Source of the DNA: a virus
Virus record (IMG/VR): IMGVR_UViG_3300030098_004828
Coordinates: 124,001 to 188,000 of that record
Strand: one strand, 5' to 3'
Length of the DNA: 64,000 bases
Every line of letters starts with the position of its first letter. Positions within the stretch are counted from its first letter, which is position 1. Positions 1 to 64,000 of the stretch are shown one piece after another. Position numbers and translations under genes: made by a program. A model generated the notes under the pieces. The model saw only the letters and a list, made by a program, of their open reading frames with translations. It had not been told where the DNA came from and ran no database searches.

Positions 1-145
1 TAATCTTTTTTCCATCAATATCTTCAAATCTAACTTCATCTATACATCCATCATCACCACCACCATTATATTCTACTTCTATATTTGCTATATTGTGATC
101 TTTAATCACTTGAACTGCTACATTTCTTTTTAGTTTTTTTTCCAT
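1..145 (-). CDS. Partial hypothetical protein cut by the left edge
   Basis: An ATG on the minus strand at 145 opens a reading frame of 48 codons with no stop before the window edge. It starts MEKKLKRNVAVQVIKDHNI and is acidic further on, with a Gly-Gly-Gly-Asp-Asp stretch. It overlaps the end of the RusA-like gene by 44 bases, longer than the other overlaps here, so the true start could lie further downstream. I do not recognise the product. Only the N-terminus is visible. Confidence 0.5.
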   Translation of the reverse strand, partial: MEKKLKRNVAVQVIKDHNIANIEVEYNGGGDDGCIDEVRFEDIDGKKI

Positions 146-509
146 TTTTTATTAATTTAATTTCTACACCTGGATTTTCCTTATCATATTCATAAGGTTC
201 AAATACAGGTATAATGTTTTCACAATTATCATCATCAATCCAATTATGTTTAACCATATCATCTTGCACTGTCTGTGCAGGATTAATATAGTCAAACTTA
301 TGTTTGGATCCTCTGATGAATTTAAATGATATTTTTACCGGTAATTCTAGTTTAGCCAATTGCTTCCTAAAGCCCTTTCTAAACTGATCATAGTATTTAG
401 CTGTTTCTTTTCTATACTTAGTTGTTGCTTTACTGGACACGAAATATCTTCCTGTCCATCTTCTTCCATTTTTACTACTTGGTACGTTACCTGGTATAAA
501 CCATTTCAT
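102..509 (-). CDS. RusA-like Holliday junction resolvase
   Basis: This 135-residue protein has the size and layout of RusA family endodeoxyribonucleases, which cut Holliday junctions and branched DNA during phage recombination and before packaging. The N-terminal GNVPSSKNGRRW segment matches the family's opening strand and turn. The acidic segment DYINPAQTVQDDMVKH followed by WIDDDNCENI supplies the spaced aspartates that bind metal in RusA. The tail is very basic and ends in a serine run. Its start overlaps the stop of the primase gene by four bases (ATGA), so the two are probably translated together. The family call is fairly secure; activity is inferred. Confidence 0.82.
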   Translation of the reverse strand: MKWFIPGNVPSSKNGRRWTGRYFVSSKATTKYRKETAKYYDQFRKGFRKQLAKLELPVKISFKFIRGSKHKFDYINPAQTVQDDMVKHNWIDDDNCENIIPVFEPYEYDKENPGVEIKLIKNGKKTKKKCSSSSD

Positions 510-1486
510 AGAATACTTTTAAGTTTAACTTTAATTTCTTTATGAGCATCAGCAAAACCTTTCTCTTTTACAAGATCAGCAATGTCTTTGCTACTATCTA
601 ACCATGTGCCTTTTATGTCATATAACTGTTCATATTTATTAACAGCATTATGTCCAGCAACATCATTATCAAATAAAGTTACAACTTTTTTATACTTTTT
701 CTTAAGATTTTCAATAATATACGGTTTTATTACAGTATTTTCTGAGTCAGGTGCAATAACTTCTAAATTGTATCCAAATTGTTTTAGACACATTGCATCT
801 TTCAAAGAAGAACATATAACAAGATAAGGTTGATTATACTCTAATTGATCTATACCTTGAAGATGAGGTTTAACTTTTATGAATTTAAACTTCTTATTTT
901 TTGGTTGATAAATCTTATAGATGTTACCATCTTTATCAAAATAACCATATATATAAGTTTTAGCTAATAATGCACCAATAGTTCTTTGATCTATTGATTC
1001 TTCACTTTCTTTTACCATACGGTAAAAATTAAGTGGTTGAACATTATATTTATTAAGAATATCTTCACCAATATTAAAACTTAACCAAAATTCTCTGTCC
1101 CAATCAGACCATCTTCTTGGATTTACAGATTCTACTTTAAATTTTGCTTCTGGTTTTATAGTTGATTGTTTATATTCTCCTTTTTCTGTAATAAACTTGT
1201 TATAATCTTGACCTATTTTAAATACAGCTTTAGAAAAGTCTATTTTAAATAGTTCTTTAACTAAATCAATTTTATTACCACCTTTACCTGTTGAAAAATC
1301 TTTAAACTTATATTGACCTTTATCCGCAAATATCCACATGCTTGGAGTTCTTTCTGTAGGATGAAATACAGATTTAATCTGCACATTCTGTCCATTTAGT
1401 CTTTCTGGTAGATCCAGATAGAACTCAAACACCCATGTACTTGGAACTTTAGATCCATCTAATATGAGATTCTTTGTACTTATCAT
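506..1486 (-). CDS. DnaG-like primase with Toprim domain
   Basis: This 326-residue protein resembles small phage DnaG-type primases. The N-terminal part (about 40-80) contains HPTERTPSMWIF and FKDFSTGKGGNKIDLV, the pattern of the primase zinc-binding domain, but the expected cysteines are missing, so the zinc site looks degenerate. A Toprim domain follows: YLVICSSLKDAM near 221, with Ser in place of the usual catalytic Glu region, then VVTLFDNDVAGHNA with the DxD at 273-275, then a conserved DSSKDIADL. It should make RNA primers for the helicase encoded upstream at 3518-4471. The unusual first Toprim motif leaves catalysis open. Confidence 0.82.
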   Translation of the reverse strand: MISTKNLILDGSKVPSTWVFEFYLDLPERLNGQNVQIKSVFHPTERTPSMWIFADKGQYKFKDFSTGKGGNKIDLVKELFKIDFSKAVFKIGQDYNKFITEKGEYKQSTIKPEAKFKVESVNPRRWSDWDREFWLSFNIGEDILNKYNVQPLNFYRMVKESEESIDQRTIGALLAKTYIYGYFDKDGNIYKIYQPKNKKFKFIKVKPHLQGIDQLEYNQPYLVICSSLKDAMCLKQFGYNLEVIAPDSENTVIKPYIIENLKKKYKKVVTLFDNDVAGHNAVNKYEQLYDIKGTWLDSSKDIADLVKEKGFADAHKEIKVKLKSIL

Positions 1487-1622
1487 AATCTTAAAAAATA
1501 TAGGGACAAGTAAGTGCCCCTATATATTAAAAACTATCTATTAACTGCTATTATGCGGTCCGTATTAAAAACCGTTGCAGGACAGTTAATAGTCCTCTTA
1601 CTAGGTATATTATCCTGCAAAA
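1487..1622. other. Structured intergenic region between SSB-like and primase genes
   Basis: No gene fits in these 136 bases, but inverted repeats are dense. CTATTAACTG (1538-1547) pairs with CAGTTAATAG (1583-1592). TTGCAGGA (1575-1582) pairs with TCCTGCAA (1613-1620). GGAC (1580-1583) pairs with GTCC (1592-1595). Near 1499-1523, TATAGGG pairs with CCCTATA. Several of these pairs share bases and cannot form at once, so the minus-strand RNA could fold in alternative ways. It may be an attenuator, a processing site or a regulatory leader for the primase. Function is inferred only from pairing. Confidence 0.55.
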
Positions 1623-2333
1623 TTATAATTCAAAATCAGAACCTGATCCTGAATCTGCTTTAAATGGTATTTCTTCAGTAGTAGATGAAGAATCTTTCTT
1701 AACTAAAGCTTTAACATGTACTCCACGGTCAAACTTAAGTAATCTAGAATTTTCTTTATCTAATGCTTCCATAGCAATACCATCTTTAGATATACGTGGT
1801 AAATAAAGATCATTATTTATATAACCTTCTTTATTTTCCCACTCACGACCGCCAATACACATGTTAATAAGTTTAGAACCACCCATTAATCTATTACATT
1901 CAGTCATAAATTCTTCTATAGTTTGTGCTTCAATAGAATCTAATCCATCTCTCATATCTAATGTTTCAGCTAAAGTAATCATATGCTTTAAGATTTCTTG
2001 ATCTCTGCTAATTTCTCTACCACTTGGTAATGTAGTGTCTTTAAATGGAAAAGGACTTATTCTTACTCTACCAACTTGACCATCATATCTTCCTTTAGAT
2101 TGATCATTATAATCTCTAAAGAAACCTTCAAAATCACCTCCAACAGGTGCAGTTTCTACGTGTAAATGTATATTGTATGAATCTGCATCATACGGTGTTT
2201 GATCTAATGTAATAGAATTAATTTTTACTACATGATTTCCTGGTTCTAATACAGGTTTAATTCGTCCACTTCCTGCAGACATGTCTTTAGTATTTAACAT
2301 AACTTTCTTATTTTTTAAATTTACTTCACTCAT
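1623..2333 (-). CDS. Probable single-stranded DNA-binding protein
   Basis: This 236-residue protein ends in SGSGSDFEL, a flexible Ser/Gly/Asp tail closing on a hydrophobic tip. That resembles the C-terminal partner-binding peptide of SSB proteins. The body has alternating strand-like segments (HVVKINSITLDQ, YNIHLHVETAPVGG, GRVRISPFPF) compatible with an OB fold. It lies between the Sak4-type ATPase and the primase, where phages often keep their SSB. No family motif is diagnostic, so the call rests on the tail, the size and the neighbourhood. Another replication or recombination accessory role is possible. Confidence 0.5.
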   Translation of the reverse strand: MSEVNLKNKKVMLNTKDMSAGSGRIKPVLEPGNHVVKINSITLDQTPYDADSYNIHLHVETAPVGGDFEGFFRDYNDQSKGRYDGQVGRVRISPFPFKDTTLPSGREISRDQEILKHMITLAETLDMRDGLDSIEAQTIEEFMTECNRLMGGSKLINMCIGGREWENKEGYINNDLYLPRISKDGIAMEALDKENSRLLKFDRGVHVKALVKKDSSSTTEEIPFKADSGSGSDFEL

Positions 2334-2339
2334 TTTTTA

Positions 2340-3023
2340 TTAATTTTCATATTCAATAATTGCATCTTTAACAACTTTTAATGAATTATCTATACGTGCA
2401 TCATCAAACATTCCTGCTGGTGATTTGCAAGTATTTTCTCCATTATTAGCTGTTTCAAATACATAACTTAATTTATCATCTTCTCCTTTGACTACTTTGC
2501 CAAATAAAACTATAGAAAATAGACCTTCTAAAGTTAAAGCATTATCTATCATTTTACCTACAGTTTTTGCTTTTACTTTTCTATGTCCATTCACATCTGT
2601 TGATTCTTCTGAATGTGTTAAAAAGAATATATATAAATCATCTCTCATATCTTTAGGCATCTTAGCAACTTGTGCTAGATTCTTTGCAATTGAGGTAAAT
2701 TTATCATAACCCTTTTCATCAGCTCTATCAAAATATTCAAAACTTGACATATATTGCCAATCATCTATTACTAGATTTTTTATATGAGGCATTTTATCAT
2801 TAACATGCATCATAGCTTTCATAATCCCTGCGGCAGATGACACTCCTGTCATATTTCCTTTTTGATTATCTTTGCCAATCATTGTATAATTCTTTTTCCA
2901 TCCTTTAAATGGTAAAGGTTTATTTGCAATGTTAATAATAAATGTCTCTTTAGGATCTAAATCCCTAATTGATGTAGATTTACCTGACCCTGAGTCAGCT
3001 ATAACTAATACAGATTGTGCCAT
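2340..3023 (-). CDS. Sak4-like RecA-fold recombination ATPase
   Basis: This is a 227-residue RecA-like ATPase of the Sak4 type, which assists single-strand annealing and phage recombination together with an SSB. The Walker A loop ADSGSGKST is at residues 9-17 and the Walker B strand NLVIDD at 83-88. LYIFFLTHSEE near 130 fits the sensor strand, and the overall length is typical. The gene lies directly upstream of the SSB-like gene with a six-base gap, the pairing expected for Sak4 systems. The call is well supported by motifs and context. Confidence 0.82.
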   Translation of the reverse strand: MAQSVLVIADSGSGKSTSIRDLDPKETFIINIANKPLPFKGWKKNYTMIGKDNQKGNMTGVSSAAGIMKAMMHVNDKMPHIKNLVIDDWQYMSSFEYFDRADEKGYDKFTSIAKNLAQVAKMPKDMRDDLYIFFLTHSEESTDVNGHRKVKAKTVGKMIDNALTLEGLFSIVLFGKVVKGEDDKLSYVFETANNGENTCKSPAGMFDDARIDNSLKVVKDAIIEYEN

Positions 3024-3024
3024 T

Positions 3025-3513
3025 TTATTTATTTAATTTTTGGTTTATACTCAATAATGCTTTTTCAATTCCTTTAAGAACATCTACTATGTCTCTTTTA
3101 TCTGGATTAGTTATTGGTGTTATACAGTCACTAACTTTAGGTTTAAATTGTTCCATTCTATTAGTTACATCATTAATAACTTTTAATTCAGATACAGGTA
3201 CAATATGTCTTTCAAATCCTGAACTACTTGTTACTGTTTCATATTCTTCAGCCCAATGAGGATTATGTTTAAATAAATATAATGTTCTTTTTGGATCTTC
3301 TGAGTTATATTCTATACTAACAAACTCAGTATAAATATCTCTACTTTTTTGTAATTCACTTGGAAAGAAAGATATATGTAACTCATCTTTTCCTGATGGT
3401 CTATATGCCATCTTTGGTATGTATAGTGCATTTATATTACCAGATTTTTGGAAATAATCTTCATGCTCTTCTTTTAATTTTAATACTTTTGCTTTACGCT
3501 CTTGTGGTGTCAT
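3025..3513 (-). CDS. Hypothetical replication-module protein
   Basis: I place the start at the ATG giving MTPQERKAKVLKLKEEH (162 residues). It follows the helicase stop by four bases and is preceded by AAGAAG; a longer frame starting at 3555 would overlap the helicase by 38 bases. The protein opens with a charged helix, has a central strand-rich part (LHISFFPSELQKSRDIY) and ends in a helical segment VDVLKGIEKALLSINQKLNK. I do not recognise a family. Position between helicase and Sak4-type ATPase suggests a DNA-metabolism accessory role. Confidence 0.7.
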   Translation of the reverse strand: MTPQERKAKVLKLKEEHEDYFQKSGNINALYIPKMAYRPSGKDELHISFFPSELQKSRDIYTEFVSIEYNSEDPKRTLYLFKHNPHWAEEYETVTSSSGFERHIVPVSELKVINDVTNRMEQFKPKVSDCITPITNPDKRDIVDVLKGIEKALLSINQKLNK

Positions 3514-3517
3514 ATAA

Positions 3518-4471
3518 TTATCTTCTTTGTTCTTGAGGTGGTGTGTCCATCTCACTTATTTGCATTCTTTCAAATTCTGCTTTGAAAAAACTCATACGTG
3601 TATCACCATTTCTTGCTTTAAGGAAATGTAATACAAGAGTTCTATCATTTTCTATTATATATCTATCAGGACCATAATATCTAATCTTTTGTTTAGCAGG
3701 ACGGTTGATACCTATTAAAGTATCAGCATGCTGTAACATTGCATCTGAACCAAATATATCTGATTCTAATACATAATTACCATACTTACCATTAGTTGCT
3801 CTCTCTGGATTATCTATATTCCTATTTAATTGTGATAAACATATAAACATACAAGGATATTTACGTTTCATCTCTGTAAAAAACTCACCTAATTCAAATA
3901 ACATGTCTAATCTGTTATTTTGATATGGTGCTCTTTTTACAAGAATACTATGATCTAATGTGATAATAGTTTTCTTTTGATGTTGATTCATATAAATATC
4001 AACTTGATCTCTCATCTGGTTAACAGTCATTGGTGTAGTTATTTGATCTACAGGACTTTTAATTCTATCTTTAGCATACACATGACATTTATCAAATGTA
4101 TTTTTATCTAAAATAGTTCCTGCACTACATAATTGTTTATAAGTTTTACCAGTAATAGATGAAAACTCTCTTAATGCTGTAGTTCTTCCTACCATTTCAA
4201 AGCTAAATTCTAATACTCTGAAATCTTCTTCAGGATTTAGAATGAAAGATTCTCTTATTATCTGATCCTTGATCAAGGTTTTCCCTGATCCAGGTCTTCC
4301 CCCGATGACAGTAAGAGTATTCCATTCTAATCCATCAGTTACAGCATCATTAAACTTAGGCCATGGAGTTTGTATAGATTTCTCTGTACCACTTTGCCTA
4401 GCAAGCATATATTTTAATGCATCATTAAATGCTTGATATTGTCCGTCCCATGCTGGTTTAACTTTACTCAT
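3518..4471 (-). CDS. DnaB-like replicative helicase (ATPase domain only)
   Basis: This 317-residue protein matches the RecA-like C-terminal domain of DnaB hexameric helicases. The Walker A loop GGRPGSGKT is at 57-65. LEFSFEM at about 90 is the family motif 1a. TIITLDHSIL near 165 is the Walker B strand, and MFICLSQLNR near 208 is motif H3. A terminal LHFLKARNGDTRMSFF matches the DnaB arginine-finger region (usually KxRNG). The N-terminal DnaB domain is missing, as in many phage helicases. It should unwind the fork for the primase at 506-1486. Its start overlaps the upstream gene by four bases. Confidence 0.88.
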   Translation of the reverse strand: MSKVKPAWDGQYQAFNDALKYMLARQSGTEKSIQTPWPKFNDAVTDGLEWNTLTVIGGRPGSGKTLIKDQIIRESFILNPEEDFRVLEFSFEMVGRTTALREFSSITGKTYKQLCSAGTILDKNTFDKCHVYAKDRIKSPVDQITTPMTVNQMRDQVDIYMNQHQKKTIITLDHSILVKRAPYQNNRLDMLFELGEFFTEMKRKYPCMFICLSQLNRNIDNPERATNGKYGNYVLESDIFGSDAMLQHADTLIGINRPAKQKIRYYGPDRYIIENDRTLVLHFLKARNGDTRMSFFKAEFERMQISEMDTPPQEQRR

Positions 4472-5064
4472 ACCACTTTTTCTTTAAATGGTTGATCATC
4501 ATCTATTTCTACACCATCACGGATCATGTCACAATAATCAGCTAATTCTGAATGCTTTACTTTATATTTATCTTGTTTACATATAAAATATTGACTTGTT
4601 TTCATATACATGTAATCTTTATTTTTATATTCATTTATATACATAACTGTTGCATGTGCAACTTCTTCCCATGTATAGTCATATACTTGAAAAAACCAAC
4701 TAAATGCATTTTCTAAAGTTTTAATATTTTGTCTTGCTGGTTTACCGCTTGGTAATTTACCTGCAGGCCATGCTTCTCTATATATTTTAAGCATTTCCAT
4801 ATATCCTTTACCTAGTAATTGAGTATTAGTTTTCTTTTTTCTTATAGCATATAAATTATTATATTTTGCACAAATTCTTTTACCTTTTGCAGTTAATGTA
4901 AACTTTGGTTTTTTATATACTAACAATCCTAACTCAATTAATTTTTTTGCATCATCTTCTTTATTTTCTACAGGAAAAGAAATACTATTCTTTATCCCAT
5001 ACAAGAGAAGTAATTGGTTCGGTGTAAGTTTGTCTTTTAATATCTTCTGGAATAGTTCTAACAT
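4468..5064 (-). CDS. Possible helicase loader or replication initiation protein
   Basis: This is a 198-residue protein directly upstream of and coupled to the DnaB-type helicase by an ATGA overlap. Residues 1-70 look like a winged helix (TPNQLLLLYGIK, KKLIELGLLVYKKPKFTLTAKGKRI, the last being a wing-like pattern). The rest is helical, with TWEEVAHATVMYINEY and an acidic C-terminus. It overlaps the DnaA-like gene upstream by 80 bases, unusually long, but no later Met gives a complete winged helix. Helicase-loader function is suggested by position only. Confidence 0.6.
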   Translation of the reverse strand: MLELFQKILKDKLTPNQLLLLYGIKNSISFPVENKEDDAKKLIELGLLVYKKPKFTLTAKGKRICAKYNNLYAIRKKKTNTQLLGKGYMEMLKIYREAWPAGKLPSGKPARQNIKTLENAFSWFFQVYDYTWEEVAHATVMYINEYKNKDYMYMKTSQYFICKQDKYKVKHSELADYCDMIRDGVEIDDDQPFKEKVV

Positions 5065-5536
5065 AATTTTTAATATTTTCTTTTAATTTATTATATGCTT
5101 CACATACTTGTATATCACCTACATCTAATAAACCTTTAGTTTGTCTAATACTATGTATTACACTTGCGTGATGTTTATTAATATGAGCTCCTGTATACTG
5201 TAATGTAAATCCTATTTTATTACATATATAACAAAAGAGTTGTTTGAATATTACAAATTCTCTTCTCCTACATTCTTTACCTAAAGATCTCCAACCTTTA
5301 AATTCAGGATACAATTCTCTCATTGTTCCTATTACTAATTTTTCAACTATTTCTATAGTTTTAATTTGATGTGCTTCTTTCATTGCAACTATTTCATCTT
5401 CCCATTGTCTTATATCTACAGTTACATCTGATTTATCACTAACTAGTATATTAATATTTTTTTCATACTTTGATTCAAATTCATTTTTAAATTTTTGAAT
5501 CTCATTTGTCATTTTTAAAATATCTTCTTGAAACAT
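4985..5536 (-). CDS. DnaA domain IV-like DNA-binding protein
   Basis: Residues of about 85-150 (RRREFVIFKQLFCYIC, then YTGAHINKHHASVIHSIRQ) follow the helix-turn-helix layout of the DnaA C-terminal domain, whose signature is a short helix, a small turn and GRDHTTVxHAxRK. Here the His-His-Ala-Ser-Val-Ile-His-Ser-Ile-Arg run takes the place of that signature. The AAA+ domain of DnaA is absent. The N-terminal 80 residues look like coiled coil. Being first in a minus-strand run that continues into helicase and primase, it could mark the phage origin. Origin binding is inferred; the domain match is fairly good. Confidence 0.65.
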   Translation of the reverse strand: MFQEDILKMTNEIQKFKNEFESKYEKNINILVSDKSDVTVDIRQWEDEIVAMKEAHQIKTIEIVEKLVIGTMRELYPEFKGWRSLGKECRRREFVIFKQLFCYICNKIGFTLQYTGAHINKHHASVIHSIRQTKGLLDVGDIQVCEAYNKLKENIKNYVRTIPEDIKRQTYTEPITSLVWDKE

Positions 5537-5556
5537 ATTGGTTTATTTAAGGTTTG

Positions 5557-5584
5557 TAAAGATACTAAAAATATTGTATCTTTA
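5557..5584. promoter_or_regulatory. Perfect 9-bp palindrome in a divergent promoter region
   Basis: TAAAGATAC (5557-5565) and GTATCTTTA (5576-5584) are exact reverse complements separated by 10 bases. They sit in the 69-bp gap between the minus-strand replication run starting at 5536 and the plus-strand gene at 5606. The location is what one expects for an operator bound by a dimeric repressor that sets the balance between the two directions. A hairpin in either transcript is the alternative. Confidence 0.6.
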
Positions 5585-5605
5585 TGTTAATAAATACTAT
5601 TAATT

Positions 5606-6136
5606 ATGACTAAAAAGAAAACTAATAAAATGCCTAAAAAAGCTTCTACTAAACAGCAGAAAATTGAAGCAATAGATAAGCTTTCTAAAGTTGCTAAAGG
5701 TAAAGTAGTTACAATACCTGATGATGCAATTATAAATCTACCTATATCAGGTGATTTTAAAAAAGCTATAGAAGAAACTTTGCATTTTGTCATGTCTGAT
5801 ATGGCTGTTGCTGAAATAATAGTTGCAATGAAAAGGATTAGAGAAGGTTTTAAAGGTGTTGATCCTGCAACAGTTACTAATGCTGAAAGAGCTTGTTGGG
5901 TTTTAATGTCTCTTGTTTCAGAAATAAATCATCAAGCTGCTATACAAGAAAAAACTGTTATTACAGATGAAAATGTAAATGAAAAACTGGCTGATGCTAT
6001 AAATGCACTTGATACTGATGCTGCTATTGCAGATATAATAAGTGAAAATGTAGAATACAGAAATTATAGATCTGAAAGAGATAAAGTTATAGATGATTTA
6101 ACTAAATCTCAAGATAATAAGGATGAAAATGATTAA
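5606..6136 (+). CDS. Lone plus-strand hypothetical protein in the early module
   Basis: This 176-residue protein is the only plus-strand gene among the minus-strand early genes. It begins with a lysine-rich tail (MTKKKTNKMPKKASTKQQK). The middle is helical (FKKAIEETLHFVMSDMAVAEIIVAMKRIREGF; AERACWVLMSLVSEINHQA) and the C-terminus is acidic. The basic start and helical body would fit a DNA- or RNA-associated protein, but I recognise no family. Its 3' end overlaps the end of the convergent gene at 6133 by four bases. Its own promoter probably includes the palindrome at 5557-5584. Confidence 0.72.
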   Translation: MTKKKTNKMPKKASTKQQKIEAIDKLSKVAKGKVVTIPDDAIINLPISGDFKKAIEETLHFVMSDMAVAEIIVAMKRIREGFKGVDPATVTNAERACWVLMSLVSEINHQAAIQEKTVITDENVNEKLADAINALDTDAAIADIISENVEYRNYRSERDKVIDDLTKSQDNKDEND

Positions 6137-6516
6137 CGTAAGTTAATTCCAGTAAAATCCCCCATTTCAATTAAGGACTGTATTACCAAGTTTAATTCTT
6201 GTTTACTACAGTCCTTAAATGATTTACAATATTCTTGACTATCTTTAACAAAACATAATCCTGTTTTTCTTTTAGCTTCTAATTTTATTTCAGCAAACGT
6301 ATGTCCTATATCATTTGCTAATTCTCTAATCATAGCATGAATCTTTGCAAGTTGTGCATTAGTTCCATCTTCACCAGATACACTAGCAAATATTTCTATT
6401 TTAGTTCCTTCAGGTAATTCTTGTATCCAATTTTTATAAAGAGTACCTTTAGCTTTTATGGTGTGGATAAGTTCTCCATCCACTTTTTTTAGTATTGAAA
6501 AGAAGTTGTTTTTCAT
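6133..6516 (-). CDS. Hypothetical protein, weakly NinB-like
   Basis: The start is set at MKNNFFSILKKVDG (127 residues) because this ATG overlaps the stop of the upstream microprotein as ATGA; an upstream Met in the same frame is less likely. The first half looks strand-rich. The second half has AQLAKIHAMIRELANDIGHTFAEIKLEAKR, a helical pattern reminiscent of NinB and related phage recombination proteins, where a residue run on 'QN...IHAMI..LA...G' is common. That resemblance is weak. It is the last gene of a chain that begins near 9.8 kb. Confidence 0.68.
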   Translation of the reverse strand: MKNNFFSILKKVDGELIHTIKAKGTLYKNWIQELPEGTKIEIFASVSGEDGTNAQLAKIHAMIRELANDIGHTFAEIKLEAKRKTGLCFVKDSQEYCKSFKDCSKQELNLVIQSLIEMGDFTGINLR

Positions 6517-6593
6517 CTTGTAAGTATTGGTATTAATAAAAGTATTAACCAACATAACATTAACATTATGAAGAGATAATCATCTTTTTTCAT
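6513..6593 (-). CDS. 26-residue membrane microprotein
   Basis: The ATG at 6593 overlaps the TGA of the 41-residue gene upstream, and this frame's own TGA overlaps the ATG at 6516 downstream. ATGA junctions at both ends make it a good candidate for real translation. After MKKDDYLF it is almost entirely hydrophobic (Ile, Met, Leu, Cys, Trp) and ends in Thr-Arg, so it would form one membrane helix. I recognise no family. Confidence 0.55.
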   Translation of the reverse strand: MKKDDYLFIMLMLCWLILLLIPILTR

Positions 6594-6715
6594 GATACTA
6601 AATATAAAAGAAAGCATCCTAATCCAATAATTATTGCTCCTATTATTATTTTTTTTATATCTTGATCAGCTTCTTTAGCTTCTTCTTCCCATTCTTGAAG
6701 TTCTTTATCAGTCAT
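6590..6715 (-). CDS. 41-residue single-helix membrane microprotein
   Basis: It opens MTDKELQEWEEEAKEADQ, an acidic amphipathic stretch, followed by Lys-Lys and a hydrophobic helix (IIIGAIIIGLGCFLLYLV). The start follows the stop of the gene at 6718 by two bases, and the stop overlaps the next start as ATGA. The layout suggests a small inner-membrane protein with its N-terminus in the cytoplasm. Early phage proteins of this kind may remodel the host envelope or exclude other phages, but here that is speculation. Confidence 0.6.
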   Translation of the reverse strand: MTDKELQEWEEEAKEADQDIKKIIIGAIIIGLGCFLLYLVS

Positions 6716-6717
6716 AA

Positions 6718-6975
6718 TTATAAATTTTCATGTTCCTCCACTATTTCTTTTTCTATTTCATACATAGTTTCTGGACACAGTTCATAAAAAAAATCAGCCA
6801 TATCTACTTGTTCATCAGTTGATGTATTATATTCATCATTCCATAAATAAATTGCTTCTACTTCAACAGTAGCTCCTGTACCAGGATAATCATGTGTACT
6901 TGGCTCAGCCGGTATATATTGATATTCTATATCTATTTCCCAATTATTTATTTTTTTTGAATAAGTTTGTCTCAT
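6718..6975 (-). CDS. Small acidic hypothetical protein
   Basis: I set the start at MRQTYSKKINNWEID (85 residues). This ATG overlaps the TGA of the upstream microprotein and is preceded by AAAGGAAA, a plausible ribosome site; the longer frame from 7035 would run through that microprotein in another frame. The protein is strand-like up to YIPAEPSTHDYPG and TVEVEAIYLW, then has a strongly acidic helical tail ending in EIVEEHENL. Family unknown. Confidence 0.68.
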   Translation of the reverse strand: MRQTYSKKINNWEIDIEYQYIPAEPSTHDYPGTGATVEVEAIYLWNDEYNTSTDEQVDMADFFYELCPETMYEIEKEIVEEHENL

Positions 6976-7052
6976 TTTCCTTTCATTATATATGATATCA
7001 TAGCTCCAGTTATAAATGCAACTGCAGCTACACAAATTATTGTTAATGCCAT
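6972..7052 (-). CDS. 26-residue single-helix membrane microprotein
   Basis: The reading frame starts MALTIICVAAVAFITGAM and ends in Met-Lys-Gly-Lys, i.e. one hydrophobic helix with a short basic end. It begins one base after the zinc-ribbon gene stops at 7054 and its TGA overlaps the ATG of the next gene. This packing and the clean hydrophobic profile support translation. The length is too short for family assignment. Confidence 0.55.
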   Translation of the reverse strand: MALTIICVAAVAFITGAMISYIMKGK

Positions 7053-7053
7053 T

Positions 7054-7227
7054 TTATTTATTTGTTAATATTAATCTTGCAGGAAGTACTTTGTTAAAAT
7101 TACATATTGTACAACATCTTCCTTCTTTATTATATAATGGTGATGGATTATGACCATAACCTGTAAATTCTTCTTTACATATACAACAAATTTTTATTTC
7201 TTCTTTTTTATCTGTCTGTTTATCCAT
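7054..7227 (-). CDS. Small zinc-ribbon protein
   Basis: With the start at MDKQTDKKEEIK (57 residues) the protein carries CCICKEEFTGYGHNP and later GRCCTICNFNKVLPARL. The two Cys-x-x-Cys pairs, about 20 residues apart, make a treble-clef or ribbon-like zinc site. Similar small proteins with this 'C..C.eeFtGyG..P' pattern occur widely in phages without a known role. The longer frame from 7269 is less likely, because the 40-residue microprotein at 7194-7316 covers that stretch. Confidence 0.68.
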   Translation of the reverse strand: MDKQTDKKEEIKICCICKEEFTGYGHNPSPLYNKEGRCCTICNFNKVLPARLILTNK

Positions 7228-7316
7228 GATCCTAATTGTGTTGTTACATAAATTCCTAATGCGAAGCACGCTCCACCAAAGATGAAGAGTGCTCCTAATT
7301 CTAATATATTAATCAT
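7194..7316 (-). CDS. 40-residue membrane microprotein
   Basis: The frame begins MINILELGALFIFGGACFAL, a Gly-rich hydrophobic helix, and ends in a very basic tail with four lysines. Its start overlaps the end of the coiled-coil membrane gene at 7309 by eight bases, and its tail overlaps the start of the zinc-ribbon gene by 34 bases. Basic residues after the helix suggest the C-terminus lies in the cytoplasm. Family unknown. Confidence 0.5.
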   Translation of the reverse strand: MINILELGALFIFGGACFALGIYVTTQLGSWINRQIKKKK

Positions 7317-7620
7317 ATTTTAATTTCATTGAATCTAATTGATGTCCTAAATCCATTATTTCTATATATAATGAATCTATAGTTTTAATTTTTTTACCAC
7401 ATTCATGTTGTAAAGCTTCATCCATGTGACCTACTTGATTTATCCAGAAATTTTCAGTTAATATTCTAACTTCTTCATTTAAATTTTTAATTTCTTTTGA
7501 TTTACCATGAGATATAAGTAATAATATTATTATAATGCATACAAATGCTGTTATAATTGGACTACATTTATGCCCTATAATATTTAATATCCAGTTTTTA
7601 AATTTATTTATTAATTTCAT
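7309..7620 (-). CDS. Membrane-anchored coiled-coil protein
   Basis: This 103-residue protein has a short basic start, one hydrophobic segment (PIITAFVCIIIILLLISHG, about 20-38) and then a charged coiled coil (KSKEIKNLNEEVRILTEN... KTIDSLYIEIMDLGHQLDSM). This is the outline of an inner-membrane spanin, but it lies in the early module rather than beside a lysin, so a host-membrane or replication-anchoring role is as likely. The start overlaps the SF2 helicase stop by four bases. Confidence 0.68.
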   Translation of the reverse strand: MKLINKFKNWILNIIGHKCSPIITAFVCIIIILLLISHGKSKEIKNLNEEVRILTENFWINQVGHMDEALQHECGKKIKTIDSLYIEIMDLGHQLDSMKLKYD

Positions 7621-8726
7621 CTTTCTAAAGGGTTAAAGTATTTAATTTTATTATTATCAAAATTACTAAGTGCGGAGTTCACCCATTTTACATCTTGAGT
7701 ATTCTTATAACATAATATATGACATGTTGCAGTCTCACTTGGATTAAGTCTTAGCAGCCGACCTATTCTTTGTGCTGACTTACGTTCATTACCATATGCA
7801 TGCATAATAATACCTTGACGTAAATTAGGTATAGTAACTCCTTCACTCAGTTGTAATACACAAGACAGCTTATCTATTCTACCATCACTGAATAACTGTA
7901 AGTTATCTTCTGATGCGGTATTTTTAGAATGATAGCTGTGATTACACATTCTATCTGCTTGTGCTTGTGTATTAGCAAAGACAATACATTTTTCACCTAT
8001 ATTTTTCATCAAACCTTTAGCATATGCTTCTTTAGTAGGATAATCCATCATAGATTTCATTCTCATAATAGAGAGATATTGTCTTTGTTTTGGTGTTTGA
8101 GCATCTCCTAATGCTCCAGTAAAATAACCATAGTCTGCTTTTTCAGAAGTATACCAAAATCCTCCATCTTTTTTAGTTTTCTTAACATTCTTTATTCCTG
8201 ATAATTCTAATTCATGCACTATGATCTGATAATCATTAAGTATATCATTGTCTGCTGCATCATCTACACTAAATGTATATTTAACAGGACAATACTTATT
8301 GACCATCTTTAATTTCTCTCCTAATTTAGGTGGTGTACCAGTTAGTCCCAGTATTCTACCTTTAAATTCAGACAGAAATGTTTCATGTGTTTCCAATAGA
8401 CTATGACATTCATCTAAATAAACTATATCATAATCTTTTGGATTCTTTTTATTTAATGATAAATATGTTGTATAAATTATATGATTTTCTCCTATTTCTG
8501 ATTTACCTAATAGTTCTAGTTCTTTAATCCAAACAGTCATTACTGACCATTTTGGAACAACAACTAATACTCTTATGAATGGATCATATAATTTTAATAA
8601 ATGGTTAATGGCAATTCTTGTTTTACCAACACCCATAGATATACCGAGCGTTGCTCTGTTGTTATTAATTGCTATATCTAAAGCATCTTGTTGTACTTTA
8701 TCTCTTGATATTTCTTTCACTTCCAT
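7617..8726 (-). CDS. SF2 DNA/RNA helicase
   Basis: A 369-residue superfamily 2 helicase. Walker A is SMGVGKTR at 30-37, the DECH box is at 105-108, motif III is TGTP at 129-132 and motif VI is QRIGRLLR at 319-326. CIVFANTQAQADR and LQLSEGVTIPNLRQGI are motifs IV and V. The order is right and the protein is compact, like phage UvsW/RecG-type helicases that act on branched DNA. A role in replication restart or recombination with the RusA-like and Sak4-type proteins is inferred. Confidence 0.85.
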   Translation of the reverse strand: MEVKEISRDKVQQDALDIAINNNRATLGISMGVGKTRIAINHLLKLYDPFIRVLVVVPKWSVMTVWIKELELLGKSEIGENHIIYTTYLSLNKKNPKDYDIVYLDECHSLLETHETFLSEFKGRILGLTGTPPKLGEKLKMVNKYCPVKYTFSVDDAADNDILNDYQIIVHELELSGIKNVKKTKKDGGFWYTSEKADYGYFTGALGDAQTPKQRQYLSIMRMKSMMDYPTKEAYAKGLMKNIGEKCIVFANTQAQADRMCNHSYHSKNTASEDNLQLFSDGRIDKLSCVLQLSEGVTIPNLRQGIIMHAYGNERKSAQRIGRLLRLNPSETATCHILCYKNTQDVKWVNSALSNFDNNKIKYFNPLER

Positions 8727-8794
8727 TTGTTATTTAATATATGTTGACTTATAATAAGTATTGTTACAAGTATTATTACTGCTATTATTTTCAT
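8717..8794 (-). CDS. 25-residue membrane microprotein
   Basis: The start ATG shares one base with the TAA of the gene upstream (TAATG), and its TGA lies eight bases inside the SF2 helicase gene. The sequence MKIIAVIILVTILIIS then a polar tail is one short hydrophobic helix. It has the same design as the other microproteins between 6513 and 7316. Translation is likely from the junctions, but unproven. Confidence 0.5.
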   Translation of the reverse strand: MKIIAVIILVTILIISQHILNNKWK

Positions 8795-9057
8795 TAGTTT
8801 AATCCTATATTATTATCTTTTAATATTCTATGTAATTCTTCATGTTTATCCATTTCTTTAAAGTGTTCTTGAATTTTATCAAGTCTTTCACTTAATTCTT
8901 GTGGTAATACATGCATTTCAAAGTCATTAACTTCATTTATTATATGTAATAAAGTTTCTTGATCTATAATGTCAGGATTATCTGACAAAAACATTGCAAG
9001 ATTATATAAATCTTCTTTTTCTAAATTATTTGCTAAGTATTTAAGTAATTTTATCAT
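8794..9057 (-). CDS. Small acidic helical protein
   Basis: An 87-residue all-helical, Leu- and acid-rich protein (MIKLLKYLANNLEKEDLYNLAMFL ... ELSERLDKIQEHFKEMDKHEELHRIL). No motif is recognisable. It is coupled to the HNH gene upstream by a four-base overlap and to the microprotein downstream by TAATG. An antirepressor, inhibitor or structural adaptor would all fit such a protein; I do not assign a function. Confidence 0.65.
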   Translation of the reverse strand: MIKLLKYLANNLEKEDLYNLAMFLSDNPDIIDQETLLHIINEVNDFEMHVLPQELSERLDKIQEHFKEMDKHEELHRILKDNNIGLN

Positions 9058-9317
9058 ATTCTTTTAATTGAAAATCCTAATTCTTCTGCTTCTATTGGAT
9101 TAAGTTCTATCCAATTGTGGCAGTTTCTACATACTGATAACCAGGTACTTATATCATTATGATATATACCTCTACCTTTTTTATGATGTACATCTGTTGA
9201 TTTATGAGTACATCTAGGTAATGCAGCTTGACACATAGGATAGTCAGTAAGGAATACCCTCCTTAACTTACTATACTTTGCATCAGTTCTCTGCATTTTC
9301 CTAGACTTGCTTTTCAT
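9054..9317 (-). CDS. HNH endonuclease
   Basis: An 87-residue minimal HNH protein. Cys29 and Cys36 pair with CRNC (Cys63, Cys66) to form the structural zinc site. DVHHKKGRG supplies the catalytic His pair (44-45). WLSVCRNCHNWIE gives the closing CxxCH with the usual aromatic residue. The N-terminus is highly basic (MKSKSRKMQR). Phage HNH enzymes nick or cut DNA in packaging, recombination or homing. Here it is tucked tightly into the early operon with overlaps on both sides, so it looks like a resident gene, not a homing intruder. Confidence 0.82.
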   Translation of the reverse strand: MKSKSRKMQRTDAKYSKLRRVFLTDYPMCQAALPRCTHKSTDVHHKKGRGIYHNDISTWLSVCRNCHNWIELNPIEAEELGFSIKRI

Positions 9318-9823
9318 TTTACACTTAAATAGTTTTTTGGTAAAAGTCCTACACTCATAAACTTTAAGATTACATCTTCATAGTTTATACCTAATTCTTG
9401 AAGTGTCATTTTATTCTTATAATCAGGAATATATTCAAATGGCATTTCATATATTTCTTTACCTAATTCTGATTTAGCAAATATACGAAAAATTGGTTGA
9501 ACTTGTTTATAAGAAATAAGTTGTTTAAACTCATTTAAAGTGTTTTGACCCTTCTTCCACACTTTAGTTATTCTTCTCTTTTTATCCCAATGCATTTTAG
9601 ATATTTCATCTTGTTTATACATTTTTAATCCATGTAATATTCTTTTAAATAAGAAATGTTGTTTGGGATTTAGTTTTGAATATACTAATTGTTGTTTAGG
9701 TTCTTTTAGATATAATTGATATTCAGATAATAATCCTAAATATTCATATCTAGCTCTTTTTCTTTGTTCTTCTAATTTATTTAAATGAGGTTGTAATTCA
9801 TCATATTGATCTTGTGTAAGCAT
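9314..9823 (-). CDS. Hypothetical basic helical protein
   Basis: A 169-residue basic, mostly helical protein (LNKLEEQRKRARYEYLGLLSEYQ; KQHFLFKRILHGLKMYKQDEISKMHWDKKRRITKVWKKGQ). The many Lys, Arg and aromatic residues suggest nucleic-acid contact. It is the first gene of the tightly overlapping minus-strand chain that runs down to 6133, and a hairpin terminator lies just upstream. Its leader contains CCACTTAAAAATAGAATA, similar to the leader of the gene at 11727. Family unknown. Confidence 0.68.
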   Translation of the reverse strand: MLTQDQYDELQPHLNKLEEQRKRARYEYLGLLSEYQLYLKEPKQQLVYSKLNPKQHFLFKRILHGLKMYKQDEISKMHWDKKRRITKVWKKGQNTLNEFKQLISYKQVQPIFRIFAKSELGKEIYEMPFEYIPDYKNKMTLQELGINYEDVILKFMSVGLLPKNYLSVK

Positions 9824-9855
9824 AATATTCTATTTTTAAGTGGGTTTGTGAAATA

Positions 9856-9889
9856 GAAAAGGGCAGCCGGTTCCGGATCTGCCCTTCTC
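9856..9889 (-). terminator. Intrinsic terminator hairpin
   Basis: On the plus strand GAAAAGGGCAG (9856-9866) and CTGCCCTTCTC (9879-9889) pair with one mismatch, with a further CCGG-TT-CCGG inside. On the minus strand the hairpin is followed by TTTTCTATTT. It lies after the gene at 9941 and before the gene at 9314, so it probably separates two minus-strand transcripts. Just upstream is a second small palindrome, CTAGTA-TTAT-TACTAG. Confidence 0.72.
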
Positions 9890-9940
9890 AAAAAAATTTA
9901 AACTAGTATTATTACTAGGATCAGTTAAGGTTGATCATTC

Positions 9941-10480
9941 CTATAATTCAAATGTTTCATCTTCTACTTCAACTGCTTCTTCTTTAACAGTTTTAAGTTC
10001 TTCCTTTTCTTTCTTAGACATAGGTTTTTCTTCAGATACATTTGCTGATACTGAAACACCATTTGCTGCTCTTATATCATCACCATTTGTATGAGATATT
10101 AATGCATCTTGTTCAGTTGGATCTAATGTATAGAATGTTCTTCTATATATTGGTTCACCATGTTTGCAACATACTATACCAGTGTCACCAGCATATTTTA
10201 AATCTCTATCAGGATCATTTTCATTAAATGGTTGTAATTGTTCTTTAGTTACAATTTTACCTTCTAATTGTTGACCTGCTGTATAACCTAATGTTGTTAA
10301 GTCTTCCACTTTACCGTGGATTAATGTACTAAGTTGTTTGTTATTTACCCAACCTTGTGTGCTGAATATAACTCTATCTTGTACCATTCTAATGTGACCA
10401 AATTCTGGATTTTTCTTTGATACTCTAATTACGTTGTTTTGTTCATCTGCTTGAACAGTTACTTTACTATTACTAGTCAT
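9941..10480 (-). CDS. Conserved phage protein with acidic SSB-like tail
   Basis: This 179-residue protein contains IRVSKKNPEFGHIRM, STLIHGKVEDLTTLGY, LEGKIVTKEQLQPFNENDPDRDLKYAGDTG and PIYRRTFYTLDP. I recall this pattern as a conserved unknown of Bacteroidetes phages. It ends in VEVEDETFEL, an acidic tail with a hydrophobic tip like the SSB partner-binding peptide. That makes it a second ssDNA-binding candidate beside the protein at 1623. It has its own leader and the hairpin terminator behind it, suggesting strong separate expression. DNA binding is inferred. Confidence 0.7.
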   Translation of the reverse strand: MTSNSKVTVQADEQNNVIRVSKKNPEFGHIRMVQDRVIFSTQGWVNNKQLSTLIHGKVEDLTTLGYTAGQQLEGKIVTKEQLQPFNENDPDRDLKYAGDTGIVCCKHGEPIYRRTFYTLDPTEQDALISHTNGDDIRAANGVSVSANVSEEKPMSKKEKEELKTVKEEAVEVEDETFEL

Positions 10481-10528
10481 GTTTAAAAAATTTTGTGTGT
10501 TAATAAATTGATTGATTAATTGTTGTGA

Positions 10529-10804
10529 TTATATATCATCACGATGGAAATAATTGTCTTCCATTTTTTCTATATCCTTGATTTCATCAAGACTTGGTTC
10601 TCTTTCCTGAAATTCCCATATTTCTGGTTGATCAGGTTTCTCTTTTTTATTATTAGCAAGAGTAGATTTATAAAAAGGATTAGTTATATCTGAAGTGAAT
10701 TCTTTACCAAGACCATTAAGCTCTCTAAAATCTTGATCATCTAATTCAAGATATTGTTCTAGAGACATCTCTATTATTCTGCCATTTGGTAATTGATAAA
10801 TCAT
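10529..10804 (-). CDS. Conserved small acidic phage protein
   Basis: The first ATG gives MIYQLPNGRIIEMSLEQYLELDDQDFRELN (91 residues); a TTG two codons further upstream is possible but unnecessary. Small proteins beginning 'YQLPdGR.i.is.eeYL.ltDed...L' recur in crAss-like and related phages, with no known role. The rest is acidic and polar. I therefore call it conserved but of unknown function. Confidence 0.65.
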   Translation of the reverse strand: MIYQLPNGRIIEMSLEQYLELDDQDFRELNGLGKEFTSDITNPFYKSTLANNKKEKPDQPEIWEFQEREPSLDEIKDIEKMEDNYFHRDDI

Positions 10805-10883
10805 ACGCAAATGTATACTATTTTATTTACTTTACATAGTCAAAAATGTTGACCATTGAATAAATATTATAGTAGTATAGCTA

Positions 10884-11123
10884 TCACTTTACAATAAATT
10901 TTCTACCAATCCTTTTAATATATCCTTTTTCCTTTAATTCTTTAATTTTTCTATGAATTGTTCTTGGATGAACATTACATAAATCTGCTATAGTATTAAT
11001 TGAAGGAAAACAAGTTCTTTCTTTATTACAATAGGTACATATAATAGCATATACACCTTTTGCTTGTATAGATAATTCTGGATCAGTAACTATATCTTTA
11101 TTTACTATTCCAAACCGCTCCAT
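10884..11123 (-). CDS. Winged-helix DNA-binding protein (HTH_36 type)
   Basis: This 79-residue protein is a compact winged helix. IVTDPELSIQAKGVYAIIC is the first helix region, ERTCFPSINTIADLCNVHPRTIHRKIKELKEKGYI gives the helix-turn-helix with the typical 'FPSi.tIA...g.s.rTv.r.i..L...GyI' pattern, and KRIGRKFIVK is the wing. Such domains occur in phage replication initiators and regulators. It overlaps the gene upstream by 19 bases. A regulator of the early module or an origin-binding protein are the two main options. Confidence 0.78.
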   Translation of the reverse strand: MERFGIVNKDIVTDPELSIQAKGVYAIICTYCNKERTCFPSINTIADLCNVHPRTIHRKIKELKEKGYIKRIGRKFIVK

Positions 11124-11533
11124 AATTTTATAATATTAGATCTTTTTACTCTAACTTCTTTAAAGTTAGGCCATCCATCATCTTTAAATCCTATATAAGC
11201 ATTTATTTTGTATTCCGTTGCATAAGGATTGCACTCATCTCTATAATTAGTATCATTCATAATTATACCTTTGATATGCCCTTCTTTATTCATAAGTTTC
11301 TTATCCTTCATTATATCTTCTTCAAATAAATCTTTAAGATCATATTTGTTATCTTTAGGATCAAACCATACTTTATCTTCTTTCTTAAATAGTATATGTT
11401 CTTTTTCATTTACTATCTCATCCATAACTGCTGCTTTTTGATCATCAGAAAGATATGATATCATCATTCTTAGTATAAATTCATCATCTACTGAATCTTT
11501 TATTATCTTATATGTTATTTTATCTATATTCAT
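11105..11533 (-). CDS. Hypothetical protein
   Basis: A 142-residue acidic protein with a helical N-terminus (SVDDEFILRMMISYLSDDQKAAVMDEIVNEKEH) and a strand-rich C-terminus (YKINAYIGFKDDGWPNFKEVRVKRSNI). I recognise no family. It is first in a unit that continues into the winged-helix gene and follows the structured region at 11534-11726, which may act as its leader. Confidence 0.65.
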   Translation of the reverse strand: MNIDKITYKIIKDSVDDEFILRMMISYLSDDQKAAVMDEIVNEKEHILFKKEDKVWFDPKDNKYDLKDLFEEDIMKDKKLMNKEGHIKGIIMNDTNYRDECNPYATEYKINAYIGFKDDGWPNFKEVRVKRSNIIKLWSGLE

Positions 11534-11558
11534 ATGACACTATTTATTAAAAAGGTTT

Positions 11559-11679
11559 GGAGTAAATGCTTTGATTGTAGCACCTAAATTAATTAGTACA
11601 TTTACTCCTTACCTACCCACTCAAATAGAATATACAGTCTCCTGTACACTCATCTTTATCCACTATTATTAAATAGTGG
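11559..11679. other. Inverted-repeat region, possible terminator plus leader RNA
   Basis: The gene-free stretch 11534-11726 has two perfect stems. GGAGTAAATG (11559-11568) pairs with CATTTACTCC (11599-11608). CCACTATT (11660-11667) pairs with AATAGTGG (11672-11679) around a four-base loop. On the minus strand the longer stem is followed by AAACCTTTTT, which resembles a terminator. The region could end the transcript of the gene at 11727, or encode a small RNA. Confidence 0.55.
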
Positions 11680-11726
11680 TATTGTTAGGGTGACACTTAT
11701 GTCTCTTTTAAACTTTATTACTTAAT

Positions 11727-12374
11727 TTATATTTTATAATTTATTATTTGCCATCCCGTTGCTGACCATTCATCACCTACTCTAGTTTCTCTAAATTCTA
11801 AGTGATTAATGTCAACTCCTTTAAACCATTTTCTGAACTTAGACAATATATGTCTATTTTCAGTTATCATATGTATATTTCTTCTATGACCATACATTAC
11901 CATACCTATAGTTTCAGTTCTATCAACTAGTCTTGCACCAAAATCATCAACTTCAATTGATTTACTTTGATCTAATTTGATATGTATGTTACCATTTAAC
12001 TTATAAAGCTTTTTAATGCTATAAACTTTTTTCATATACCATTTAGGTGCATCAAAATTAACCATTACTGACATATCTGTCACACCTTGATTTACATTAT
12101 AATAATATCCTACAAAACCTCCTAAATATTTATTCATTATACTTAATGTAGAATTATTACCTTCATTAGTTAAGTGAATATTTGCTTCATGTCCTTTAAA
12201 TGACTTTCCACGATCTACTCTTAATAAATTTTCAGATACATATTCTGTATTTGTATTACTAGCTTTAGGCATTGGTTTTCTTATTGATTCAGCCAAATCT
12301 GACAGTATTTCTACTGCCAAACTTGGATTTGAATATTTAAAATTATCTTTTTTATTTCCTGTACTTATAAACAT
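11727..12374 (-). CDS. Hypothetical protein
   Basis: A 215-residue protein with a helical start (LAVEILSDLAESIRKPMPK) and then alternating strands (ANIHLTNEGNNSTLSIMNKYLGGFVGYYYNV; MSVMVNFDAPKWYMKKVY; GNIHIKLDQSKSIEVDDFGARL). The C-terminus is basic and aromatic. I do not recognise it. Its leader contains CCACTAAAATAGAATA, shared with the gene at 9314, which may reflect a common promoter. Confidence 0.65.
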   Translation of the reverse strand: MFISTGNKKDNFKYSNPSLAVEILSDLAESIRKPMPKASNTNTEYVSENLLRVDRGKSFKGHEANIHLTNEGNNSTLSIMNKYLGGFVGYYYNVNQGVTDMSVMVNFDAPKWYMKKVYSIKKLYKLNGNIHIKLDQSKSIEVDDFGARLVDRTETIGMVMYGHRRNIHMITENRHILSKFRKWFKGVDINHLEFRETRVGDEWSATGWQIINYKI

Positions 12375-12396
12375 ATTTATTCTATTTTAGTGGTTA

Positions 12397-12594
12397 TTAT
12401 TTTAATTTTTCAGCTACTACATTAAGTGTAAATAAACCTAAAGTTAATAGGCCTACTCCCATTATAAATATTAATACAGATGTCCATGCGTGTATTAATG
12501 AATAAATTAATGCATATATTCCAACACCAATAGATGTTATCATTGCACTTAATACTAGTAAAAACTTGATCATGTTAAAAATTTTATCTTTCAT
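12397..12594 (-). CDS. Small two-helix membrane protein
   Basis: A 65-residue protein with two hydrophobic segments: FLLVLSAMITSIGVGIYALIYSLI and TSVLIFIMGVGLLTLGLFTLNVV. The ends are charged (MKDKIFNMIK; AEKLK). It is followed closely by the gene at 11727 and preceded by another small membrane gene. Holin-like size, but its early-module location argues against lysis. Confidence 0.62.
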   Translation of the reverse strand: MKDKIFNMIKFLLVLSAMITSIGVGIYALIYSLIHAWTSVLIFIMGVGLLTLGLFTLNVVAEKLK

Positions 12595-12606
12595 GGGTTA
12601 ATTATT

Positions 12607-12714
12607 TTATATGGTTAAACTTGCTATTATTATTGCTATATGTATTAATAACATTATAATGTATAATACACATAGTATTGGGTTTTCTTTATACCATCTT
12701 TCAAATTGTTTCAT
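12607..12714 (-). CDS. 35-residue single-helix membrane protein
   Basis: I take MKQFERWYKENPILCVLY as the start, giving a short amphipathic segment plus one long hydrophobic helix rich in Ile and Leu. The same frame is open further upstream to 12873, but that extension crosses the promoter-like element at 12759-12815 and has unrelated composition, so I exclude it. The gene is probably expressed from that element. Confidence 0.55.
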   Translation of the reverse strand: MKQFERWYKENPILCVLYIIMLLIHIAIIIASLTI

Positions 12715-12758
12715 AGGTAATAATACTATACGGTTAGACTTTTTGATTTTAAAAAAAA

Positions 12759-12815
12759 CTGACAAGGTGACGAAGGAACCGCAGGAAGTCAACAACAGGT
12801 GAACGAAGTGAACAC
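12759..12815 (-). promoter_or_regulatory. Promoter-like element, copy 1 of 4
   Basis: On the plus strand the element reads CTGACAAGGTG, then AAGGAACC, then GGTGAACGAAGTGAACACC, which can fold on itself. The minus-strand TTGTCAG lies 45 bases before the ATG at 12714. The same order (ACAAGG box, purine-rich spacer, short GC-richer dyad) appears at 14485, 15147 and 15747, each before a minus-strand gene. It looks like a shared early promoter with an adjacent binding site. Confidence 0.5.
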
Positions 12816-12833
12816 CATAGCAGAAGAAGAGAA

Positions 12834-12956
12834 TTACTCCTCTTCCATATCTTCTAAGATACATTGTTGACAAATATGTACTTCATCACAAGTACATGTC
12901 AATTCAGGATTTATTTTATAGAGTTCATACATAAACTCTGCTTCTTCAAACATCAT
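12834..12956 (-). CDS. 40-residue zinc-finger-like microprotein
   Basis: The frame opens MMFEEAEFMYELYKINPELT and then carries a cluster CTCDEVHICQQCILED, i.e. four Cys and one His within 12 residues, followed by an acidic end MEEE. This can bind zinc and resembles half a RING or knuckle motif. It was recognised by direct reading of the strand. It begins just after the long structured gap. Function is unknown; binding a host regulator would be a reasonable guess. Confidence 0.55.
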   Translation of the reverse strand: MMFEEAEFMYELYKINPELTCTCDEVHICQQCILEDMEEE

Positions 12957-12985
12957 ATGATATAATTTTAAATTATTGATATACT

Positions 12986-13050
12986 GCCGGAACCATTTGC
13001 AGATGTGTATAGCAACGCGCCACTCACTATACTAAATCCGGCTTTGTTTT
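12986..13050 (+). ncRNA. Nested hairpin followed by T-rich tract
   Basis: GCCGGA (12986-12991) pairs with TCCGGC (13037-13042), and inside it GTATAG (13007-13012) pairs with CTATAC (13027-13032). The outer stem is followed on the plus strand by TTTGTTTT, the form of an intrinsic terminator. It is therefore a candidate for the 3' end of a small plus-strand RNA. Only pairing supports this. Confidence 0.35.
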
Positions 13051-13434
13051 AAACAGTTTACTCTGTTATGATAAATAGTACAATGAGTGATGAGCAAACT
13101 ACTCTCATAATGATGACTCTTGGGATTCCCCCTTAGATATTCATTAACCCTATGCAGGTGATTAACCTTTATACTTATACTCAATTAACAATGATTAGTT
13201 GCCAATATCATACATCATATAGCTCTGTTAAGAACTTCATAAGTTGTCAGGGCTTTGAGATATCCCTATAACATTAATGATTTTCAAAGTAAGTTGTTAA
13301 TAAAATTACTTTGTTCATCATACTTCTGCTTATACACTACATACGACAATACAATCATTTGATTATACTATCAGGCATCACACCAAACAGAATGCACTAA
13401 CCCCTTTGAAAAAAAGATTTATTGTGCGACACTC

Positions 13435-13570
13435 AGGATACTGTGGTAGCTAACCGTTGTATCCTTTGTACTATTAATTTTATGTATTGGAATTATATGA
13501 CCAGAGAGATAATATTACACACTTACTATGAAAATATATCAATGTAAGTATACTGACCATTATAATTCCA
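13435..13570. repeat. Cluster of perfect inverted repeats
   Basis: AGGATAC (13435-13441) pairs with GTATCCT (13459-13465). TGGAATTATA (13488-13497) pairs with TATAATTCCA (13561-13570), enclosing a weaker ACTTAC/GTAAGT pair. Two adjacent stem-loops in a region without genes suggest a structured RNA or protein-binding sites. Confidence 0.5.
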
Positions 13571-13625
13571 AATGAGGTTGCGGATACTATTATCCTATAG
13601 AACAAATAACAAATACTACATAGTA

Positions 13626-13790
13626 CTAATACCTATTCTTATGTTTATTCTTTCTTGTATACTTTTTCTTATTACGAACTACTGTATGTGTAGTACAAGA
13701 ACTCTCTATCATCTCTTTAGCCTGTCTTCTACCTGCATTTCTCTTGATTTTATCAATATCTGATTGTTTGAGTGTTATACTTAGTTTCAT
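13626..13790 (-). CDS. 54-residue very basic protein
   Basis: The frame begins MKLSITLKQSDIDKIKRNAG, continues with RRQAKEMIE and ends in a Lys/Arg-rich tail (RNKKKYTRKNKHKNRY). The start has the look of a ribbon-helix-helix strand followed by a helix, and the basic tail would bind nucleic acid. It could be a small transcription regulator. A plus-strand frame of 63 codons overlaps it but has poor composition and is rejected. Confidence 0.58.
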   Translation of the reverse strand: MKLSITLKQSDIDKIKRNAGRRQAKEMIESSCTTHTVVRNKKKYTRKNKHKNRY

Positions 13791-13999
13791 AGCTATATTA
13801 TTAATAATGTGAAGTGAAAATATTTAAGTGGTAAAAAGTGGTAATAATAGACTATTTGAGGTATCATTCAGAAACTTTAACACACAAACAAGAATAAAAC
13901 ACTATAAAATGTGAACACATATCAAATCAATGGAGTGTTGAGGGATTTTGAGTGGATTATTCTTATTTGAGTGGATATTTCATTGGATTAAACCCTGAA
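13791..13999. other. Intergenic region with repeated TATTTGAGTGG motif
   Basis: No gene is seen. TTTTGAGTGGAT (13946-13957) and TATTTGAGTGGAT (13964-13976) are near-tandem, and variants TATTTAAGTGG (from 13821) and CTATTTGAGG (from 13852) lie upstream. The same sequence occurs at 15555 and, inverted, at 11617. It may be a regulator-binding site. Confidence 0.4.
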
Positions 14000-14452
14000 T
14001 TAACAAGGTTTAGTCCAATATAAGTTAGGAACAGGTATTTCATTACCATTTTCATCTAACTTGTTGTTTCCGTTTTCATCTCTTTCTACAACAGGATTGT
14101 CCAAATCTATCATAAAACCTTTTAGGAATTGGTCAGATTGAAACTTGTAGTTTATGTCTGATGGATTAATTGCAACTTTTTTACCTGATGCGTCTTCAGT
14201 GTAAAATGTATGTAATCCATAAACTACTTTACCATTACCACGGTTGAACAACTTAAGTTCTTTACCATCTGCTGTCTTATAAGTGATACCTCCGTCAAAC
14301 ATATCATCAGATGCGAAAGATACATTTCTAACTGTGATTGATTTTGACTTTGGATTATCAGGATAAGAGTGAAAGTATGAACCTGTTGTTGGTACTGTTA
14401 TGTCTTGAGTGTTTGTTTTAGTAGTGTTCTCTACTGTAGAATTGTTTTCCAT
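14000..14452 (-). CDS. Hypothetical protein
   Basis: A 150-residue protein with a Thr/Asn-rich flexible start and a strand-rich body (SITVRNVSFASDDMFDGGITYKTADGKELKLFNRGNGKVVYGLHTFY). The composition suggests a soluble beta protein. LDENGNEIPVPNLYW near the end contains an Asp-x-Asn-Gly turn pattern. Family unknown. It follows the promoter-like element at 14485, 33 bases before the ATG. Confidence 0.65.
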   Translation of the reverse strand: MENNSTVENTTKTNTQDITVPTTGSYFHSYPDNPKSKSITVRNVSFASDDMFDGGITYKTADGKELKLFNRGNGKVVYGLHTFYTEDASGKKVAINPSDINYKFQSDQFLKGFMIDLDNPVVERDENGNNKLDENGNEIPVPNLYWTKPC

Positions 14453-14484
14453 AATATTTAATTTAGTTTAATTTATATCATTAT

Positions 14485-14560
14485 TGAACAAGGTGGATAG
14501 GAAGAGAAGAGCGAACGCAGTGAGCTGGAACGGAGCGAAGCGGAGTGACAGATGTAGTAC
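14485..14560 (-). promoter_or_regulatory. Promoter-like element, copy 2 of 4
   Basis: TGAACAAGGTGG is followed on the plus strand by purine-rich sequence and two short imperfect dyads, GAGCGAACGCAGTGAGC and GGAGCGAAGCGGAGTGAC. These GC-richer blocks stand out in AT-rich DNA. The minus-strand box TTGTTCA is followed after seven bases by TATAAATT, which could be the -10 side. From 14561 to 14645 I see only G/A-rich sequence. Confidence 0.5.
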
Positions 14561-14645
14561 AAATACCACAGTGATAATAGTAATGATAGTGAGAAGTGGG
14601 TGGGTAATAATGTAGGGTGGGATAATTAAAAGGAAGAAAGCCCAA

Positions 14646-14903
14646 TTATGAGCTTCCGTCCTTATCTTTAACTTTTGCTTTAATCTCTTTACCTAACATA
14701 AGGTCTTTAACAAGCAATTCTTTATTAATCTCCATTTTAGCTTTGGCAATTAATAACTGTTGTCTTTTAGATTTGATAGTTTTTGTAATATCTTCTATTT
14801 TCCATTCAGCCTTCTCAAGCTTTGCAAGTTTTAATTTTGCTTGTAATAATTTAATATTTTGTTCAATAGCAGTAATGTTAGTATAGTCATAATAATAATC
14901 CAT
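14646..14903 (-). CDS. Small coiled-coil protein
   Basis: An 85-residue protein that starts MDYYYDYTNITAIEQNI and then forms a continuous charged helix with Leu, Ile and Ala spaced as heptads (KLLQAKLKLAKLEKAEWKIEDITKTIKS). It would dimerise. No family is recognised. It begins right after the terminator at 14934-14967. Confidence 0.62.
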   Translation of the reverse strand: MDYYYDYTNITAIEQNIKLLQAKLKLAKLEKAEWKIEDITKTIKSKRQQLLIAKAKMEINKELLVKDLMLGKEIKAKVKDKDGSS

Positions 14904-14933
14904 AATAATAATAATTTAAGTTTATAAATAAAG

Positions 14934-14967
14934 AAAAAAAACCAGCTACTATTTCTTCACTGGTTTT
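14934..14967 (-). terminator. Intrinsic terminator of the 55-residue gene
   Basis: On the minus strand AAAACCAG pairs with CTGGTTTT and is followed by a run of T. The stem includes the stop region of the gene at 14949. It separates that gene from the coiled-coil gene at 14646. Confidence 0.68.
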
Positions 14968-15116
14968 TCCCGTCTTGCCAAATAACAAAACACGTGTCCT
15001 TTAGTGTGAGGACAAGGAGTTATTGACTGGACTTTGAATACATACTTATGTCTCCATTGATTTAATGTCTTTTGAACATTAATAGATGATAAGTGTAAGA
15101 TTTGATTTTCCCACAT
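14949..15116 (-). CDS. 55-residue hypothetical protein
   Basis: The frame starts MWENQILHLSSINVQKTLNQ and includes TPCPHTKGHVFCYLARR. The body has alternating basic and hydrophobic residues and two Cys with a His between them. It has its own promoter-like element 31 bases upstream (copy 3) and ends in a good terminator, so it looks like a single-gene transcript. That arrangement supports it as real although I recognise no family. Confidence 0.58.
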   Translation of the reverse strand: MWENQILHLSSINVQKTLNQWRHKYVFKVQSITPCPHTKGHVFCYLARREKPVKK

Positions 15117-15146
15117 AGTTTAAAATTTTAAAGTTAATATCAGTGT

Positions 15147-15185
15147 TGTACAAGGTTGTTAAGAATAGAAATATGAGCGTAGCGA
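15147..15185 (-). promoter_or_regulatory. Promoter-like element, copy 3 of 4
   Basis: TGTACAAGGTTGT is followed by AAGAATAGAAATATGAGCGTAGCGAA. On the minus strand TTGTACA is followed after seven bases by TATTAACTTT, a reasonable -10-side region, and then the ATG at 15116. Confidence 0.5.
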
Positions 15186-15192
15186 ATTAATA

Positions 15193-15404
15193 ATAATACG
15201 GAAAACACCCTCCACAAGTTCCTTTGTAACCTAAGTTACTTTATCAGATGTTTTTACTGGCTAAACCGTATTATCATAATTAGAAAGTTACACAAACAGT
15301 GACCCTTTACCCAGACCAATTAGGAATGGTAAACTCAAGATTTAATCATCACATTGAGGTGTGTTTGTTTAATCATTACTGTACACATAATGAAGATAAC
15401 TTTC
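15193..15404. other. Structured gap with two long-range inverted repeats
   Basis: No gene is convincing between 15117 and 15570. ATAATACGG (15193-15201) pairs exactly with CCGTATTAT (15266-15274). GAAAGTTA (15283-15290) pairs exactly with TAACTTTC (15397-15404). The two pairs lie side by side. They may be small RNAs or extended leaders. Beyond 15404 the sequence is plain AT-rich DNA. Confidence 0.45.
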
Positions 15405-15570
15405 CAAATAACTATAATGTCATATCAAATAACTTGACAAAGACAAAGAATAAAATAGTACAAATTAACATAATATAAAATTTTAATTACTTATGTCTAA
15501 TGTCCCACAGTGTACATGACCATACATACAATCAAGTTGATGGTGAGAGGTACACTATTTGAGTGGGTTA

Positions 15571-15723
15571 TTAGAATTCAATTGAGTAAGTTGAATGTAG
15601 TTTATCAATCTTGTCTTTGATTAATTGGATGTCTGATGTATTCTCAGGACAATAGTCCATTAACCAATTGAGTTCAAGTTCAAGATTGTTTAATTCAATT
15701 ACAATGTTTTTAATATTTGACAT
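15571..15723 (-). CDS. 50-residue helical hypothetical protein
   Basis: The start MSNIKNIVIELNNLELELNW is preferred over an upstream Met at 15753 because the promoter-like box overlaps that one. The protein is a Leu- and acid-rich helix, then MDYCPENTSDIQLIKDKIDKL. Function unknown. It is the first minus-strand gene left of the point where transcription diverges. Confidence 0.58.
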   Translation of the reverse strand: MSNIKNIVIELNNLELELNWLMDYCPENTSDIQLIKDKIDKLHSTYSIEF

Positions 15724-15746
15724 AAGTATAAGTTTTAGTTCATGAG

Positions 15747-15800
15747 TGTACAAGGTTGTAGGATGAGAAGGAACCCGTCAGGGTTCTGACCCGTAGCGTA
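15747..15800 (-). promoter_or_regulatory. Promoter-like element, copy 4 of 4
   Basis: TGTACAAGGTTGT is followed by GGATGAGAAGG, a tight hairpin GAACCC-GTCA-GGGTTC, and CCGTAGCGTAGCGG. The box is 24 bases before the ATG at 15723. It shares its order of parts with the other three copies. Confidence 0.5.
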
Positions 15801-16096
15801 GCGGAGGGTGCTGGGTGAGGTGTTGGCTTGTTTCTTTTTGAGCGTGAGATTTTTTTTGAGTGATCTGTGAGACCAGAAGCGTGTGTTGTTTTAAAGGGGG
15901 GGCAGGGGCTGTTGGCCAACGGGCCGGGGGAGTTTTATGTAGAACCTTCTCACAACTTAAAACATACAAAACTTTTATATAGGGTAAAATTTCACTATAT
16001 TATATATAAGAGGCCCTGGACCATTTTCCTATAAAAAGGTTTGTGAAAGGATCCCTCCCGAGTGTAAATTAATTATTAATGTAAAAATTAAATGTT
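15801..16096. other. Divergent intergenic region with GC-rich island
   Basis: This gap separates the minus-strand early block from the plus-strand late block. At 15896-15930 a G-run (GGGGGGGCAGGGG) is followed by a perfect palindrome GTTGGCCAAC (15911-15920) and GGGCCGGGGG. Nothing else in the window is so GC-rich. A minus-strand open frame here is an artefact of composition. Candidate roles are replication origin, packaging site or a strong bidirectional control region. A late-type promoter box follows at 15990. Confidence 0.5.
15990..16010 (+). promoter_or_regulatory. Late-type promoter box before 16097
   Basis: TTTCAC followed by TATATTATATATAAG matches the recurrent A/T-only box seen before other plus-strand units (27635, 33295, 34881, 38936, 61926). 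It would start the first plus-strand transcript, leaving a leader of about 85 bases. Confidence 0.5.
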
Positions 16097-16495
16097 ATGA
16101 ACAAATATTTATATTTTCAAACTGCTACAGGTATTGACGGTACAGATACTGATGAAGAAGCAATAATGGTACCAGCTGATAGTCTAATTGCTATTGAGGC
16201 TGGTGCTGCTGATGAAGACAAGCTTTGGATGCATTTTGCTGGTAAAGGGATTGGTGATGTAGATGCTGCTACTGATGTTATTTCAGTTAAGTTATCTGTA
16301 ACTGAAGAGAACTTCCAAGAATTCTGCAGACAAATTGCTAAATTTATCAATGCTGACGTATTGAATAGAGATAACTCTGCGTATTCAAAAGATGGATTCT
16401 TAGTTGTTGCTTGTTCTTTATCTGGATCTGTGTCTTACTTCCACAGTTCAGTTACTGCTTGTGACTTAATTCAAATTAAAACTGCTGCTGCATAG
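16097..16495 (+). CDS. Probable small virion protein
   Basis: A 132-residue acidic protein rich in Ala, Asp and Ser. It starts MNKYLYFQTATGIDGTDTDEEA and continues with ADSLIAIEAG, VISVKLSVTEENFQEFCRQIAKFI and a C-terminal strand segment ending TAAA. Proteins that open with 'YLYFqTA...DD' and have this strand pattern are common small virion or head-decoration proteins in marine phages. It is first in the late block with its own promoter and terminator, which suits an abundant product. The exact role is not shown. Confidence 0.6.
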   Translation: MNKYLYFQTATGIDGTDTDEEAIMVPADSLIAIEAGAADEDKLWMHFAGKGIGDVDAATDVISVKLSVTEENFQEFCRQIAKFINADVLNRDNSAYSKDGFLVVACSLSGSVSYFHSSVTACDLIQIKTAAA

Positions 16496-16523
16496 TAGTG
16501 TTTTAATTATTTTGTTTAGTTTT

Positions 16524-16547
16524 GTGGTGCTGCTTCGGTGGCACCAC
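16524..16547 (+). terminator. Hairpin terminator
   Basis: GTGGTGC (16524-16530) pairs exactly with GCACCAC (16541-16547) around TGCTTCGGTG. It is preceded by a T-rich stretch but followed only by TTAACTATT, so termination may be partial. It would raise the relative yield of the gene at 16097. Confidence 0.55.
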
Positions 16548-16574
16548 TTAACTATTAACCTTTAAAAATTAACT

Positions 16575-16898
16575 ATGTCAGAAGAAAATGAAAAAAATGA
16601 TCCTTTTAATGATTTAAGTGAATCAGAAAAATATCATGTAGAGCAGATGATGATAGATAGAGCGTATGAAAACTCGTATAAATTAATAACGAAGAAAACA
16701 ACGTTTGAAGATTTGATGGATGCTAGATCAGTGTATGAATCAAAAGATAAATCAATTGAATTTAGAAGTATATTGATATATGATCCTTCAGAAGGATGGG
16801 ATGATTTACATTTAGAAGATATGATTGATTATTTTGAAGAAACGGAGGAATATGAGAAATGTGCTGAATTGAAAAAAATATTAGATAGTTATGTATAA
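16575..16898 (+). CDS. Small acidic protein with UVR-like helix pair
   Basis: A 107-residue acidic protein. The C-terminal part, DDLHLEDMIDYFEETEEYEKCAELKKILDSY, resembles the short UVR motif of UvrB and UvrC (helix, 'a...edyE.Aa.lrd.i'), which mediates protein contacts. The N-terminus is acidic and disordered. Its end overlaps the start of the nuclease gene by eight bases. The role is unknown. Confidence 0.6.
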   Translation: MSEENEKNDPFNDLSESEKYHVEQMMIDRAYENSYKLITKKTTFEDLMDARSVYESKDKSIEFRSILIYDPSEGWDDLHLEDMIDYFEETEEYEKCAELKKILDSYV

Positions 16899-17271
16899 TT
16901 ACAATGCAAAGTGTATTAGAGTAGTGGATGGTGACACTATTGATGCAGAAATAGATCTTGGTTTTGATATCAAGGTAACTAAAAGAATAAGGTTAGGTGG
17001 GATCAACGCACCTGAATCTAGAACAAGAAATAAAGTTGAAAAGAAATTAGGGTTAGCTGCTAAGGAGAGATTAAAGGAAATGTTAGAGGGAGCTGCTAAT
17101 TGTTTTGAACTAGAATCCAAAGAACTCGGTAAGTTTGGTAGGGTTATTGGTAAACTGCATATAGATAAAATTGCTGGAAAAGATGTAATAACTAAAGTTT
17201 GCGTAAATGATTGTCTCGTAAAAGAAGGTTATGCAGTGGAATATGACGGGGGCAAACGTAAAAGTATTTAA
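16891..17271 (+). CDS. Staphylococcal-type thermonuclease (SNase)
   Basis: A 126-residue SNase-fold nuclease. RVVDGDTIDAEIDLGF contains the metal-binding Asp-Gly-Asp-Thr at 13-16. RIRLGGINAPESRT gives the catalytic Arg34 and Glu42, and KFGRVIGKL gives the second catalytic Arg83. The family cuts DNA and RNA with calcium. SNase genes occur near the structural genes of crAss-like phages, where they could degrade host DNA or act during entry. No signal peptide is seen. Confidence 0.86.
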   Translation: MYNYNAKCIRVVDGDTIDAEIDLGFDIKVTKRIRLGGINAPESRTRNKVEKKLGLAAKERLKEMLEGAANCFELESKELGKFGRVIGKLHIDKIAGKDVITKVCVNDCLVKEGYAVEYDGGKRKSI

Positions 17272-17274
17272 AAA

Positions 17275-17487
17275 ATGAATATATTTAAAGACAATAATGA
17301 TTGGAACGAAAAAGCTATAGTCGGATTTGTAGCTTTTATAATAATGTGTATAATAATGATTGCTGATCTTGCCACTGGTTGGTACGGTTATGATCTTGTA
17401 ATTAATGAATTTGTATATGATTCATTTGTTTGGGTTGTTCTCGGCTGCTTTGGTATTAGCGGTGTAGAGAAATTTGCCAAAAAATGA
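17275..17487 (+). CDS. Two-helix membrane protein, candidate holin
   Basis: A 70-residue protein with hydrophobic segments at about 15-33 (IVGFVAFIIMCIIMIADLA) and 48-63 (FVWVVLGCFGISGVEKF), a charged N-terminus and a Lys-Lys end. Size and topology fit a small holin, which would open the inner membrane for the lysin-like protein encoded at 19246. It sits in the late block, supporting that. It overlaps the next gene by four bases. No holin family signature can be read directly. Confidence 0.6.
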   Translation: MNIFKDNNDWNEKAIVGFVAFIIMCIIMIADLATGWYGYDLVINEFVYDSFVWVVLGCFGISGVEKFAKK

Positions 17488-18449
17488 AATACGTAGGTAA
17501 GCATAAACTATTTGATGATCTAATGATAGGAGGAGTTCTTCTTACTCCACCAGATCCTGCTACATATGCTTATGAATTAACCCTTCCTAATGATGATGGT
17601 ACATCAAATCAAGTATTAACTACTGATGGTAATGGTGTTTTAACTTGGACTACTGTTAGTTCAGGAACTACATATTCAGCTGGAGATGGTTTAGATCTTT
17701 CTGGTACTACATTTAGTACTGATATTAAAGCAAACAGTGGATTAGTTATAGATTCTACAGAATTATCAATGGATCTAGGAGCTTCCAGTATTACAGGAAC
17801 ATTAGCTGTAGGTGATGGAGGAACAGGAGCAACTTCTTTAACTGATAACGCTATATTATCTGGAACTGGTAGTAGTGCTATAACAGCTGAAGATACAAGT
17901 ATATCAAGTGGTGTAATTTCACGATCTGGAACTATAGAATTAGCTGGAACAACTGTGACATTAGATTCTGCAGGAGATATAGAATTAGAAGTTGGTGCTG
18001 TTACTAATTATGTAGATACAGATGGAATATTTAGAGGATATAATGTAGGATCAATATCTGATGGCTTTATTCCATTGATGCCTATTGATTTTGCAGTTGC
18101 TGATAGTTTTAGACAATATGGTAGTATGGGATTAAATGGACATTTTATGGCACCTAGTGCTGATAGAAACGTGTATGTTGCTCAAAAAATAATACCAAGA
18201 GGATATACTGCTAGTTCTGTTGTAGTAAATGGATTAGATGCCAATGGAAATGCAACATATAGATGTTATGTAGGAGATATTACTGGAACAACCCCAGTTG
18301 CCGTATCCTCATCTACAGCATTAAATAGTGTTGCTACATTTAGTTCAAATATTGTAGGAGATGGATCAAAATATTGTACAATAGTATATGATCCAGGTGA
18401 CACAGTAGATGTAATTTATGGAGGAAAAATTAATATAGCTAAAACATAA
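17484..18449 (+). CDS. Tail fibre-like virion protein
   Basis: A 321-residue Gly/Ser/Thr-rich protein. VLTTDGNGVLTWTTVSSGTTYSAGDGLDLSG and GTLAVGDGGTGATSLTD are the beta-repeat phrases typical of phage tail fibre stems. The C-terminal 150 residues (FIPLMPIDFAVADSFRQY ... CTIVYDPGDTVDVIYGG) form a strand-rich globular end that could bind a receptor. It is likely a trimeric fibre or collar protein. The start overlaps the candidate holin by four bases. Confidence 0.72.
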   Translation: MKYVGKHKLFDDLMIGGVLLTPPDPATYAYELTLPNDDGTSNQVLTTDGNGVLTWTTVSSGTTYSAGDGLDLSGTTFSTDIKANSGLVIDSTELSMDLGASSITGTLAVGDGGTGATSLTDNAILSGTGSSAITAEDTSISSGVISRSGTIELAGTTVTLDSAGDIELEVGAVTNYVDTDGIFRGYNVGSISDGFIPLMPIDFAVADSFRQYGSMGLNGHFMAPSADRNVYVAQKIIPRGYTASSVVVNGLDANGNATYRCYVGDITGTTPVAVSSSTALNSVATFSSNIVGDGSKYCTIVYDPGDTVDVIYGGKINIAKT

Positions 18450-18459
18450 AAGTAATAAT

Positions 18460-18804
18460 ATGGCAACAATAACAGTAAATTTATCAGGAACAACACCACA
18501 ACGTGTAACACCAGCATTAGATGCTTTAAGTAAACAAACAAAAATTAATTCTTTAATAATAGCTAATACACATAATGCTACTATAGGAGTTAAAGTATTC
18601 TTAGATACTGATGGTGCAGGTGCAAATCCAGATTATTATATTTTAGGAGGTGCATCAGCATCACATAGACTTGCTACAGGTTATAGTATTGATGTATTTG
18701 AAGATACACCTTTTGAGATTCCATCTAGTACAGCAATATGGGTTAGTTTAACTGCTAATACTGCAAGTGCTATCTGTAATTATACTACTATAGATAGTTT
18801 TTAA
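18460..18804 (+). CDS. Small beta-rich virion protein
   Basis: A 114-residue protein with regular strands (MATITVNLSGTTPQRVTPALDAL; TKINSLIIANTHNATIGVKVFLD; TPFEIPSSTAIWVSLTAN). Short proteins with this 'sLiiaN..n....v.vfl' pattern accompany fibres or decorate heads in many phages. It follows the fibre-like gene by ten bases. I call it a structural protein on pattern and place. Confidence 0.62.
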   Translation: MATITVNLSGTTPQRVTPALDALSKQTKINSLIIANTHNATIGVKVFLDTDGAGANPDYYILGGASASHRLATGYSIDVFEDTPFEIPSSTAIWVSLTANTASAICNYTTIDSF

Positions 18805-18836
18805 ATTTTTTTCTTCTAAACTTTTTTTATTTAAAC

Positions 18837-18852
18837 TTTTTATATATATTTG
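18837..18852 (+). promoter_or_regulatory. Promoter with Bacteroidetes-like -7 box
   Basis: CTTTTTATATATATTTG contains TATATTTG, which fits the TAnnTTTG -7 element known for primary sigma factors of Bacteroidetes. It stands 30 bases before the ATG at 18882 after a poly-T stretch. Confidence 0.5.
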
Positions 18853-18881
18853 CCTATTATTAATTTTAAAATTTAAAAATC

Positions 18882-19259
18882 ATGGCAGATAACACTGTGA
18901 ATTCTGGAGATACTCCAGAAACTCTATCTCCAGAAGAGATGGCAAAAAGAAGAGCTGAAATTACAGCTTATTATGAAGAACATATTCCTTCATTAAAAAT
19001 TCAATTACAATATGAAGAGCTTTTAAGAGACATTGAAAAAATGCGTGCTGAAAGATTACAAGCTCAAATGTTTATAACTAAATCTATGGCGGAACCACCA
19101 ACTGGACCAACTACACCTCCAATGCCAGGAAAACCTGCGCAAAAGGAATTTAATAAAGCTAAAGCAGCTAATACTATAGCTAATATGCCAGAAAAAAAAG
19201 GTGATTGTCCTGGATGTGATAAGAAAAAAGAAAAAGCTTTAAAAGATGCAACTAAGTAG
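18882..19259 (+). CDS. Hypothetical protein of the packaging block
   Basis: A 125-residue protein with a helical, charged middle (MAKRRAEITAYYEEHIPSLKIQLQYEELLRDIEKMRAERLQAQ), a Pro-rich linker and a C-terminal CPGCDKKKEK knuckle. It resembles small conserved unknowns next to lysis genes in crAss-like phages. Its last 14 bases overlap the next gene. Confidence 0.62.
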   Translation: MADNTVNSGDTPETLSPEEMAKRRAEITAYYEEHIPSLKIQLQYEELLRDIEKMRAERLQAQMFITKSMAEPPTGPTTPPMPGKPAQKEFNKAKAANTIANMPEKKGDCPGCDKKKEKALKDATK

Positions 19260-19866
19260 AGAAAAAATTCAAGAAACCATCAAACGTAAAACAGATTATC
19301 TGTGGTTTAGCAAAGGTGATTACAATCTTAATATTGTGGGTGTAAGAAACTCAGATACTAAGAATGAAGTTACAAACCGTTTTGATGATAAAATAACTCT
19401 TTCTTATAAAGTTAATGGTGAATGGCAATTCCATTGTTTTGATTGTACAACAGATCCAGGAACACACTGGGTTGAAAATATCATGAGAAAAGATGGAGTT
19501 GCAATCCTTAAACCTGGTCAATATAGAGGAAGTCATATTATTAGAAAACATCAAGGTAGATATGAAGCTTTAGGACAAGATAGACCTGTAAAAGTATATA
19601 GAGATGATAATAGAGATCATATGTATAATCTTTATGAATCTGCAGTACAAGAGGGAAATTTTGGAATAAATATTCATAGAGCTACTAAATATGCTGGTAA
19701 AAAATCTACACAAGTAGATAAATGGTCAGCAGGTTGTCAAGTAATTGCAGCTAATGATGATTGGAAATTATTTATGAAAATCTGTAGAAAAGCCAGAGAT
19801 GAATGGGGTAATAGATTTACTTATACTTTATTGGAAAGTAAAGATATATTACATTCATGGCTATAG
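19246..19866 (+). CDS. Putative lysin, L,D-transpeptidase-like
   Basis: A 206-residue protein. GINIHRATKY (His144) followed by VDKWSAGCQVIA (Ser161, Cys164) is the His...Ser-x-Gly-Cys arrangement of the YkuD-like fold that acts on peptidoglycan stem peptides. The C-terminal WGNRFTYTLLES strand is also typical of the phage versions. No signal peptide is present, so export would need the candidate holin at 17275. The N-terminal half is a beta-rich extension (ITLSYKVNGEWQFHCFDCTTDPG). Peptidoglycan cleavage is inferred from the motif; cross-link synthesis is unlikely in a phage. Confidence 0.68.
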   Translation: MQLSREKIQETIKRKTDYLWFSKGDYNLNIVGVRNSDTKNEVTNRFDDKITLSYKVNGEWQFHCFDCTTDPGTHWVENIMRKDGVAILKPGQYRGSHIIRKHQGRYEALGQDRPVKVYRDDNRDHMYNLYESAVQEGNFGINIHRATKYAGKKSTQVDKWSAGCQVIAANDDWKLFMKICRKARDEWGNRFTYTLLESKDILHSWL

Positions 19867-20228
19867 TTAATAAAGTAGACAAGAAAGTTAAAATGAGTAA
19901 GGATCAGGTAATTAAATATCAGATCCTTACCCATTGCTTTTTAAATGATATACAAATCAGTGCATCAGATCTTTTATGTTTAACAGAATTATCAAAATTA
20001 AATGATAAAGAGTTAACAGAATTTTGTAAATTAATATCTGAAAAAAAGATATTTAAAAGTGCACAATCTTGTAGAAACGCCCTTACAAAAGCAGAAAAAA
20101 AAGGTCTAATAATTAAAAATGGATCTAATAAAAAAACTATATCTTTAAATCCTGATATGAATATTCAGATAGAAGGTACAATTTTATTAGACTATAAAAT
20201 TTTAGGAATTGAAACCAAAAAGTCATAA
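19857..20228 (+). CDS. Conserved hypothetical, possible winged helix
   Basis: A 123-residue basic protein with helices (VIKYQILTHCFLNDIQISASDLLCLTELSKL, then SAQSCRNALTKAEKKGLIIKNGSNKKTISLNP). The second part reads as a recognition helix and wing. I recall similar proteins between the lysin and the HU-like gene in crAss-like phages, with no function. It overlaps the lysin gene by ten bases and the HU-like gene by 20. Confidence 0.62.
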   Translation: MAIVNKVDKKVKMSKDQVIKYQILTHCFLNDIQISASDLLCLTELSKLNDKELTEFCKLISEKKIFKSAQSCRNALTKAEKKGLIIKNGSNKKTISLNPDMNIQIEGTILLDYKILGIETKKS

Positions 20229-20568
20229 AGCTTTTTTTGAAGAAGTGGCAAAAGAAATAGGAGTACATAAAGATGTAGTAGATGATTTAGTAACTTTTTA
20301 TTATGGTAAAGTTAGAAAGAGTTTATCAGAATTAGAAGATACACATATTAGTATTGCAAATTTAGGAACTTTTATTTTAAGAAAAAGCAAATTGGAAAAA
20401 GCAATTAAAAGACAAAAAGATATTTTAGGAAATCTTGAAAAAATGACATATAAAGGTTATGATAAATATGTTCCTGTAAAAGAAAAAATAAAATCCTTAG
20501 AAAAAGCATTAGAACTTGTTAAGGATAAATTAAAAAAGAAAAAAGATTTTAAAAATGAAAATAAATAA
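20209..20568 (+). CDS. HU/IHF-like DNA-binding protein (TTG start)
   Basis: A 119-residue protein whose first 60 residues (SHKAFFEEVAKEIGVHKDVVDDLVTFYYGKVRKSLSELEDTHISIANLGTFIL) match the HU/IHF fold: two helices, then the 'i.i.nlGtF..r' strand. The only start that keeps the first helix is a TTG preceded by AGGA. The C-terminal part is a basic helix in place of the usual DNA arm. crAss-like phages are known to encode IHF-type proteins in this region, where they may help compact or package DNA. Confidence 0.72.
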   Translation: MKPKSHKAFFEEVAKEIGVHKDVVDDLVTFYYGKVRKSLSELEDTHISIANLGTFILRKSKLEKAIKRQKDILGNLEKMTYKGYDKYVPVKEKIKSLEKALELVKDKLKKKKDFKNENK

Positions 20569-20890
20569 AATTATAGGTGCTCTTGGTAATATGGGTCAAA
20601 TAATGGAAGGTATTAAAAATAAAGTTTTTAAAGATGAAGATGTAGAAGAAATTGCAAGAGAAAGATGGGTAATATGTGCAGAATGTGAATATTTAGATGA
20701 AATTGGAAATAAATGTGCAGTAAAAGCTACTAAACCCTGTTGTGGTAAATGTGGTTGTAGTTTAGGATTAAAACTTAGAGCATTATCTTCAGGTTGTCCT
20801 GTAGGTAAATGGAAACATGTTACAGATATAAAAACAGAACGTGCACTTAAAGAACAAATAAAACAAAAAGAAGATGCCAATAATATTTAA
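20555..20890 (+). CDS. Zinc-binding Cys-rich protein
   Basis: A 111-residue protein. RWVICAECEYLD, then NKCAVKATKPCCGKCGCSLGLKLRA and SGCPVGKW, provide about eight cysteines for two zinc sites. Proteins of this 'C..CeyL...g.C......CC.kCGC.l..k.r......CP.gkW' pattern are common small phage proteins of unknown role. The N-terminus is a short helix, the C-terminus is charged. It overlaps both neighbours by 14-17 bases. Confidence 0.72.
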   Translation: MKINKIIGALGNMGQIMEGIKNKVFKDEDVEEIARERWVICAECEYLDEIGNKCAVKATKPCCGKCGCSLGLKLRALSSGCPVGKWKHVTDIKTERALKEQIKQKEDANNI

Positions 20891-21707
20891 ATCAGACGGT
20901 CATGTATATGAAACACTTAATGAAGATCTTGAAAAAGACCAGATTAAGTGGACAAGTGTTACATCATTTGTAGGTATGTTTAAACCTAAATTTGATGCAG
21001 AAGCACAAGCTAAAAAATCTTCTAAAAATAAAAGATCTAAATGGTATAAAATACCTCCAAAAGAAATATTAGCTATTTGGAACAAAGAATCTGAAAGAGC
21101 TATTACATTAGGTAATTGGTATCATGATGAAAGAGAAAAGAGATTAGTGGAATTTAAAACTATTGAAAGAGATGGTGTTGAAGTTCCAATAATAAAACCA
21201 ATAATAGATCAAAATGGTATAAAAATTGCACCTGAACAAAAATTATCTGCAGGTGTATATCCAGAACATTTTGTTTATTTAAAATCATTAGGTATTTGTG
21301 GACAAGCAGATCTTGTAACAATAGTTAATAATAAAATAAATATACTTGATTATAAAACAAATAAAGAAATTAAAGAAAAAGGATTTACTAATTGGGAAGG
21401 TATTACATCTAAAATGTATAAACCTGTTAGTAATTTAGATGATTGCAATCTTAAACATTATAATTTACAATTAAGTTTATATGCATATATAATTAAAAAA
21501 CATAATCCTAAACTTAAAATAGGAGAATTAACTATTCAACATGTTATATTTGAAAAAGAAGGAGATGATAAACATGGATATCCTATAACAAAATATAATG
21601 ATCAAAATGAACCAATTATAAAAGATATTAAAATATATAATCTTCCATATCTAAAGCAAGAAGTACAAAGTTTAGTGATGTGGTTAAAAGACAATCCACT
21701 ATGTTAA
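20874..21707 (+). CDS. PD-(D/E)XK nuclease of the RecB/Cas4 type
   Basis: A 277-residue nuclease. GNWYHDERE (His84, Glu87) is the N-terminal motif, GICGQADLV gives Asp146, INILDYKTNK gives Asp159 and Lys161, and HYNLQLSLYAYII is the Gln-containing helix near 198. This is the full set for RecB-family PD-(D/E)XK nucleases. The gene lies just upstream of the candidate small terminase and GroES-like genes, so it may process DNA ends before packaging or during recombination. The domain call is secure. Confidence 0.84.
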   Translation: MPIIFKSDGHVYETLNEDLEKDQIKWTSVTSFVGMFKPKFDAEAQAKKSSKNKRSKWYKIPPKEILAIWNKESERAITLGNWYHDEREKRLVEFKTIERDGVEVPIIKPIIDQNGIKIAPEQKLSAGVYPEHFVYLKSLGICGQADLVTIVNNKINILDYKTNKEIKEKGFTNWEGITSKMYKPVSNLDDCNLKHYNLQLSLYAYIIKKHNPKLKIGELTIQHVIFEKEGDDKHGYPITKYNDQNEPIIKDIKIYNLPYLKQEVQSLVMWLKDNPLC

Positions 21708-22219
21708 TAAAATTATTTGATATACAAAATGACAAAGTTGTTCCTAGCGAGCACTGTTATACATTAAAATCTCTTAAAAAAATAATGGATGAGTATCCAG
21801 ATACATATTTATCTATATATCAATATGTATTTTACATGACTTGTCCAGATCCAGATATGAATCCTTTTTTTAATCTACCTGAACATGAAAAAGAAGATAT
21901 GATTATAGAAGAAATAGGATTAGAAGAATCTACAGAAGATGGTGCAATAAGACATGCTGTAGATACTTGCAAAGAATTATATGAAACTCCTACATATAGA
22001 GCATACAAAGGTATAAAGAGTATGTTAGATAGATTGGCTAGATATATGGAAACTACAGCTATTGATCACGGTAGAGATGGTAATTTAACTGCATTAGTTA
22101 ATACTGCTGCTAAGTTTGATCAAATTAGACAATCATTTAAAGGAGCTTATAATGATATGAAAGATGAACAAAAAAGCCATGTCCGCGGTGGACAAGGATT
22201 AGCTTATGATCAATTATAA
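21701..22219 (+). CDS. Conserved protein, candidate terminase small subunit
   Basis: The ATG within CTATGTTAA overlaps the nuclease stop by seven bases and gives MLIKLFDIQNDKVVPSEHC (172 residues); a GTG further up is less likely. The protein is helical, with TYRAYKGIKSMLDRLARYMETTAIDHGRDGNLTALVNTAAKFDQIRQSF and a terminal HVRGGQGLAYDQL. I recall this ending in proteins upstream of TerL in crAss-like and related phages. Its place two genes before TerL makes it a terminase small subunit candidate. No direct DNA-binding motif is visible. Confidence 0.62.
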   Translation: MLIKLFDIQNDKVVPSEHCYTLKSLKKIMDEYPDTYLSIYQYVFYMTCPDPDMNPFFNLPEHEKEDMIIEEIGLEESTEDGAIRHAVDTCKELYETPTYRAYKGIKSMLDRLARYMETTAIDHGRDGNLTALVNTAAKFDQIRQSFKGAYNDMKDEQKSHVRGGQGLAYDQL

Positions 22220-22230
22220 AATTTAAAACT

Positions 22231-22515
22231 ATGTCAAAACAAAAAGTAACACCAATTGGTAAAAGATTATTAATTAAAATGGTTCCTATTGTAGAAGAAA
22301 CAGCTTCAGGAATTTATTTACCAGAATCTCAACAACAACAAAAACCACAAGGTTGGATTGTAGCAAAAGGTACTAGTGCTACAGATGAATTATCTGTTGG
22401 AGATTTTGTTGAATGGGAATTTATGGATACAAAAGGACATGAATATATACATGAAGGAGAAACTCATATAATACTATTTGATAATGCCATAAAGGTAAAA
22501 TTAGAGGATGTATAA
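22231..22515 (+). CDS. GroES-like co-chaperonin
   Basis: A 94-residue protein with the GroES/Cpn10 outline. PIGKRLLIKMVPIVEETASGIYLPES is the first strand plus the mobile loop (with Gly-Ile-Tyr-Leu where GroES has Gly-Ile-Val-Leu, which docks to GroEL). GWIVAKG, LSVGDFVEW and GETHIILFDNAIKVKL follow in the right order. It could replace host GroES for folding the large capsid protein, as T4 gp31 does. It lies immediately before TerL with an eight-base overlap. Confidence 0.84.
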   Translation: MSKQKVTPIGKRLLIKMVPIVEETASGIYLPESQQQQKPQGWIVAKGTSATDELSVGDFVEWEFMDTKGHEYIHEGETHIILFDNAIKVKLEDV

Positions 22516-24697
22516 AAAAATACCCACTTATAAAGATGGGAAGTGGGATCATAAAGAATTCAAAACCAAACAAGACTTTATTGATTTCCTTCTTACTATT
22601 TTCAAAGAACCAGGGCAGTATCAATTTGATGAAACTGCTCTGTTGTTCAATGAAGAAGCTAAAAAATTTAATTCTAAAGGATATTATTGTTCTAAACCTT
22701 TCAGATCAAAAGATTATATAAAATATTGGAATGATCAAAAAGAAAAGTGTAGAGAAGGTGTTATATATTATGGTGAAAAACATATATGGTATATAACAAG
22801 AGATTATTATATGTGGTTAAATTTTCTTCCTATTTTTGATAAAGAAGAAAGACATTATGGTTTTGCTAAAGTAAGAGATGCACAATATCACATGGCGTTA
22901 TATGAAATCTTAGCAGAATTACATCACAGACACGTAGCTATTCTTAAAAAACGTCAGATAGCTTCTTCTTATTTTCATATGGCAAAAGTTATAAATCAAT
23001 TTTGGTTTGAAGAAGGATCTATATGTAAAATAGGTGCATCACTTAAAGATTATATAAATGATAAAGGTTCATGGAAATTTTTAGAAGAATATAAAACATT
23101 CCTTAATGAACATACTGCTTGGTATAGACCAACTAATCCGGCAAAAGTATTATTATGGGAACAAAAAATAGAAGTAAGAGTTAATGATAGAAAAACACAT
23201 AAAGGTTTAATGTCAAAAATTCAAGGTGCTTCCTTTGAGAAAAATCCAACTACTGGTGTTGGTGGACCTTGTACTTACTTCTTTCATGAAGAGGCGGGTA
23301 TTGCCCCTAAAATGGATCAAACATTTGAGTATATTAGACCTGCAATGACATCAGGTATGATGACTACAGGTATGTTTATTGCTGCTGGTTCAGTGGGTGA
23401 TCTTGATCAATGTGAACCTTTAAAGCAAATGATATTAAATCCACAAGGAAATGATATATACGGTGTTGAAACTAATTTAATGGATGATAAAGGTACTATA
23501 GGTGTATGTGGTTTGTTTATTCCAGAACAATGGTCTATGCCTCCACATATAGATAAATATGGTAATTCATTAGTTGAACAAGCTTTAAAAGCTATAGAAG
23601 AAGAAAGAGCACAATGGAAAAAAGATCTTGCACCTGAACAATACCAATTACGTATATCACAAAAACCAATTGATATTGCAGAAGCATTTGCATATAGACA
23701 AGAAGCAGTTTTTCCACAAAGCATAATAACAAAACAAATAAAGAAAATAGAAGATAAAGAATATGCTTATGAGTTAATAAAATTAGAAAGAGATCAAGAT
23801 GGAATTAAACATAGCAGAACTAAAAAATTACCTATATCTAAATTTCCAGTAGATAAAAAAATGGAAGATAAAACAGGATCTATAGTTGTATGGGAAAGAC
23901 CTGCTAAAAATCCTACATTTAGTATGTATTATGCATCTATTGACCCTGTATCAGAAGGTAAAACAACTACATCAGATTCTTTATGTAGTATATTTGTTTA
24001 TAAGAATCCTATTGAAGTAACAAAACAAACATCTGAAGGTTTAGAGCATTATACGGAAAGAGATAAAATTGTTGCTGCATGGTGTGGTAGATTTGATGAT
24101 ATAAATAAAACACATGAAAGACTTGAACTTATAATAGAATGGTATAATGCTTGGACATTAGTTGAGAATAATATATCTCTTTTTATTCAACATATGATTG
24201 CTAAAAGAAAACAAAAGTATTTAGTACCTAAACAACAAATAGTATTCTTAAAAGATCTTGGATCTAATCAAAATGTATTTCAAGAATATGGTTGGAAAAA
24301 TACAGGAACACTATTTAAAAATCATCTTATATCTTATGCAATTGAATTTGTAAGAGAAGAAATAGATCAAGAGTTTGATGAGAGTGGAGAAGTTGTATCA
24401 TCCATGCTTGGAGTAGAAAGAATTCCAGATAAAATGTTACTTACAGAAATGCTTCAATACTTTCCTGGATTAAATGTGGATAGGTTAGTTGCATTTTCTG
24501 CATTGATAGCATTTGCAAAGCTACAACAAGCTAATAGAGGTTATATTAAGCGTCTAGATAAAGATAAGTCTCTAGATAACTTGGATAACTCACAAAAAAT
24601 GTATAAATTATCTAGTAGGCCTTTTAAAAATTTAGGCAGAAGTAAAAAAGCTTTTGGTAAGGGTTTTAAGAAGTCTCCATATAAAAACTTAAAGTGA
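22508..24697 (+). CDS. terL: Terminase large subunit
   Basis: A 729-residue terminase ATPase-nuclease, the motor that pumps DNA into the head. HVAILKKRQIASSYF (about 143-156) is the variant Walker A region seen in crAss-like enzymes. CTYFFHEEAG (255-264) is the Walker B strand with its catalytic Glu pair. FIAAGSVGDLDQ is motif III. MYYASIDPVSEG carries Asp479 of the RNase H-like nuclease, and FLKDLGSNQN follows near 580. The C-terminus is basic. It is longer than most TerL proteins, but similar to crAss-like ones. Confidence 0.88.
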   Translation: MYKKIPTYKDGKWDHKEFKTKQDFIDFLLTIFKEPGQYQFDETALLFNEEAKKFNSKGYYCSKPFRSKDYIKYWNDQKEKCREGVIYYGEKHIWYITRDYYMWLNFLPIFDKEERHYGFAKVRDAQYHMALYEILAELHHRHVAILKKRQIASSYFHMAKVINQFWFEEGSICKIGASLKDYINDKGSWKFLEEYKTFLNEHTAWYRPTNPAKVLLWEQKIEVRVNDRKTHKGLMSKIQGASFEKNPTTGVGGPCTYFFHEEAGIAPKMDQTFEYIRPAMTSGMMTTGMFIAAGSVGDLDQCEPLKQMILNPQGNDIYGVETNLMDDKGTIGVCGLFIPEQWSMPPHIDKYGNSLVEQALKAIEEERAQWKKDLAPEQYQLRISQKPIDIAEAFAYRQEAVFPQSIITKQIKKIEDKEYAYELIKLERDQDGIKHSRTKKLPISKFPVDKKMEDKTGSIVVWERPAKNPTFSMYYASIDPVSEGKTTTSDSLCSIFVYKNPIEVTKQTSEGLEHYTERDKIVAAWCGRFDDINKTHERLELIIEWYNAWTLVENNISLFIQHMIAKRKQKYLVPKQQIVFLKDLGSNQNVFQEYGWKNTGTLFKNHLISYAIEFVREEIDQEFDESGEVVSSMLGVERIPDKMLLTEMLQYFPGLNVDRLVAFSALIAFAKLQQANRGYIKRLDKDKSLDNLDNSQKMYKLSSRPFKNLGRSKKAFGKGFKKSPYKNLK

Positions 24698-24798
24698 TGA
24701 ATAAATATTGGACAACTACATCAACAGGACTAAATACTGAATGGACTACATCTTCTTCATATGAAAATATCTCCATAAACTACTTAATTAAAAAATAA
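24697..24798 (+). CDS. 33-residue protein between TerL and portal
   Basis: The ATG overlaps the TerL stop (TGATG) and the frame ends three bases before the portal start. It reads MNKYWTTTSTGLNTEWTTSS and on, rich in Thr, Ser, Trp and Tyr, with no charge cluster. Tight packing suggests it is translated. The role is unknown. Confidence 0.48.
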   Translation: MNKYWTTTSTGLNTEWTTSSSYENISINYLIKK

Positions 24799-24801
24799 TA
24801 T

Positions 24802-27576
24802 ATGAGGGTACTTAACGCCTTACAATTAAAAAAGGGAGCAAAAGCTGATAGTAAAGGATATCCTACTAGTTCCAGTTTAACTCAACCTATGCAATTTTTA
24901 CCAGCTAAAGATAAAGATAAGGATTGGGCTGCGTGGAATTTAGATTGGTTAGAATTGCAAGGAATACAGTATTTAAGGAAGACTGCTAGAAAAATGCTCA
25001 AAAATTATAAGCTAGCTAAAGGTATTATTGATAAAACTGATTATGTAGTTGAAGAAGATAATGATTATAAAGATTTAATGGATATTTTAACTAAAGAAGA
25101 TTCTTCTGCTTTAGAGCTTAAATTTTATCCTATCATTCCTAACGTTGTTAATGTACTATGTGGTGAATTCTCTAAAAGAAATGCAAAAGTTCAGTTTAGA
25201 GCAGTAGATGATTTATCATATAATGAAATGCTTGAAAAGAAAAGATCATTAGTTGAAGAAAATTTATTAGCAGATGCTCAAGCAAAAATGACCATGCAAA
25301 TGATTGAAATGGGTATGGATCCTGAGTCAGAAGAAGCTAAACAGCAAATATCAAAAGATAAGTTAAAAACACTTCCTGAAATAGAAAGTTTTTTTGCAAA
25401 AGATTATAGAAGTTTAGTAGAAGAATGGGCATCACATCAATTAGTAGTAGATCAAGAAAGATTTAAAATGCATGAGCTTGAAGAAAGAGCTTTTAGAGAT
25501 ATGCTTATTGTTGATAGAGAATTTTGGCATTTTAAAATGACTGAAGATGATTATGATGTTGAACTATGGAACCCAGTACTAACGTTCTATCAAAAATCTC
25601 CAGATACAAGATATATATCTGATTCAAATTATGTTGGTAAACTTGAGATGATGACTGTTGCAGATGTTATAGATGCATATGGATATTTAATGGATGAAAA
25701 ACAATTAAGATCTCTTCAAAATATATATCCTGCAAAATCTTCTATGTATCAAGTAGGTGGTCATCAAAATGATGGTTCTTATTATGATCCTACTAGATCT
25801 CATAAATGGAACACAGATATGCCTTCATTACAATATAGACAATTTGTTAGTAATTGGCAAAGAGGTCCTATGCAAGGTAATGATGTAGTTAATTGGATAC
25901 TAAATGAAGGAGAAGATGTATATAATTGGGGTGAAGGAGAAATGATGAGAGTTGCAACAGTATATTGGAAAACACAAAGAAAATTAGGACATTTAACAAG
26001 AGTTGATGAAACAGGTGATGTAACACAAAAAGTAGTTGATGAATCATTTAAATTAACTGAAAAACCTGTATATAATACAACTTTATTTAAACAAAAAACA
26101 AAAGATAATCTTGCTTTTGGAGAACATGTAGATTGGATATGGATTAATGAAGTATGGGGTGGTGTTAAAATTGGACCTAATTTACCAGCTACATGGAGAC
26201 AAGGATCAACAGAATTAAATCCTATATATCTTGGTATAAATAGAAAAGAACCAGGTAGATTAGAATTTCAATTTAAAGGAGATAATAATTTATATGGATG
26301 TAAATTACCTGTAGAAGGTAGAGTATTTTCAGATAGAAATACCAGATCAACATCTCTTGTTGATTTAATGAAATCATATCAAGTTGGTTATAATATGGTT
26401 AACAATCAAATTGCAGATATACTTGTAGATGAACTTGGAACTGTAATTATGTTTGATCAAAATTCATTACCGCGTCATTCAATGGGAGAAGATTGGGGTA
26501 AGAATAATATGGCAAAAGCATATGTAGCAATGAAGGATTTTGGTATGCTACCTTTAGATACTTCTATTACTAATACAGAAAATGCTACAAACTTTAATCA
26601 TTATCAAACTTTAAATTTAGAACAAACAAATAGATTAATGAGTAGAATTCAATTAGCAACTCATTTTAAACAACAAGCTTTTGAAACTATTGGTATTAAT
26701 ATGCAAAGAATGGGACAACCTATAGCACAACAAACAGCTACAGGTGTTACACAAGCTATGAATCAATCATATTCACAAACTGAAATGTATTTTGTACAAC
26801 ATTCAGATCATCTTATGCCTAGAGTACATCAAATGAGAACTGATCTTTCACAGTATTATCATAGTAAAAAACCAAGCGTTAGATTAAATTATATGTCAAG
26901 TGAAGCAGAAAAAGTTAATTTCACTATTAATGGAACTGATCTTTTAATGAGAGAATTTAATATTTTTTGTACAACTAGAACAAATCATAAAGCTATTTTA
27001 GATCAATTAAAACAATTAGCAATGAGTAATAATACAACAGGTGCTAGTATTTTTGATCTTGGTAATCTTATTAAAGCTGATTCAATTGCTGAAGTTTCTC
27101 ACATACTTAAAGAAGCTGAAACTAAACAAATGCAACAACAACAAGCTCAGCAAGAATCTCAACAAAAAATGCAAGAACAAAAACTTGCTGCTGAAAAACA
27201 AGAAAAAGATGCACAAAGAGCATTTGAAGTTGAAGAATCAGAGAAAGAAAGACAAAAAGATCTTATGGTTGCTGAAATACGTGCTTCAGGATATGGTGCA
27301 CAAACAGATGTTGATCAAAATCAACAAAGTGATTTTAGAGATCATATGAAAGATATGCAACAAAGAGAGCAATATCAAGATCAAATGGATTTTAAAAGAA
27401 CTCAAGCAGGTGTGAAGAATTCTATGGACCGTCAAAAAATGGATATGGAAAGGCAGAAGATGAATACACAGCGTGCAGTAGCAGAAAATAACTTAAAAAT
27501 TGCTAAAGAAAATAAAAATAGATTTGATGCTCCAAAGCAGAAAGAACCAAAAGCAGGAAAGAAAAAGAAGACTTAG
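24802..27576 (+). CDS. Portal protein
   Basis: A 924-residue protein in the portal position after TerL. The N-terminal half (WNLDWLELQGIQYLRKTARKMLKNYKLAKGIIDKTDYVVEED; IPNVVNVLCGEFSKRNAKVQFRAVDD) and the middle (FWHFKMTEDDYDVELWNPVLTFYQKSPDTRYISDSNYVG) match the portal of crAss-like phages as I recall it. LLMREFNIFCTTRTNHKAILDQLKQLAMS lies before a long Gln/Lys/Glu-rich coiled coil (from about 770). That tail is likely disordered or inside the head. The portal ring is where DNA enters and the tail attaches. Confidence 0.85.
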   Translation: MRVLNALQLKKGAKADSKGYPTSSSLTQPMQFLPAKDKDKDWAAWNLDWLELQGIQYLRKTARKMLKNYKLAKGIIDKTDYVVEEDNDYKDLMDILTKEDSSALELKFYPIIPNVVNVLCGEFSKRNAKVQFRAVDDLSYNEMLEKKRSLVEENLLADAQAKMTMQMIEMGMDPESEEAKQQISKDKLKTLPEIESFFAKDYRSLVEEWASHQLVVDQERFKMHELEERAFRDMLIVDREFWHFKMTEDDYDVELWNPVLTFYQKSPDTRYISDSNYVGKLEMMTVADVIDAYGYLMDEKQLRSLQNIYPAKSSMYQVGGHQNDGSYYDPTRSHKWNTDMPSLQYRQFVSNWQRGPMQGNDVVNWILNEGEDVYNWGEGEMMRVATVYWKTQRKLGHLTRVDETGDVTQKVVDESFKLTEKPVYNTTLFKQKTKDNLAFGEHVDWIWINEVWGGVKIGPNLPATWRQGSTELNPIYLGINRKEPGRLEFQFKGDNNLYGCKLPVEGRVFSDRNTRSTSLVDLMKSYQVGYNMVNNQIADILVDELGTVIMFDQNSLPRHSMGEDWGKNNMAKAYVAMKDFGMLPLDTSITNTENATNFNHYQTLNLEQTNRLMSRIQLATHFKQQAFETIGINMQRMGQPIAQQTATGVTQAMNQSYSQTEMYFVQHSDHLMPRVHQMRTDLSQYYHSKKPSVRLNYMSSEAEKVNFTINGTDLLMREFNIFCTTRTNHKAILDQLKQLAMSNNTTGASIFDLGNLIKADSIAEVSHILKEAETKQMQQQQAQQESQQKMQEQKLAAEKQEKDAQRAFEVEESEKERQKDLMVAEIRASGYGAQTDVDQNQQSDFRDHMKDMQQREQYQDQMDFKRTQAGVKNSMDRQKMDMERQKMNTQRAVAENNLKIAKENKNRFDAPKQKEPKAGKKKKT

Positions 27577-27634
27577 CTATATACTATCAAAAATATTTTC
27601 ATTTGAAAAAATTTTTAAGGTTTAATGCTAAAAC

Positions 27635-27655
27635 TTTCGTATATTATATATATAA
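27635..27655 (+). promoter_or_regulatory. Late-type promoter box before scaffold gene
   Basis: TTTCGTATATTATATATATAA stands 22 bases before the ATG at 27677. It differs from the window consensus only at the fourth base and the last. The gap between portal and scaffold is therefore a probable internal transcription start. Confidence 0.55.
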
Positions 27656-27676
27656 CCATTAAAAACCAAAATAATT

Positions 27677-28969
27677 ATGGCTGATAAAGAAACCAAAACA
27701 GTTGAAGAAACAAAAGTTGAACAAGTAGATGTCAACCTTGATGAAATATTTAACGCAGCTCCTGGAGGTGAATCAGTAACATTACCTGAAGGAGAAAAAG
27801 AGAAACCAAATTTTTTTAGTAGAAAGAAAGTTGATACTTCCTTTTTAGATCCAGATGCAAAAAAAGAAGAGAAAGTAGAAGAAGAAAAAAAAGAAGAGGA
27901 TAATAAAGAAGAAAAAGAAGAAGTAAAAGAAGCTACTAAAGAAGAAAAACCTAAAGAAAAAGTTAATGTTGATGAAATCTTAGGTCTTAATGAAGAAAAA
28001 TCAACAGAAGAAGAAACAACTACCGTTAAAAAAGGTAGAAAGCCAATAGAAGGAATAGGAGATGTCTTTAGTAAATTAATTAAAGAAGATAAAATAGTTC
28101 CTTTTGATGATGATAAACCGCTTGATGAATATACTCCTAAAGATTGGGAGGAATTAATTCAAGCTAATTTAGAGGAGAAAGCAAATGAAGCTAGACGTGA
28201 GACTCCTCAAAAGTTCTTTGAAAGTTTGCCTGAAGAACTCCAAATTGCAGCTAGATATGTTGCAGATGGAGGAACTGATCTTAAAGGATTATTTGGTGCT
28301 CTAGCAACTGTAGAAGAGACTAGAGAACTTGATGTAAAGAATTCATCTGATCAAAGAAAAATTATAACTGAATACTTAACTGCCACTGGATATGGTAATG
28401 AACAAGAGATTCAGGAAGAAATAGAAGTTTGGGAAGATTTAGGAAAGCTTGAAAAACAAGCTAATAAGTTTAAACCAAAATTAGATAAGATGCAAGAAAA
28501 AGTTGTTGCAAGAAGATTAAAAGAACAAGAGATGAAAAAGAAACAACAACAACAAGCATCAGAAAATTATATGAAAAGTGTATATGAAACACTTAAAGAT
28601 GGTAAGATTGGAGAAACAAAAATAGATAGAAAGACGCAATCATTATTATATAATGGTTTAGTTAACCCAAGTTATCCATCTATAAACGGAAAAAATACTA
28701 ATTTGTTGGGACATCTTTTAGAGAAATACCAATTTGTAGAACCAAATTATGATATAATAACTGAAGCATTATGGTTACTTGCTGATCCAAAAGGATATAA
28801 ATCACAATTAGTAAAGCAGGGAGAAAATAAAGCAGTTGAACAAACAGTGAGAAAGCTTAAAACTGCACAAGCAAGTAAAACAACTTCAGCAAGCGGTGTA
28901 CAAAAAGAAGAAACAACAACGGCAAAAAGAAAATTGCCGAGACAAAGAAATATATTTAAAAGGTTTTAA
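27677..28969 (+). CDS. Probable capsid scaffolding protein
   Basis: A 430-residue, highly charged protein between portal and major capsid genes, the usual scaffold slot. Residues 1-120 are an acidic Glu/Lys low-complexity segment. A more ordered helical part follows (KPLDEYTPKDWEELIQANLEEKANEARRETPQKFFESLPEELQIAARYVADGG), then a coiled coil (GKLEKQANKFKPKLDKMQEKVVARRLKEQEMKKK). The C-terminus is basic (AKRKLPRQRNIFKRF), a common capsid-binding feature of scaffolds. The assignment rests on composition and position. Confidence 0.72.
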   Translation: MADKETKTVEETKVEQVDVNLDEIFNAAPGGESVTLPEGEKEKPNFFSRKKVDTSFLDPDAKKEEKVEEEKKEEDNKEEKEEVKEATKEEKPKEKVNVDEILGLNEEKSTEEETTTVKKGRKPIEGIGDVFSKLIKEDKIVPFDDDKPLDEYTPKDWEELIQANLEEKANEARRETPQKFFESLPEELQIAARYVADGGTDLKGLFGALATVEETRELDVKNSSDQRKIITEYLTATGYGNEQEIQEEIEVWEDLGKLEKQANKFKPKLDKMQEKVVARRLKEQEMKKKQQQQASENYMKSVYETLKDGKIGETKIDRKTQSLLYNGLVNPSYPSINGKNTNLLGHLLEKYQFVEPNYDIITEALWLLADPKGYKSQLVKQGENKAVEQTVRKLKTAQASKTTSASGVQKEETTTAKRKLPRQRNIFKRF

Positions 28970-29014
28970 TATATAGTTTAATTAATGTTTAACAAATAAA
29001 AATGAATTTCAATT

Positions 29015-30637
29015 ATGGCAACTCCAGTTTTAAATAACGGGCTGTTTCTCAGGGATACAAACTATAATGCTAGTTCCCATGTTGATTCTTATCACTTAAC
29101 CCAAATGCTTGGTTCTTCGGAACCTATGGATATGGGGCCAATTGATATTTGGGCTATGGCTCAAAAGGTAGAAATGCCTCTATATCAATTAGCATCATTT
29201 GGTGGAAAGAATACAATCATGGTGGATAATGCACGTGGTGAGTATAAATGGCAAACAGCTGTCAATCAAGATTTGCCTTACATTATGGTGGACCACAATG
29301 GTGGTACAGCAGTAGGGTTAGATGGTACAACATTTGGACTTCTCTTCAATAAAAGAGAGTTTGGACATGGTGACATCATTACTTATGACAAATATAATGG
29401 TATAGAAATTTACATTACTGCGGATGAAATAGTTCCAATGGGTGGTGGATGGCTTTACCAATGTCAATTAGTAAATAATAATAGTGCAGCTTCTTTAGCA
29501 GCTTCTTACCAAACAATTGGTACTAAGTACTTTAGAAAAGGTTCTGCACGTGGTGAATATGGTGAAAGATTTTCAGATCTTACAACTCAAACAGGTTTCA
29601 GAGAATTCTACAACTTTGTAGGAGGAGCTGAAGCACACGTTCATTATTCTATTTCTTCTAGAGCAGACTTAATGCTTAAAGGAGGAATGAATGCTGACGG
29701 GTCTATTCCTGTTACTGAGATTTGGAGAACTTTTGATCCTAATGTTAATCCATCTGTAACTTCACTTGAAAGTATGGTAGAAATAATGGGAGCAGACTAT
29801 GTAAGACGAGCATTTGATAATGGCGAGCTTAGTAGAACGTTCTTAACTAATATGGAAGCAGCACATCTTTCTAAGATTGCTATGGACATAGAGACATACT
29901 TAATGTGGGGACACGGAGGTAGAGTTAAGCAAGATGGACCAGATGATATTAGATTATCTGTTGGTCTTTGGAAGCAATTAGATAACTCATTTAAGCGTGT
30001 ATATAATAAAGGAAACTTTAGCTTAGACATGTTCAAAAATGAATTATATAACTTCTACCAAGGTAAAGTTGAATTAAATGGCCCAGATCCTCAACGTACA
30101 CTAGTTATCCAAACGGGTATTGGTGGTATGAAGATGATCAATAAAGCTATTTCATCTGAAGTTAATGGTTTAGGTGGTCAATATATTATTAATGCGGAAA
30201 CAAAAGGAATTGTTAGTGGTAACAATCCAATGGATCTAGGATTTGGTTATGCATATACTTCATTTGTAATACCATTCTTAGCAAACTGTCAGTTCGTTCT
30301 GAATCCTGCATTTGATAATTTACATACTAATGATATTGAGAATCCATTAGTAGATGGACGTCCATTAAGTTCTTATTCATTTATAATCTTTGATGTAACT
30401 GATGAAGGTAATGACAACATTCACTTGTTGAAACTTTCATGGGATAATCAATTGAAATGGTTCTACCAAAATGGAACTATGGATTATATGGGAAGAACTC
30501 AAGGATTCCAATCTTCTGGAAACTTCAATGGCTATAGAGTTTATATGACTCAAACCATGCCGGCAATATGGGTGAAAGACCCTACCAAGGTATTGAAAAT
30601 AGTTATGAAGAATCCAATTACGGGTGGTTCATTCTAA
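29015..30637 (+). CDS. Major capsid protein
   Basis: A 540-residue protein in the position of the capsid gene, with its own strong terminator. It begins MATPVLNNGLFLRDTNYNASSHVDSYHLTQMLGSSEPMDMGPIDIW. GGKNTIMVDNARGEYKWQ and IETYLMWGHGGRVKQDGP follow, with a long strand-rich remainder. I recall this layout for HK97-fold capsid proteins of Bacteroidetes phages including crAss-like ones. No cleavage site is obvious, so a prodomain is not expected. Head assembly would involve the scaffold upstream and perhaps the GroES-like protein. Confidence 0.82.
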   Translation: MATPVLNNGLFLRDTNYNASSHVDSYHLTQMLGSSEPMDMGPIDIWAMAQKVEMPLYQLASFGGKNTIMVDNARGEYKWQTAVNQDLPYIMVDHNGGTAVGLDGTTFGLLFNKREFGHGDIITYDKYNGIEIYITADEIVPMGGGWLYQCQLVNNNSAASLAASYQTIGTKYFRKGSARGEYGERFSDLTTQTGFREFYNFVGGAEAHVHYSISSRADLMLKGGMNADGSIPVTEIWRTFDPNVNPSVTSLESMVEIMGADYVRRAFDNGELSRTFLTNMEAAHLSKIAMDIETYLMWGHGGRVKQDGPDDIRLSVGLWKQLDNSFKRVYNKGNFSLDMFKNELYNFYQGKVELNGPDPQRTLVIQTGIGGMKMINKAISSEVNGLGGQYIINAETKGIVSGNNPMDLGFGYAYTSFVIPFLANCQFVLNPAFDNLHTNDIENPLVDGRPLSSYSFIIFDVTDEGNDNIHLLKLSWDNQLKWFYQNGTMDYMGRTQGFQSSGNFNGYRVYMTQTMPAIWVKDPTKVLKIVMKNPITGGSF

Positions 30638-30651
30638 TATCTAATTTTTTT

Positions 30652-30680
30652 GAAAGGGGGATCTTAGGATCCCTCTTTTA
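30652..30680 (+). terminator. Terminator after the capsid gene
   Basis: GAAAGGGGGATC (30652-30663) and GATCCCTCTTT (30668-30678) form a strong stem with a TTAG loop. It is followed by TTAAATTTT. It should cap most capsid transcripts. Confidence 0.8.
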
Positions 30681-30720
30681 AATTTTAATAAACTAATAAT
30701 AATTAAAAAAACCTTTTAAA

Positions 30721-31830
30721 ATGGCAAAGAAAAAAACTAAAAAAGAAGAATCTGTAGTAGAAAATACTTCAGTTATTGAAGAAAAATTTGTTGAAACATT
30801 AGAAAAACCTAGTGTACAACAAGTAGATAATACAACATTTAAAGATCTGAATCAACAAAAAGATCAGACTATTGCAATACGTCCTTATTTTAATCCTGAT
30901 ATAGAAAATATGGGATTAGAAAAATATAGAATGAATCTTTATGATGGTGTATATCATGAAGAGCAATTAACATGTTTAGAAATTAATGGTGTAAAGAGAT
31001 ATGTTACAGGATTAAATGAATTTGCTCCTGAAGTAAAAGTTCTTCCACCAGAATTAAGAAAAGAAAAAATAAAAGAAATAAGAAGAGTAGTAACTCAATT
31101 AGAAGCAGAGTTAGCTCAAAATATATTGGATCCAGAAGCTCCTGATTTTTGGAATAAAGTTAAATTACTTAAACCTGATAATGATGCATTATGGTCTAAG
31201 TTAACTATAAGAGCAGGTAATGAACCTCTTTATCTTGATCCAAAAGTAGATCCTTATGATCTAATAAAATTATATGCTATTGAAGCTGGTGGTTTTTCAA
31301 TAGTTGCTAGAAATTTAAATGAAGCTAAAACAGATGAAAAAATAAAGTTTTATTTAGATAAAGCTAGAGATACTGCAAGTACTAGAGCAAGTATTACTAA
31401 ATTAAGAAATAAAGCTTTAGGATCATTACAAAGCATGTATGATACTAATGCTACTAAATTATTTTATGTTACTAAGCTTATAGATAATATTAGTACACAA
31501 TATAAAAAGTCAACACCAAATGATATTATGTATTCTATGTTAGATGAATATATATATGGAACAGGTGGAGAAAGAAGTGCTAGAAAATGTGCAGAAAGAT
31601 TTTTAGAAATTGCTAGACATGATTTAGGAACACTTAAAGTTTTAACTGTAATGAAAGATGCTACAGAAATGAAACTTTTAAAAAGCCAAAGAGGAGAAAT
31701 TGTAGATGTTGCAACTGGTTTTAAATTAGGTAAAACTAAAGAAGCAGTTTATTCATCTTTAATTGATCCTTTAAATGAAGATATATTAAGGGATTTAATA
31801 GATAAAGTTGAAGAATATTGGAATAGATAA
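30721..31830 (+). CDS. Virion-assembly protein, unknown role
   Basis: A 369-residue helical protein. The N-terminus is Lys-rich (MAKKKTKKEESVVENTSV). The middle contains GVKRYVTGLNEFAPEVKVLPPELRKEKIKEIRRVVTQLEAELAQ and FWNKVKLLKPDNDALWSKLTIRAGNEPLYLDPKVDPYDLIKLYAIEAGG. It ends in a long helical domain. I recall relatives directly behind the capsid gene in crAss-like and other large Bacteroidetes phages. It probably belongs to the head or head-tail interface. Its stop overlaps the next start by one base. Confidence 0.68.
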   Translation: MAKKKTKKEESVVENTSVIEEKFVETLEKPSVQQVDNTTFKDLNQQKDQTIAIRPYFNPDIENMGLEKYRMNLYDGVYHEEQLTCLEINGVKRYVTGLNEFAPEVKVLPPELRKEKIKEIRRVVTQLEAELAQNILDPEAPDFWNKVKLLKPDNDALWSKLTIRAGNEPLYLDPKVDPYDLIKLYAIEAGGFSIVARNLNEAKTDEKIKFYLDKARDTASTRASITKLRNKALGSLQSMYDTNATKLFYVTKLIDNISTQYKKSTPNDIMYSMLDEYIYGTGGERSARKCAERFLEIARHDLGTLKVLTVMKDATEMKLLKSQRGEIVDVATGFKLGKTKEAVYSSLIDPLNEDILRDLIDKVEEYWNR

Positions 31831-32135
31831 TGTGGTTTAAAGCTAAAATTAGTGCAACAGATATATATCTTGCTAGAGCAGATAAACATATACTTATTAA
31901 TACAATAGGTACAAATGTTGTAAATTTAGTTTTTGAAGTAGATCAGAAGTCACAGTTAGTTATAACGCTAACTGTGAATGCTGGTAAAGAAGAAGAAGTT
32001 TTACAATGTATTAATAATACTACAGCTAAAATGAATGTTATTAATGATCCTTTTATTATGTTAATGGATAAAGTTACAGGTTATAAAATCTGTCCTGATA
32101 TTACAGATATAGCAATAAGTAAAAGAGAAATATAA
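31830..32135 (+). CDS. Small conserved hypothetical protein
   Basis: A 101-residue protein of alternating strands (MWFKAKISATDIYLARADKHILIN; VVNLVFEVDQKSQLVITLTVNAGKEEEVLQCIN). The compact alpha-beta pattern suggests a single small domain. It shares start and stop bases with both neighbours, so it belongs to the same transcript as the connector-type genes. No family is recognised. Confidence 0.62.
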   Translation: MWFKAKISATDIYLARADKHILINTIGTNVVNLVFEVDQKSQLVITLTVNAGKEEEVLQCINNTTAKMNVINDPFIMLMDKVTGYKICPDITDIAISKREI

Positions 32136-33274
32136 TGAATAATAGTACTCTTCAATTAAAATTTAAACAAAGACTAAATAAAATTGCTAGTAATGATTAT
32201 GATAATATAGAGTGCTGGCAAATAGTTGAAACGTTTAATAAAGCTCAAATTTCTTGGTGTAGAAGACAATTACATGGAACTAATCAATATAGAGAAGGTG
32301 ATGAAGCTTCTAAAAGAAGAATAGATGATTTACAAATTCTTTTAACAACAATTGAATTAACAGGTACAGATATTCCTTATGACGAAAAATATGGATATTT
32401 TCAATCTGATAATTTTAATTTAATTTATAATCCTAGTCTTGGTGGTGATTATTTAGAATATAAAAGATTAGAAGTAAAAGCTGTTCAAGCTTTAGAATAT
32501 GTTCCAGAAATACCACCAGAGTATGAAACAATAGAATATGGATCTTATATGTATTGGGCTCGTTGTCCATCTGATAATATGAATAATCCTTGTTCCACTA
32601 ATCCGTGGAAACATTATTGTAATTATTGGGTTCAAACTAATGATCCAGAAGCATGGAATGAATCAACCCTGCAATTAGATCCTAGTGATCCTCTTTTTGG
32701 AGCTTTTATTTCAACTGAAGAAGATTTACCAACATACATGATTGAAGAATGTTTAGAAGAGGAAGGAAATCAAATTTTTAATAATGGTTATGGACCGTTC
32801 CTAGAAGAAGATTCAGAAGATGTTCTTATTCCAGGAACAGGAGTACCAGCTGTAGAAGCAGCAATGGCTCCTGGTGCTAGTAAAGAAAAGTGTTGTAAAG
32901 AACCTAGAACTATGACGGTATATCTATCTGAGGTAGCAAATACAGATATTATTTTAAGAGATCCTCTTAAAGATCCAGATTTTGAATGGGGAGAAACAAT
33001 TTGTACTTTTCAAGATAATGAAGTTAGAATATGGAGAAAAGATTTCTTCATATTAAGAGCAGATTTAATATATTATAGAAAACCTAGATTCATACAAATT
33101 GAAGGTTGTGTAGACCCTTATACAAGTCAACAAGCAACTGAAGATATTGAATGTGAATTTAAGGATGATATTGTAGAATTAATGATAGATGAAGCAATTA
33201 GTATACTTGCTGGAGATATTTCTGATCCTAATCAGTTTCAGAGAGGGGATTCTTTAAGTGAGAAAAACAATTAA
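32135..33274 (+). CDS. Head-tail connector-type protein
   Basis: A 379-residue protein. The C-terminal portion (VRIWRKDFFILRADLIYYRKPRFIQIEGCVDPYTSQQ, then CEFKDDIVELMIDEAISILAGDISDPNQFQ) is the pattern I recall for ring or adaptor proteins between portal and tail in crAss-like phages. The helical start (KFNKAQISWCRRQLHG) fits the same family. The centre holds an acidic, Cys-containing insertion (about 170-260) that looks extra. It probably sits in the neck. Confidence 0.7.
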   Translation: MNNSTLQLKFKQRLNKIASNDYDNIECWQIVETFNKAQISWCRRQLHGTNQYREGDEASKRRIDDLQILLTTIELTGTDIPYDEKYGYFQSDNFNLIYNPSLGGDYLEYKRLEVKAVQALEYVPEIPPEYETIEYGSYMYWARCPSDNMNNPCSTNPWKHYCNYWVQTNDPEAWNESTLQLDPSDPLFGAFISTEEDLPTYMIEECLEEEGNQIFNNGYGPFLEEDSEDVLIPGTGVPAVEAAMAPGASKEKCCKEPRTMTVYLSEVANTDIILRDPLKDPDFEWGETICTFQDNEVRIWRKDFFILRADLIYYRKPRFIQIEGCVDPYTSQQATEDIECEFKDDIVELMIDEAISILAGDISDPNQFQRGDSLSEKNN

Positions 33275-33294
33275 TATTCAGAGAGTTTAATTAA

Positions 33295-33317
33295 TTTTTT
33301 GTATATTATATATATAG
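33295..33317 (+). promoter_or_regulatory. Late-type promoter box before 33384
   Basis: TTTTTTG followed by TATATTATATATATAG is the best copy of the recurrent box. It is 67 bases before the ATG, leaving room for a structured leader. Confidence 0.6.
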
Positions 33318-33333
33318 ATAAAAACCAGACCCG

Positions 33334-33353
33334 GTAGATATGGGTTTATCTAC
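33334..33353 (+). promoter_or_regulatory. Leader hairpin
   Basis: GTAGATA and TATCTAC pair exactly around TGGGTT, followed by TTTATTTAT. In a leader this could protect the mRNA end or attenuate transcription. Confidence 0.45.
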
Positions 33354-33383
33354 TTTATTTATAAATTTTAAAAAAGAAAAATT

Positions 33384-34805
33384 ATGTCACATTTTAATCA
33401 TAGCTTTCATAAAAGCTTTTACATTGACCGGTTGGTTAATAATGCTGCTAAGAAAACAAAAGACTTAGCAATTGATGCTAACGGTACACAGTTAGCTGGA
33501 GGATTATATAAATCCACAGATTATACTAATATTAATAACGTAGCTGCACTTCAAGCATATGCTGCTGCAACACCAGCAGGTGCTAAGAAAAAATTTATTA
33601 TAGCTTCTGAATCACCACGTTCTAGTACTTTAAGTTCTACAACTAGTGCTACAGGATGGCAAAATCATGGTGGATATGATGAGTCTATTAAGTCTAAAGA
33701 TATTCAAATGAATTTTATTAATGCTTTAGGAAGAGCAGATGCTGCTGTAGGTGTAGGTCAAACTTATGAGTTTCAAGCTTTTGGTGGTGCTTCTTCTACA
33801 AGCTGTTGGCCATGCGGTTCTGATCCAATGGTACGAATTGATCTTAAAGGATCTGATGCACTAAGAATGTTAGGGCACAATGCTTATAGACAATTTGATA
33901 TTGGTGGAGTATGTAACTGTTGTGGAGATGATGGAGATTATATTGATCCAGTTAAAGCAATGGCAATGATAGCTAAAAATATTGCTGATGATCCAATTTT
34001 AGGTCCATTGTTAGATACATCTGCTACAGGTGCTGTTGCAACTACATACTTTGCAACTACAGTTGATGGTGGTACTACTTGGGTTGAAGTTGCGGTTGCT
34101 GATCTTGATGCAGTTGCTTGTGCAGCTACATGGGATGCAAACCGTGGTGCAGTTATTAGAATTAAGCCTGGTGTTGTTGATACTGAATTTGGTAATTGTT
34201 CATGGGATACTAGAGATTTCAAAAACTATGAGCCTTTATTAGCAAATGTTGAAGTTCTTGATGAATCAGGAAATTCGTGTGATCTTTGTTTAGCTACTCA
34301 TAATCCATTAGGTGCTGCATCATATAATAATGGTGCTCCTAGTACATTAGGACAGTTCTTTTATAATGCAACAAGTACTGCTGGTGCTCAGTTTAATGCT
34401 GTTGTTCCTGTTCATGATTTAGGAGGAGGTGATGGAGTATTTAAAGATCTTATATTGTCAGATGCTTATATGCAAATGCCGTATAACCAAGGTCTTAGAG
34501 ATTCTGCAAGATTCCGAGAAATTGAACAATCAGATAGGTTATTAAGTAATATAACAGCTGCTAATAGAAGCTATTGGTATACGTTATACTATTTAACACA
34601 TAGTGTGCCTAGATACAATAATCCTACAGGTGTATTTGATAATGATCAATATACTTATACGGTTGCTGTACCTAAGTGGACTGCTCTTGGTGCAACAATT
34701 GCTGCTGGAGATCTTGTAATTAATGGTACTGGTACTTCAGATTTCAACTCATTATGGGATGAAATAGCAACATTAAGTGGTGCAACAATGGTTACTCCAT
34801 CTTAA
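33384..34805 (+). CDS. Probable abundant virion protein
   Basis: A 473-residue protein with its own promoter box, leader hairpin and strong terminator, the arrangement used for highly expressed structural genes. It is rich in Ala, Gly, Asn and Thr. Three short Cys groups (TSCWPCGSD, GVCNCCGDDGDY, NSCDLCLAT) may form metal or disulphide sites. The C-terminal part (RFREIEQSDRLLSNITAANRSYWYTLYYLTHSVPRY) is aromatic and could be an assembly surface. I cannot tell whether it is a head-fibre, decoration or tail protein. Confidence 0.65.
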   Translation: MSHFNHSFHKSFYIDRLVNNAAKKTKDLAIDANGTQLAGGLYKSTDYTNINNVAALQAYAAATPAGAKKKFIIASESPRSSTLSSTTSATGWQNHGGYDESIKSKDIQMNFINALGRADAAVGVGQTYEFQAFGGASSTSCWPCGSDPMVRIDLKGSDALRMLGHNAYRQFDIGGVCNCCGDDGDYIDPVKAMAMIAKNIADDPILGPLLDTSATGAVATTYFATTVDGGTTWVEVAVADLDAVACAATWDANRGAVIRIKPGVVDTEFGNCSWDTRDFKNYEPLLANVEVLDESGNSCDLCLATHNPLGAASYNNGAPSTLGQFFYNATSTAGAQFNAVVPVHDLGGGDGVFKDLILSDAYMQMPYNQGLRDSARFREIEQSDRLLSNITAANRSYWYTLYYLTHSVPRYNNPTGVFDNDQYTYTVAVPKWTALGATIAAGDLVINGTGTSDFNSLWDEIATLSGATMVTPS

Positions 34806-34830
34806 TAGCTAATACTATTATATAACTTTA

Positions 34831-34862
34831 AAAAGGGGTAGAGTGAATTCTATCCCTTTTTT
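34831..34862 (+). terminator. Strong intrinsic terminator
   Basis: AAAAAGGGGTAGA pairs with TCTATCCCTTTTTT across GTGAAT, ending in a T-run. It closes the single-gene unit at 33384. Confidence 0.8.
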
Positions 34863-34880
34863 ATTTCTATTTACCTCATA

Positions 34881-34903
34881 TTTTTTGTATATTATTTATA
34901 AGT
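34881..34903 (+). promoter_or_regulatory. Late-type promoter box before 34924
   Basis: TTTTTTGTATATTATTTATAAG lies 21 bases before the ATG, directly after the terminator, so a new transcript begins here. Confidence 0.58.
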
Positions 34904-34923
34904 AGTGTACTAATATAATTCTT

Positions 34924-35478
34924 ATGGCTAAAAAACATATCTTAAGTTTAGAAATACCAACTGTTGCAAATTGTGAAATATTTACTATTTGGGATACTAG
35001 TGAGTATACTTCAGAAATACCTATAGATTGTCCTACATTAAGTATAGTTCCTCCAGGATTTCAAAATCCTATTTCTATTGAACAGAATGAAAATTTCCAT
35101 AGAGATTTTTCTACTTGTGCTTTTGGTTTGCAAACAATGGATTGTTCAAATACAAGAAATACTTTTCCTGATGGAATATATATCATAAGATGGAGTGTTG
35201 CTCCACATGATAAAGTATATGTAGAATATAATCATATGAGAATTACAACAATACTTTCTGCATATTATGCAAAACTTTGTGAGTTAGAAGTTAAACCTTG
35301 TGAGCCAAGTTCTGATATGTTAGATGTAATGTCAGAAATGAAGTATATAAGAACATTAATTGATGCAGCAAAATCAAAAGTTGAATATTGTCATGAACCA
35401 AATGCAGGCATGCAATTATATGATTATGCAAAGAAAAGATTAGAAAAGATAACTTGTGAAGTTGTCTGTTGTAAATAA
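34924..35478 (+). CDS. Conserved virion protein
   Basis: A 184-residue protein with a beta-sandwich-like first half (ILSLEIPTVANCEIFTIWDTSEYTSEIPIDCPTLSIVPPGF; GIYIIRWSVAPHDKVYVEYNHMRIT) and a helical C-terminal half (YYAKLCELEVKP; MKYIRTLIDAAKSKVEYCHEPNAGMQLYDYAKKRLEKI) ending in Cys-Cys-Lys. I recall this as a frequent small structural protein of Bacteroidetes phages that precedes large tail proteins. The exact place in the particle is unknown. It is followed by the 1138-residue protein 11 bases later. Confidence 0.68.
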   Translation: MAKKHILSLEIPTVANCEIFTIWDTSEYTSEIPIDCPTLSIVPPGFQNPISIEQNENFHRDFSTCAFGLQTMDCSNTRNTFPDGIYIIRWSVAPHDKVYVEYNHMRITTILSAYYAKLCELEVKPCEPSSDMLDVMSEMKYIRTLIDAAKSKVEYCHEPNAGMQLYDYAKKRLEKITCEVVCCK

Positions 35479-35489
35479 AATAAAAACAG

Positions 35490-38400
35490 ATGCATAAGAA
35501 ACCTTATACATATACTCAATCTAATCAAGAACTTATTAAAAGAATTGAATTAGAGAAAGAATTTTCTAAATACATTGCAAAAGATGTAATGGCATCAAGG
35601 TATGGTGTAACTACATATTGTTCTGTAAATAAGTATGATTCCACTCTTTTAAAAAAAGAAATATGTGATTGGCAAAATTTAAAAAAACCTATTCAGTCAA
35701 GAGAATATAGTAATACAGTTTGGGTAAGAAATTTATATTATGATCCTATTCCACAATGGGTGCAATGGGGATCAGAAACACCATGTTGTTCTGGTAATCC
35801 TTGTGAAAGTGAATTTACAGATCCTATAGGAAGTGCAAGTTATATACAATTAGACATTCCTCTTACATATATATTAGATCAAAATTATTTTCCAAATTTT
35901 AGTGGTCAAGCTCAATTATATGCTTTTTCAAGTTCTGATGGTAATAGTCCATGGACAACAGTTGGTAAAGGTACCATTCCTACTAATGCTAGTGGAACTA
36001 ACTTAGGAGGGGCCTTAATAGTTAATATTAATGGAGAATTATTTTATAGATATCAAGTCTATATAGATAATGGTAACCTTCCTGTTAATGGGGCAATTCT
36101 AAATGATCAAATTAAATTTATTTTAATTGATGGAAATCTTAGATTTAATATAACTTTTGCAAATCAAGATTGGCCAACATTTGGAGCTAGTGATCCGGGT
36201 AATAATATAGTTCCTGCTCCTACAGTTGTTGATGGATGTTTTACTTGCTATACTAATATTACAATTAATACAGGTCCTAGTAGCTATTTAATATGTTCTA
36301 CTACAAATCAAGATTGCTGGTATTGTGGTATGATACCAGTTTATCCAGAAAATCCATGTCCTACTAGTGAAGAGGTTGCTGATAATCCAGATCTTTATCC
36401 TGCTTTTATATGTGAAAATGATCAAGAATGTATATATATTGAAGTATATGATCAATACTTTAATCCAATTCCTAATTACCAACTTATTATAGATGGTGAA
36501 CTTATTGGTTATACTAATGAAGATGGAATTTTTAAATTTACAATTCCTCAAGCTTCAACTAATAATTTCCATACAATAAATGATTGTGAATTTTGCTTTT
36601 ATACAACGGGTAGTTGTAATCAACAAAAAATAACTATAAAAATAAATACTGGAGAAGCAAAAGCTCCATGTACAATAAGAGCAATGAAATTAGATTGTAA
36701 AGAAGGTACATATGTTGATGCTACTATTGTTGATGAACCTGTACCAGAAGATGTAAATACAAGTTGGGCATGTGATTCATCTAGTAATACAGGCATATAT
36801 AATGGTTGTGTAGAAATTATTGATAGTGAAGGAGTGTTAGGATATGCTACACAAGAAGAATGTATAGAAAATTGTCAAAGTGTAGAATATACAATATGGA
36901 GATGTACTCCACAAGGTGGTCAAAATGGTGAATGTATTTGTTCACCAACTTATTCAGCAGTTCCAGCAAATCCTCCTATTACTTTTGCTTCTGAAGAAGA
37001 TTGTTATAATTGTGGAGATTGTTGTTGTAATCCACCTCCAGATATGGAAAGAATTTGGACATGTTTTAAAGATACATCAATTCCAATTCCTCAAGGAGCA
37101 GATGATTGTGTGCAAGAATCTTGTATATCACAATTAGTTGAAGGACCTATTAATTGGGATGATATACCACTTGGATTCTATCCAACCTCAGCTAATTGTG
37201 TTAGTGCTGGATGCGGATGTGATGATGATCCCGTAGAAATAATTTCAGCTTATTGCCAAAATGGTGAATGTGTACCAGTACAAGATCCAAGTTTAATTCC
37301 TCCATGGATTGGACTTGATGCACAATTTACTAGTATGGAAAGTTGTGAATCATTGTGTGGATCACGAGGAGGTCAAGCACAAAAATGGGTACCTGAATAT
37401 TATGCACCTGGTGTAATTCTTGATCTGTCTACTGGATCAACCAGTTTTGGTTCAGTAGGTGCAAATTATTTTGATGGTAATGAAGATGGCATGTGTTGTG
37501 TTTTTGAAGGATATGTACCAGAAGATTATAATTACGCACAATTAGAATATTCTGATCAACAATCTTGTGAAGCAGTAATAGGAAGCTGTTTTAGTTCTGG
37601 AGTAACGGATCCATTAACTGAGTTCCCATATATTTGTTTAGAAAGTCAAGGTACTCCACAGGAAGGTTTATTTGTATGGACAGCTGATGTACTTGCAAAC
37701 TTATCCTCATGGGGCGCTGGTGATATGACTTTACAACAAAGATTAGCAGATGATTTCTATTGTAAATATTATGATGGGTTTGATCATTCTGGTTGTAGTG
37801 CTGATGGGGTAGATTGTTCAGGTTGGGATTATCCTGGATCATACAGACAAATGGGAAATCTTAAAGATGCAGATCCTAATAGATTATTTGAAGAAAATAC
37901 TAAATTTGTAATAATACCTATATTCTTTAGCCAAAATGGAAATCCTTGGGATGGTACAATACCGGAATCTTCTGATGTGACGGCATATGGTAATCCTGAT
38001 GCTTATGGAACTGGTGGTAATTATTATCAAATGCATCCACAATCAATGGGTTTTCCTCCAGCAGATTGTAGTTCTTTATATAATACCGGTTCTATATTTG
38101 ATACTGTTGATTATGGAGGTACTAGTGATTATGATGTATATATGAGAAGTGATAATATATCAAGTGGAACTACTGGTGGATTTTATAGTAAACAATGTAA
38201 AATATATCCATTAAATCAAGAACGAAGAAATCAATTAAAAATTTTTACTGGAGCAATAGCTCCAACTTATAATAGTCAATTTTATTATGATGAAGATCCT
38301 ACATTTACTCCGGTTTGTACAGACGGTGATTGTGAACAAATGCAAGGATTAACTCTTGATCCTGAACTTACAGCATTAATTAATAGTACACATGTTAAAA

Positions 38401-38906
38401 ATACTATAGCTACAGAAGCTTCTGATAAAATAGCTGTTAATTATTGGGATTGGGTTTTTCAAGAAAGTACTCAAAATTCAGAAGCACATGGTATAAGAAC
38501 AGGAGGTACTACAAATTTTTATCAACCGCATGCACTTCGTTTTGGACCATTAGATAGTAGTTATTCTGGCGGAACAATAGATGGTATGACAATAAGTGTT
38601 CAAATACATTATGATGCTGTAAATTACAATGATGATGGGACGCTCATGAATCATGCACATAGACCTTCATCATGGACAGGAGCTGATTTTTGGAGAATGG
38701 GTGGACCATATATATGGTTAGCATTTACTCTTGATGAAGGATTTGAAGAAGGGGGTATAGATAATATTGCTAGTATGTTTATAACTAATGTAGCAGTTGA
38801 TATGATATGTAATGGTGAAACCTGTTCAGCATCTGCTGATAAAAGTATAGATTGTGCGTGGGGAGCACCATATCAATATAATATAAACCCAGACCAAACA
38901 TTATAA
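35490..38906 (+). CDS. Large Cys-rich tail or spike protein
   Basis: A 1138-residue protein in the tail region. Residues 1-290 are beta-rich. About 310-365 contain IEVYDQYFNPIPNYQLIIDGELIGYTNEDGIFKFTI, a carboxypeptidase-regulatory-like Ig fold. About 425-630 hold several Cys-rich repeats of the form 'W.C..G.C......G.y.t...C...C'. The C-terminal 500 residues are a large beta-rich domain with HAHRPSSWTGADFWRMGGPYIWLAFTLDEGF. Such proteins usually bind the host surface. Many cysteines in an otherwise cytoplasm-made particle are noteworthy, as they may only form disulphides outside. The function is inferred. Confidence 0.68.
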   Translation: MHKKPYTYTQSNQELIKRIELEKEFSKYIAKDVMASRYGVTTYCSVNKYDSTLLKKEICDWQNLKKPIQSREYSNTVWVRNLYYDPIPQWVQWGSETPCCSGNPCESEFTDPIGSASYIQLDIPLTYILDQNYFPNFSGQAQLYAFSSSDGNSPWTTVGKGTIPTNASGTNLGGALIVNINGELFYRYQVYIDNGNLPVNGAILNDQIKFILIDGNLRFNITFANQDWPTFGASDPGNNIVPAPTVVDGCFTCYTNITINTGPSSYLICSTTNQDCWYCGMIPVYPENPCPTSEEVADNPDLYPAFICENDQECIYIEVYDQYFNPIPNYQLIIDGELIGYTNEDGIFKFTIPQASTNNFHTINDCEFCFYTTGSCNQQKITIKINTGEAKAPCTIRAMKLDCKEGTYVDATIVDEPVPEDVNTSWACDSSSNTGIYNGCVEIIDSEGVLGYATQEECIENCQSVEYTIWRCTPQGGQNGECICSPTYSAVPANPPITFASEEDCYNCGDCCCNPPPDMERIWTCFKDTSIPIPQGADDCVQESCISQLVEGPINWDDIPLGFYPTSANCVSAGCGCDDDPVEIISAYCQNGECVPVQDPSLIPPWIGLDAQFTSMESCESLCGSRGGQAQKWVPEYYAPGVILDLSTGSTSFGSVGANYFDGNEDGMCCVFEGYVPEDYNYAQLEYSDQQSCEAVIGSCFSSGVTDPLTEFPYICLESQGTPQEGLFVWTADVLANLSSWGAGDMTLQQRLADDFYCKYYDGFDHSGCSADGVDCSGWDYPGSYRQMGNLKDADPNRLFEENTKFVIIPIFFSQNGNPWDGTIPESSDVTAYGNPDAYGTGGNYYQMHPQSMGFPPADCSSLYNTGSIFDTVDYGGTSDYDVYMRSDNISSGTTGGFYSKQCKIYPLNQERRNQLKIFTGAIAPTYNSQFYYDEDPTFTPVCTDGDCEQMQGLTLDPELTALINSTHVKNTIATEASDKIAVNYWDWVFQESTQNSEAHGIRTGGTTNFYQPHALRFGPLDSSYSGGTIDGMTISVQIHYDAVNYNDDGTLMNHAHRPSSWTGADFWRMGGPYIWLAFTLDEGFEEGGIDNIASMFITNVAVDMICNGETCSASADKSIDCAWGAPYQYNINPDQTL

Positions 38907-38935
38907 AAAATAATAACTTGGTTGTAAATTAAAAA

Positions 38936-38957
38936 TTTTGTATATTATTATATATAG
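38936..38957 (+). promoter_or_regulatory. Late-type promoter box before 38995
   Basis: TTTTGTATATTATTATATATAG lies 38 bases before the ATG and differs from the best copy by one extra base in the A/T run. Confidence 0.58.
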
Positions 38958-38994
38958 TGAATATAAAATTTTACAACTGTAAATATAAGATAAT

Positions 38995-41900
38995 ATGATT
39001 CCAAGTACTAATGGAAATTCTGCTCCAAAAGGATGTAACCCAGTTTCTTCTAATTGTGTAATTTGGCAAGGTCCAGATTTACCTTGCATTGATTTATGTA
39101 CAGGAGATAGTATTAGTGCTGTATTAGCAAAACTTTGTGAACAATTAGTTGCAATTCAAACAATTGATGGAAATACTGCTGGAATAGATATAAGCGCCTT
39201 ATCTCCAGGTTGTTTACAAGATGCATATCCAGATATGACTTTTGAAAGTTTAGAAGATTATATTAATGCTCTTGTTTCTTATGTTTGTACTTTAGAAGGT
39301 GAAGGTTTTATAATCACTCCTCCAAAAGCAAAAACACCAATTGTAAAAGTACCAGATTGTTTTGCTAATTCTGTAAAAGTAACGAATGGTAAAAAAATTA
39401 TTAAATCAATAACAAATATAGCAATTGCAAGTACACATAATGTTATTGAACCTTTTGTATTGGCAACTGAATCTCAAATTGAAATATATACTAAATATCT
39501 AAATGGTGAAATTGATGATCCAGGATTTACTTTAAACACAACTATGGAAAAAGTAGATTTTATGGTTCTTAATACTACTAATTCTAGTTTATATACAGTA
39601 AGTTCTGATGCTGGTGCAAATAATAATGTTGCACCTTTTCATGGTGAATATAGTGGTTGGGGAGATCTTATGGGTAAAGCAACATGTGAACTAATTAATT
39701 GTACACAACAATGTTTAACAACTAGTAATCTTATAACAGGTGGTGGTGAAATGCAACCACCAGATGATCCAAAAGAGACACCAACTAAACCCCTTTCTAA
39801 AGCTAATAAGTTGGTGATAGATAGAATGATTAAAAATCAGGTTCAAAAAAGTACAACATCTCTTCCTAAAGTAGTTTCAAAATATGTTTTACCTGATAAA
39901 AAAGCTGTAGCAGTAAATGTATTATTAACTGCTCTTGAAAAAGAATTTGGAATATTAAGAAATATGTCCGGTACTGTATCTGATATGCGAAATGCTATCA
40001 TGAAAGAACCAATGAATTTATCTAATGAAAGCGTTTTAAATGGAAATACTAAAATGGGATTACTTCCAGGATGGTATAAAACTCCTAATAATTTATCACA
40101 ATCAGTGGCAAATGCATGGATGACAATTGCAGATATGAGAAATGCTGTTTCAGATATACAAAAGAATTTCTTTGGAAATACAACATGTCAAGATATTACA
40201 TATGATGTTAAAGGTTCATTAGCAACTACACAAACAGGTGTAGTTACTGGAATAAAATTAGATTTTTCTGGTACAAAAGTAAGATTACCTTTTAAAGATT
40301 GCGGAGCTCAAGGTTGTAAAGTTACAGTAGAAGATACTGATTTTAATAGTATAACAAAATATGTTAATGTTGTTTCTGAATCACAAGCAAAAGGTGGAAC
40401 TAATATATCATTTCAAGGTTCAAATATAAATACAGCAAGTAATTATAAAGTTAGTGTTGATATGTGCTTTACTGATGGTGATTCACAATGTGCTAAATCA
40501 GTTCAATTTAATGTAGAAAATAATCAATCTTGTCCTACAATTACATTTCCTAAAGCAACTAAAGATTCAATTACATTTAAACTTACAGGTGTTAATGGTG
40601 GCGCATATGATTTAACATTAGTTTGTGAAGGTCAAGGAGGTGGTGAGTTTGGTAGAAGAGTTTATGATGCACCTAAAAATATTATAAATGGACAGTTTAC
40701 AGGATTACCAGCAGGTAAAACTTTTAATATATATGCTGAATTAAGATCTAAAGGATCAGGAGTAGTTACAAAATGTCCATCAGTTAGTACAACAACTGTT
40801 ACCCCAGCATGTGTAACATCTAATGTTTTATCTTCAGAATTTAAAACTAAAGCATCTTTATTATCTGGTAAAAGTTTAAATATTGCTTGTTATAATGATT
40901 CAAGTGTAACTTACTCTACTAAAGCAGGATTTGATACAGATGGTAATTTTATAGTGGTAAAATGTAATGATTGTGATAATAAAATAAATTGTGATAAAGG
41001 AGAATCCATAACATCATATGGTAGTTTTATCTCTGATACATCTTCTACATCTTTAGTCATTAAATCAAGATTATTTGCTTCAACAGTTGGTGCTGGTAAG
41101 GAAGATAGTGGATGGAAATATGTAGGTACATTAGTTAATCCTTTTAATACTACTATATATGTATATGCTTTAGTTAATAAAGATAATAATAGCATAGATC
41201 AAGTTGTAGGATCTTGTGATTGTTCATTAAACTTTACAAATGTTAAACCTATGAACTATTGTGTAGATAGTGGTTCCGTTTTATGTAAAGTTAATGTAAT
41301 AGGATTTGAAAGTGAGTTTTCTCAAAATCAAGTTAAAATTACAGGAAATCCTTATAAAGGTACTGTACAATATGATACAGGTTTAAGCACTAAAAATACT
41401 TTAGTATTTACTTATAATAACAATAGTCCTAATGATTGGACATCTGATTCTTTTAAATTTACTGTCAATACTTCTTGTGGTATAAGTTCAGAAATGATAG
41501 TTCCTATAACTAGAGCTGAAAGACAATATTCTACAAGTGATGATATTTATGTTTATGTAAATACAACTACAATGACTTATACTGATGCTGTAGATTTAAA
41601 AGCTACATTTGAAGCTATAAAACTTAAAATGCAAAGTACTTGTATTAATTGGACAGGATCAATTTATTATATACCTGTTGACTCAACAACTGATTCAGGT
41701 GATTATTTAAATTATCCAAAATCATTGATTGATATGAAAGCAGGAGCAAGTGGTAGTATTAGTGTATCATCAGGAACATGGAGCAGTTGGAAATCTATTC
41801 CATCTTATTGGTCATCTGGAAGTAAGGAATCTCCACCAACTTCAGTAACTATAATTGCGTTTACTAACACAACATCTACAAATGCTGGTTATGGATTTAC

Positions 41901-42738
41901 TAATTTATCTGATGGTCTTATAGGACAACCTACACCTGATTATCAAACACAATACGAAGAATTACAAGATCTTTTAACAGGAACTGAAGTTACAGCATGG
42001 GGTACAACAAATAATACTTCATTAAAATACTTTGGAAATGCTGGAATTAGATTTAGCCAAATTCTAATTCCTATTATAGATTCTACAACAGGAGAAAGTG
42101 CAGCATCTGCATTACAAATGCTTGCAGCAATTTATGGTAGAAAATTAAAACTTGCAGAATCTGATGGTCTTAAGGTAGGAGCTGGTAAATATCCTGTAAG
42201 TATAAGTAAATATTTATATGAAAATTCATCTGAAGCAGATGCCCCATATGATATAGTTACATCTAACAATATTACTTTAACAGGATTGTCAAGTTCTAAC
42301 TTTAGCATTGGAACTTGGATAGATGCAGGAGTAACTCTTAGTACAGCTAATATAAGTCTTCAAGCTAATTTAATGGCAGTTTTAGGAATAGATCCTAACT
42401 TATTTGGAACAAACTGTTCAATAACAACAGAATGCTCTAAAAGAATGACTGATGGATCTACAGTTCTTTGGGGATATAGTGCTGTTAATCATGGTACTGC
42501 TTGTACAGTTGCTAATACAGCATCAAATTGTATGGAAATATATCATCCTTCAACTACTGTTCCGTTTACAGGTATATCATATAAATCAGCAGCAGGTGCG
42601 TGTGCTGCAGATGCCAGTGATGAAATAGAAACTGGATATTATGCATTACATGATGGATCAGGAGGTAAAAAATGGGATCAATATACAAAAACTGTAGGAT
42701 GGTCTGGAGTTGCTGGAACAGGTAGTGGAACATGTTAA
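38995..42738 (+). CDS. Large tail fibre or adhesin-like protein
   Basis: A 1247-residue protein. The N-terminus (NPVSSNCVIWQGPDLPCIDLCTGDSISAVLAKLCEQLVAIQ) matches a virion-attachment segment I recall at the start of many Bacteroidetes-phage fibre proteins. A helical part follows (about 260-400), then a series of Ig-like beta domains with paired cysteines. From about 860 comes a domain with YVNTTTMTYTDAVDLKATFEAIKLKMQ. The C-terminus, with GYYALHDGSGGKKWDQY, would be the distal tip. It is likely a receptor-binding fibre. Confidence 0.7.
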   Translation: MIPSTNGNSAPKGCNPVSSNCVIWQGPDLPCIDLCTGDSISAVLAKLCEQLVAIQTIDGNTAGIDISALSPGCLQDAYPDMTFESLEDYINALVSYVCTLEGEGFIITPPKAKTPIVKVPDCFANSVKVTNGKKIIKSITNIAIASTHNVIEPFVLATESQIEIYTKYLNGEIDDPGFTLNTTMEKVDFMVLNTTNSSLYTVSSDAGANNNVAPFHGEYSGWGDLMGKATCELINCTQQCLTTSNLITGGGEMQPPDDPKETPTKPLSKANKLVIDRMIKNQVQKSTTSLPKVVSKYVLPDKKAVAVNVLLTALEKEFGILRNMSGTVSDMRNAIMKEPMNLSNESVLNGNTKMGLLPGWYKTPNNLSQSVANAWMTIADMRNAVSDIQKNFFGNTTCQDITYDVKGSLATTQTGVVTGIKLDFSGTKVRLPFKDCGAQGCKVTVEDTDFNSITKYVNVVSESQAKGGTNISFQGSNINTASNYKVSVDMCFTDGDSQCAKSVQFNVENNQSCPTITFPKATKDSITFKLTGVNGGAYDLTLVCEGQGGGEFGRRVYDAPKNIINGQFTGLPAGKTFNIYAELRSKGSGVVTKCPSVSTTTVTPACVTSNVLSSEFKTKASLLSGKSLNIACYNDSSVTYSTKAGFDTDGNFIVVKCNDCDNKINCDKGESITSYGSFISDTSSTSLVIKSRLFASTVGAGKEDSGWKYVGTLVNPFNTTIYVYALVNKDNNSIDQVVGSCDCSLNFTNVKPMNYCVDSGSVLCKVNVIGFESEFSQNQVKITGNPYKGTVQYDTGLSTKNTLVFTYNNNSPNDWTSDSFKFTVNTSCGISSEMIVPITRAERQYSTSDDIYVYVNTTTMTYTDAVDLKATFEAIKLKMQSTCINWTGSIYYIPVDSTTDSGDYLNYPKSLIDMKAGASGSISVSSGTWSSWKSIPSYWSSGSKESPPTSVTIIAFTNTTSTNAGYGFTNLSDGLIGQPTPDYQTQYEELQDLLTGTEVTAWGTTNNTSLKYFGNAGIRFSQILIPIIDSTTGESAASALQMLAAIYGRKLKLAESDGLKVGAGKYPVSISKYLYENSSEADAPYDIVTSNNITLTGLSSSNFSIGTWIDAGVTLSTANISLQANLMAVLGIDPNLFGTNCSITTECSKRMTDGSTVLWGYSAVNHGTACTVANTASNCMEIYHPSTTVPFTGISYKSAAGACAADASDEIETGYYALHDGSGGKKWDQYTKTVGWSGVAGTGSGTC

Positions 42739-42756
42739 TAATTAAAATGTAAAAAA

Positions 42757-43356
42757 ATGAGTGCTTGTAATACATGTGGAAATAATACTTCTTTGCCTTG
42801 TGGATGTGAAGATATAGCTTTAGCTATGAATTGTACAAATCATATAGGTATAAATTGTCCTATTAATGCTAATCAATGTGCTTCTGTAGAATGTGTTGAG
42901 TGTGTTAAAATATGTAATGAAGAAGATATGTGGGTTACAGTTGAAGGTCAATATCCTGTATGGTGGCAACAAGGATGGAGTTTATCACAATTTTTACAAT
43001 CTTTTGCTTTAAGTACAACAATAGGTCAAGCTACTATATATGGTTTTTTTCCTTATTTTTCATGTACTAATGTAACAACTGGAAGTGCTTCATTTGTTTG
43101 GTCATATCTTCAACAAGCTAGTGTATATCCTGCAACAGCTTTTCAACTTGAATGGCAAGACCCTGCTGCACCTGGTGTTTGGAATATAGCAGCCACTATT
43201 CCTTTAACTCAAAATCAGTATACAATAAATGCAGGTAATCTTGGTCTTGTTCCTGGAATGCAATACCTTTTTAGAATGAGAACTGTAGATGCAGGTGGTG
43301 GTTATAATTTAGTGAATACTCAATCTGTTACGTTATATGTGACTATACCAAATTAA
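42757..43356 (+). CDS. Cys-rich protein with fibronectin type III domain
   Basis: A 199-residue protein. The first 60 residues have about a dozen cysteines (SACNTCGNNTSLPCGCEDI; CASVECVECVKICNEED). A Trp-rich segment with VWWQQGWSLSQFLQSF follows. The last 100 residues (SASFVWSYLQQ ... FQLEWQDPAAPG ... YTINAGNLGLVPGMQYLFRMRTVDAGG) form a fibronectin type III domain, common in phage tail proteins for weak carbohydrate contacts. It follows the fibre gene by 18 bases and ends with a terminator, so it may be a fibre partner or chaperone. Confidence 0.68.
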   Translation: MSACNTCGNNTSLPCGCEDIALAMNCTNHIGINCPINANQCASVECVECVKICNEEDMWVTVEGQYPVWWQQGWSLSQFLQSFALSTTIGQATIYGFFPYFSCTNVTTGSASFVWSYLQQASVYPATAFQLEWQDPAAPGVWNIAATIPLTQNQYTINAGNLGLVPGMQYLFRMRTVDAGGGYNLVNTQSVTLYVTIPN

Positions 43357-43405
43357 AAAGCAAAACGTGGAGGTTTTTGTTGGTTTTAACTTCGCAAATT
43401 GCTCT

Positions 43406-43438
43406 GAACCCTAGGTGAAAGCTTAGGGTTCTTTTTTT
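43406..43438 (+). terminator. Strong intrinsic terminator
   Basis: GAACCCTA pairs exactly with TAGGGTTC around GGTGAAAGCT and is followed by seven T. It ends the fibre transcript. Confidence 0.85.
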
Positions 43439-43446
43439 ATTGCTAA

Positions 43447-43462
43447 TTTTTTTATATATTAG
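43447..43462 (+). promoter_or_regulatory. Weaker late-type promoter box before 43488
   Basis: TTTTTTTATATATTAG is a shortened version of the recurrent box, 26 bases before the ATG. Confidence 0.4.
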
Positions 43463-43487
43463 CAGCACTAATTAATATAGCTATCTT

Positions 43488-44696
43488 ATGAATTTAAAAG
43501 AAAAAGTAAAAAATGCTTTAAAATGGAAAAAGAATTCAGAGTATTGTGCAGATAGAATAGGAATAACAGAAGAAGAATTTGATAAAATAAAAAAAGTAAT
43601 ACAAGCAGAAGAAAGAGAAAAAAGAAAAGAAGAAAGAGAAATGGGTTATGCAACAGATGATTGCACATCCTCATATGATATAGAAAGTGGTCAAGGAAAG
43701 ATTACTGGAATATCTCAAACAGAACCTAAATCCCCAGAAGAAATTATAAAAATATTAAATATTGATACAACACAATGGAAGTTATCTCAATATTGGAATA
43801 AACAAATGTCAGATCACTGGCGTATATCAGCTTTAATTACAAAGCTTAAAAATGATGATACTGCTCACATAGAACAATTACTTGAGAACTGGAAACCAAA
43901 AAAATTCTCTCCAGTTAAAAGAATTAAAAGTGAAGGTAAAAAAGATGTATGTGCTGTTTTATCATTACAAGATATTCATTTTGGTAAACAAGGTAATGAA
44001 ACTATAGATAAAGATTTTGAAGAAACTATTATGGATCTTGTAGAAAGAGCACATGCTAGTCATAATCTTAAAAAAATATTTTATGTAGTGGGAGGAGATC
44101 TAATGAATATGGATAGTTGGGCTGGTACTACTACAAGTGGTACTCCATTAGATAATTGCTCTACTGCTACGGAAGCATATACACAAGCATTTGATGCAAT
44201 ATATTGGAGTATAAATTTTATAAAGCAATATTGTGATGATCTGCAAGTAGTATATATACCAGGTAATCATGATAGGTTATCTTCATTCCATTTAACTCAC
44301 GCTTTATCTAGAGCTATAGATGATCCTAATATACTTTGGGATGTAACATATCTTGAAAGAAAAGTATATACATGGGGTGATAACTTTTTTGCTTTTGAAC
44401 ATGGGGATGTAAACACTAAAAATTCACTTTTACTTTATGCTACAGAGTTTCCACAACAATGGGGTATAACTAAAAATAGAACTTTATTTACAGGTCATTT
44501 GCATCATAAAAAGAAAGTAGAATATATTACTACAAATGAACGTACAGGCTTTATGTTAAAGATACTTCCAAGTCTTTCTAGAACAGATTATTGGCATTAT
44601 CATAACAAATTTGTAGGATCTAAAAGATCAGGTGTTATAGAACTTCATGACTATAATAAAGGTAATATATGTGAACTTACTTATTCTCCTGATTAA
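43488..44696 (+). CDS. Calcineurin-like metallophosphoesterase with HTH start
   Basis: A 402-residue protein. Residues 1-60 look like a helix-turn-helix (EYCADRIGITEEEFDKIKKVIQ). The C-terminal domain has all metallophosphoesterase motifs: DIHFGK (Asp162, His164), GGDLMNMD, PGNHDR (Asn260, His261, Asp262), FEHGD and GHLHHKK (His337, His339). These bind two metal ions and cleave phosphodiesters, as in MRE11/SbcD nucleases. It sits between fibre and tail-ring genes with its own promoter, an odd place for a nuclease, and could act on DNA or on a small phosphodiester. Confidence 0.82.
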   Translation: MNLKEKVKNALKWKKNSEYCADRIGITEEEFDKIKKVIQAEEREKRKEEREMGYATDDCTSSYDIESGQGKITGISQTEPKSPEEIIKILNIDTTQWKLSQYWNKQMSDHWRISALITKLKNDDTAHIEQLLENWKPKKFSPVKRIKSEGKKDVCAVLSLQDIHFGKQGNETIDKDFEETIMDLVERAHASHNLKKIFYVVGGDLMNMDSWAGTTTSGTPLDNCSTATEAYTQAFDAIYWSINFIKQYCDDLQVVYIPGNHDRLSSFHLTHALSRAIDDPNILWDVTYLERKVYTWGDNFFAFEHGDVNTKNSLLLYATEFPQQWGITKNRTLFTGHLHHKKKVEYITTNERTGFMLKILPSLSRTDYWHYHNKFVGSKRSGVIELHDYNKGNICELTYSPD

Positions 44697-44726
44697 TCTA
44701 TCTGGTTTAAACTTTTATTAATCCCC

Positions 44727-44752
44727 TTTTTTTTGTAAATTATATTGTATAG
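44727..44752 (+). promoter_or_regulatory. Late-type promoter box before 44754
   Basis: A T-run followed by GTAAATTATATTGTATAG ends two bases before the ATG at 44754. If used, it would leave almost no leader. Confidence 0.42.
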
Positions 44753-44753
44753 T

Positions 44754-45272
44754 ATGATAAGTAATTTTAAAGCTCCAAACCTTAAAGCTCCTAGGTATAG
44801 GGAAAAAGTATTAGGATTATTGAATATTAATCTTATAAACGAGTTTAAAGAAAAATATCCAATATATGCTAATATAGATAAGGATAAGCTTAAAAATATT
44901 GTTAAACTATATAATAAAAAACTTTGGGAGGAAGTTATTAATAATAGATCAGGTGTAGAATTACCTGACTCTCTAGGTTATTTATTTATTGGAACGTGTC
45001 CAACTGCAAAGAGTGTAAATACAAATTATGCATTATCTAAAAAATATGGTAAGGTATTGCAAAATATGAATTTAGACACAGATGGTAAACTTGCTAAAAT
45101 ATTCTATACAAATCTATCAACTAAATATAGATTTAAAAATAGAGAATTATGGCAATTTAAAGCGGTTAGACAATTTAAAAGAACTGTAGCTGAAGTATAC
45201 CCTAAGCAATGGAATAAATACATTGTTATGGAAAATAGAACAAGGGTAGCTGAAATGTATAAAAATAAATAA
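44754..45272 (+). CDS. Conserved crAss-like protein before the tail rings
   Basis: I use the ATG giving MISNFKAPNLKAPRYREKV (172 residues) over a TTG nine bases upstream. The body (FKEKYPIYANIDKDKLKNIVKLYNKKLWEEVINNRSGVELPDSLGYLFIGTC, then GKLAKIFYTNLSTKYRFKNRELWQFKAVRQFKRTVAEVYP) is a pattern I recall as conserved across crAss-like phages, encoded just before the tail-ring genes. Its function is unknown; a tail-assembly role is inferred from its place. It is basic and helical. Confidence 0.72.
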   Translation: MISNFKAPNLKAPRYREKVLGLLNINLINEFKEKYPIYANIDKDKLKNIVKLYNKKLWEEVINNRSGVELPDSLGYLFIGTCPTAKSVNTNYALSKKYGKVLQNMNLDTDGKLAKIFYTNLSTKYRFKNRELWQFKAVRQFKRTVAEVYPKQWNKYIVMENRTRVAEMYKNK

Positions 45273-45278
45273 AATACT

Positions 45279-45950
45279 ATGACAACAATAGGAGACGTAG
45301 TATCCAGAGTCAGAAGCCAAATAAAAGCAGAGATTCAAGATGCTTTTGTTACTGACAGATACTTATATAGTTTAATCACAAAGAGTGCTCAACTTCTTAT
45401 GAGACGTCAAGATTCTGCTAATAAATTAAAAAAGTTTAATAGTGTATGGAAAACACTCCCATTTGTAGAATTAGAAGAAGTTGATAAGATAGAAGCTTGT
45501 TGTACAGGTATAGAGAGCGGTATGCTTATTAAGCGTACTAAATTAAAACTTCCAACTTTTATGGAAGGATATTGGGGACCACTTATTAGAACAGTTTCTT
45601 CTATTGATGGAAGTATAGAACTACAAGCAACACAACCTGGTACTTTTACATCAATGACAAAAACAACTTCTTTTAAATATAACAAAACAAAATATTTCTG
45701 GTTTATAGATGGTCATTTATATTTTCCAAATATAGACTGGGATGCTGTAAAAGTTGAAGGTATTTTTCAAGAAGATATTTCTTTATGGTTATGTAATGAT
45801 GAAGATAAATGTGTTCCAAGGTATAGACAAGAATGTAATATACCAGAATTTTTATTTGCAGAAATAGAACAACAAGTATTACAACAATTGATGGCAACTA
45901 TAAATGTTCCACAAGAAGATTCAGATAATAAACAAAATGTAAATAGATAA
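45279..45950 (+). CDS. crAss-like tail-ring protein (first)
   Basis: A 223-residue protein. IGDVVSRVRSQIKAEIQDAFVTDRYLYSLITKSAQLLMRRQDSANKL, then FVELEEVDKIEACCTGIESG, FMEGYWGPLIRTVSSIDGSIEL, FTSMTKTTSFKYNKTKYFWFIDGHLYFPNIDW are landmark phrases of a small ring protein in the short crAss-like tail. It would stack under the portal with the protein encoded next. The stop overlaps the next start by one base. Confidence 0.8.
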   Translation: MTTIGDVVSRVRSQIKAEIQDAFVTDRYLYSLITKSAQLLMRRQDSANKLKKFNSVWKTLPFVELEEVDKIEACCTGIESGMLIKRTKLKLPTFMEGYWGPLIRTVSSIDGSIELQATQPGTFTSMTKTTSFKYNKTKYFWFIDGHLYFPNIDWDAVKVEGIFQEDISLWLCNDEDKCVPRYRQECNIPEFLFAEIEQQVLQQLMATINVPQEDSDNKQNVNR

Positions 45951-46870
45951 TGGGAAATAGTGTATCACAAAAATATAGAACGTTTAATCAATTATTAGAA
46001 GATGTTAGTATTGATTTTTCTGGACATGCTCTAGAAGGAAAAATAGAACCTCAACAACTTATCAAAGTTGCAACTAGGGTTAACTATGATTTAGGATTAA
46101 GAATTCATAGAACTAAAGAATATATATTAGATGTTGAACATAGTAAAGCTAAATTACCTGCAGATTTTGCATATTTAAATTATGCTTGGAGTTGTGGATC
46201 ATATACTGTTAGTCAAACAATGCCTTCAGGAACTCATGTAGATACTACTCAACCTAAATATGTTCCAGCTCCAGATGGAGGAGATACAGGGCCTTGTGAA
46301 GATCCTGGATGTAAAGATGTATGTGTTGTTCAAACTTGTCCCACTAAAAATACAGATGGTACAACAACGTATAATAATGAATACATGGTTGTTCAATATA
46401 TGGGTGCAGAACAATACCGTACATATTCTCAATTTTTTCCTCTTAGAATAAAAGAAACATCTCAAGTTCAATGTGATTGTCCTAACATAGGTATTAAGTC
46501 TGTAGATATTGCAGAAATTAGAGATGGTTTTTTATTTACAAGTTTTGAAACAGGTAAAGTATATTTAAATTATCAAGGAGCTATGGAAGATCATGAAGGT
46601 AATTTATTAGTATTAGATCATCCTTATTGTAATGAATATTATGAATATGCTATAAAAGAAAGAATATTAGAAAATATGATTTGGGATGGAGAAAATGTAT
46701 CTCAACAATTAGGGTTAATACAACAAAAATTAAGAGCTGCTAGAAATAATGCTTTAGGTTTTGTTAATACACCAAACTTTAAAGAATATCAAAAATGGCA
46801 TGAGCTTAATAGAAAAGCTCAATATCATAATTATTATAATATGTTTAAAAGTACTCCAACTATAAGATAA
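45950..46870 (+). CDS. crAss-like tail-ring protein (second)
   Basis: A 306-residue protein. The start (FNQLLEDVSIDFSGHALEGKIEPQQLIKVATRVNYDLGLRIHRTKEYILDVEHSKAKLPADFAYLNYAW) is the conserved N-terminal part of this ring protein, and YYEYAIKERILENMIWDGENVSQQLGLIQQKLRAARNNALGFVNTPNF is its helical C-terminus. The centre (about 85-145) holds a Cys-rich insertion with Pro and Gly (CEDPGCKDVCVVQTCP). It likely forms a ring joining the portal to the muzzle protein that follows six bases later. Confidence 0.78.
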   Translation: MGNSVSQKYRTFNQLLEDVSIDFSGHALEGKIEPQQLIKVATRVNYDLGLRIHRTKEYILDVEHSKAKLPADFAYLNYAWSCGSYTVSQTMPSGTHVDTTQPKYVPAPDGGDTGPCEDPGCKDVCVVQTCPTKNTDGTTTYNNEYMVVQYMGAEQYRTYSQFFPLRIKETSQVQCDCPNIGIKSVDIAEIRDGFLFTSFETGKVYLNYQGAMEDHEGNLLVLDHPYCNEYYEYAIKERILENMIWDGENVSQQLGLIQQKLRAARNNALGFVNTPNFKEYQKWHELNRKAQYHNYYNMFKSTPTIR

Positions 46871-46875
46871 TTATA

Positions 46876-49800
46876 ATGGCACGAAAGAAACAACAACAGA
46901 GACCGGATGTCCCTAGACCTGAATTACAAAATACATCTAATGTAGATACAGATGTATTTGTAAAAGGTATGACTAAGGATATGGATGTTGCCTTGACCAA
47001 TAAAGAAAATTGGACTCATGCTGTTAATGCTATTAATAATTCTCATCAAGGTGATGCAGGAACTATAGGAAATGAACCTGCTAATTTAGGATGTGCAGCA
47101 ATACCCTATACCATTATAGGTATGATTCATCTATATGGTGATAAATGGGCTATATTTTCAACAGATGATGTTAATAGTCAAATAGGAATATTTGATGATA
47201 GTCATTGTAAATATGATATTGTTGTTAATGATCCTTGTTTAAATTTTAACAAACGTTATTTAATTACAGGAGCTTCTAAGGAAAGTTTTGAGTGTCAGTG
47301 GTGGGTATACTGGGATGATGGTATAAATCCTTCTAGAGCTCTTAATACAGCGGATGTACCATATATTCAAACTAGTTATACAGAAGATGATGGATGTGTT
47401 ATATATGAAGATCAAATACCTTTAAGACTTGATTGTGAAAAAATAAGATTAAATCCTATCCTTGATGTTCCATGTATTAAGTTGTCAAAAGCAAAAGATG
47501 GTGGTCAATTACAAAATGGATCTTATGAAGCTTATATTGCATATGTAGTAGATGATAATAAAGTAACGGATTATTATAAATCTAATATACAAACTCTTTG
47601 GGATCATCAAGATAATGCAGGATCACTAGATATAGATATTGAAAACTTAGATAAACAATTTGAAAGTTATCAATTAGTTATCTATACAAATGCAGGTATG
47701 AATTCATATGCTGTAGTAGTAGGAACATATAGTACAGAACAATCTCATATTAATATTGATATGATAGATATGTCTGCTTCTACACCAGGTCTTGTAGATC
47801 AATTACCATTATATACTCCTATTTTTGAAAAGTCTGAAAAGATGTATGCGGTTAATGACTATCTTCTAAGACAAGGTCCCACTACAAATTTTGATTTTAA
47901 TTATCAATGTCAAGCTAATAATATAACAGCTAAATGGGTTTCTGTAGAGTATCCGGCAGATTATTATGTAAAAGGTGGTAACAAACCAACTTTTATGAGA
48001 GATGAACAATATTCTTTCTTTATAAGATTTGTTTATAATACAGGTAATAAATCTTCTTCTTATCATATACCAGGACGTGCTGCTGTTGGTATACCTGCAA
48101 ATGATATGGGTGTTCCTCCTGATATGAATCAAACATTATCTGGTGAAGCCGGGTTTCCAAATTGGAAAATAAATAATACTGCATTTCAAACAATGTCTAT
48201 AGATGCAGGTGGTGGTGAAAATATAGGAACATATACAGATGATGGAGGATTAATTGTTGCAAAAGGATGGATGGGATATTGGGAATCAACAGAAAGATAT
48301 CCTAATGATCCAGTTAGATGGTGTGATCTATGTAACACTCCTATAAGACATCATAAATTTCCTGAAGAAGGAACAAGTATTTGGACACAAAGAAACAATC
48401 CAAATAATCAATTTATATATGTATTAGGTGTAGACTTTGATAATATAGAATGGCCAAGATATATAGATAAGGATGGTTTTGATGTACCAATACCAAATAT
48501 AGTTGGTTATGAAATACTAGTGGGATCTAGACAAGGTAATAAATCTATTATAGCAAAAGGTCTTGCTAGAAACATGAGAAGGTATGATATTCAAAATGCT
48601 CAAGGTGAACGTGGTATTGCTGATGCTGAAGGTGGTGATGATAACTTAGAAGGATTAATGCCTAACTATCCATTTAATGATTTAGATAGAGATCCATATT
48701 TATCACAACAAGAAGTTATAAGACAAAGTGATTATGTACCTTATGGTCCTAATTATACAATGCATAATATATTTACATTCCATTCTCCAGATACTTCGTT
48801 TGATAGACCTTTCTTAAGTCCATCTGAAATTAAAAGTTATGGTGTAACAGGAGGATATTCTTTAGGTAGATTTAAAAGATCAGAGGATCATCCTAAACAT
48901 AAATTAATAAGAGATATTGCAGCTATTATTGCAGCTATTATTGGTGCAGGTTATGCTATTATGGAAATGCGTGGTGAAAAGGTTCAAAAAGTAAAAGGAT
49001 CTAAAGCATTATCTATTGGTCAAGATCCAGGACCATATAATCAATCAGATGCACTTAAAGATGAATCAACTATTGATACTACTGCTGGTACAGGTACAGG
49101 TGGTGTAAGTATTGCAGGTGTTTATGCTTCAGGGGGTACAGGTACAGGTGGTACTGCTAATGTTGATATGGATGTTAGTAATGATTCAGGACTTGAAGGT
49201 ACAAACCCTGCTGCTACCGATGATGATGGAATTACTAATCAAGACCTACAAAATATAAGCCCTACTCTTCCTCCTGATCCTAGTGGTGTTGATACTGATA
49301 CAGGTATAGAAACAGTAAATGGTGGTGGTGCAGCTCCAGGTATGGCTGGTAATATAAGTATAACTGATCCAGGTCCTGTTGGTTTTATACCTCCAAGTAT
49401 TGTTACTCAAACATTAACAGCAGATGGTGCTACTGCTGATTATCAGTTAACTTATGGTCCTAGTACATCTCAAGCACAATTAAATGCATATGAAAATATG
49501 CAAGCTTTTAATACCGCACAAGAAAATGATGCACCAGGAACTCCAGCAGGTCAAGAAGGTCAACAAGGATCAGGTGGTACAAGTTCAGGTAATCTTAACA
49601 TTATATCAGGTATTAATATTAATGATATTGCTAATGGATTTCAACCAACACAAGAAAGTGAATTTTCAATGTCTACTACACCTATAGGTGATGCAACTAA
49701 TCTTATTCTTACTGGTGGTCTTCCTAATAGTGTTTCAGGTGCAGAAGAAGATTTCTTACATGATATAAAAAGTAAGGGTGATAATGCTGCAATGCAAACA

Positions 49801-52800
49801 ACTGGTTATACAGGATCTAGTAGAGATGTTGAAATGAAAGGGAGTAAGTATAAATCATTACCAGGATTTTTACAAATAATGTTTAAGACATATTCATTCT
49901 TAAACTTCATGGTTGAAGGTGGTGAAGGAATTATAGAGATGATTTATGAATTTATGAATCCTCAAGACTATGCATATAAATATAATTCTTATGGTATGTA
50001 TAGTGGTAATTTTATTCCACAAATGGGTGATAGACATAGAATAGAATGTAAAAGAGCTAGATACTTATCAAGTGCATTTCAAAATCTTGGACCAGAATAT
50101 AAAATAAATAATTTACATAGACCTAAAACAGTTGTTTTACAAGGAGTTGAAAATCTTGTATCTCCTTCTTCTCCACAATACTGGAGAGATAATTCAAAAT
50201 ATGTATTAGGAGAACTTCCTTCATGGGTATTGCAAAATCCTACACAACCTGTAACAACTAAAATATCCGCTCACTATGTAGGATTAAAATATAGAATAGA
50301 TAATCAATATGGTCAAATACAAAGTATAAGACAACTACCTGTAAAATGTGCAGGGATTTTTAGAAACGCAGCTTTTCCTAGTTCTGCTGATGTTAATAAT
50401 GCAGAACCAAATGAAACTATATGTACTACTTGTGATGAAGAGACAGGACTTATATTTGATGAAAATACTAGATTTAGATCAGAAGTCATATTTGGTGGTG
50501 ATTGTTTCATTAATAGATATAGTGAAAAAGTTATAATGCCATTCTTTTGGGATTTCTTAAAAGGAGAACCAGATGGATATACTTTTGATTATAGATTGCA
50601 TCAAAATGTTCCTTTTGTTAGATTCTGGTATAATTCACAAAAATATGAATTATCTGGATTTGTTAGACCTATTACAGATTTAAGTTTTTCTTGGTTATCT
50701 GATCCTAGTGATCCAGGATTACCTTCAGCTCTTCATAACTTAGATAGAATAGGTAGTGGTAACTATAATGCTATAGATGAAGGATGGTTATCTGGTACTC
50801 CTAATAATGAAGATGATTGGTGGATGACTGCAAACTCAGAAAGTCAATCAGGTATGTTTGGTGATGGATTTGGTGGTCTAGGTGGTGGAACAGGTTGGGG
50901 TTCAGGTACTGATGCTAATACTACTGGTACAACTTATACAGATGGTGGTCCACCTGATACATCAGGAGATAGTGTATCACAATCAACTTCTAACTGGGCA
51001 AGTTCAGGAGGACAAGCAACAAAATCTAATGGAATCTTTACATTAAAGAATGCTTATTGCTATTTACATTCTAGTGGTATAAATGAATTCTTTGTAGAGT
51101 CAGAATTAAACATGGCTCAAAGAGATTGGGATGATAAACCTGCAGGTAGACATTATGATTGGCAAGAGTTTACAGATGTTAATGCATTATTTCATGCAGA
51201 TATTATTAAAGATGGAAACTTTTATAAGTTTGATAGATCTTTAATGTGGAGAAATTTAGGAAGTCAATTATTATCATACGGTTTTGTACAACCATTAAGT
51301 TATGATCCAGTAGTTGCTGAAGAGTGTATGACACATTATCCAAAAAGAATAATGTATTCATTAAGAGCTCAGGATGAAGCTAAAAAAGATTTTTGGAGAG
51401 TTTTCCTTCCATTTAATAAAGAAGACTTTAAAGAGCCTGTAACTACTATTAAACCTATAAATAAAACAGGTGCTGTAATATTATTTCCACATAGATCTCC
51501 TCAAATATGGCAAGGTGTAGATACATTACAAACAGAAGGTAACACTAAAGTTACAATAGGAGATGGAGGTTTATTTGCTGGACCAAGACAAAATATTACA
51601 AATTCAGATCTTCCAAATGAATATGGTTCTTGTGAAAATATGCTTAGTGCAATTAATACACCAGCTGGTTTATTTTATATATCACAACAACAAGGTAAAA
51701 TATTTAACTATACGGGCGGTTTAGAAAATATTGCTGATAGAGGAATGAAACAATGGTTTAATAATTTTCTTCCTTCTAGACTATTAATGGAGTTTCCTGA
51801 AATGGAAGGTTCTATAGATGCAGACAATCCAATTATGGGTATTGGAACTCAATCAGTTTATGATGCTAAACTTGATTTAGTTTACTTTATGAAAAAAGAT
51901 TATGCATTATGTGATCATTCAGGATGTATACAATGGACAGAAGATGATGGATTTGTTTATAATAATACATTATGTAATGATGCAGATCAAATAGCTTCAT
52001 GTCCTGATGGTTATACATTGTATGAAGCTGGAGATGTGCATCCTGGAACAGGAGAAGTTTTAACAGAAGATACTTGTTGTAATATAGTTAGAGATGATTA
52101 TCAAGAGTTTGAAGAAGCTACTATGGATTGTAATACAACAGTTTATGTAGTCCCTGAAATTTTTAATTTTGAAAGACTCCCTAATGATGAAGTTTTAACT
52201 AAGCATGAAAAAAATACAGTTCTTTTTAATGTATCTGATGATGTATTTGAAAACATCAGAGAAAAGAAACCTATGAAAGTTAAACTAAATATTCCTTTCA
52301 TAGATGGTAGAAGAATAAATTTAACTTTAAAGAACTTTGAACCTCATAGAAAAAATACTAGAGTTTTAACAAAAAGTAAAGATGGAACTGTAGAAAGAAA
52401 TTATGTACCTAATATACGTGCATATAGAATAAGAAATAAAGAAATACTTAAAAATGGTAAAGAAGTAAAAGCTACTGGATCCATTATTTTCTCTAGAAAA
52501 GCATTTACAGGTTTCATAACAATAGGTAATCAACAATATGAAATTAGAAGGCGTGGTCAAAATAAATACGCATTAATACATTCTTATGATGTTAAGGAAA
52601 GTCCTTTATTTGCTTGTGATACTAACACATCACACAGCATTCCTGATTCAGTTAAATTAGAAGATTTACCAAGAACAGCAAGACAACTTGCTAAAAGTGG
52701 TAATAGTTCACCTGATCATTGTATTAATTTAGCTGTTACAGTTGATTATTATACATATGATTTTCTTGGTCAAAATTATCAAGACACAAGTGATTGGGCA

Positions 52801-55800
52801 ATGATGTTAGTTGCAGCAGTGAATGAAATATATATGAATGATCTTAATATTTCAATTACAAGTGATTTTATTTATATTTATACAGATGAAAGTGTAGATC
52901 CATTTGCAGATTGTTGTGGAAGCAACCAAAATGATATGCTTCCGGTACTTAGAGATCAATGGGATGGTGATGAACCAGATTTTGATGGTGTTATTAGAAG
53001 TATAGCTACTTTATTTACTGCTAGGGGTTGTGGTGGAGTAGCATATACAGGTGGATTATGTTATAGAAATAATTGGGGTTACAGTGTTAATGGTTTTTGT
53101 GGAAATAACATGCCTTCAGGCACACTTCCAATACAAGGACAAACTACAGAAGGTTATGATATAGAAGATGGTTTTGTGAATCTTACTAATTCATTAACTG
53201 TAAAAATAACAGCTCATGAAATAGGTCATAATGTTGGTACATTACATACACATGATTGTGTATGGGAGCCAGATCCAGTTTATGGTTTTGGTGGATTTAC
53301 AGGTGATACAGGTCAAATTGATATTGGTGGTAACCTAGTTTATTCTATGTTTATAGATAATTGTGAAGACGATTGTGATGAAACAGCAACTGCTGATTGT
53401 GGATCAGAACCTATTGATTCAAGTTGTTGGCCATCTCCTTGGCCTATGCCTTATCAAGAAAATTTAACTAATACAGCATTTGAGTATACTACTTTAATGG
53501 GTTATAATGAAAATTTAGCTTTTCAGGGTTGTATAACTTATGATCAACTTAATGGGATTTTAGGATTTCATCCAATAGTTATGGAACAAGCTATAAACCC
53601 ATGGGTAGATGATGTACAAGCTAATAGTGGTACTTCATGGAATCTTTTTGGAAATCAAGAAGGTGAAACAAATTGTTTATCTTGTGCTGATGTAAATGGT
53701 GAAAATGGTGGAGGTGATGATGATCCTATTTATGAATGTGATGACTTACAAGAATTTTTAGATGCTACAATTAATTCTGAATTAGGATGGCTTGTTGAAC
53801 AAGGTGGATCAGGAGGTTATACACCAACTCAATATTGTAATTATTGTGATAATCCAGTTGCAGATAATATTAATGCAATAGAAGGTTCATTAGATCTATG
53901 TAATTGTTGTACAGGAGGAGAACTTATAGTGGAAGGTTGTACAAATCCAAATGCAACAAACTATAATCCTAATGCTAATGTAGATGATGGATCTTGTGAA
54001 ATTGTAGGTTGTACAGATCAGTTTGCAACTAACTATAATCCAAATGCAAATATGACATGTATGGGTGAAACCGGTTTTATAGAAAATGGTTGTTGTCTTT
54101 ATGATTATAGTTGTAATAATTATTATTTATGGGTTGATGCTACAATTAATTCACAATTAGGTTATGATTGGACTCCAAGTGATTATTGTACTTTTTGCTT
54201 AAATCAAGAATTTTATGCAGATGATCCTATAATGACTCTTGAAAATGCAACAGAATTCTGTAGTTGTTGTAATGGAGAAGATGTAGAGATTTTTGGATGT
54301 ATGGATTCAGAAGCAAATAACTTTAATCCATTTGCAACTACTCCATGTAATGGAACACAAGGAGAATATGGACCTACAATTTCAATTATAAACGGTACAT
54401 TTAGTGGAGGAATTACTATACCAGAAGGAATAGAAAATGTAAATGGAGATTCTGTTCCTGCTGGATATTATTCTCCTACATTTTATTTACCACCAGATGG
54501 ATGGCATGCATGTAAAAATGCTAATTTTAATCCTATTATGGGACAATTAGGTGAAGACTGGCCTAATATTACTACATATGCAAATTCTGGAGGAGGCACT
54601 GGTGGTGGTGGTGTAAACGTTGAAACTGGAGAATGTTGGAATTTTGTTTTACCAGCTTCAGATTTCTTTGGTGATGATAGCTTACCTGATTCTGGACCAC
54701 ATGGTAATATTACACCAGATAATTATACTGATTGGTTCTTTGATAATCTAGGGGATCCTGGAATATGTGGTGGATATTCCAGTATAATAGCAAATGATAT
54801 AATTAATTCAGGTATAAGTACTCACGCATATGGAGATGGTTTTATGGGTATGGCTTGGTCTCCAAGTTTTCGGGAAGATATGCCTTATTATGTTTTTGAA
54901 ACTGGTCAGGAATATGATGCAACTTGGGCGTATGAATGGCATAGAGAAGGAGTGGGACAAGAATTAAGTAGTCCAATGATAGCAAATGTTGAATATACAA
55001 TGAGTGTTGTTGTAGCTAATTCATCTGGTGGTTATATATTAGATGGTTATGAGTGGGAAGCTGCTGGTGTAAGAATATGGGGTGGTAATTGTGCTTGTCC
55101 TAATGATGATAATGGAGGTGAATTATTATGGGAGTCAGAACCTCAATCTGGAAGTTCCGATGTACCTATGGAATGGGTTACACGTACTGGAACATTTACA
55201 CCAACTCAAAATTTTACACATATAACTATAGAACCAGGTAATGGTGGTGAAACATGGAATGGACCATCTACACCTGGTAATGAATGGAATGGACAAACAA
55301 CTAATGGAGAGTCAGGTATATATGGTGCCGGTAATGACGTTTATATATTTTTAGATTATGTTAGTGATATAACTCCAACAGCTATATTAGGTGAAGATAA
55401 TGATTGTTGTGAATATGGATCTGAGGAAGAAGAAGAAGGAGGAGGAGAAGAAACATTAAGTTGTGAACAAATTCAAGAAGATCCTCAAGGTTATATTGAT
55501 ACATTAATTAATGATCCTATAGGTTTAAATTGGCCTCCAATTGAATTTTGTATGTTCTGTAATGGAAGTATACAAAATGAAGAGGTTGCTAGTATTGGTG
55601 AAGTTTGGAGTGCATGTAGTTGTCTTTGTACTGAAGAACCTAGACCTTTACCTGATTGTGATGACATGTGGACTTTTATTAATGATAATATTAATTCACT
55701 GGGAGTTAATTATAATTGGACAGTAGATAATTATTGTACATTTTGTTTAAATCCTTCATTATTTGGAGTTGTTCAAGATGTTGAAGGTGTTTTAGATTAT

Positions 55801-58800
55801 TGTGATTGTCCACAATGTGAGAATACTCCTTATGATCCAAGTAATGAAACAATAGATTGTGAATGTTTTTGTCCTGATGGTTATGATTTAGTATTTAATG
55901 ATCCACCAACTTATACATTAGCAGATCCAGAAATAGATTGCGTTGCTGATGTTATACCTCTTCTTGAAATGCCTACAGTTGAAATATGTGATACTACATT
56001 AGCTGAAAATGCAACATTTGTAACTAACCCAGGTTTAAATGTAGACGGTGGTACATTTGGTGAGATTGGACAAAATAAAACACCATCTCCTTGGATAGTA
56101 TGTATGAGAGGAAGTAATCAAGAGGCACCAGGTTATTATCCTGATGGCTTTTGTTATGACGGAATGGTAGAAGATGGTGTACAATATGATATGACATTTA
56201 CAACCGACACATGGACAGGACAAGGTAATGCTCTATCTGTAGATAATTTGGATTATGTAATGGATCCTTTTAATCAATATGCTATAGATCCTTATGAAGG
56301 AGATGCTTATGTTGGAATGCTTCATAGTTTTAGTTGTGATGGTCTATGTAGTGAAGGTTGTGATGTTGGTCTATGGCAAGAAGGAATGGCACAAGCATTA
56401 GAAGATGCAGATGGAAATCCTACATTTTTATTTGCAAACCAACAATATGTTGGTAAATTCTATGCAACACAATTAGTAGGTTGGAATACACGTCATAGAG
56501 GATACATAGATGAGGAAGAATTTTTAGAAGACGGTATAACTCCAAATCCAACTTTTGGTAATTTTATCTTAAATAATCCTTGGACTTATCCATTAGAAGA
56601 AAATTATCAAGAGCAAGGTGATTTTGCAGGATCTGTAGGATCTGCAGCTGGTGGGGATGCTGTTGATGCAGAAGGAAACCCTGTATCACACAGGATAACT
56701 CCTCAAATAGAAATATGGGGTGGTACTGATCAATGCGGAGTTCAAGGTGAAAACGGTTTATATTTAGGTGGAGAATTTAATTATGAAGGTAATTATAATT
56801 CTGAATTATTATGGAGTTCAGGTCCTATAATGTCTGCAGATAATTGGACAGAATATAATTATGAGTTTACTCCTACAAATGATTGGGCATGGATACATAT
56901 AAGAGTTCAATTACTAATAGATGGAGTTCCAGCAAAAACAGATGAAGATACCACTAATGGAGTTCCAGCAAGAGATAAAGCTACGTATGTAGTTATAGAT
57001 GGTTTTGTAGCTCCAACAGAAGATGTTAAATGCTGCACATGTCCTGAAGGTTATCAAAGAGTATTAAATGATGGAATATATCAAACACCTATATCAGAAC
57101 AAGAGTGTATAAAAGAACATGATGCGGATGGTGCTTACTTAACTTATTCAGATGAGTTTGATGTAATATGTGTAAAGTGGGAGCCTACAATGAATGACTT
57201 AGTATGTTTACAGCAATGGTCAGATATTACAGGTGATTGTGTAGATCCTCAATATGAAGATGATGTAGATCTTATTGAATTAACAGACGAACAATACTTT
57301 AAAGATGTTTCATGGACAGTAAGCTATGATCCAAAAATAAAAGGTTGGATTTCATTCCATGATTGGCATCCGGAACTTAGCATGCCAAGTTTAAATCACT
57401 TCTTAACAACTAATACTTTTGAAGTTGATGATATTTATTGTCCTCCTGGATGGGAATTAAATGATGGAATTTGTTGTCAAAATATTGTTGGTAGTTTTGA
57501 AGGTACTGAAATTATTGAAGAAGAAGATGTTACTATAGATCAAAATCCTGATGAACCTAGAGAAGAATTTTGTCCTATAGATATATATATAGCATTAGAT
57601 TTTTCAGGTTCAAATTTTTCCGTGCCAGGATTTCAAGGTAGTGGGGGTTCTGTTTTTAATGATTACTTTATTAGGGAATTTGTAGATACATTAGATATGC
57701 AAATGGATGGTTCAATTAGTGGAAATATGACAAATGCAACTAATCAAATACAAGTTGGTGTGGGTGCATGGACATCAATGTTACCAATGAATCTAGAACC
57801 TTTGTGTCCTTGGGGTGATTCTGATAGTGCTGGTATTATAAATCAAAATGTAACAGGTTTAACTAATAATGCATTAGAAATATATAATACAGCAAATAGT
57901 ATGATAAATAGTCAGCAGGCTATGTATGGTATAGCGGCTACTACTGGACCTGGAGATACTTATCAAGCGGCTATGTCAGTAGCTTATAATGAATTTAATA
58001 ATACTGTAGGTTCTTCACCTTTAGGTGATAGATCTGGTCAAAATGGTTATCAAAAACATTTAATTATTGTTACAGATGTAACATCTATTTCTCCTTGTAA
58101 TAATAATTGTACTTGTTGTGGTACTGGTAATCCTTATCCTGATCAATCTATGGATTATTATTTACAACTAGCACAAGCTGAAGGATTTACAGTTCATGTA
58201 GTTTGGTCAGGAGCTCCAGGGGGTCAAAGTCTCCAACAAATAATAGATAGAACTGAATGTTTACTTACTTATTCAAACGGACAACTTTATCAAATTGGTG
58301 TAAATAATATAAATGATACAGATGCTGTTGCTGCTAATACACAAGCTGTTGCACAAAATATTGCACGAGATTTAGATTGCACTCTTCCTCCTGATCCTAT
58401 AGAATGCTTATGCCCTGATGATACTTGGACAATGGTTTATTCAGCTGATGGTGGTGATACTTTTACATTAGAAGAAAATCCTGATCCAACTGCAGATTGT
58501 GAACCAGGTAGAACAGCTGTATGTAGAAAAATAAATTGTTATTGTGATGATTCACAAGTAGAATCTGATTTAACTGATATAGATATTACTACAACGGGTG
58601 AATGTAGTGATATTTATGAAGTGGGAGAAGAAGACTATGTTAATCCAAATCCTCTTTTCTGTAGTTATGATTCTGAATATTGTACAACAGGAAGTAATAT
58701 TAGAGGAGGATTATGGAGACATAATTATAGATGTAATTTATTTTCTAATTATTATGATGTTCAATATGGTTGGGAAATTGAAATGGTTGAATCAGTTGGT

Positions 58801-59529
58801 CAAACAGTTAATACTTTAAGAAGTATTGAATATGAAATGGAGGCTTATTTATATAGAAGACCTTTAGACTGTGAAGGAAATGCTATATGTGGATGGACTA
58901 CATGGGATGGTGGAACTCATCCAATATATACTCCTGGTCTTGACATGGATCAAGAATGTACAATGAGAGCTCATCAATTAGATTATAATTTTAATTGGGC
59001 TTATATTTATAATACAGAACAAGTTTCAGGTGATTTACATTTAACTTTGAAACCTAAAAATAATGCTCCAGAAATCAATAATTATCCACAGACAACTATT
59101 GATGAAGAATGTAATGAAAATAGTTTCTATGATATATTGTATGATAAGGTAGAACAAAAATATAGATTTAATCAATTCTGGGATATTACAGCTAATAGAG
59201 GTGAAAATATACAACCCGCAGGAAACTTTGATAGTGGTAGTGGTCCAGATCCTGTTCAACATATTATAAATTTACATTTAAATGGTTATACAAGAGTTTT
59301 AAATTCTTTAAATTTAGATTATGATAAACCACCACTTCAAAGAAAAAAATTCAGACATTATTGGAATAAAGTAACTTTAATGAGAAAACCAATTCCTGTA
59401 ACACCAACAAGTGATATGACGTATGGTGAAACTTATGTTTATGATAAAGATGGAAATCCAGTATTATTGGAAAGAACAAAAATGTTACTTAAATTAGATA
59501 ACGCAAAAATTAATGTATCCTTTAGATAA
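46876..59529 (+). CDS. Giant tail muzzle protein with protease, lectin-like and vWA insertions
   Basis: A 4217-residue protein. Residues 1-680 (VFVKGMTKDMDVALTNKENWTHAVNAINNSHQGDAGTIGNEPANLGC and on) and the C-terminus from about 3945 (NTLRSIEYEMEAYLY; KYRFNQFWDITANRGE; LQRKKFRHYWNKVTLMRK) match the crAss-like muzzle that closes the tail. A hydrophobic stretch is at about 680-695 and a Gly/Thr-rich linker at 735-960. Insert A (about 1680-3410) has a propeptide-like region, a metzincin site HEIGHNVGTLH (His2114, Glu2115, His2118, His2124) with Met-turn near 2208, Cys-rich repeats and two beta-sandwich modules. Insert B (about 3520-3940) has a vWA domain (Asp3575, Ser3577, Ser3579). The boundaries are my estimate. 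Confidence 0.8.
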   Translation: MARKKQQQRPDVPRPELQNTSNVDTDVFVKGMTKDMDVALTNKENWTHAVNAINNSHQGDAGTIGNEPANLGCAAIPYTIIGMIHLYGDKWAIFSTDDVNSQIGIFDDSHCKYDIVVNDPCLNFNKRYLITGASKESFECQWWVYWDDGINPSRALNTADVPYIQTSYTEDDGCVIYEDQIPLRLDCEKIRLNPILDVPCIKLSKAKDGGQLQNGSYEAYIAYVVDDNKVTDYYKSNIQTLWDHQDNAGSLDIDIENLDKQFESYQLVIYTNAGMNSYAVVVGTYSTEQSHINIDMIDMSASTPGLVDQLPLYTPIFEKSEKMYAVNDYLLRQGPTTNFDFNYQCQANNITAKWVSVEYPADYYVKGGNKPTFMRDEQYSFFIRFVYNTGNKSSSYHIPGRAAVGIPANDMGVPPDMNQTLSGEAGFPNWKINNTAFQTMSIDAGGGENIGTYTDDGGLIVAKGWMGYWESTERYPNDPVRWCDLCNTPIRHHKFPEEGTSIWTQRNNPNNQFIYVLGVDFDNIEWPRYIDKDGFDVPIPNIVGYEILVGSRQGNKSIIAKGLARNMRRYDIQNAQGERGIADAEGGDDNLEGLMPNYPFNDLDRDPYLSQQEVIRQSDYVPYGPNYTMHNIFTFHSPDTSFDRPFLSPSEIKSYGVTGGYSLGRFKRSEDHPKHKLIRDIAAIIAAIIGAGYAIMEMRGEKVQKVKGSKALSIGQDPGPYNQSDALKDESTIDTTAGTGTGGVSIAGVYASGGTGTGGTANVDMDVSNDSGLEGTNPAATDDDGITNQDLQNISPTLPPDPSGVDTDTGIETVNGGGAAPGMAGNISITDPGPVGFIPPSIVTQTLTADGATADYQLTYGPSTSQAQLNAYENMQAFNTAQENDAPGTPAGQEGQQGSGGTSSGNLNIISGININDIANGFQPTQESEFSMSTTPIGDATNLILTGGLPNSVSGAEEDFLHDIKSKGDNAAMQTTGYTGSSRDVEMKGSKYKSLPGFLQIMFKTYSFLNFMVEGGEGIIEMIYEFMNPQDYAYKYNSYGMYSGNFIPQMGDRHRIECKRARYLSSAFQNLGPEYKINNLHRPKTVVLQGVENLVSPSSPQYWRDNSKYVLGELPSWVLQNPTQPVTTKISAHYVGLKYRIDNQYGQIQSIRQLPVKCAGIFRNAAFPSSADVNNAEPNETICTTCDEETGLIFDENTRFRSEVIFGGDCFINRYSEKVIMPFFWDFLKGEPDGYTFDYRLHQNVPFVRFWYNSQKYELSGFVRPITDLSFSWLSDPSDPGLPSALHNLDRIGSGNYNAIDEGWLSGTPNNEDDWWMTANSESQSGMFGDGFGGLGGGTGWGSGTDANTTGTTYTDGGPPDTSGDSVSQSTSNWASSGGQATKSNGIFTLKNAYCYLHSSGINEFFVESELNMAQRDWDDKPAGRHYDWQEFTDVNALFHADIIKDGNFYKFDRSLMWRNLGSQLLSYGFVQPLSYDPVVAEECMTHYPKRIMYSLRAQDEAKKDFWRVFLPFNKEDFKEPVTTIKPINKTGAVILFPHRSPQIWQGVDTLQTEGNTKVTIGDGGLFAGPRQNITNSDLPNEYGSCENMLSAINTPAGLFYISQQQGKIFNYTGGLENIADRGMKQWFNNFLPSRLLMEFPEMEGSIDADNPIMGIGTQSVYDAKLDLVYFMKKDYALCDHSGCIQWTEDDGFVYNNTLCNDADQIASCPDGYTLYEAGDVHPGTGEVLTEDTCCNIVRDDYQEFEEATMDCNTTVYVVPEIFNFERLPNDEVLTKHEKNTVLFNVSDDVFENIREKKPMKVKLNIPFIDGRRINLTLKNFEPHRKNTRVLTKSKDGTVERNYVPNIRAYRIRNKEILKNGKEVKATGSIIFSRKAFTGFITIGNQQYEIRRRGQNKYALIHSYDVKESPLFACDTNTSHSIPDSVKLEDLPRTARQLAKSGNSSPDHCINLAVTVDYYTYDFLGQNYQDTSDWAMMLVAAVNEIYMNDLNISITSDFIYIYTDESVDPFADCCGSNQNDMLPVLRDQWDGDEPDFDGVIRSIATLFTARGCGGVAYTGGLCYRNNWGYSVNGFCGNNMPSGTLPIQGQTTEGYDIEDGFVNLTNSLTVKITAHEIGHNVGTLHTHDCVWEPDPVYGFGGFTGDTGQIDIGGNLVYSMFIDNCEDDCDETATADCGSEPIDSSCWPSPWPMPYQENLTNTAFEYTTLMGYNENLAFQGCITYDQLNGILGFHPIVMEQAINPWVDDVQANSGTSWNLFGNQEGETNCLSCADVNGENGGGDDDPIYECDDLQEFLDATINSELGWLVEQGGSGGYTPTQYCNYCDNPVADNINAIEGSLDLCNCCTGGELIVEGCTNPNATNYNPNANVDDGSCEIVGCTDQFATNYNPNANMTCMGETGFIENGCCLYDYSCNNYYLWVDATINSQLGYDWTPSDYCTFCLNQEFYADDPIMTLENATEFCSCCNGEDVEIFGCMDSEANNFNPFATTPCNGTQGEYGPTISIINGTFSGGITIPEGIENVNGDSVPAGYYSPTFYLPPDGWHACKNANFNPIMGQLGEDWPNITTYANSGGGTGGGGVNVETGECWNFVLPASDFFGDDSLPDSGPHGNITPDNYTDWFFDNLGDPGICGGYSSIIANDIINSGISTHAYGDGFMGMAWSPSFREDMPYYVFETGQEYDATWAYEWHREGVGQELSSPMIANVEYTMSVVVANSSGGYILDGYEWEAAGVRIWGGNCACPNDDNGGELLWESEPQSGSSDVPMEWVTRTGTFTPTQNFTHITIEPGNGGETWNGPSTPGNEWNGQTTNGESGIYGAGNDVYIFLDYVSDITPTAILGEDNDCCEYGSEEEEEGGGEETLSCEQIQEDPQGYIDTLINDPIGLNWPPIEFCMFCNGSIQNEEVASIGEVWSACSCLCTEEPRPLPDCDDMWTFINDNINSLGVNYNWTVDNYCTFCLNPSLFGVVQDVEGVLDYCDCPQCENTPYDPSNETIDCECFCPDGYDLVFNDPPTYTLADPEIDCVADVIPLLEMPTVEICDTTLAENATFVTNPGLNVDGGTFGEIGQNKTPSPWIVCMRGSNQEAPGYYPDGFCYDGMVEDGVQYDMTFTTDTWTGQGNALSVDNLDYVMDPFNQYAIDPYEGDAYVGMLHSFSCDGLCSEGCDVGLWQEGMAQALEDADGNPTFLFANQQYVGKFYATQLVGWNTRHRGYIDEEEFLEDGITPNPTFGNFILNNPWTYPLEENYQEQGDFAGSVGSAAGGDAVDAEGNPVSHRITPQIEIWGGTDQCGVQGENGLYLGGEFNYEGNYNSELLWSSGPIMSADNWTEYNYEFTPTNDWAWIHIRVQLLIDGVPAKTDEDTTNGVPARDKATYVVIDGFVAPTEDVKCCTCPEGYQRVLNDGIYQTPISEQECIKEHDADGAYLTYSDEFDVICVKWEPTMNDLVCLQQWSDITGDCVDPQYEDDVDLIELTDEQYFKDVSWTVSYDPKIKGWISFHDWHPELSMPSLNHFLTTNTFEVDDIYCPPGWELNDGICCQNIVGSFEGTEIIEEEDVTIDQNPDEPREEFCPIDIYIALDFSGSNFSVPGFQGSGGSVFNDYFIREFVDTLDMQMDGSISGNMTNATNQIQVGVGAWTSMLPMNLEPLCPWGDSDSAGIINQNVTGLTNNALEIYNTANSMINSQQAMYGIAATTGPGDTYQAAMSVAYNEFNNTVGSSPLGDRSGQNGYQKHLIIVTDVTSISPCNNNCTCCGTGNPYPDQSMDYYLQLAQAEGFTVHVVWSGAPGGQSLQQIIDRTECLLTYSNGQLYQIGVNNINDTDAVAANTQAVAQNIARDLDCTLPPDPIECLCPDDTWTMVYSADGGDTFTLEENPDPTADCEPGRTAVCRKINCYCDDSQVESDLTDIDITTTGECSDIYEVGEEDYVNPNPLFCSYDSEYCTTGSNIRGGLWRHNYRCNLFSNYYDVQYGWEIEMVESVGQTVNTLRSIEYEMEAYLYRRPLDCEGNAICGWTTWDGGTHPIYTPGLDMDQECTMRAHQLDYNFNWAYIYNTEQVSGDLHLTLKPKNNAPEINNYPQTTIDEECNENSFYDILYDKVEQKYRFNQFWDITANRGENIQPAGNFDSGSGPDPVQHIINLHLNGYTRVLNSLNLDYDKPPLQRKKFRHYWNKVTLMRKPIPVTPTSDMTYGETYVYDKDGNPVLLERTKMLLKLDNAKINVSFR

Positions 59530-61901
59530 TGAAAAATAAGAAAAAAGAATATGGCGGTTCGGGTGGAAGAACTACAGCTCTAAGAAACTTCATGTATGAT
59601 AAGAAGAGAAATAAACCATTTGGTGAAGATATTGATGATTTATATGAAGCTAGATTTGGTAGCTGGTTAAAAGATAAATGGGATGCTAATAAAGATACAA
59701 TTCAAAAATATGCAGACTATGCTTCTTATGTCCCTGTTATTGGAAAAGCTGCAGGTTTTGTTAGTGCAGGTATAGATACATATGATGCCTATCAAGCGTA
59801 TCAAGCAGGTGATATGGATACCTATAGAAAGGAAAGAAATAAAGCTCTTACAACTGCTATGTTTAGTGGTACACCTGGACAATATGTTAAAGGTGCAATT
59901 AAAACTGGTATAAAAAAAGCTACTCCACAATTAGCAACAAAGACTACTGCTCATGTAACTAAAACAGGAATTAAAGATGGGAGTAAAGAATTACAAGATA
60001 CAACACAAGAAAATCCTATTATTGATAGTTCAATACCAACAGGAGCAAATGTTAAAGATCCAAGAGAAATGGCTAGTATAGGTATAGAAACAAGAGAAAT
60101 TTTACATAATCAAATAACTAATCAACTTTTAAATCAAGTAGAAAATGAATGGACTACTGATCTTCAAAAAGATAGAAATAATGTTACAGGTAAAAGTTCT
60201 ACAGATTATACTGTAGATTTTATAGAAAATACACCAGAATATTCTTCATTAAATAATATAGAATTACCCTTTGGAAGTGTATCTGTAAACTCTCCCTTTA
60301 CTCATAAATCATATATAACTGAAGGTGGAAAATCAAATAAAGATGTTAATGATAAATATATAGAAAATATTAGTATTAATAATGATATATCTAAAGTAAA
60401 AAGTTTTAAAGAAGAATCAGATTTAACAATGGATACTTTATATAGAGAAGATGATTGGAGTGATTATAATGTTGCACAACATAATGATGTTATAAGAATA
60501 CAAAAAGAATTAGTAAATAATGGATATGATATTGGAGATTCTGATAATGAAATTGTAAATAGAACTATAGAACCTAGATATAAAAATAAAGGTGTAGATG
60601 CAAAGTTTGGAAATAAAACTAAAAAAGCATGGTTTGAATATCAATTTAATAAATTAAATATTCAAAATAAAAATTTAATGACAGCATCTTATTATGATAA
60701 ATTAGAAAATTCTGATGATGTAAATTGGAAATTTAATATATATAATTCTAAAAATAAAAAGTTTAATTATGAAAATGCCAGATCTAAAGAGTATAATCAA
60801 GATGATAAATTAGCTTATATAGAAAGTATTGATGGTATAATGTCTCCTGATGAATATAAAAATACTGAAGAAATTTTAAACTTCTTAGATAATAGTATAC
60901 CTGAATTAACTAAAGATATGTTGGTAGAGATAGATCATAATTGGGTAAGCAATACAGTTTTAGCAATGATTAAAGATAAAGTACCAGTAAATTTAGATAA
61001 AATTGATCCAGGTGTTTTAGAGTATTTTGATATAGATGAAATTAATATTAATACAGATCCTAAAAAATTAGCAGTATTAACTGCTTATAATCTTATAAAT
61101 AATTATTCTAAAATAAAATCACATTTAGAAACTTCTCAATCTTTATCAGAAAATATTGAAGAATATCAAATAAGAGATCTTGCTAGTTTTAAAATGGGTA
61201 ATAGATATATAGACCAAAGACCTGATGAATATACAGATAAAGAAATATTAGAAAATCAATTAATGACTGCAGAAAATTTAAGAAGGTTATTAGAGAATGA
61301 AACTGTTGCTGATAGAAATAAAATATTATCTACTGATAACGCTCAAGAAATTATAGCTAATGCAAAAAATGCTTTAAGTATTAGTACAGGAAATATTGAT
61401 AATATAGCTAATACTTCAAATATTAGAAATAAAATAAAAACTAAAGGTGGAGAAATAAAAGAACCAAAGTATACAGGAAAGTATGCAAAGTATGGATATC
61501 AACTTGATAAAGAATGGGCAGCAAAAAAAGAATATGAAAATGGTGGAGATATTGATTCAAAATTAGAAAAAACTTTATTAAGTAAAAAATGGATTAAACC
61601 TAGAGAACATAAGCATAAAAAATTTAATATGGCTTCGTTACCAACGCATATAATATTAAATTCTCTTGATTTAAAGTATATGAAAAGAGGAGGTGATTAT
61701 CCTGATATGGGAGTAAAAATTAAAATATATAATGATTATTTAAATGGTGTTTTTGATAAAATGGATAATAAAGAACATAAAAAGAAAGCGCATAAAATAG
61801 TTAATAAATTAAATAGATTTTATATGTATGATGCAAGAGATAATAATCAACATGTATTTGATTATATGAAATCACAGTTAAGTAAGCCTAAGAATAAATA
61901 G
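59529..61901 (+). CDS. Large virion protein with peptidoglycan-binding domain
   Basis: A 790-residue protein directly after the muzzle. The N-terminus contains FGSWLKDKWDANKDTIQKYADYASYVPVIGKAAGFVSAGIDTYDAYQAY, a partly hydrophobic segment. At about 318-380 RIQKELVNNGYDIGDSDNEIV, then VDAKFGNKTKKAWFEYQ, is a PG_binding_1 domain. The C-terminal 90 residues (THIILNSLDLKYMKRGGDYPDMGVKIKIYNDYLNGVFDKMDN ... RFYMYDARDNNQHVFDYM) are a signature I recall at the ends of many Bacteroidetes-phage tail or cargo proteins. It may be ejected into the cell wall during infection. It overlaps the muzzle stop by one base. Confidence 0.7.
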   Translation: MKNKKKEYGGSGGRTTALRNFMYDKKRNKPFGEDIDDLYEARFGSWLKDKWDANKDTIQKYADYASYVPVIGKAAGFVSAGIDTYDAYQAYQAGDMDTYRKERNKALTTAMFSGTPGQYVKGAIKTGIKKATPQLATKTTAHVTKTGIKDGSKELQDTTQENPIIDSSIPTGANVKDPREMASIGIETREILHNQITNQLLNQVENEWTTDLQKDRNNVTGKSSTDYTVDFIENTPEYSSLNNIELPFGSVSVNSPFTHKSYITEGGKSNKDVNDKYIENISINNDISKVKSFKEESDLTMDTLYREDDWSDYNVAQHNDVIRIQKELVNNGYDIGDSDNEIVNRTIEPRYKNKGVDAKFGNKTKKAWFEYQFNKLNIQNKNLMTASYYDKLENSDDVNWKFNIYNSKNKKFNYENARSKEYNQDDKLAYIESIDGIMSPDEYKNTEEILNFLDNSIPELTKDMLVEIDHNWVSNTVLAMIKDKVPVNLDKIDPGVLEYFDIDEININTDPKKLAVLTAYNLINNYSKIKSHLETSQSLSENIEEYQIRDLASFKMGNRYIDQRPDEYTDKEILENQLMTAENLRRLLENETVADRNKILSTDNAQEIIANAKNALSISTGNIDNIANTSNIRNKIKTKGGEIKEPKYTGKYAKYGYQLDKEWAAKKEYENGGDIDSKLEKTLLSKKWIKPREHKHKKFNMASLPTHIILNSLDLKYMKRGGDYPDMGVKIKIYNDYLNGVFDKMDNKEHKKKAHKIVNKLNRFYMYDARDNNQHVFDYMKSQLSKPKNK

Positions 61902-61925
61902 CTATGTTAGATTATGTGGTTAGAA

Positions 61926-61947
61926 TTTAGTATATTATAATATATAG
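61926..61947 (+). promoter_or_regulatory. Late-type promoter box before 61961
   Basis: TTTAG followed by TATATTATAATATATAG lies 13 bases before the ATG. Confidence 0.52.
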
Positions 61948-61960
61948 TAGACTTTTTAAT

Positions 61961-64000
61961 ATGATGCAAAACCCAGAAAATATGATAAATCCCATGACTG
62001 CGGATATACAATCATGTCCTGTTGCTACACAGGATCCTGGTATACGAGCATCTAATACTGATCAAGCTGTTCAACTTGCTAATTATGGAGCAGCAAATAT
62101 GGAAGCAAAATGTGGTAAGTGTATATATTTTGATATATCAAAAAGAATGAAAAACTGTATAGATGAAGAAGATCCTGCAATAGGTTATTGTCATAGATGG
62201 CAATTTCAATGTCAAAAACAAAATACATGTGATGCTTGGGATGAGGGAGGTCCTATAAAATCTGAAAAACAATCATTACAAATGCAATCTGAATATCAAG
62301 AAGATGCTATAAGACAAGGACCACATGTTCCCAAAGAAGAAATAATGAGTTCTATTACTCCTGTTCAAGAAGAACAATTACCTGCTGAAGATATGAGTGC
62401 TGAAGAATATGTTACTGCTGCTAGACGAGGTGGTCAAGTTAGTAGCATTCTTAAAAAAAAAAGATTAGGTGGTATTAAAAAAGCACAAACAGGTTCGGGA
62501 TTACCTACTTATAAAGAATCTTGGGATGCAAATACAGATAATGTACAGAGTAAATATGATTCATATGAAGATTATGTAGCAGCTGCAGAACAATGGTGGG
62601 CAGATCAAGGAAGTAGTGATGATTCAGAAAATACAGAGAATACAGAAAACAATGAAGATACACCTTCAGATGAAAAAGGACCTTTAAAATGTGTTAAGTG
62701 TGTAGATGGTGCTATTGAACCAGTATTACCTCAAAAAGATAAAGAATTTTCTATATGTCCACAAGGATCATTTGATGCAAGTGTTGTACCAGATCCTTGT
62801 AATATGGAAAAGGATAAAAAAGATGATAAAAAAACAGAACCAGAAGATGTTGATATAAAAGCAACACAAAAAGGTAGACCTGGATCACCAAGTCCAGATC
62901 CTTATCATTTACCTTTTATGGATGATACTAATCTTGGTTTAGCTTTAGGAGCAGTTCATGGAACTCTTTATGATTTTGGTCTTATAGGGAATGAAAAAAA
63001 AGTAAAGGAAGAAGAAACAAAAAAAGAAGCAGATAAATTAGAAAATAAAGCAGAAGATGACGGAAGAGTTTCTTGTCAAAAATGTGAAGGAGGTTATCCA
63101 ATAAGCAATCTATTTAAAGACAAATGTCCAGAAGGTTGGGTTGAATCAAGTGATTCAAATCCTTGTGAAGAAGGTACAGATCCTGAAACAGATAAAAAAG
63201 AATCTACTGAAGATAGCACAGAAGAATCAAGCTTTGATAAAGCCTTTGCTGATGCAAGAGCTCAAGGATTAGATGAGTTTACTTGGAATGGTAAAAGATA
63301 TCATACTAAAACAAGAGAAGAAGTAGATGCTGAAAATGACCAAAAAACATTAGATATATTAGAAGGTGGAATACAACCACCTCAATCTCAATCTGAAATA
63401 GATATCCAAAATGAAAGAAATAAAATTTTATCAGGAGATGATCAATGGTGGAATCTAGATCCAAATCTTCAAAATCAATATAATGAAATAGATAGTAGAT
63501 CAACTACGGGAGCAAGATTAGGTCATGAATATAGTGCTTTACATGATTTTATAAAAAAAGCAACTCAAGGAACTGAAACAACAGATATAGAAAAATGGTA
63601 TCAAGGATATCTTCATAATATAGGTCAAGAAGAGCCTATGTCTTTTGAACAATGGAAACAAGATAAATTACCTTTTATGGATACATCACAGGTAGCTACT
63701 CCTAATGTAACTCCTCAAGATAATTCACAAGTTAACTTAACTGTTCCTCAAACAAATACTGCTGCTGACTTTAGTGTTATGGGAGAAGATGCTGATGGAG
63801 ATGGAATTCCTAATTCAATAGATTCAGATTTTGCAGGAACGACTCCAACTGTTGGACCAGAGAATCAACCGCCTCCAGCTCCAACAGAAATATTATCATG
63901 TCAATTTTGTGATAATGGATCTCCAAGAAGTGTACCACCTGTTGATGGTAAATGTCCAGAAGGAACAAGCCCAGAAGATGGTACAGATCCTTGTGCTAAG
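61961..64000 (+). CDS. Large Cys-rich virion protein, cut by the right edge
   Basis: An open frame of 680 codons with no stop before the window end. Residues 51-90 form a compact Cys motif (CGKCIYFDISKRMKNC, GYCHRWQFQCQKQNTC, then DAWDEGGPI; Cys 51, 54, 66, 77, 84, 90) that I recall in marine phage tail proteins. A basic RRGGQVSSI segment is near 160. Three copies of a 'C..C..G......CP.G....PC' unit begin at about 244, 372 and 647. FADARAQGLDEFTWNGKRYHT near 429 is a phrase common in large phage virion proteins. It is likely a cargo or tail protein. Confidence 0.68.
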   Translation, partial: MMQNPENMINPMTADIQSCPVATQDPGIRASNTDQAVQLANYGAANMEAKCGKCIYFDISKRMKNCIDEEDPAIGYCHRWQFQCQKQNTCDAWDEGGPIKSEKQSLQMQSEYQEDAIRQGPHVPKEEIMSSITPVQEEQLPAEDMSAEEYVTAARRGGQVSSILKKKRLGGIKKAQTGSGLPTYKESWDANTDNVQSKYDSYEDYVAAAEQWWADQGSSDDSENTENTENNEDTPSDEKGPLKCVKCVDGAIEPVLPQKDKEFSICPQGSFDASVVPDPCNMEKDKKDDKKTEPEDVDIKATQKGRPGSPSPDPYHLPFMDDTNLGLALGAVHGTLYDFGLIGNEKKVKEEETKKEADKLENKAEDDGRVSCQKCEGGYPISNLFKDKCPEGWVESSDSNPCEEGTDPETDKKESTEDSTEESSFDKAFADARAQGLDEFTWNGKRYHTKTREEVDAENDQKTLDILEGGIQPPQSQSEIDIQNERNKILSGDDQWWNLDPNLQNQYNEIDSRSTTGARLGHEYSALHDFIKKATQGTETTDIEKWYQGYLHNIGQEEPMSFEQWKQDKLPFMDTSQVATPNVTPQDNSQVNLTVPQTNTAADFSVMGEDADGDGIPNSIDSDFAGTTPTVGPENQPPPAPTEILSCQFCDNGSPRSVPPVDGKCPEGTSPEDGTDPCAK

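Follow-up and report, generated by a model that had tools for sequence, protein, structure and literature searches.

Variable blocks of tiny genes adjoin conserved early genes in the early accessory regions of phages T4 and SPO1, and these blocks are thought to act on the host. Imm of T4 and Llp of T5 are examples of superinfection-exclusion membrane proteins and lipoproteins encoded by phages, and Fremin et al. reportedly assembled a catalogue of phage small genes in 2022. A review (PMC11323111) describes catalogued phage small genes as short, unannotated and mostly without known function. SieA of P22 (PMC10883804) is a superinfection-exclusion membrane protein that acts from a prophage.

We analysed a 64-kb window of DNA from an uncultured, putatively (and distantly) crAss-like phage in which very short genes lie between the DNA-handling genes. 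The MCP of this phage matched Cellulophaga phage phi14:2 (E=9e-6) and Leptolyngbya phage Lbo-JY46 (3e-42), and its TerL and portal matched PHROGs 6681 and 6547. DNA-level searches of deposited phages returned no match.

The genes of interest are all on the minus strand. Their conserved backbone consists of an HNH endonuclease-like gene (9054-9317; PHROG HNH endonuclease, 1.2e-10; 49 loci), the gene for an SF2 (ResIII/Helicase_C) helicase (7617-8726; Pfam ResIII 3.2e-9 and Helicase_C 2.2e-8; PHROG DNA helicase 4.3e-32), which served as the anchor, and g140 (6133-6516; 127 aa; 52 loci), the last gene of the operon. The g140 family is weakly NinB-like, as 15 of 38 members matched PF05772 NinB at E<=0.1 (best 0.006), which is below a confident call; comparison of its AlphaFold model (pLDDT 87) with the PDB gave no convincing fold match. 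Soluble proteins are encoded by the conserved genes g87 (8794-9057; 87 aa; 27 loci) and g86 (6718-6975; 85 aa; 31 loci; pN/pS 0.38) and by a 57-aa CxxC (zinc-ribbon-like) gene (7054-7227; 22 loci) whose product had no Pfam match. The original prediction placed the microgenes in a replication operon. They do share an operon with helicase, HNH and NinB-like genes, but it is separate from the primase/Sak4/DnaB cluster, and a plus-strand gene (5606-6136) intervenes.

All five predicted microgene frames were present, each with one hydrophobic segment: mpA (8717-8794; 25 aa; MKIIAVIILVTILIISQHILNNKWK), mpB (7194-7316; 40 aa), mpC (6972-7052; 26 aa), mpD (6590-6715; 41 aa) and mpE (6513-6593; 26 aa). 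Kyte-Doolittle hydropathy, the sole basis of our transmembrane calls, gave 19-residue maxima of 2.1-2.9 for the window copies, which predicts a membrane segment in each. The expected ATGA and TAATG overlaps were likewise borne out, and junctions were tight throughout the chain. ATGA joins mpC to g86, mpD to mpE and mpE to g140, so that mpE has this overlap on both sides, and TAATG joins g87 to mpA. The mpA frame overlaps the helicase start by 10 nt; between cc103 and mpB the overlap is 8 nt, and between mpB and the start of the CxxC gene it is 34 nt; mpC starts 1 nt past a stop and mpD 2 nt past g86. Translation coupling is plausible from these junctions. Stop/start overlaps are nevertheless the general style of the whole operon, to which the microgenes are no exception.

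Frames of this type were far more frequent than expected by chance. In the slots between conserved genes of 27 relatives and copies, we found 70 sense transmembrane micro-ORFs of 20-70 aa; first-order Markov shuffles gave 0.78 (SD 0.91, maximum 3), and the antisense strand had 21. At least one such micro-ORF was present in each of the 22 complete intervals, and five of the eight tiled transmembrane ORFs of up to 70 aa tallied in the window fall within the 2.3-kb chain. Together with family conservation and selection, this enrichment supports the initial view that the chain consists of genuine single-helix microgenes, packed closely together, which would escape most gene finders.

The most widespread member is mpB, which was found in 38 of 59 helicase loci or copies. 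Members of its family have one helix, then G-h-Y-x-x-x-Q and a basic tail, and mpB bears the longer motif GMYxTTQIxxWI. Residues G21, Y23 and Q27 were invariant in 20 aligned sequences, and the C-flank carried a mean net charge of +2.9 (40 sequences). Further records were searched for mpB with DNA patterns, and the motif was detected in additional viral contigs that lack this helicase and TerL. The helicase of the window was in none of the records searched, and a relative of its terminase was present only in one mpD carrier, L102. Three mpB carriers encode a T4-type Gp23, one of which is closest to those of Microcystis and Flavobacterium phages; host range of the phages was judged via distant relatives. 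By these comparisons, mpB is also carried by marine phages that are unrelated to this one, some of which have T4-type capsids and whose closest cultured relatives include Flavobacterium phages. In seven distant crAss-like relatives (L028, L030, L032, L034-L036 and L048) mpB and a soluble domain form one fused protein, and in record G006 the same domain stands unfused alongside a free mpB. For the AlphaFold model of fused mpB (pLDDT 83), the PDB offered no convincing counterpart. By eye, L028 seemed to contain a peptidoglycan-type domain, but Pfam did not bear this out, and a phmmer link between mpB and two-helix proteins of 59-66 aa was not accepted as homology. The exact mpB DNA motif was absent from 84,980 bacterial and archaeal genomes, and a search for the motif in 50,697 phage records gave no credible match.

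The mpD family comprises 13 distinct sequences, with an acidic N-terminus (MTDKELxEWEEEAKEAxxDIK) followed by a hydrophobic helix whose sequence varies freely while hydrophobicity is kept in nearly all members. Homologues of mpA occupy the same slot in L007, L012 and L016-L018 and a different slot in L011, with weaker members in L029 and L031; distant matches in L015 and L019 lie outside the zone, may be spurious and did not enter the selection analysis. Outside the window, mpC was found only in L008 and L011, and comparison of gene maps with MGKMK matches placed it where most relatives have a conserved soluble gene of about 44 aa (MGKMK family). For mpE, only L057 and L079 had a homologue, an identical protein in both, with 77% amino acid identity to the window copy and 10 nt differences without an indel.

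Broken frames in relatives and noncoding-like substitution ratios had been named as grounds for refutation. None of the counted homologues was interrupted by a stop codon, a result that is partly built in, as homologues were sought among open frames. Substitution ratios were coding-like for mpB (pN/pS 0.47 in one analysis and 0.56 overall in another, with 0.37 for the motif half) and for the mpD N-terminus (0.40), but were close to 1 for the mpD helix (1.09) and for mpA (1.1; 0.69-1.68), where no purifying signal was seen, and they were uninformative for mpC and mpE. Both mpB and mpD are short, keep a conserved frame and vary in presence among relatives, as expected of accessory phage small genes, and we take both to be genuine proteins. 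Support ranges from strong (mpB, mpD) through moderate (mpA) and weak to moderate (mpC) to weak (mpE).

As judged from these sequences, the chain represents a single allele of an accessory zone with exchangeable content, set among the conserved HNH, SF2 helicase and NinB-like genes. Microgenes are partly absent even from close relatives, and their positions shift: mpB lies before or after g86, mpD before g87 or g140, and mpA in two slots, while L011 has two mpD copies in two slots. At 12397-12594 the window has a two-helix gene of 65 aa; in L015 and L019 this gene lies between g87 and the helicase, and in L005 it precedes the helicase. Depending on the relative, the position immediately following the helicase is taken by cc103 or by lipoprotein-like or signal-peptide-like proteins. 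In the window, cc103 (7309-7620; 23 loci; pN/pS 0.46) encodes an N-terminal helix and a predicted coiled coil, the latter judged by eye. Distant members, assigned by iterative profile search, look like lipoproteins, with a lipobox-like LxSC in L030, L032, L034-L036, L048 and others. ATGA overlaps are kept despite the differing occupants. Very short membrane genes would be inserted, lost, swapped and moved at junctions between conserved DNA-processing genes, and the stop/start overlaps, being usually kept, would allow them to be translated as part of the operon.

Two alternatives give the peptides little or no importance. That the frames are non-functional products of AT-rich DNA is very improbable, and this reading is largely refuted for mpB and mpD. 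Low-GC DNA does give hydrophobic frames, as on the antisense strand, homologues of mpE and mpC are few and mpA lacks a purifying signal; the excess over shuffles, the family conservation, the mobility and the constrained motifs all argue against it. Alternatively, the microgenes might be translated spacers that pass ribosomes, on termination, to the conserved gene that follows, with a peptide nearly irrelevant beyond membrane tolerance. Overlaps at many junctions, whichever microgene occupies the slot, and the unconstrained helices of mpD and mpA are consistent with this. We consider it unlikely, however, given the motif conservation in mpB and in the N-terminus of mpD, the spread of mpB to gene contexts that are unrelated and have other junctions, its fusion to a domain, and the presence of the conserved genes in relatives without the microgene.

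Two others assign the peptides a task in the phage's own cycle, and each appears improbable, slightly more so than the spacer reading. Membrane anchoring of a replication or recombination complex takes up the anchored replication suggested in the original prediction and fits the helicase, HNH and NinB-like neighbours. The set is accessory, shifts position and is partly missing in close relatives, mpC and mpE are nearly private, and mpB occurs elsewhere without this helicase or terminase; because of this last finding, anchoring was dropped as the leading reading. Lysis-timing peptides (holin/antiholin or small lysis inhibitors) would share the small size, single helix and charged tails. PHROG comparison gave only insignificant matches to lysis families (mpB to phrog_7, E=0.24; cc103 to phrog_6918, E=0.042), the same being true of holin-family profiles. 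No endolysin adjoins the chain, the endolysin-like match in the window (19246-19866) being on the other strand; several different microgene types occur per genome, and the zone goes with DNA-processing genes (helicase, HNH, NinB-like) rather than with an endolysin or late region.

We favour instead an accessory zone whose products act on the host membrane, an explanation that, taken as a whole, we hold to be somewhat better than an even bet. The mpA-mpE chain probably represents real tools to manipulate the host cell. Host membrane modification and superinfection block, the other two roles put forward in the original prediction, are both candidates. A host-membrane role was preferred over one in the phage's own replication machinery on account of the recurrence of mpB in unrelated phages and of mpD in genomic contexts other than this one, although presence in unrelated phages could also reflect a general intracellular function needed by many phages. 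The peptides would be expressed early, insert into the host inner membrane and most likely act there, with host proteins, defences or rival phages as targets and superinfection exclusion as one candidate. The orientation of mpB is probably N-out/C-in, so that its basic cytoplasmic tail would bear the conserved motif, while mpD probably displays an acidic peptide to the cytoplasm via an interchangeable membrane anchor. More tentatively, and with considerable doubt, we propose mpB as the first recognised member of a family of membrane-tethered adaptor microproteins that moves between phages and is common to crAss-like and T4-like marine phages. Such adaptors would work with a sometimes-fused soluble partner domain, and the zone that carries them would use translation-overlap junctions as the exchange format for membrane microgenes.

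Family, defence and structure comparisons yielded no function for the microproteins. No significant match emerged from PHROG for mpA-mpD or from Pfam for mpB, and neither search showed a relation to an exclusion protein of known activity; nine proteins, mpB, mpD and cc103 among them, matched no PADLOC defence family. A literature search on exclusion by small membrane proteins and on small genes of marine crAss-like phages found little. As gene finders usually drop genes so short, a recurrent class of membrane peptides of marine phages may be absent from annotations. With 40 residues and a motif common to unrelated phages and sometimes fused to a domain, mpB gives a concrete starting point, open to test, in the search for a host target, and the zone offers a natural swap series in which to study the exchange of overlapping microgenes within an operon that stays intact.

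Like SieA, Imm and Llp, the products described here are phage-encoded and predicted to be membrane-located, and distant cc103 members are lipoprotein-like; no sequence relation to the exclusion proteins was found, however, and mpA-mpE are predicted single-helix peptides of 25-41 aa. They resemble catalogued phage small genes in being short, unannotated and mostly without known function, but constitute a specific set in one exchangeable zone that was followed across relatives, with cross-phage occurrence and domain fusion. The zone shares with the early regions of T4 and SPO1 a variable block of tiny genes beside conserved genes, whereas here single-helix microgenes predominate and are interspersed singly among the conserved genes.

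The microgenes lie in a minus-strand operon that reads, in transcription order, HNH gene (9054-9317; PHROG match), g87 (8794-9057), mpA (8717-8794), SF2 helicase (7617-8726; ResIII and Helicase_C matches), cc103 (7309-7620; N-terminal helix and predicted coiled coil), mpB (7194-7316), a 57-aa CxxC protein (7054-7227), mpC (6972-7052), g86 (6718-6975), mpD (6590-6715), mpE (6513-6593) and g140 (6133-6516). The frames of mpA to mpE, each encoding a predicted single-helix membrane protein of 25-41 aa, were recovered exactly as originally predicted. Their junctions were as tight as had been claimed, but not every one is an ATGA or TAATG overlap. Assignment to the core replication operon was not upheld, as the primase, Sak4 and DnaB-like genes (506-4471) form a separate cluster, parted from the microgenes by a plus-strand gene (5606-6136). 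The protein g140 is weakly NinB-like (15/38 family members match at E<=0.1, best 0.006).

The window's record (245,646 bases) holds two related genomes: sequence from record base 2 onward aligned at 87.7% to that from base 124,783 onward, and two terminase genes are present. A ~124.8-kb genome is followed by most of a second, with the join inside a primase gene at record base ~124,782 (window ~783). The record is likely a chimeric assembly of two ~120-125 kb phages, so that the first ~782 window bases may derive from another phage than the remainder; the second copy (C2) was used as one more relative. Profile matches of the terminase, portal and head proteins, with distant MCP matches to Cellulophaga phage phi14:2 and Leptolyngbya phage Lbo-JY46, put this phage loosely among the crAss-like phages. 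No close relative was found among deposited phages. IMG identifiers and neighbours suggest that the contigs are marine.

Relatives were retrieved with the helicase (n=57). In 27 close relatives and copies, the intervals separating conserved genes were scanned for ORFs 20-70 aa long that encode a strongly hydrophobic segment. These 24.8 kb held 70 such ORFs in sense and 21 in antisense, and 50 first-order Markov resamplings gave a mean of 0.78 (SD 0.91, maximum 3). The ratio of the sense count to the resampled mean overstates the enrichment, since the antisense count indicates that composition and overlap contribute. At least one was present in 22/22 complete intervals. Family conservation is the stronger argument for real microgenes.

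Iterative profile searches of all sense-strand ORFs at 59 loci (the relatives, the window and C2) found the helicase at 59, g140 at 52, HNH at 49, g86 at 31, g87 at 27, cc103 at 23 and CxxC at 22; mpB occurred at 38, mpA at 11, mpD at 10, mpC at 3 and mpE at 2. Among closer pairs, pN/pS was 0.33 for the helicase, 0.38 for HNH and g86, 0.40 for g140, 0.46 for cc103, 0.47 for mpB, 0.68 for g87, 0.84 for mpD and 0.91 for mpA. Regional values were 0.37 and 0.76 for the motif and helix halves of mpB, and 0.40 and 1.09 for the N-terminus and helix of mpD. Despite free substitution, 12/13 mpD sequences retained high helix hydrophobicity, unlike simulated open-frame drift, in which it dropped to a mean of 1.75; selection thus appears to act on hydrophobicity rather than sequence. 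Given the observed divergence, any one frame of mpB or mpD would survive neutral drift without a stop in ~5-15% of cases at typical distances. The search for homologues among open frames and the non-independence of the sequences weaken these tests. Judged by frames and substitution ratios, coding-type conservation is shown for mpB and mpD, but not for all five predicted genes: mpA gave a pN/pS of 1.11 with a wide interval in the regional analysis, and pattern scans added no homologues of mpC beyond L008 and L011 or of mpE beyond L057 and L079.

The gaps between the conserved genes form a mosaic in which microgenes are exchanged between slots. Tiling in our gene maps favoured short overlaps, which biases its junction counts, and junctions were recounted without tiling from family members and transmembrane ORFs. 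mpB precedes g86 in most relatives and follows it in L001, L013, L022 and C2. mpD precedes g140 and, in L011, additionally g87; mpA precedes the helicase and, in L011, follows it. In the window, L008 and L011, mpC takes the place of a 39-45-aa soluble gene found in most relatives. Differing single-helix genes fill the position ahead of g140, and the slot directly after the helicase holds cc103, its lipoprotein-like versions or a protein of 158-172 aa whose start resembles a signal peptide. Counterparts of the 65-aa two-helix gene at window 12397-12594 lie between g87 and the helicase (L015, L019) or before the helicase (L005).

L011 carries two non-identical mpD genes in separate slots (79-210 and 2644-2772), each overlapping the next gene by 4 nt, consistent with duplication or repeated acquisition. 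A ~185-aa protein was noted in L028 (6733-7296), where it fills the slot before g140, and in L031; it begins with a helix, and its C-terminal domain matches phrog_21574 (unknown function; 1.5e-11).

In seven relatives (L028, L030, L032, L034-L036, L048), mpB is fused at its C-terminal side to a soluble domain, giving a protein of 124-132 aa. Record G006 encodes free mpB and, elsewhere, a 106-aa protein matching that domain (E=1.6e-12 with a profile including the fused proteins; BLASTP 42% over 48 aa), and this single case suggests a functional partnership. The fused protein was predicted to fold as a long helix and a small alpha/beta domain, and the model had no PDB match.

A DNA pattern encoding GMYxTTQIxxWI retrieved 25 stretches from viral contigs; because retrieval selects for the motif, its conservation there is not independent evidence, and the hydrophobic start and basic tail lay outside the criterion. 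About a dozen stretches lacked this operon's other genes around mpB, save HNH-type genes in L075. Among 14 outside-group records searched, none encoded this helicase and only the mpD carrier L102 encoded a recognisable relative of this terminase; several are short fragments, where absence means little, and four span 105-171 kb. Three mpB carriers encode T4-type Gp23, one closest to those of Microcystis phage Mel-JY01 and Flavobacterium immuto phages (~50% identity). The exact motif was absent from the bacterial and archaeal genomes searched, and deposited phages gave no credible match. In six outside contexts (L073, L074, L082, L085, L093, L094; also records G009, G011, G006 and G001), a ~129-aa membrane protein (RRRAIxCK...GYCKYxITI) lies upstream or downstream of mpB in varying order; this nearness may be functional or simply reflect a shared region. 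In a crAss-like relative lacking mpB in the zone (L114, record G025), mpB is found elsewhere, overlapping the start of a gene that by eye resembles uracil-DNA glycosylase. A 70-aa two-helix membrane protein at window 17275-17487 (plus strand) has a counterpart in the unrelated phage record G006 (63% identity over 67 aa), which suggests exchange of a second membrane gene among these types of phage.

The microproteins would insert in the membrane, mpB probably C-in given its basic tails, with translation coupled to neighbouring genes, early expression and action on the host side. Of the roles first proposed, anchoring of this phage's replication machinery is unlikely, since the conserved genes occur in relatives without particular microgenes and mpB travels without those genes. 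mpB is widespread and its partner domain is found both fused and split. Somewhat more likely than not, the targets are membrane proteins of the host, its defences or competing phages; superinfection exclusion specifically is a less likely candidate.

Short phage genes without an assigned function have been described before (PMC11323111). As far as our searches show, both the mpB family and the mpD family appear to be new, as do their exchange between slots and the fusion of mpB to a soluble domain.
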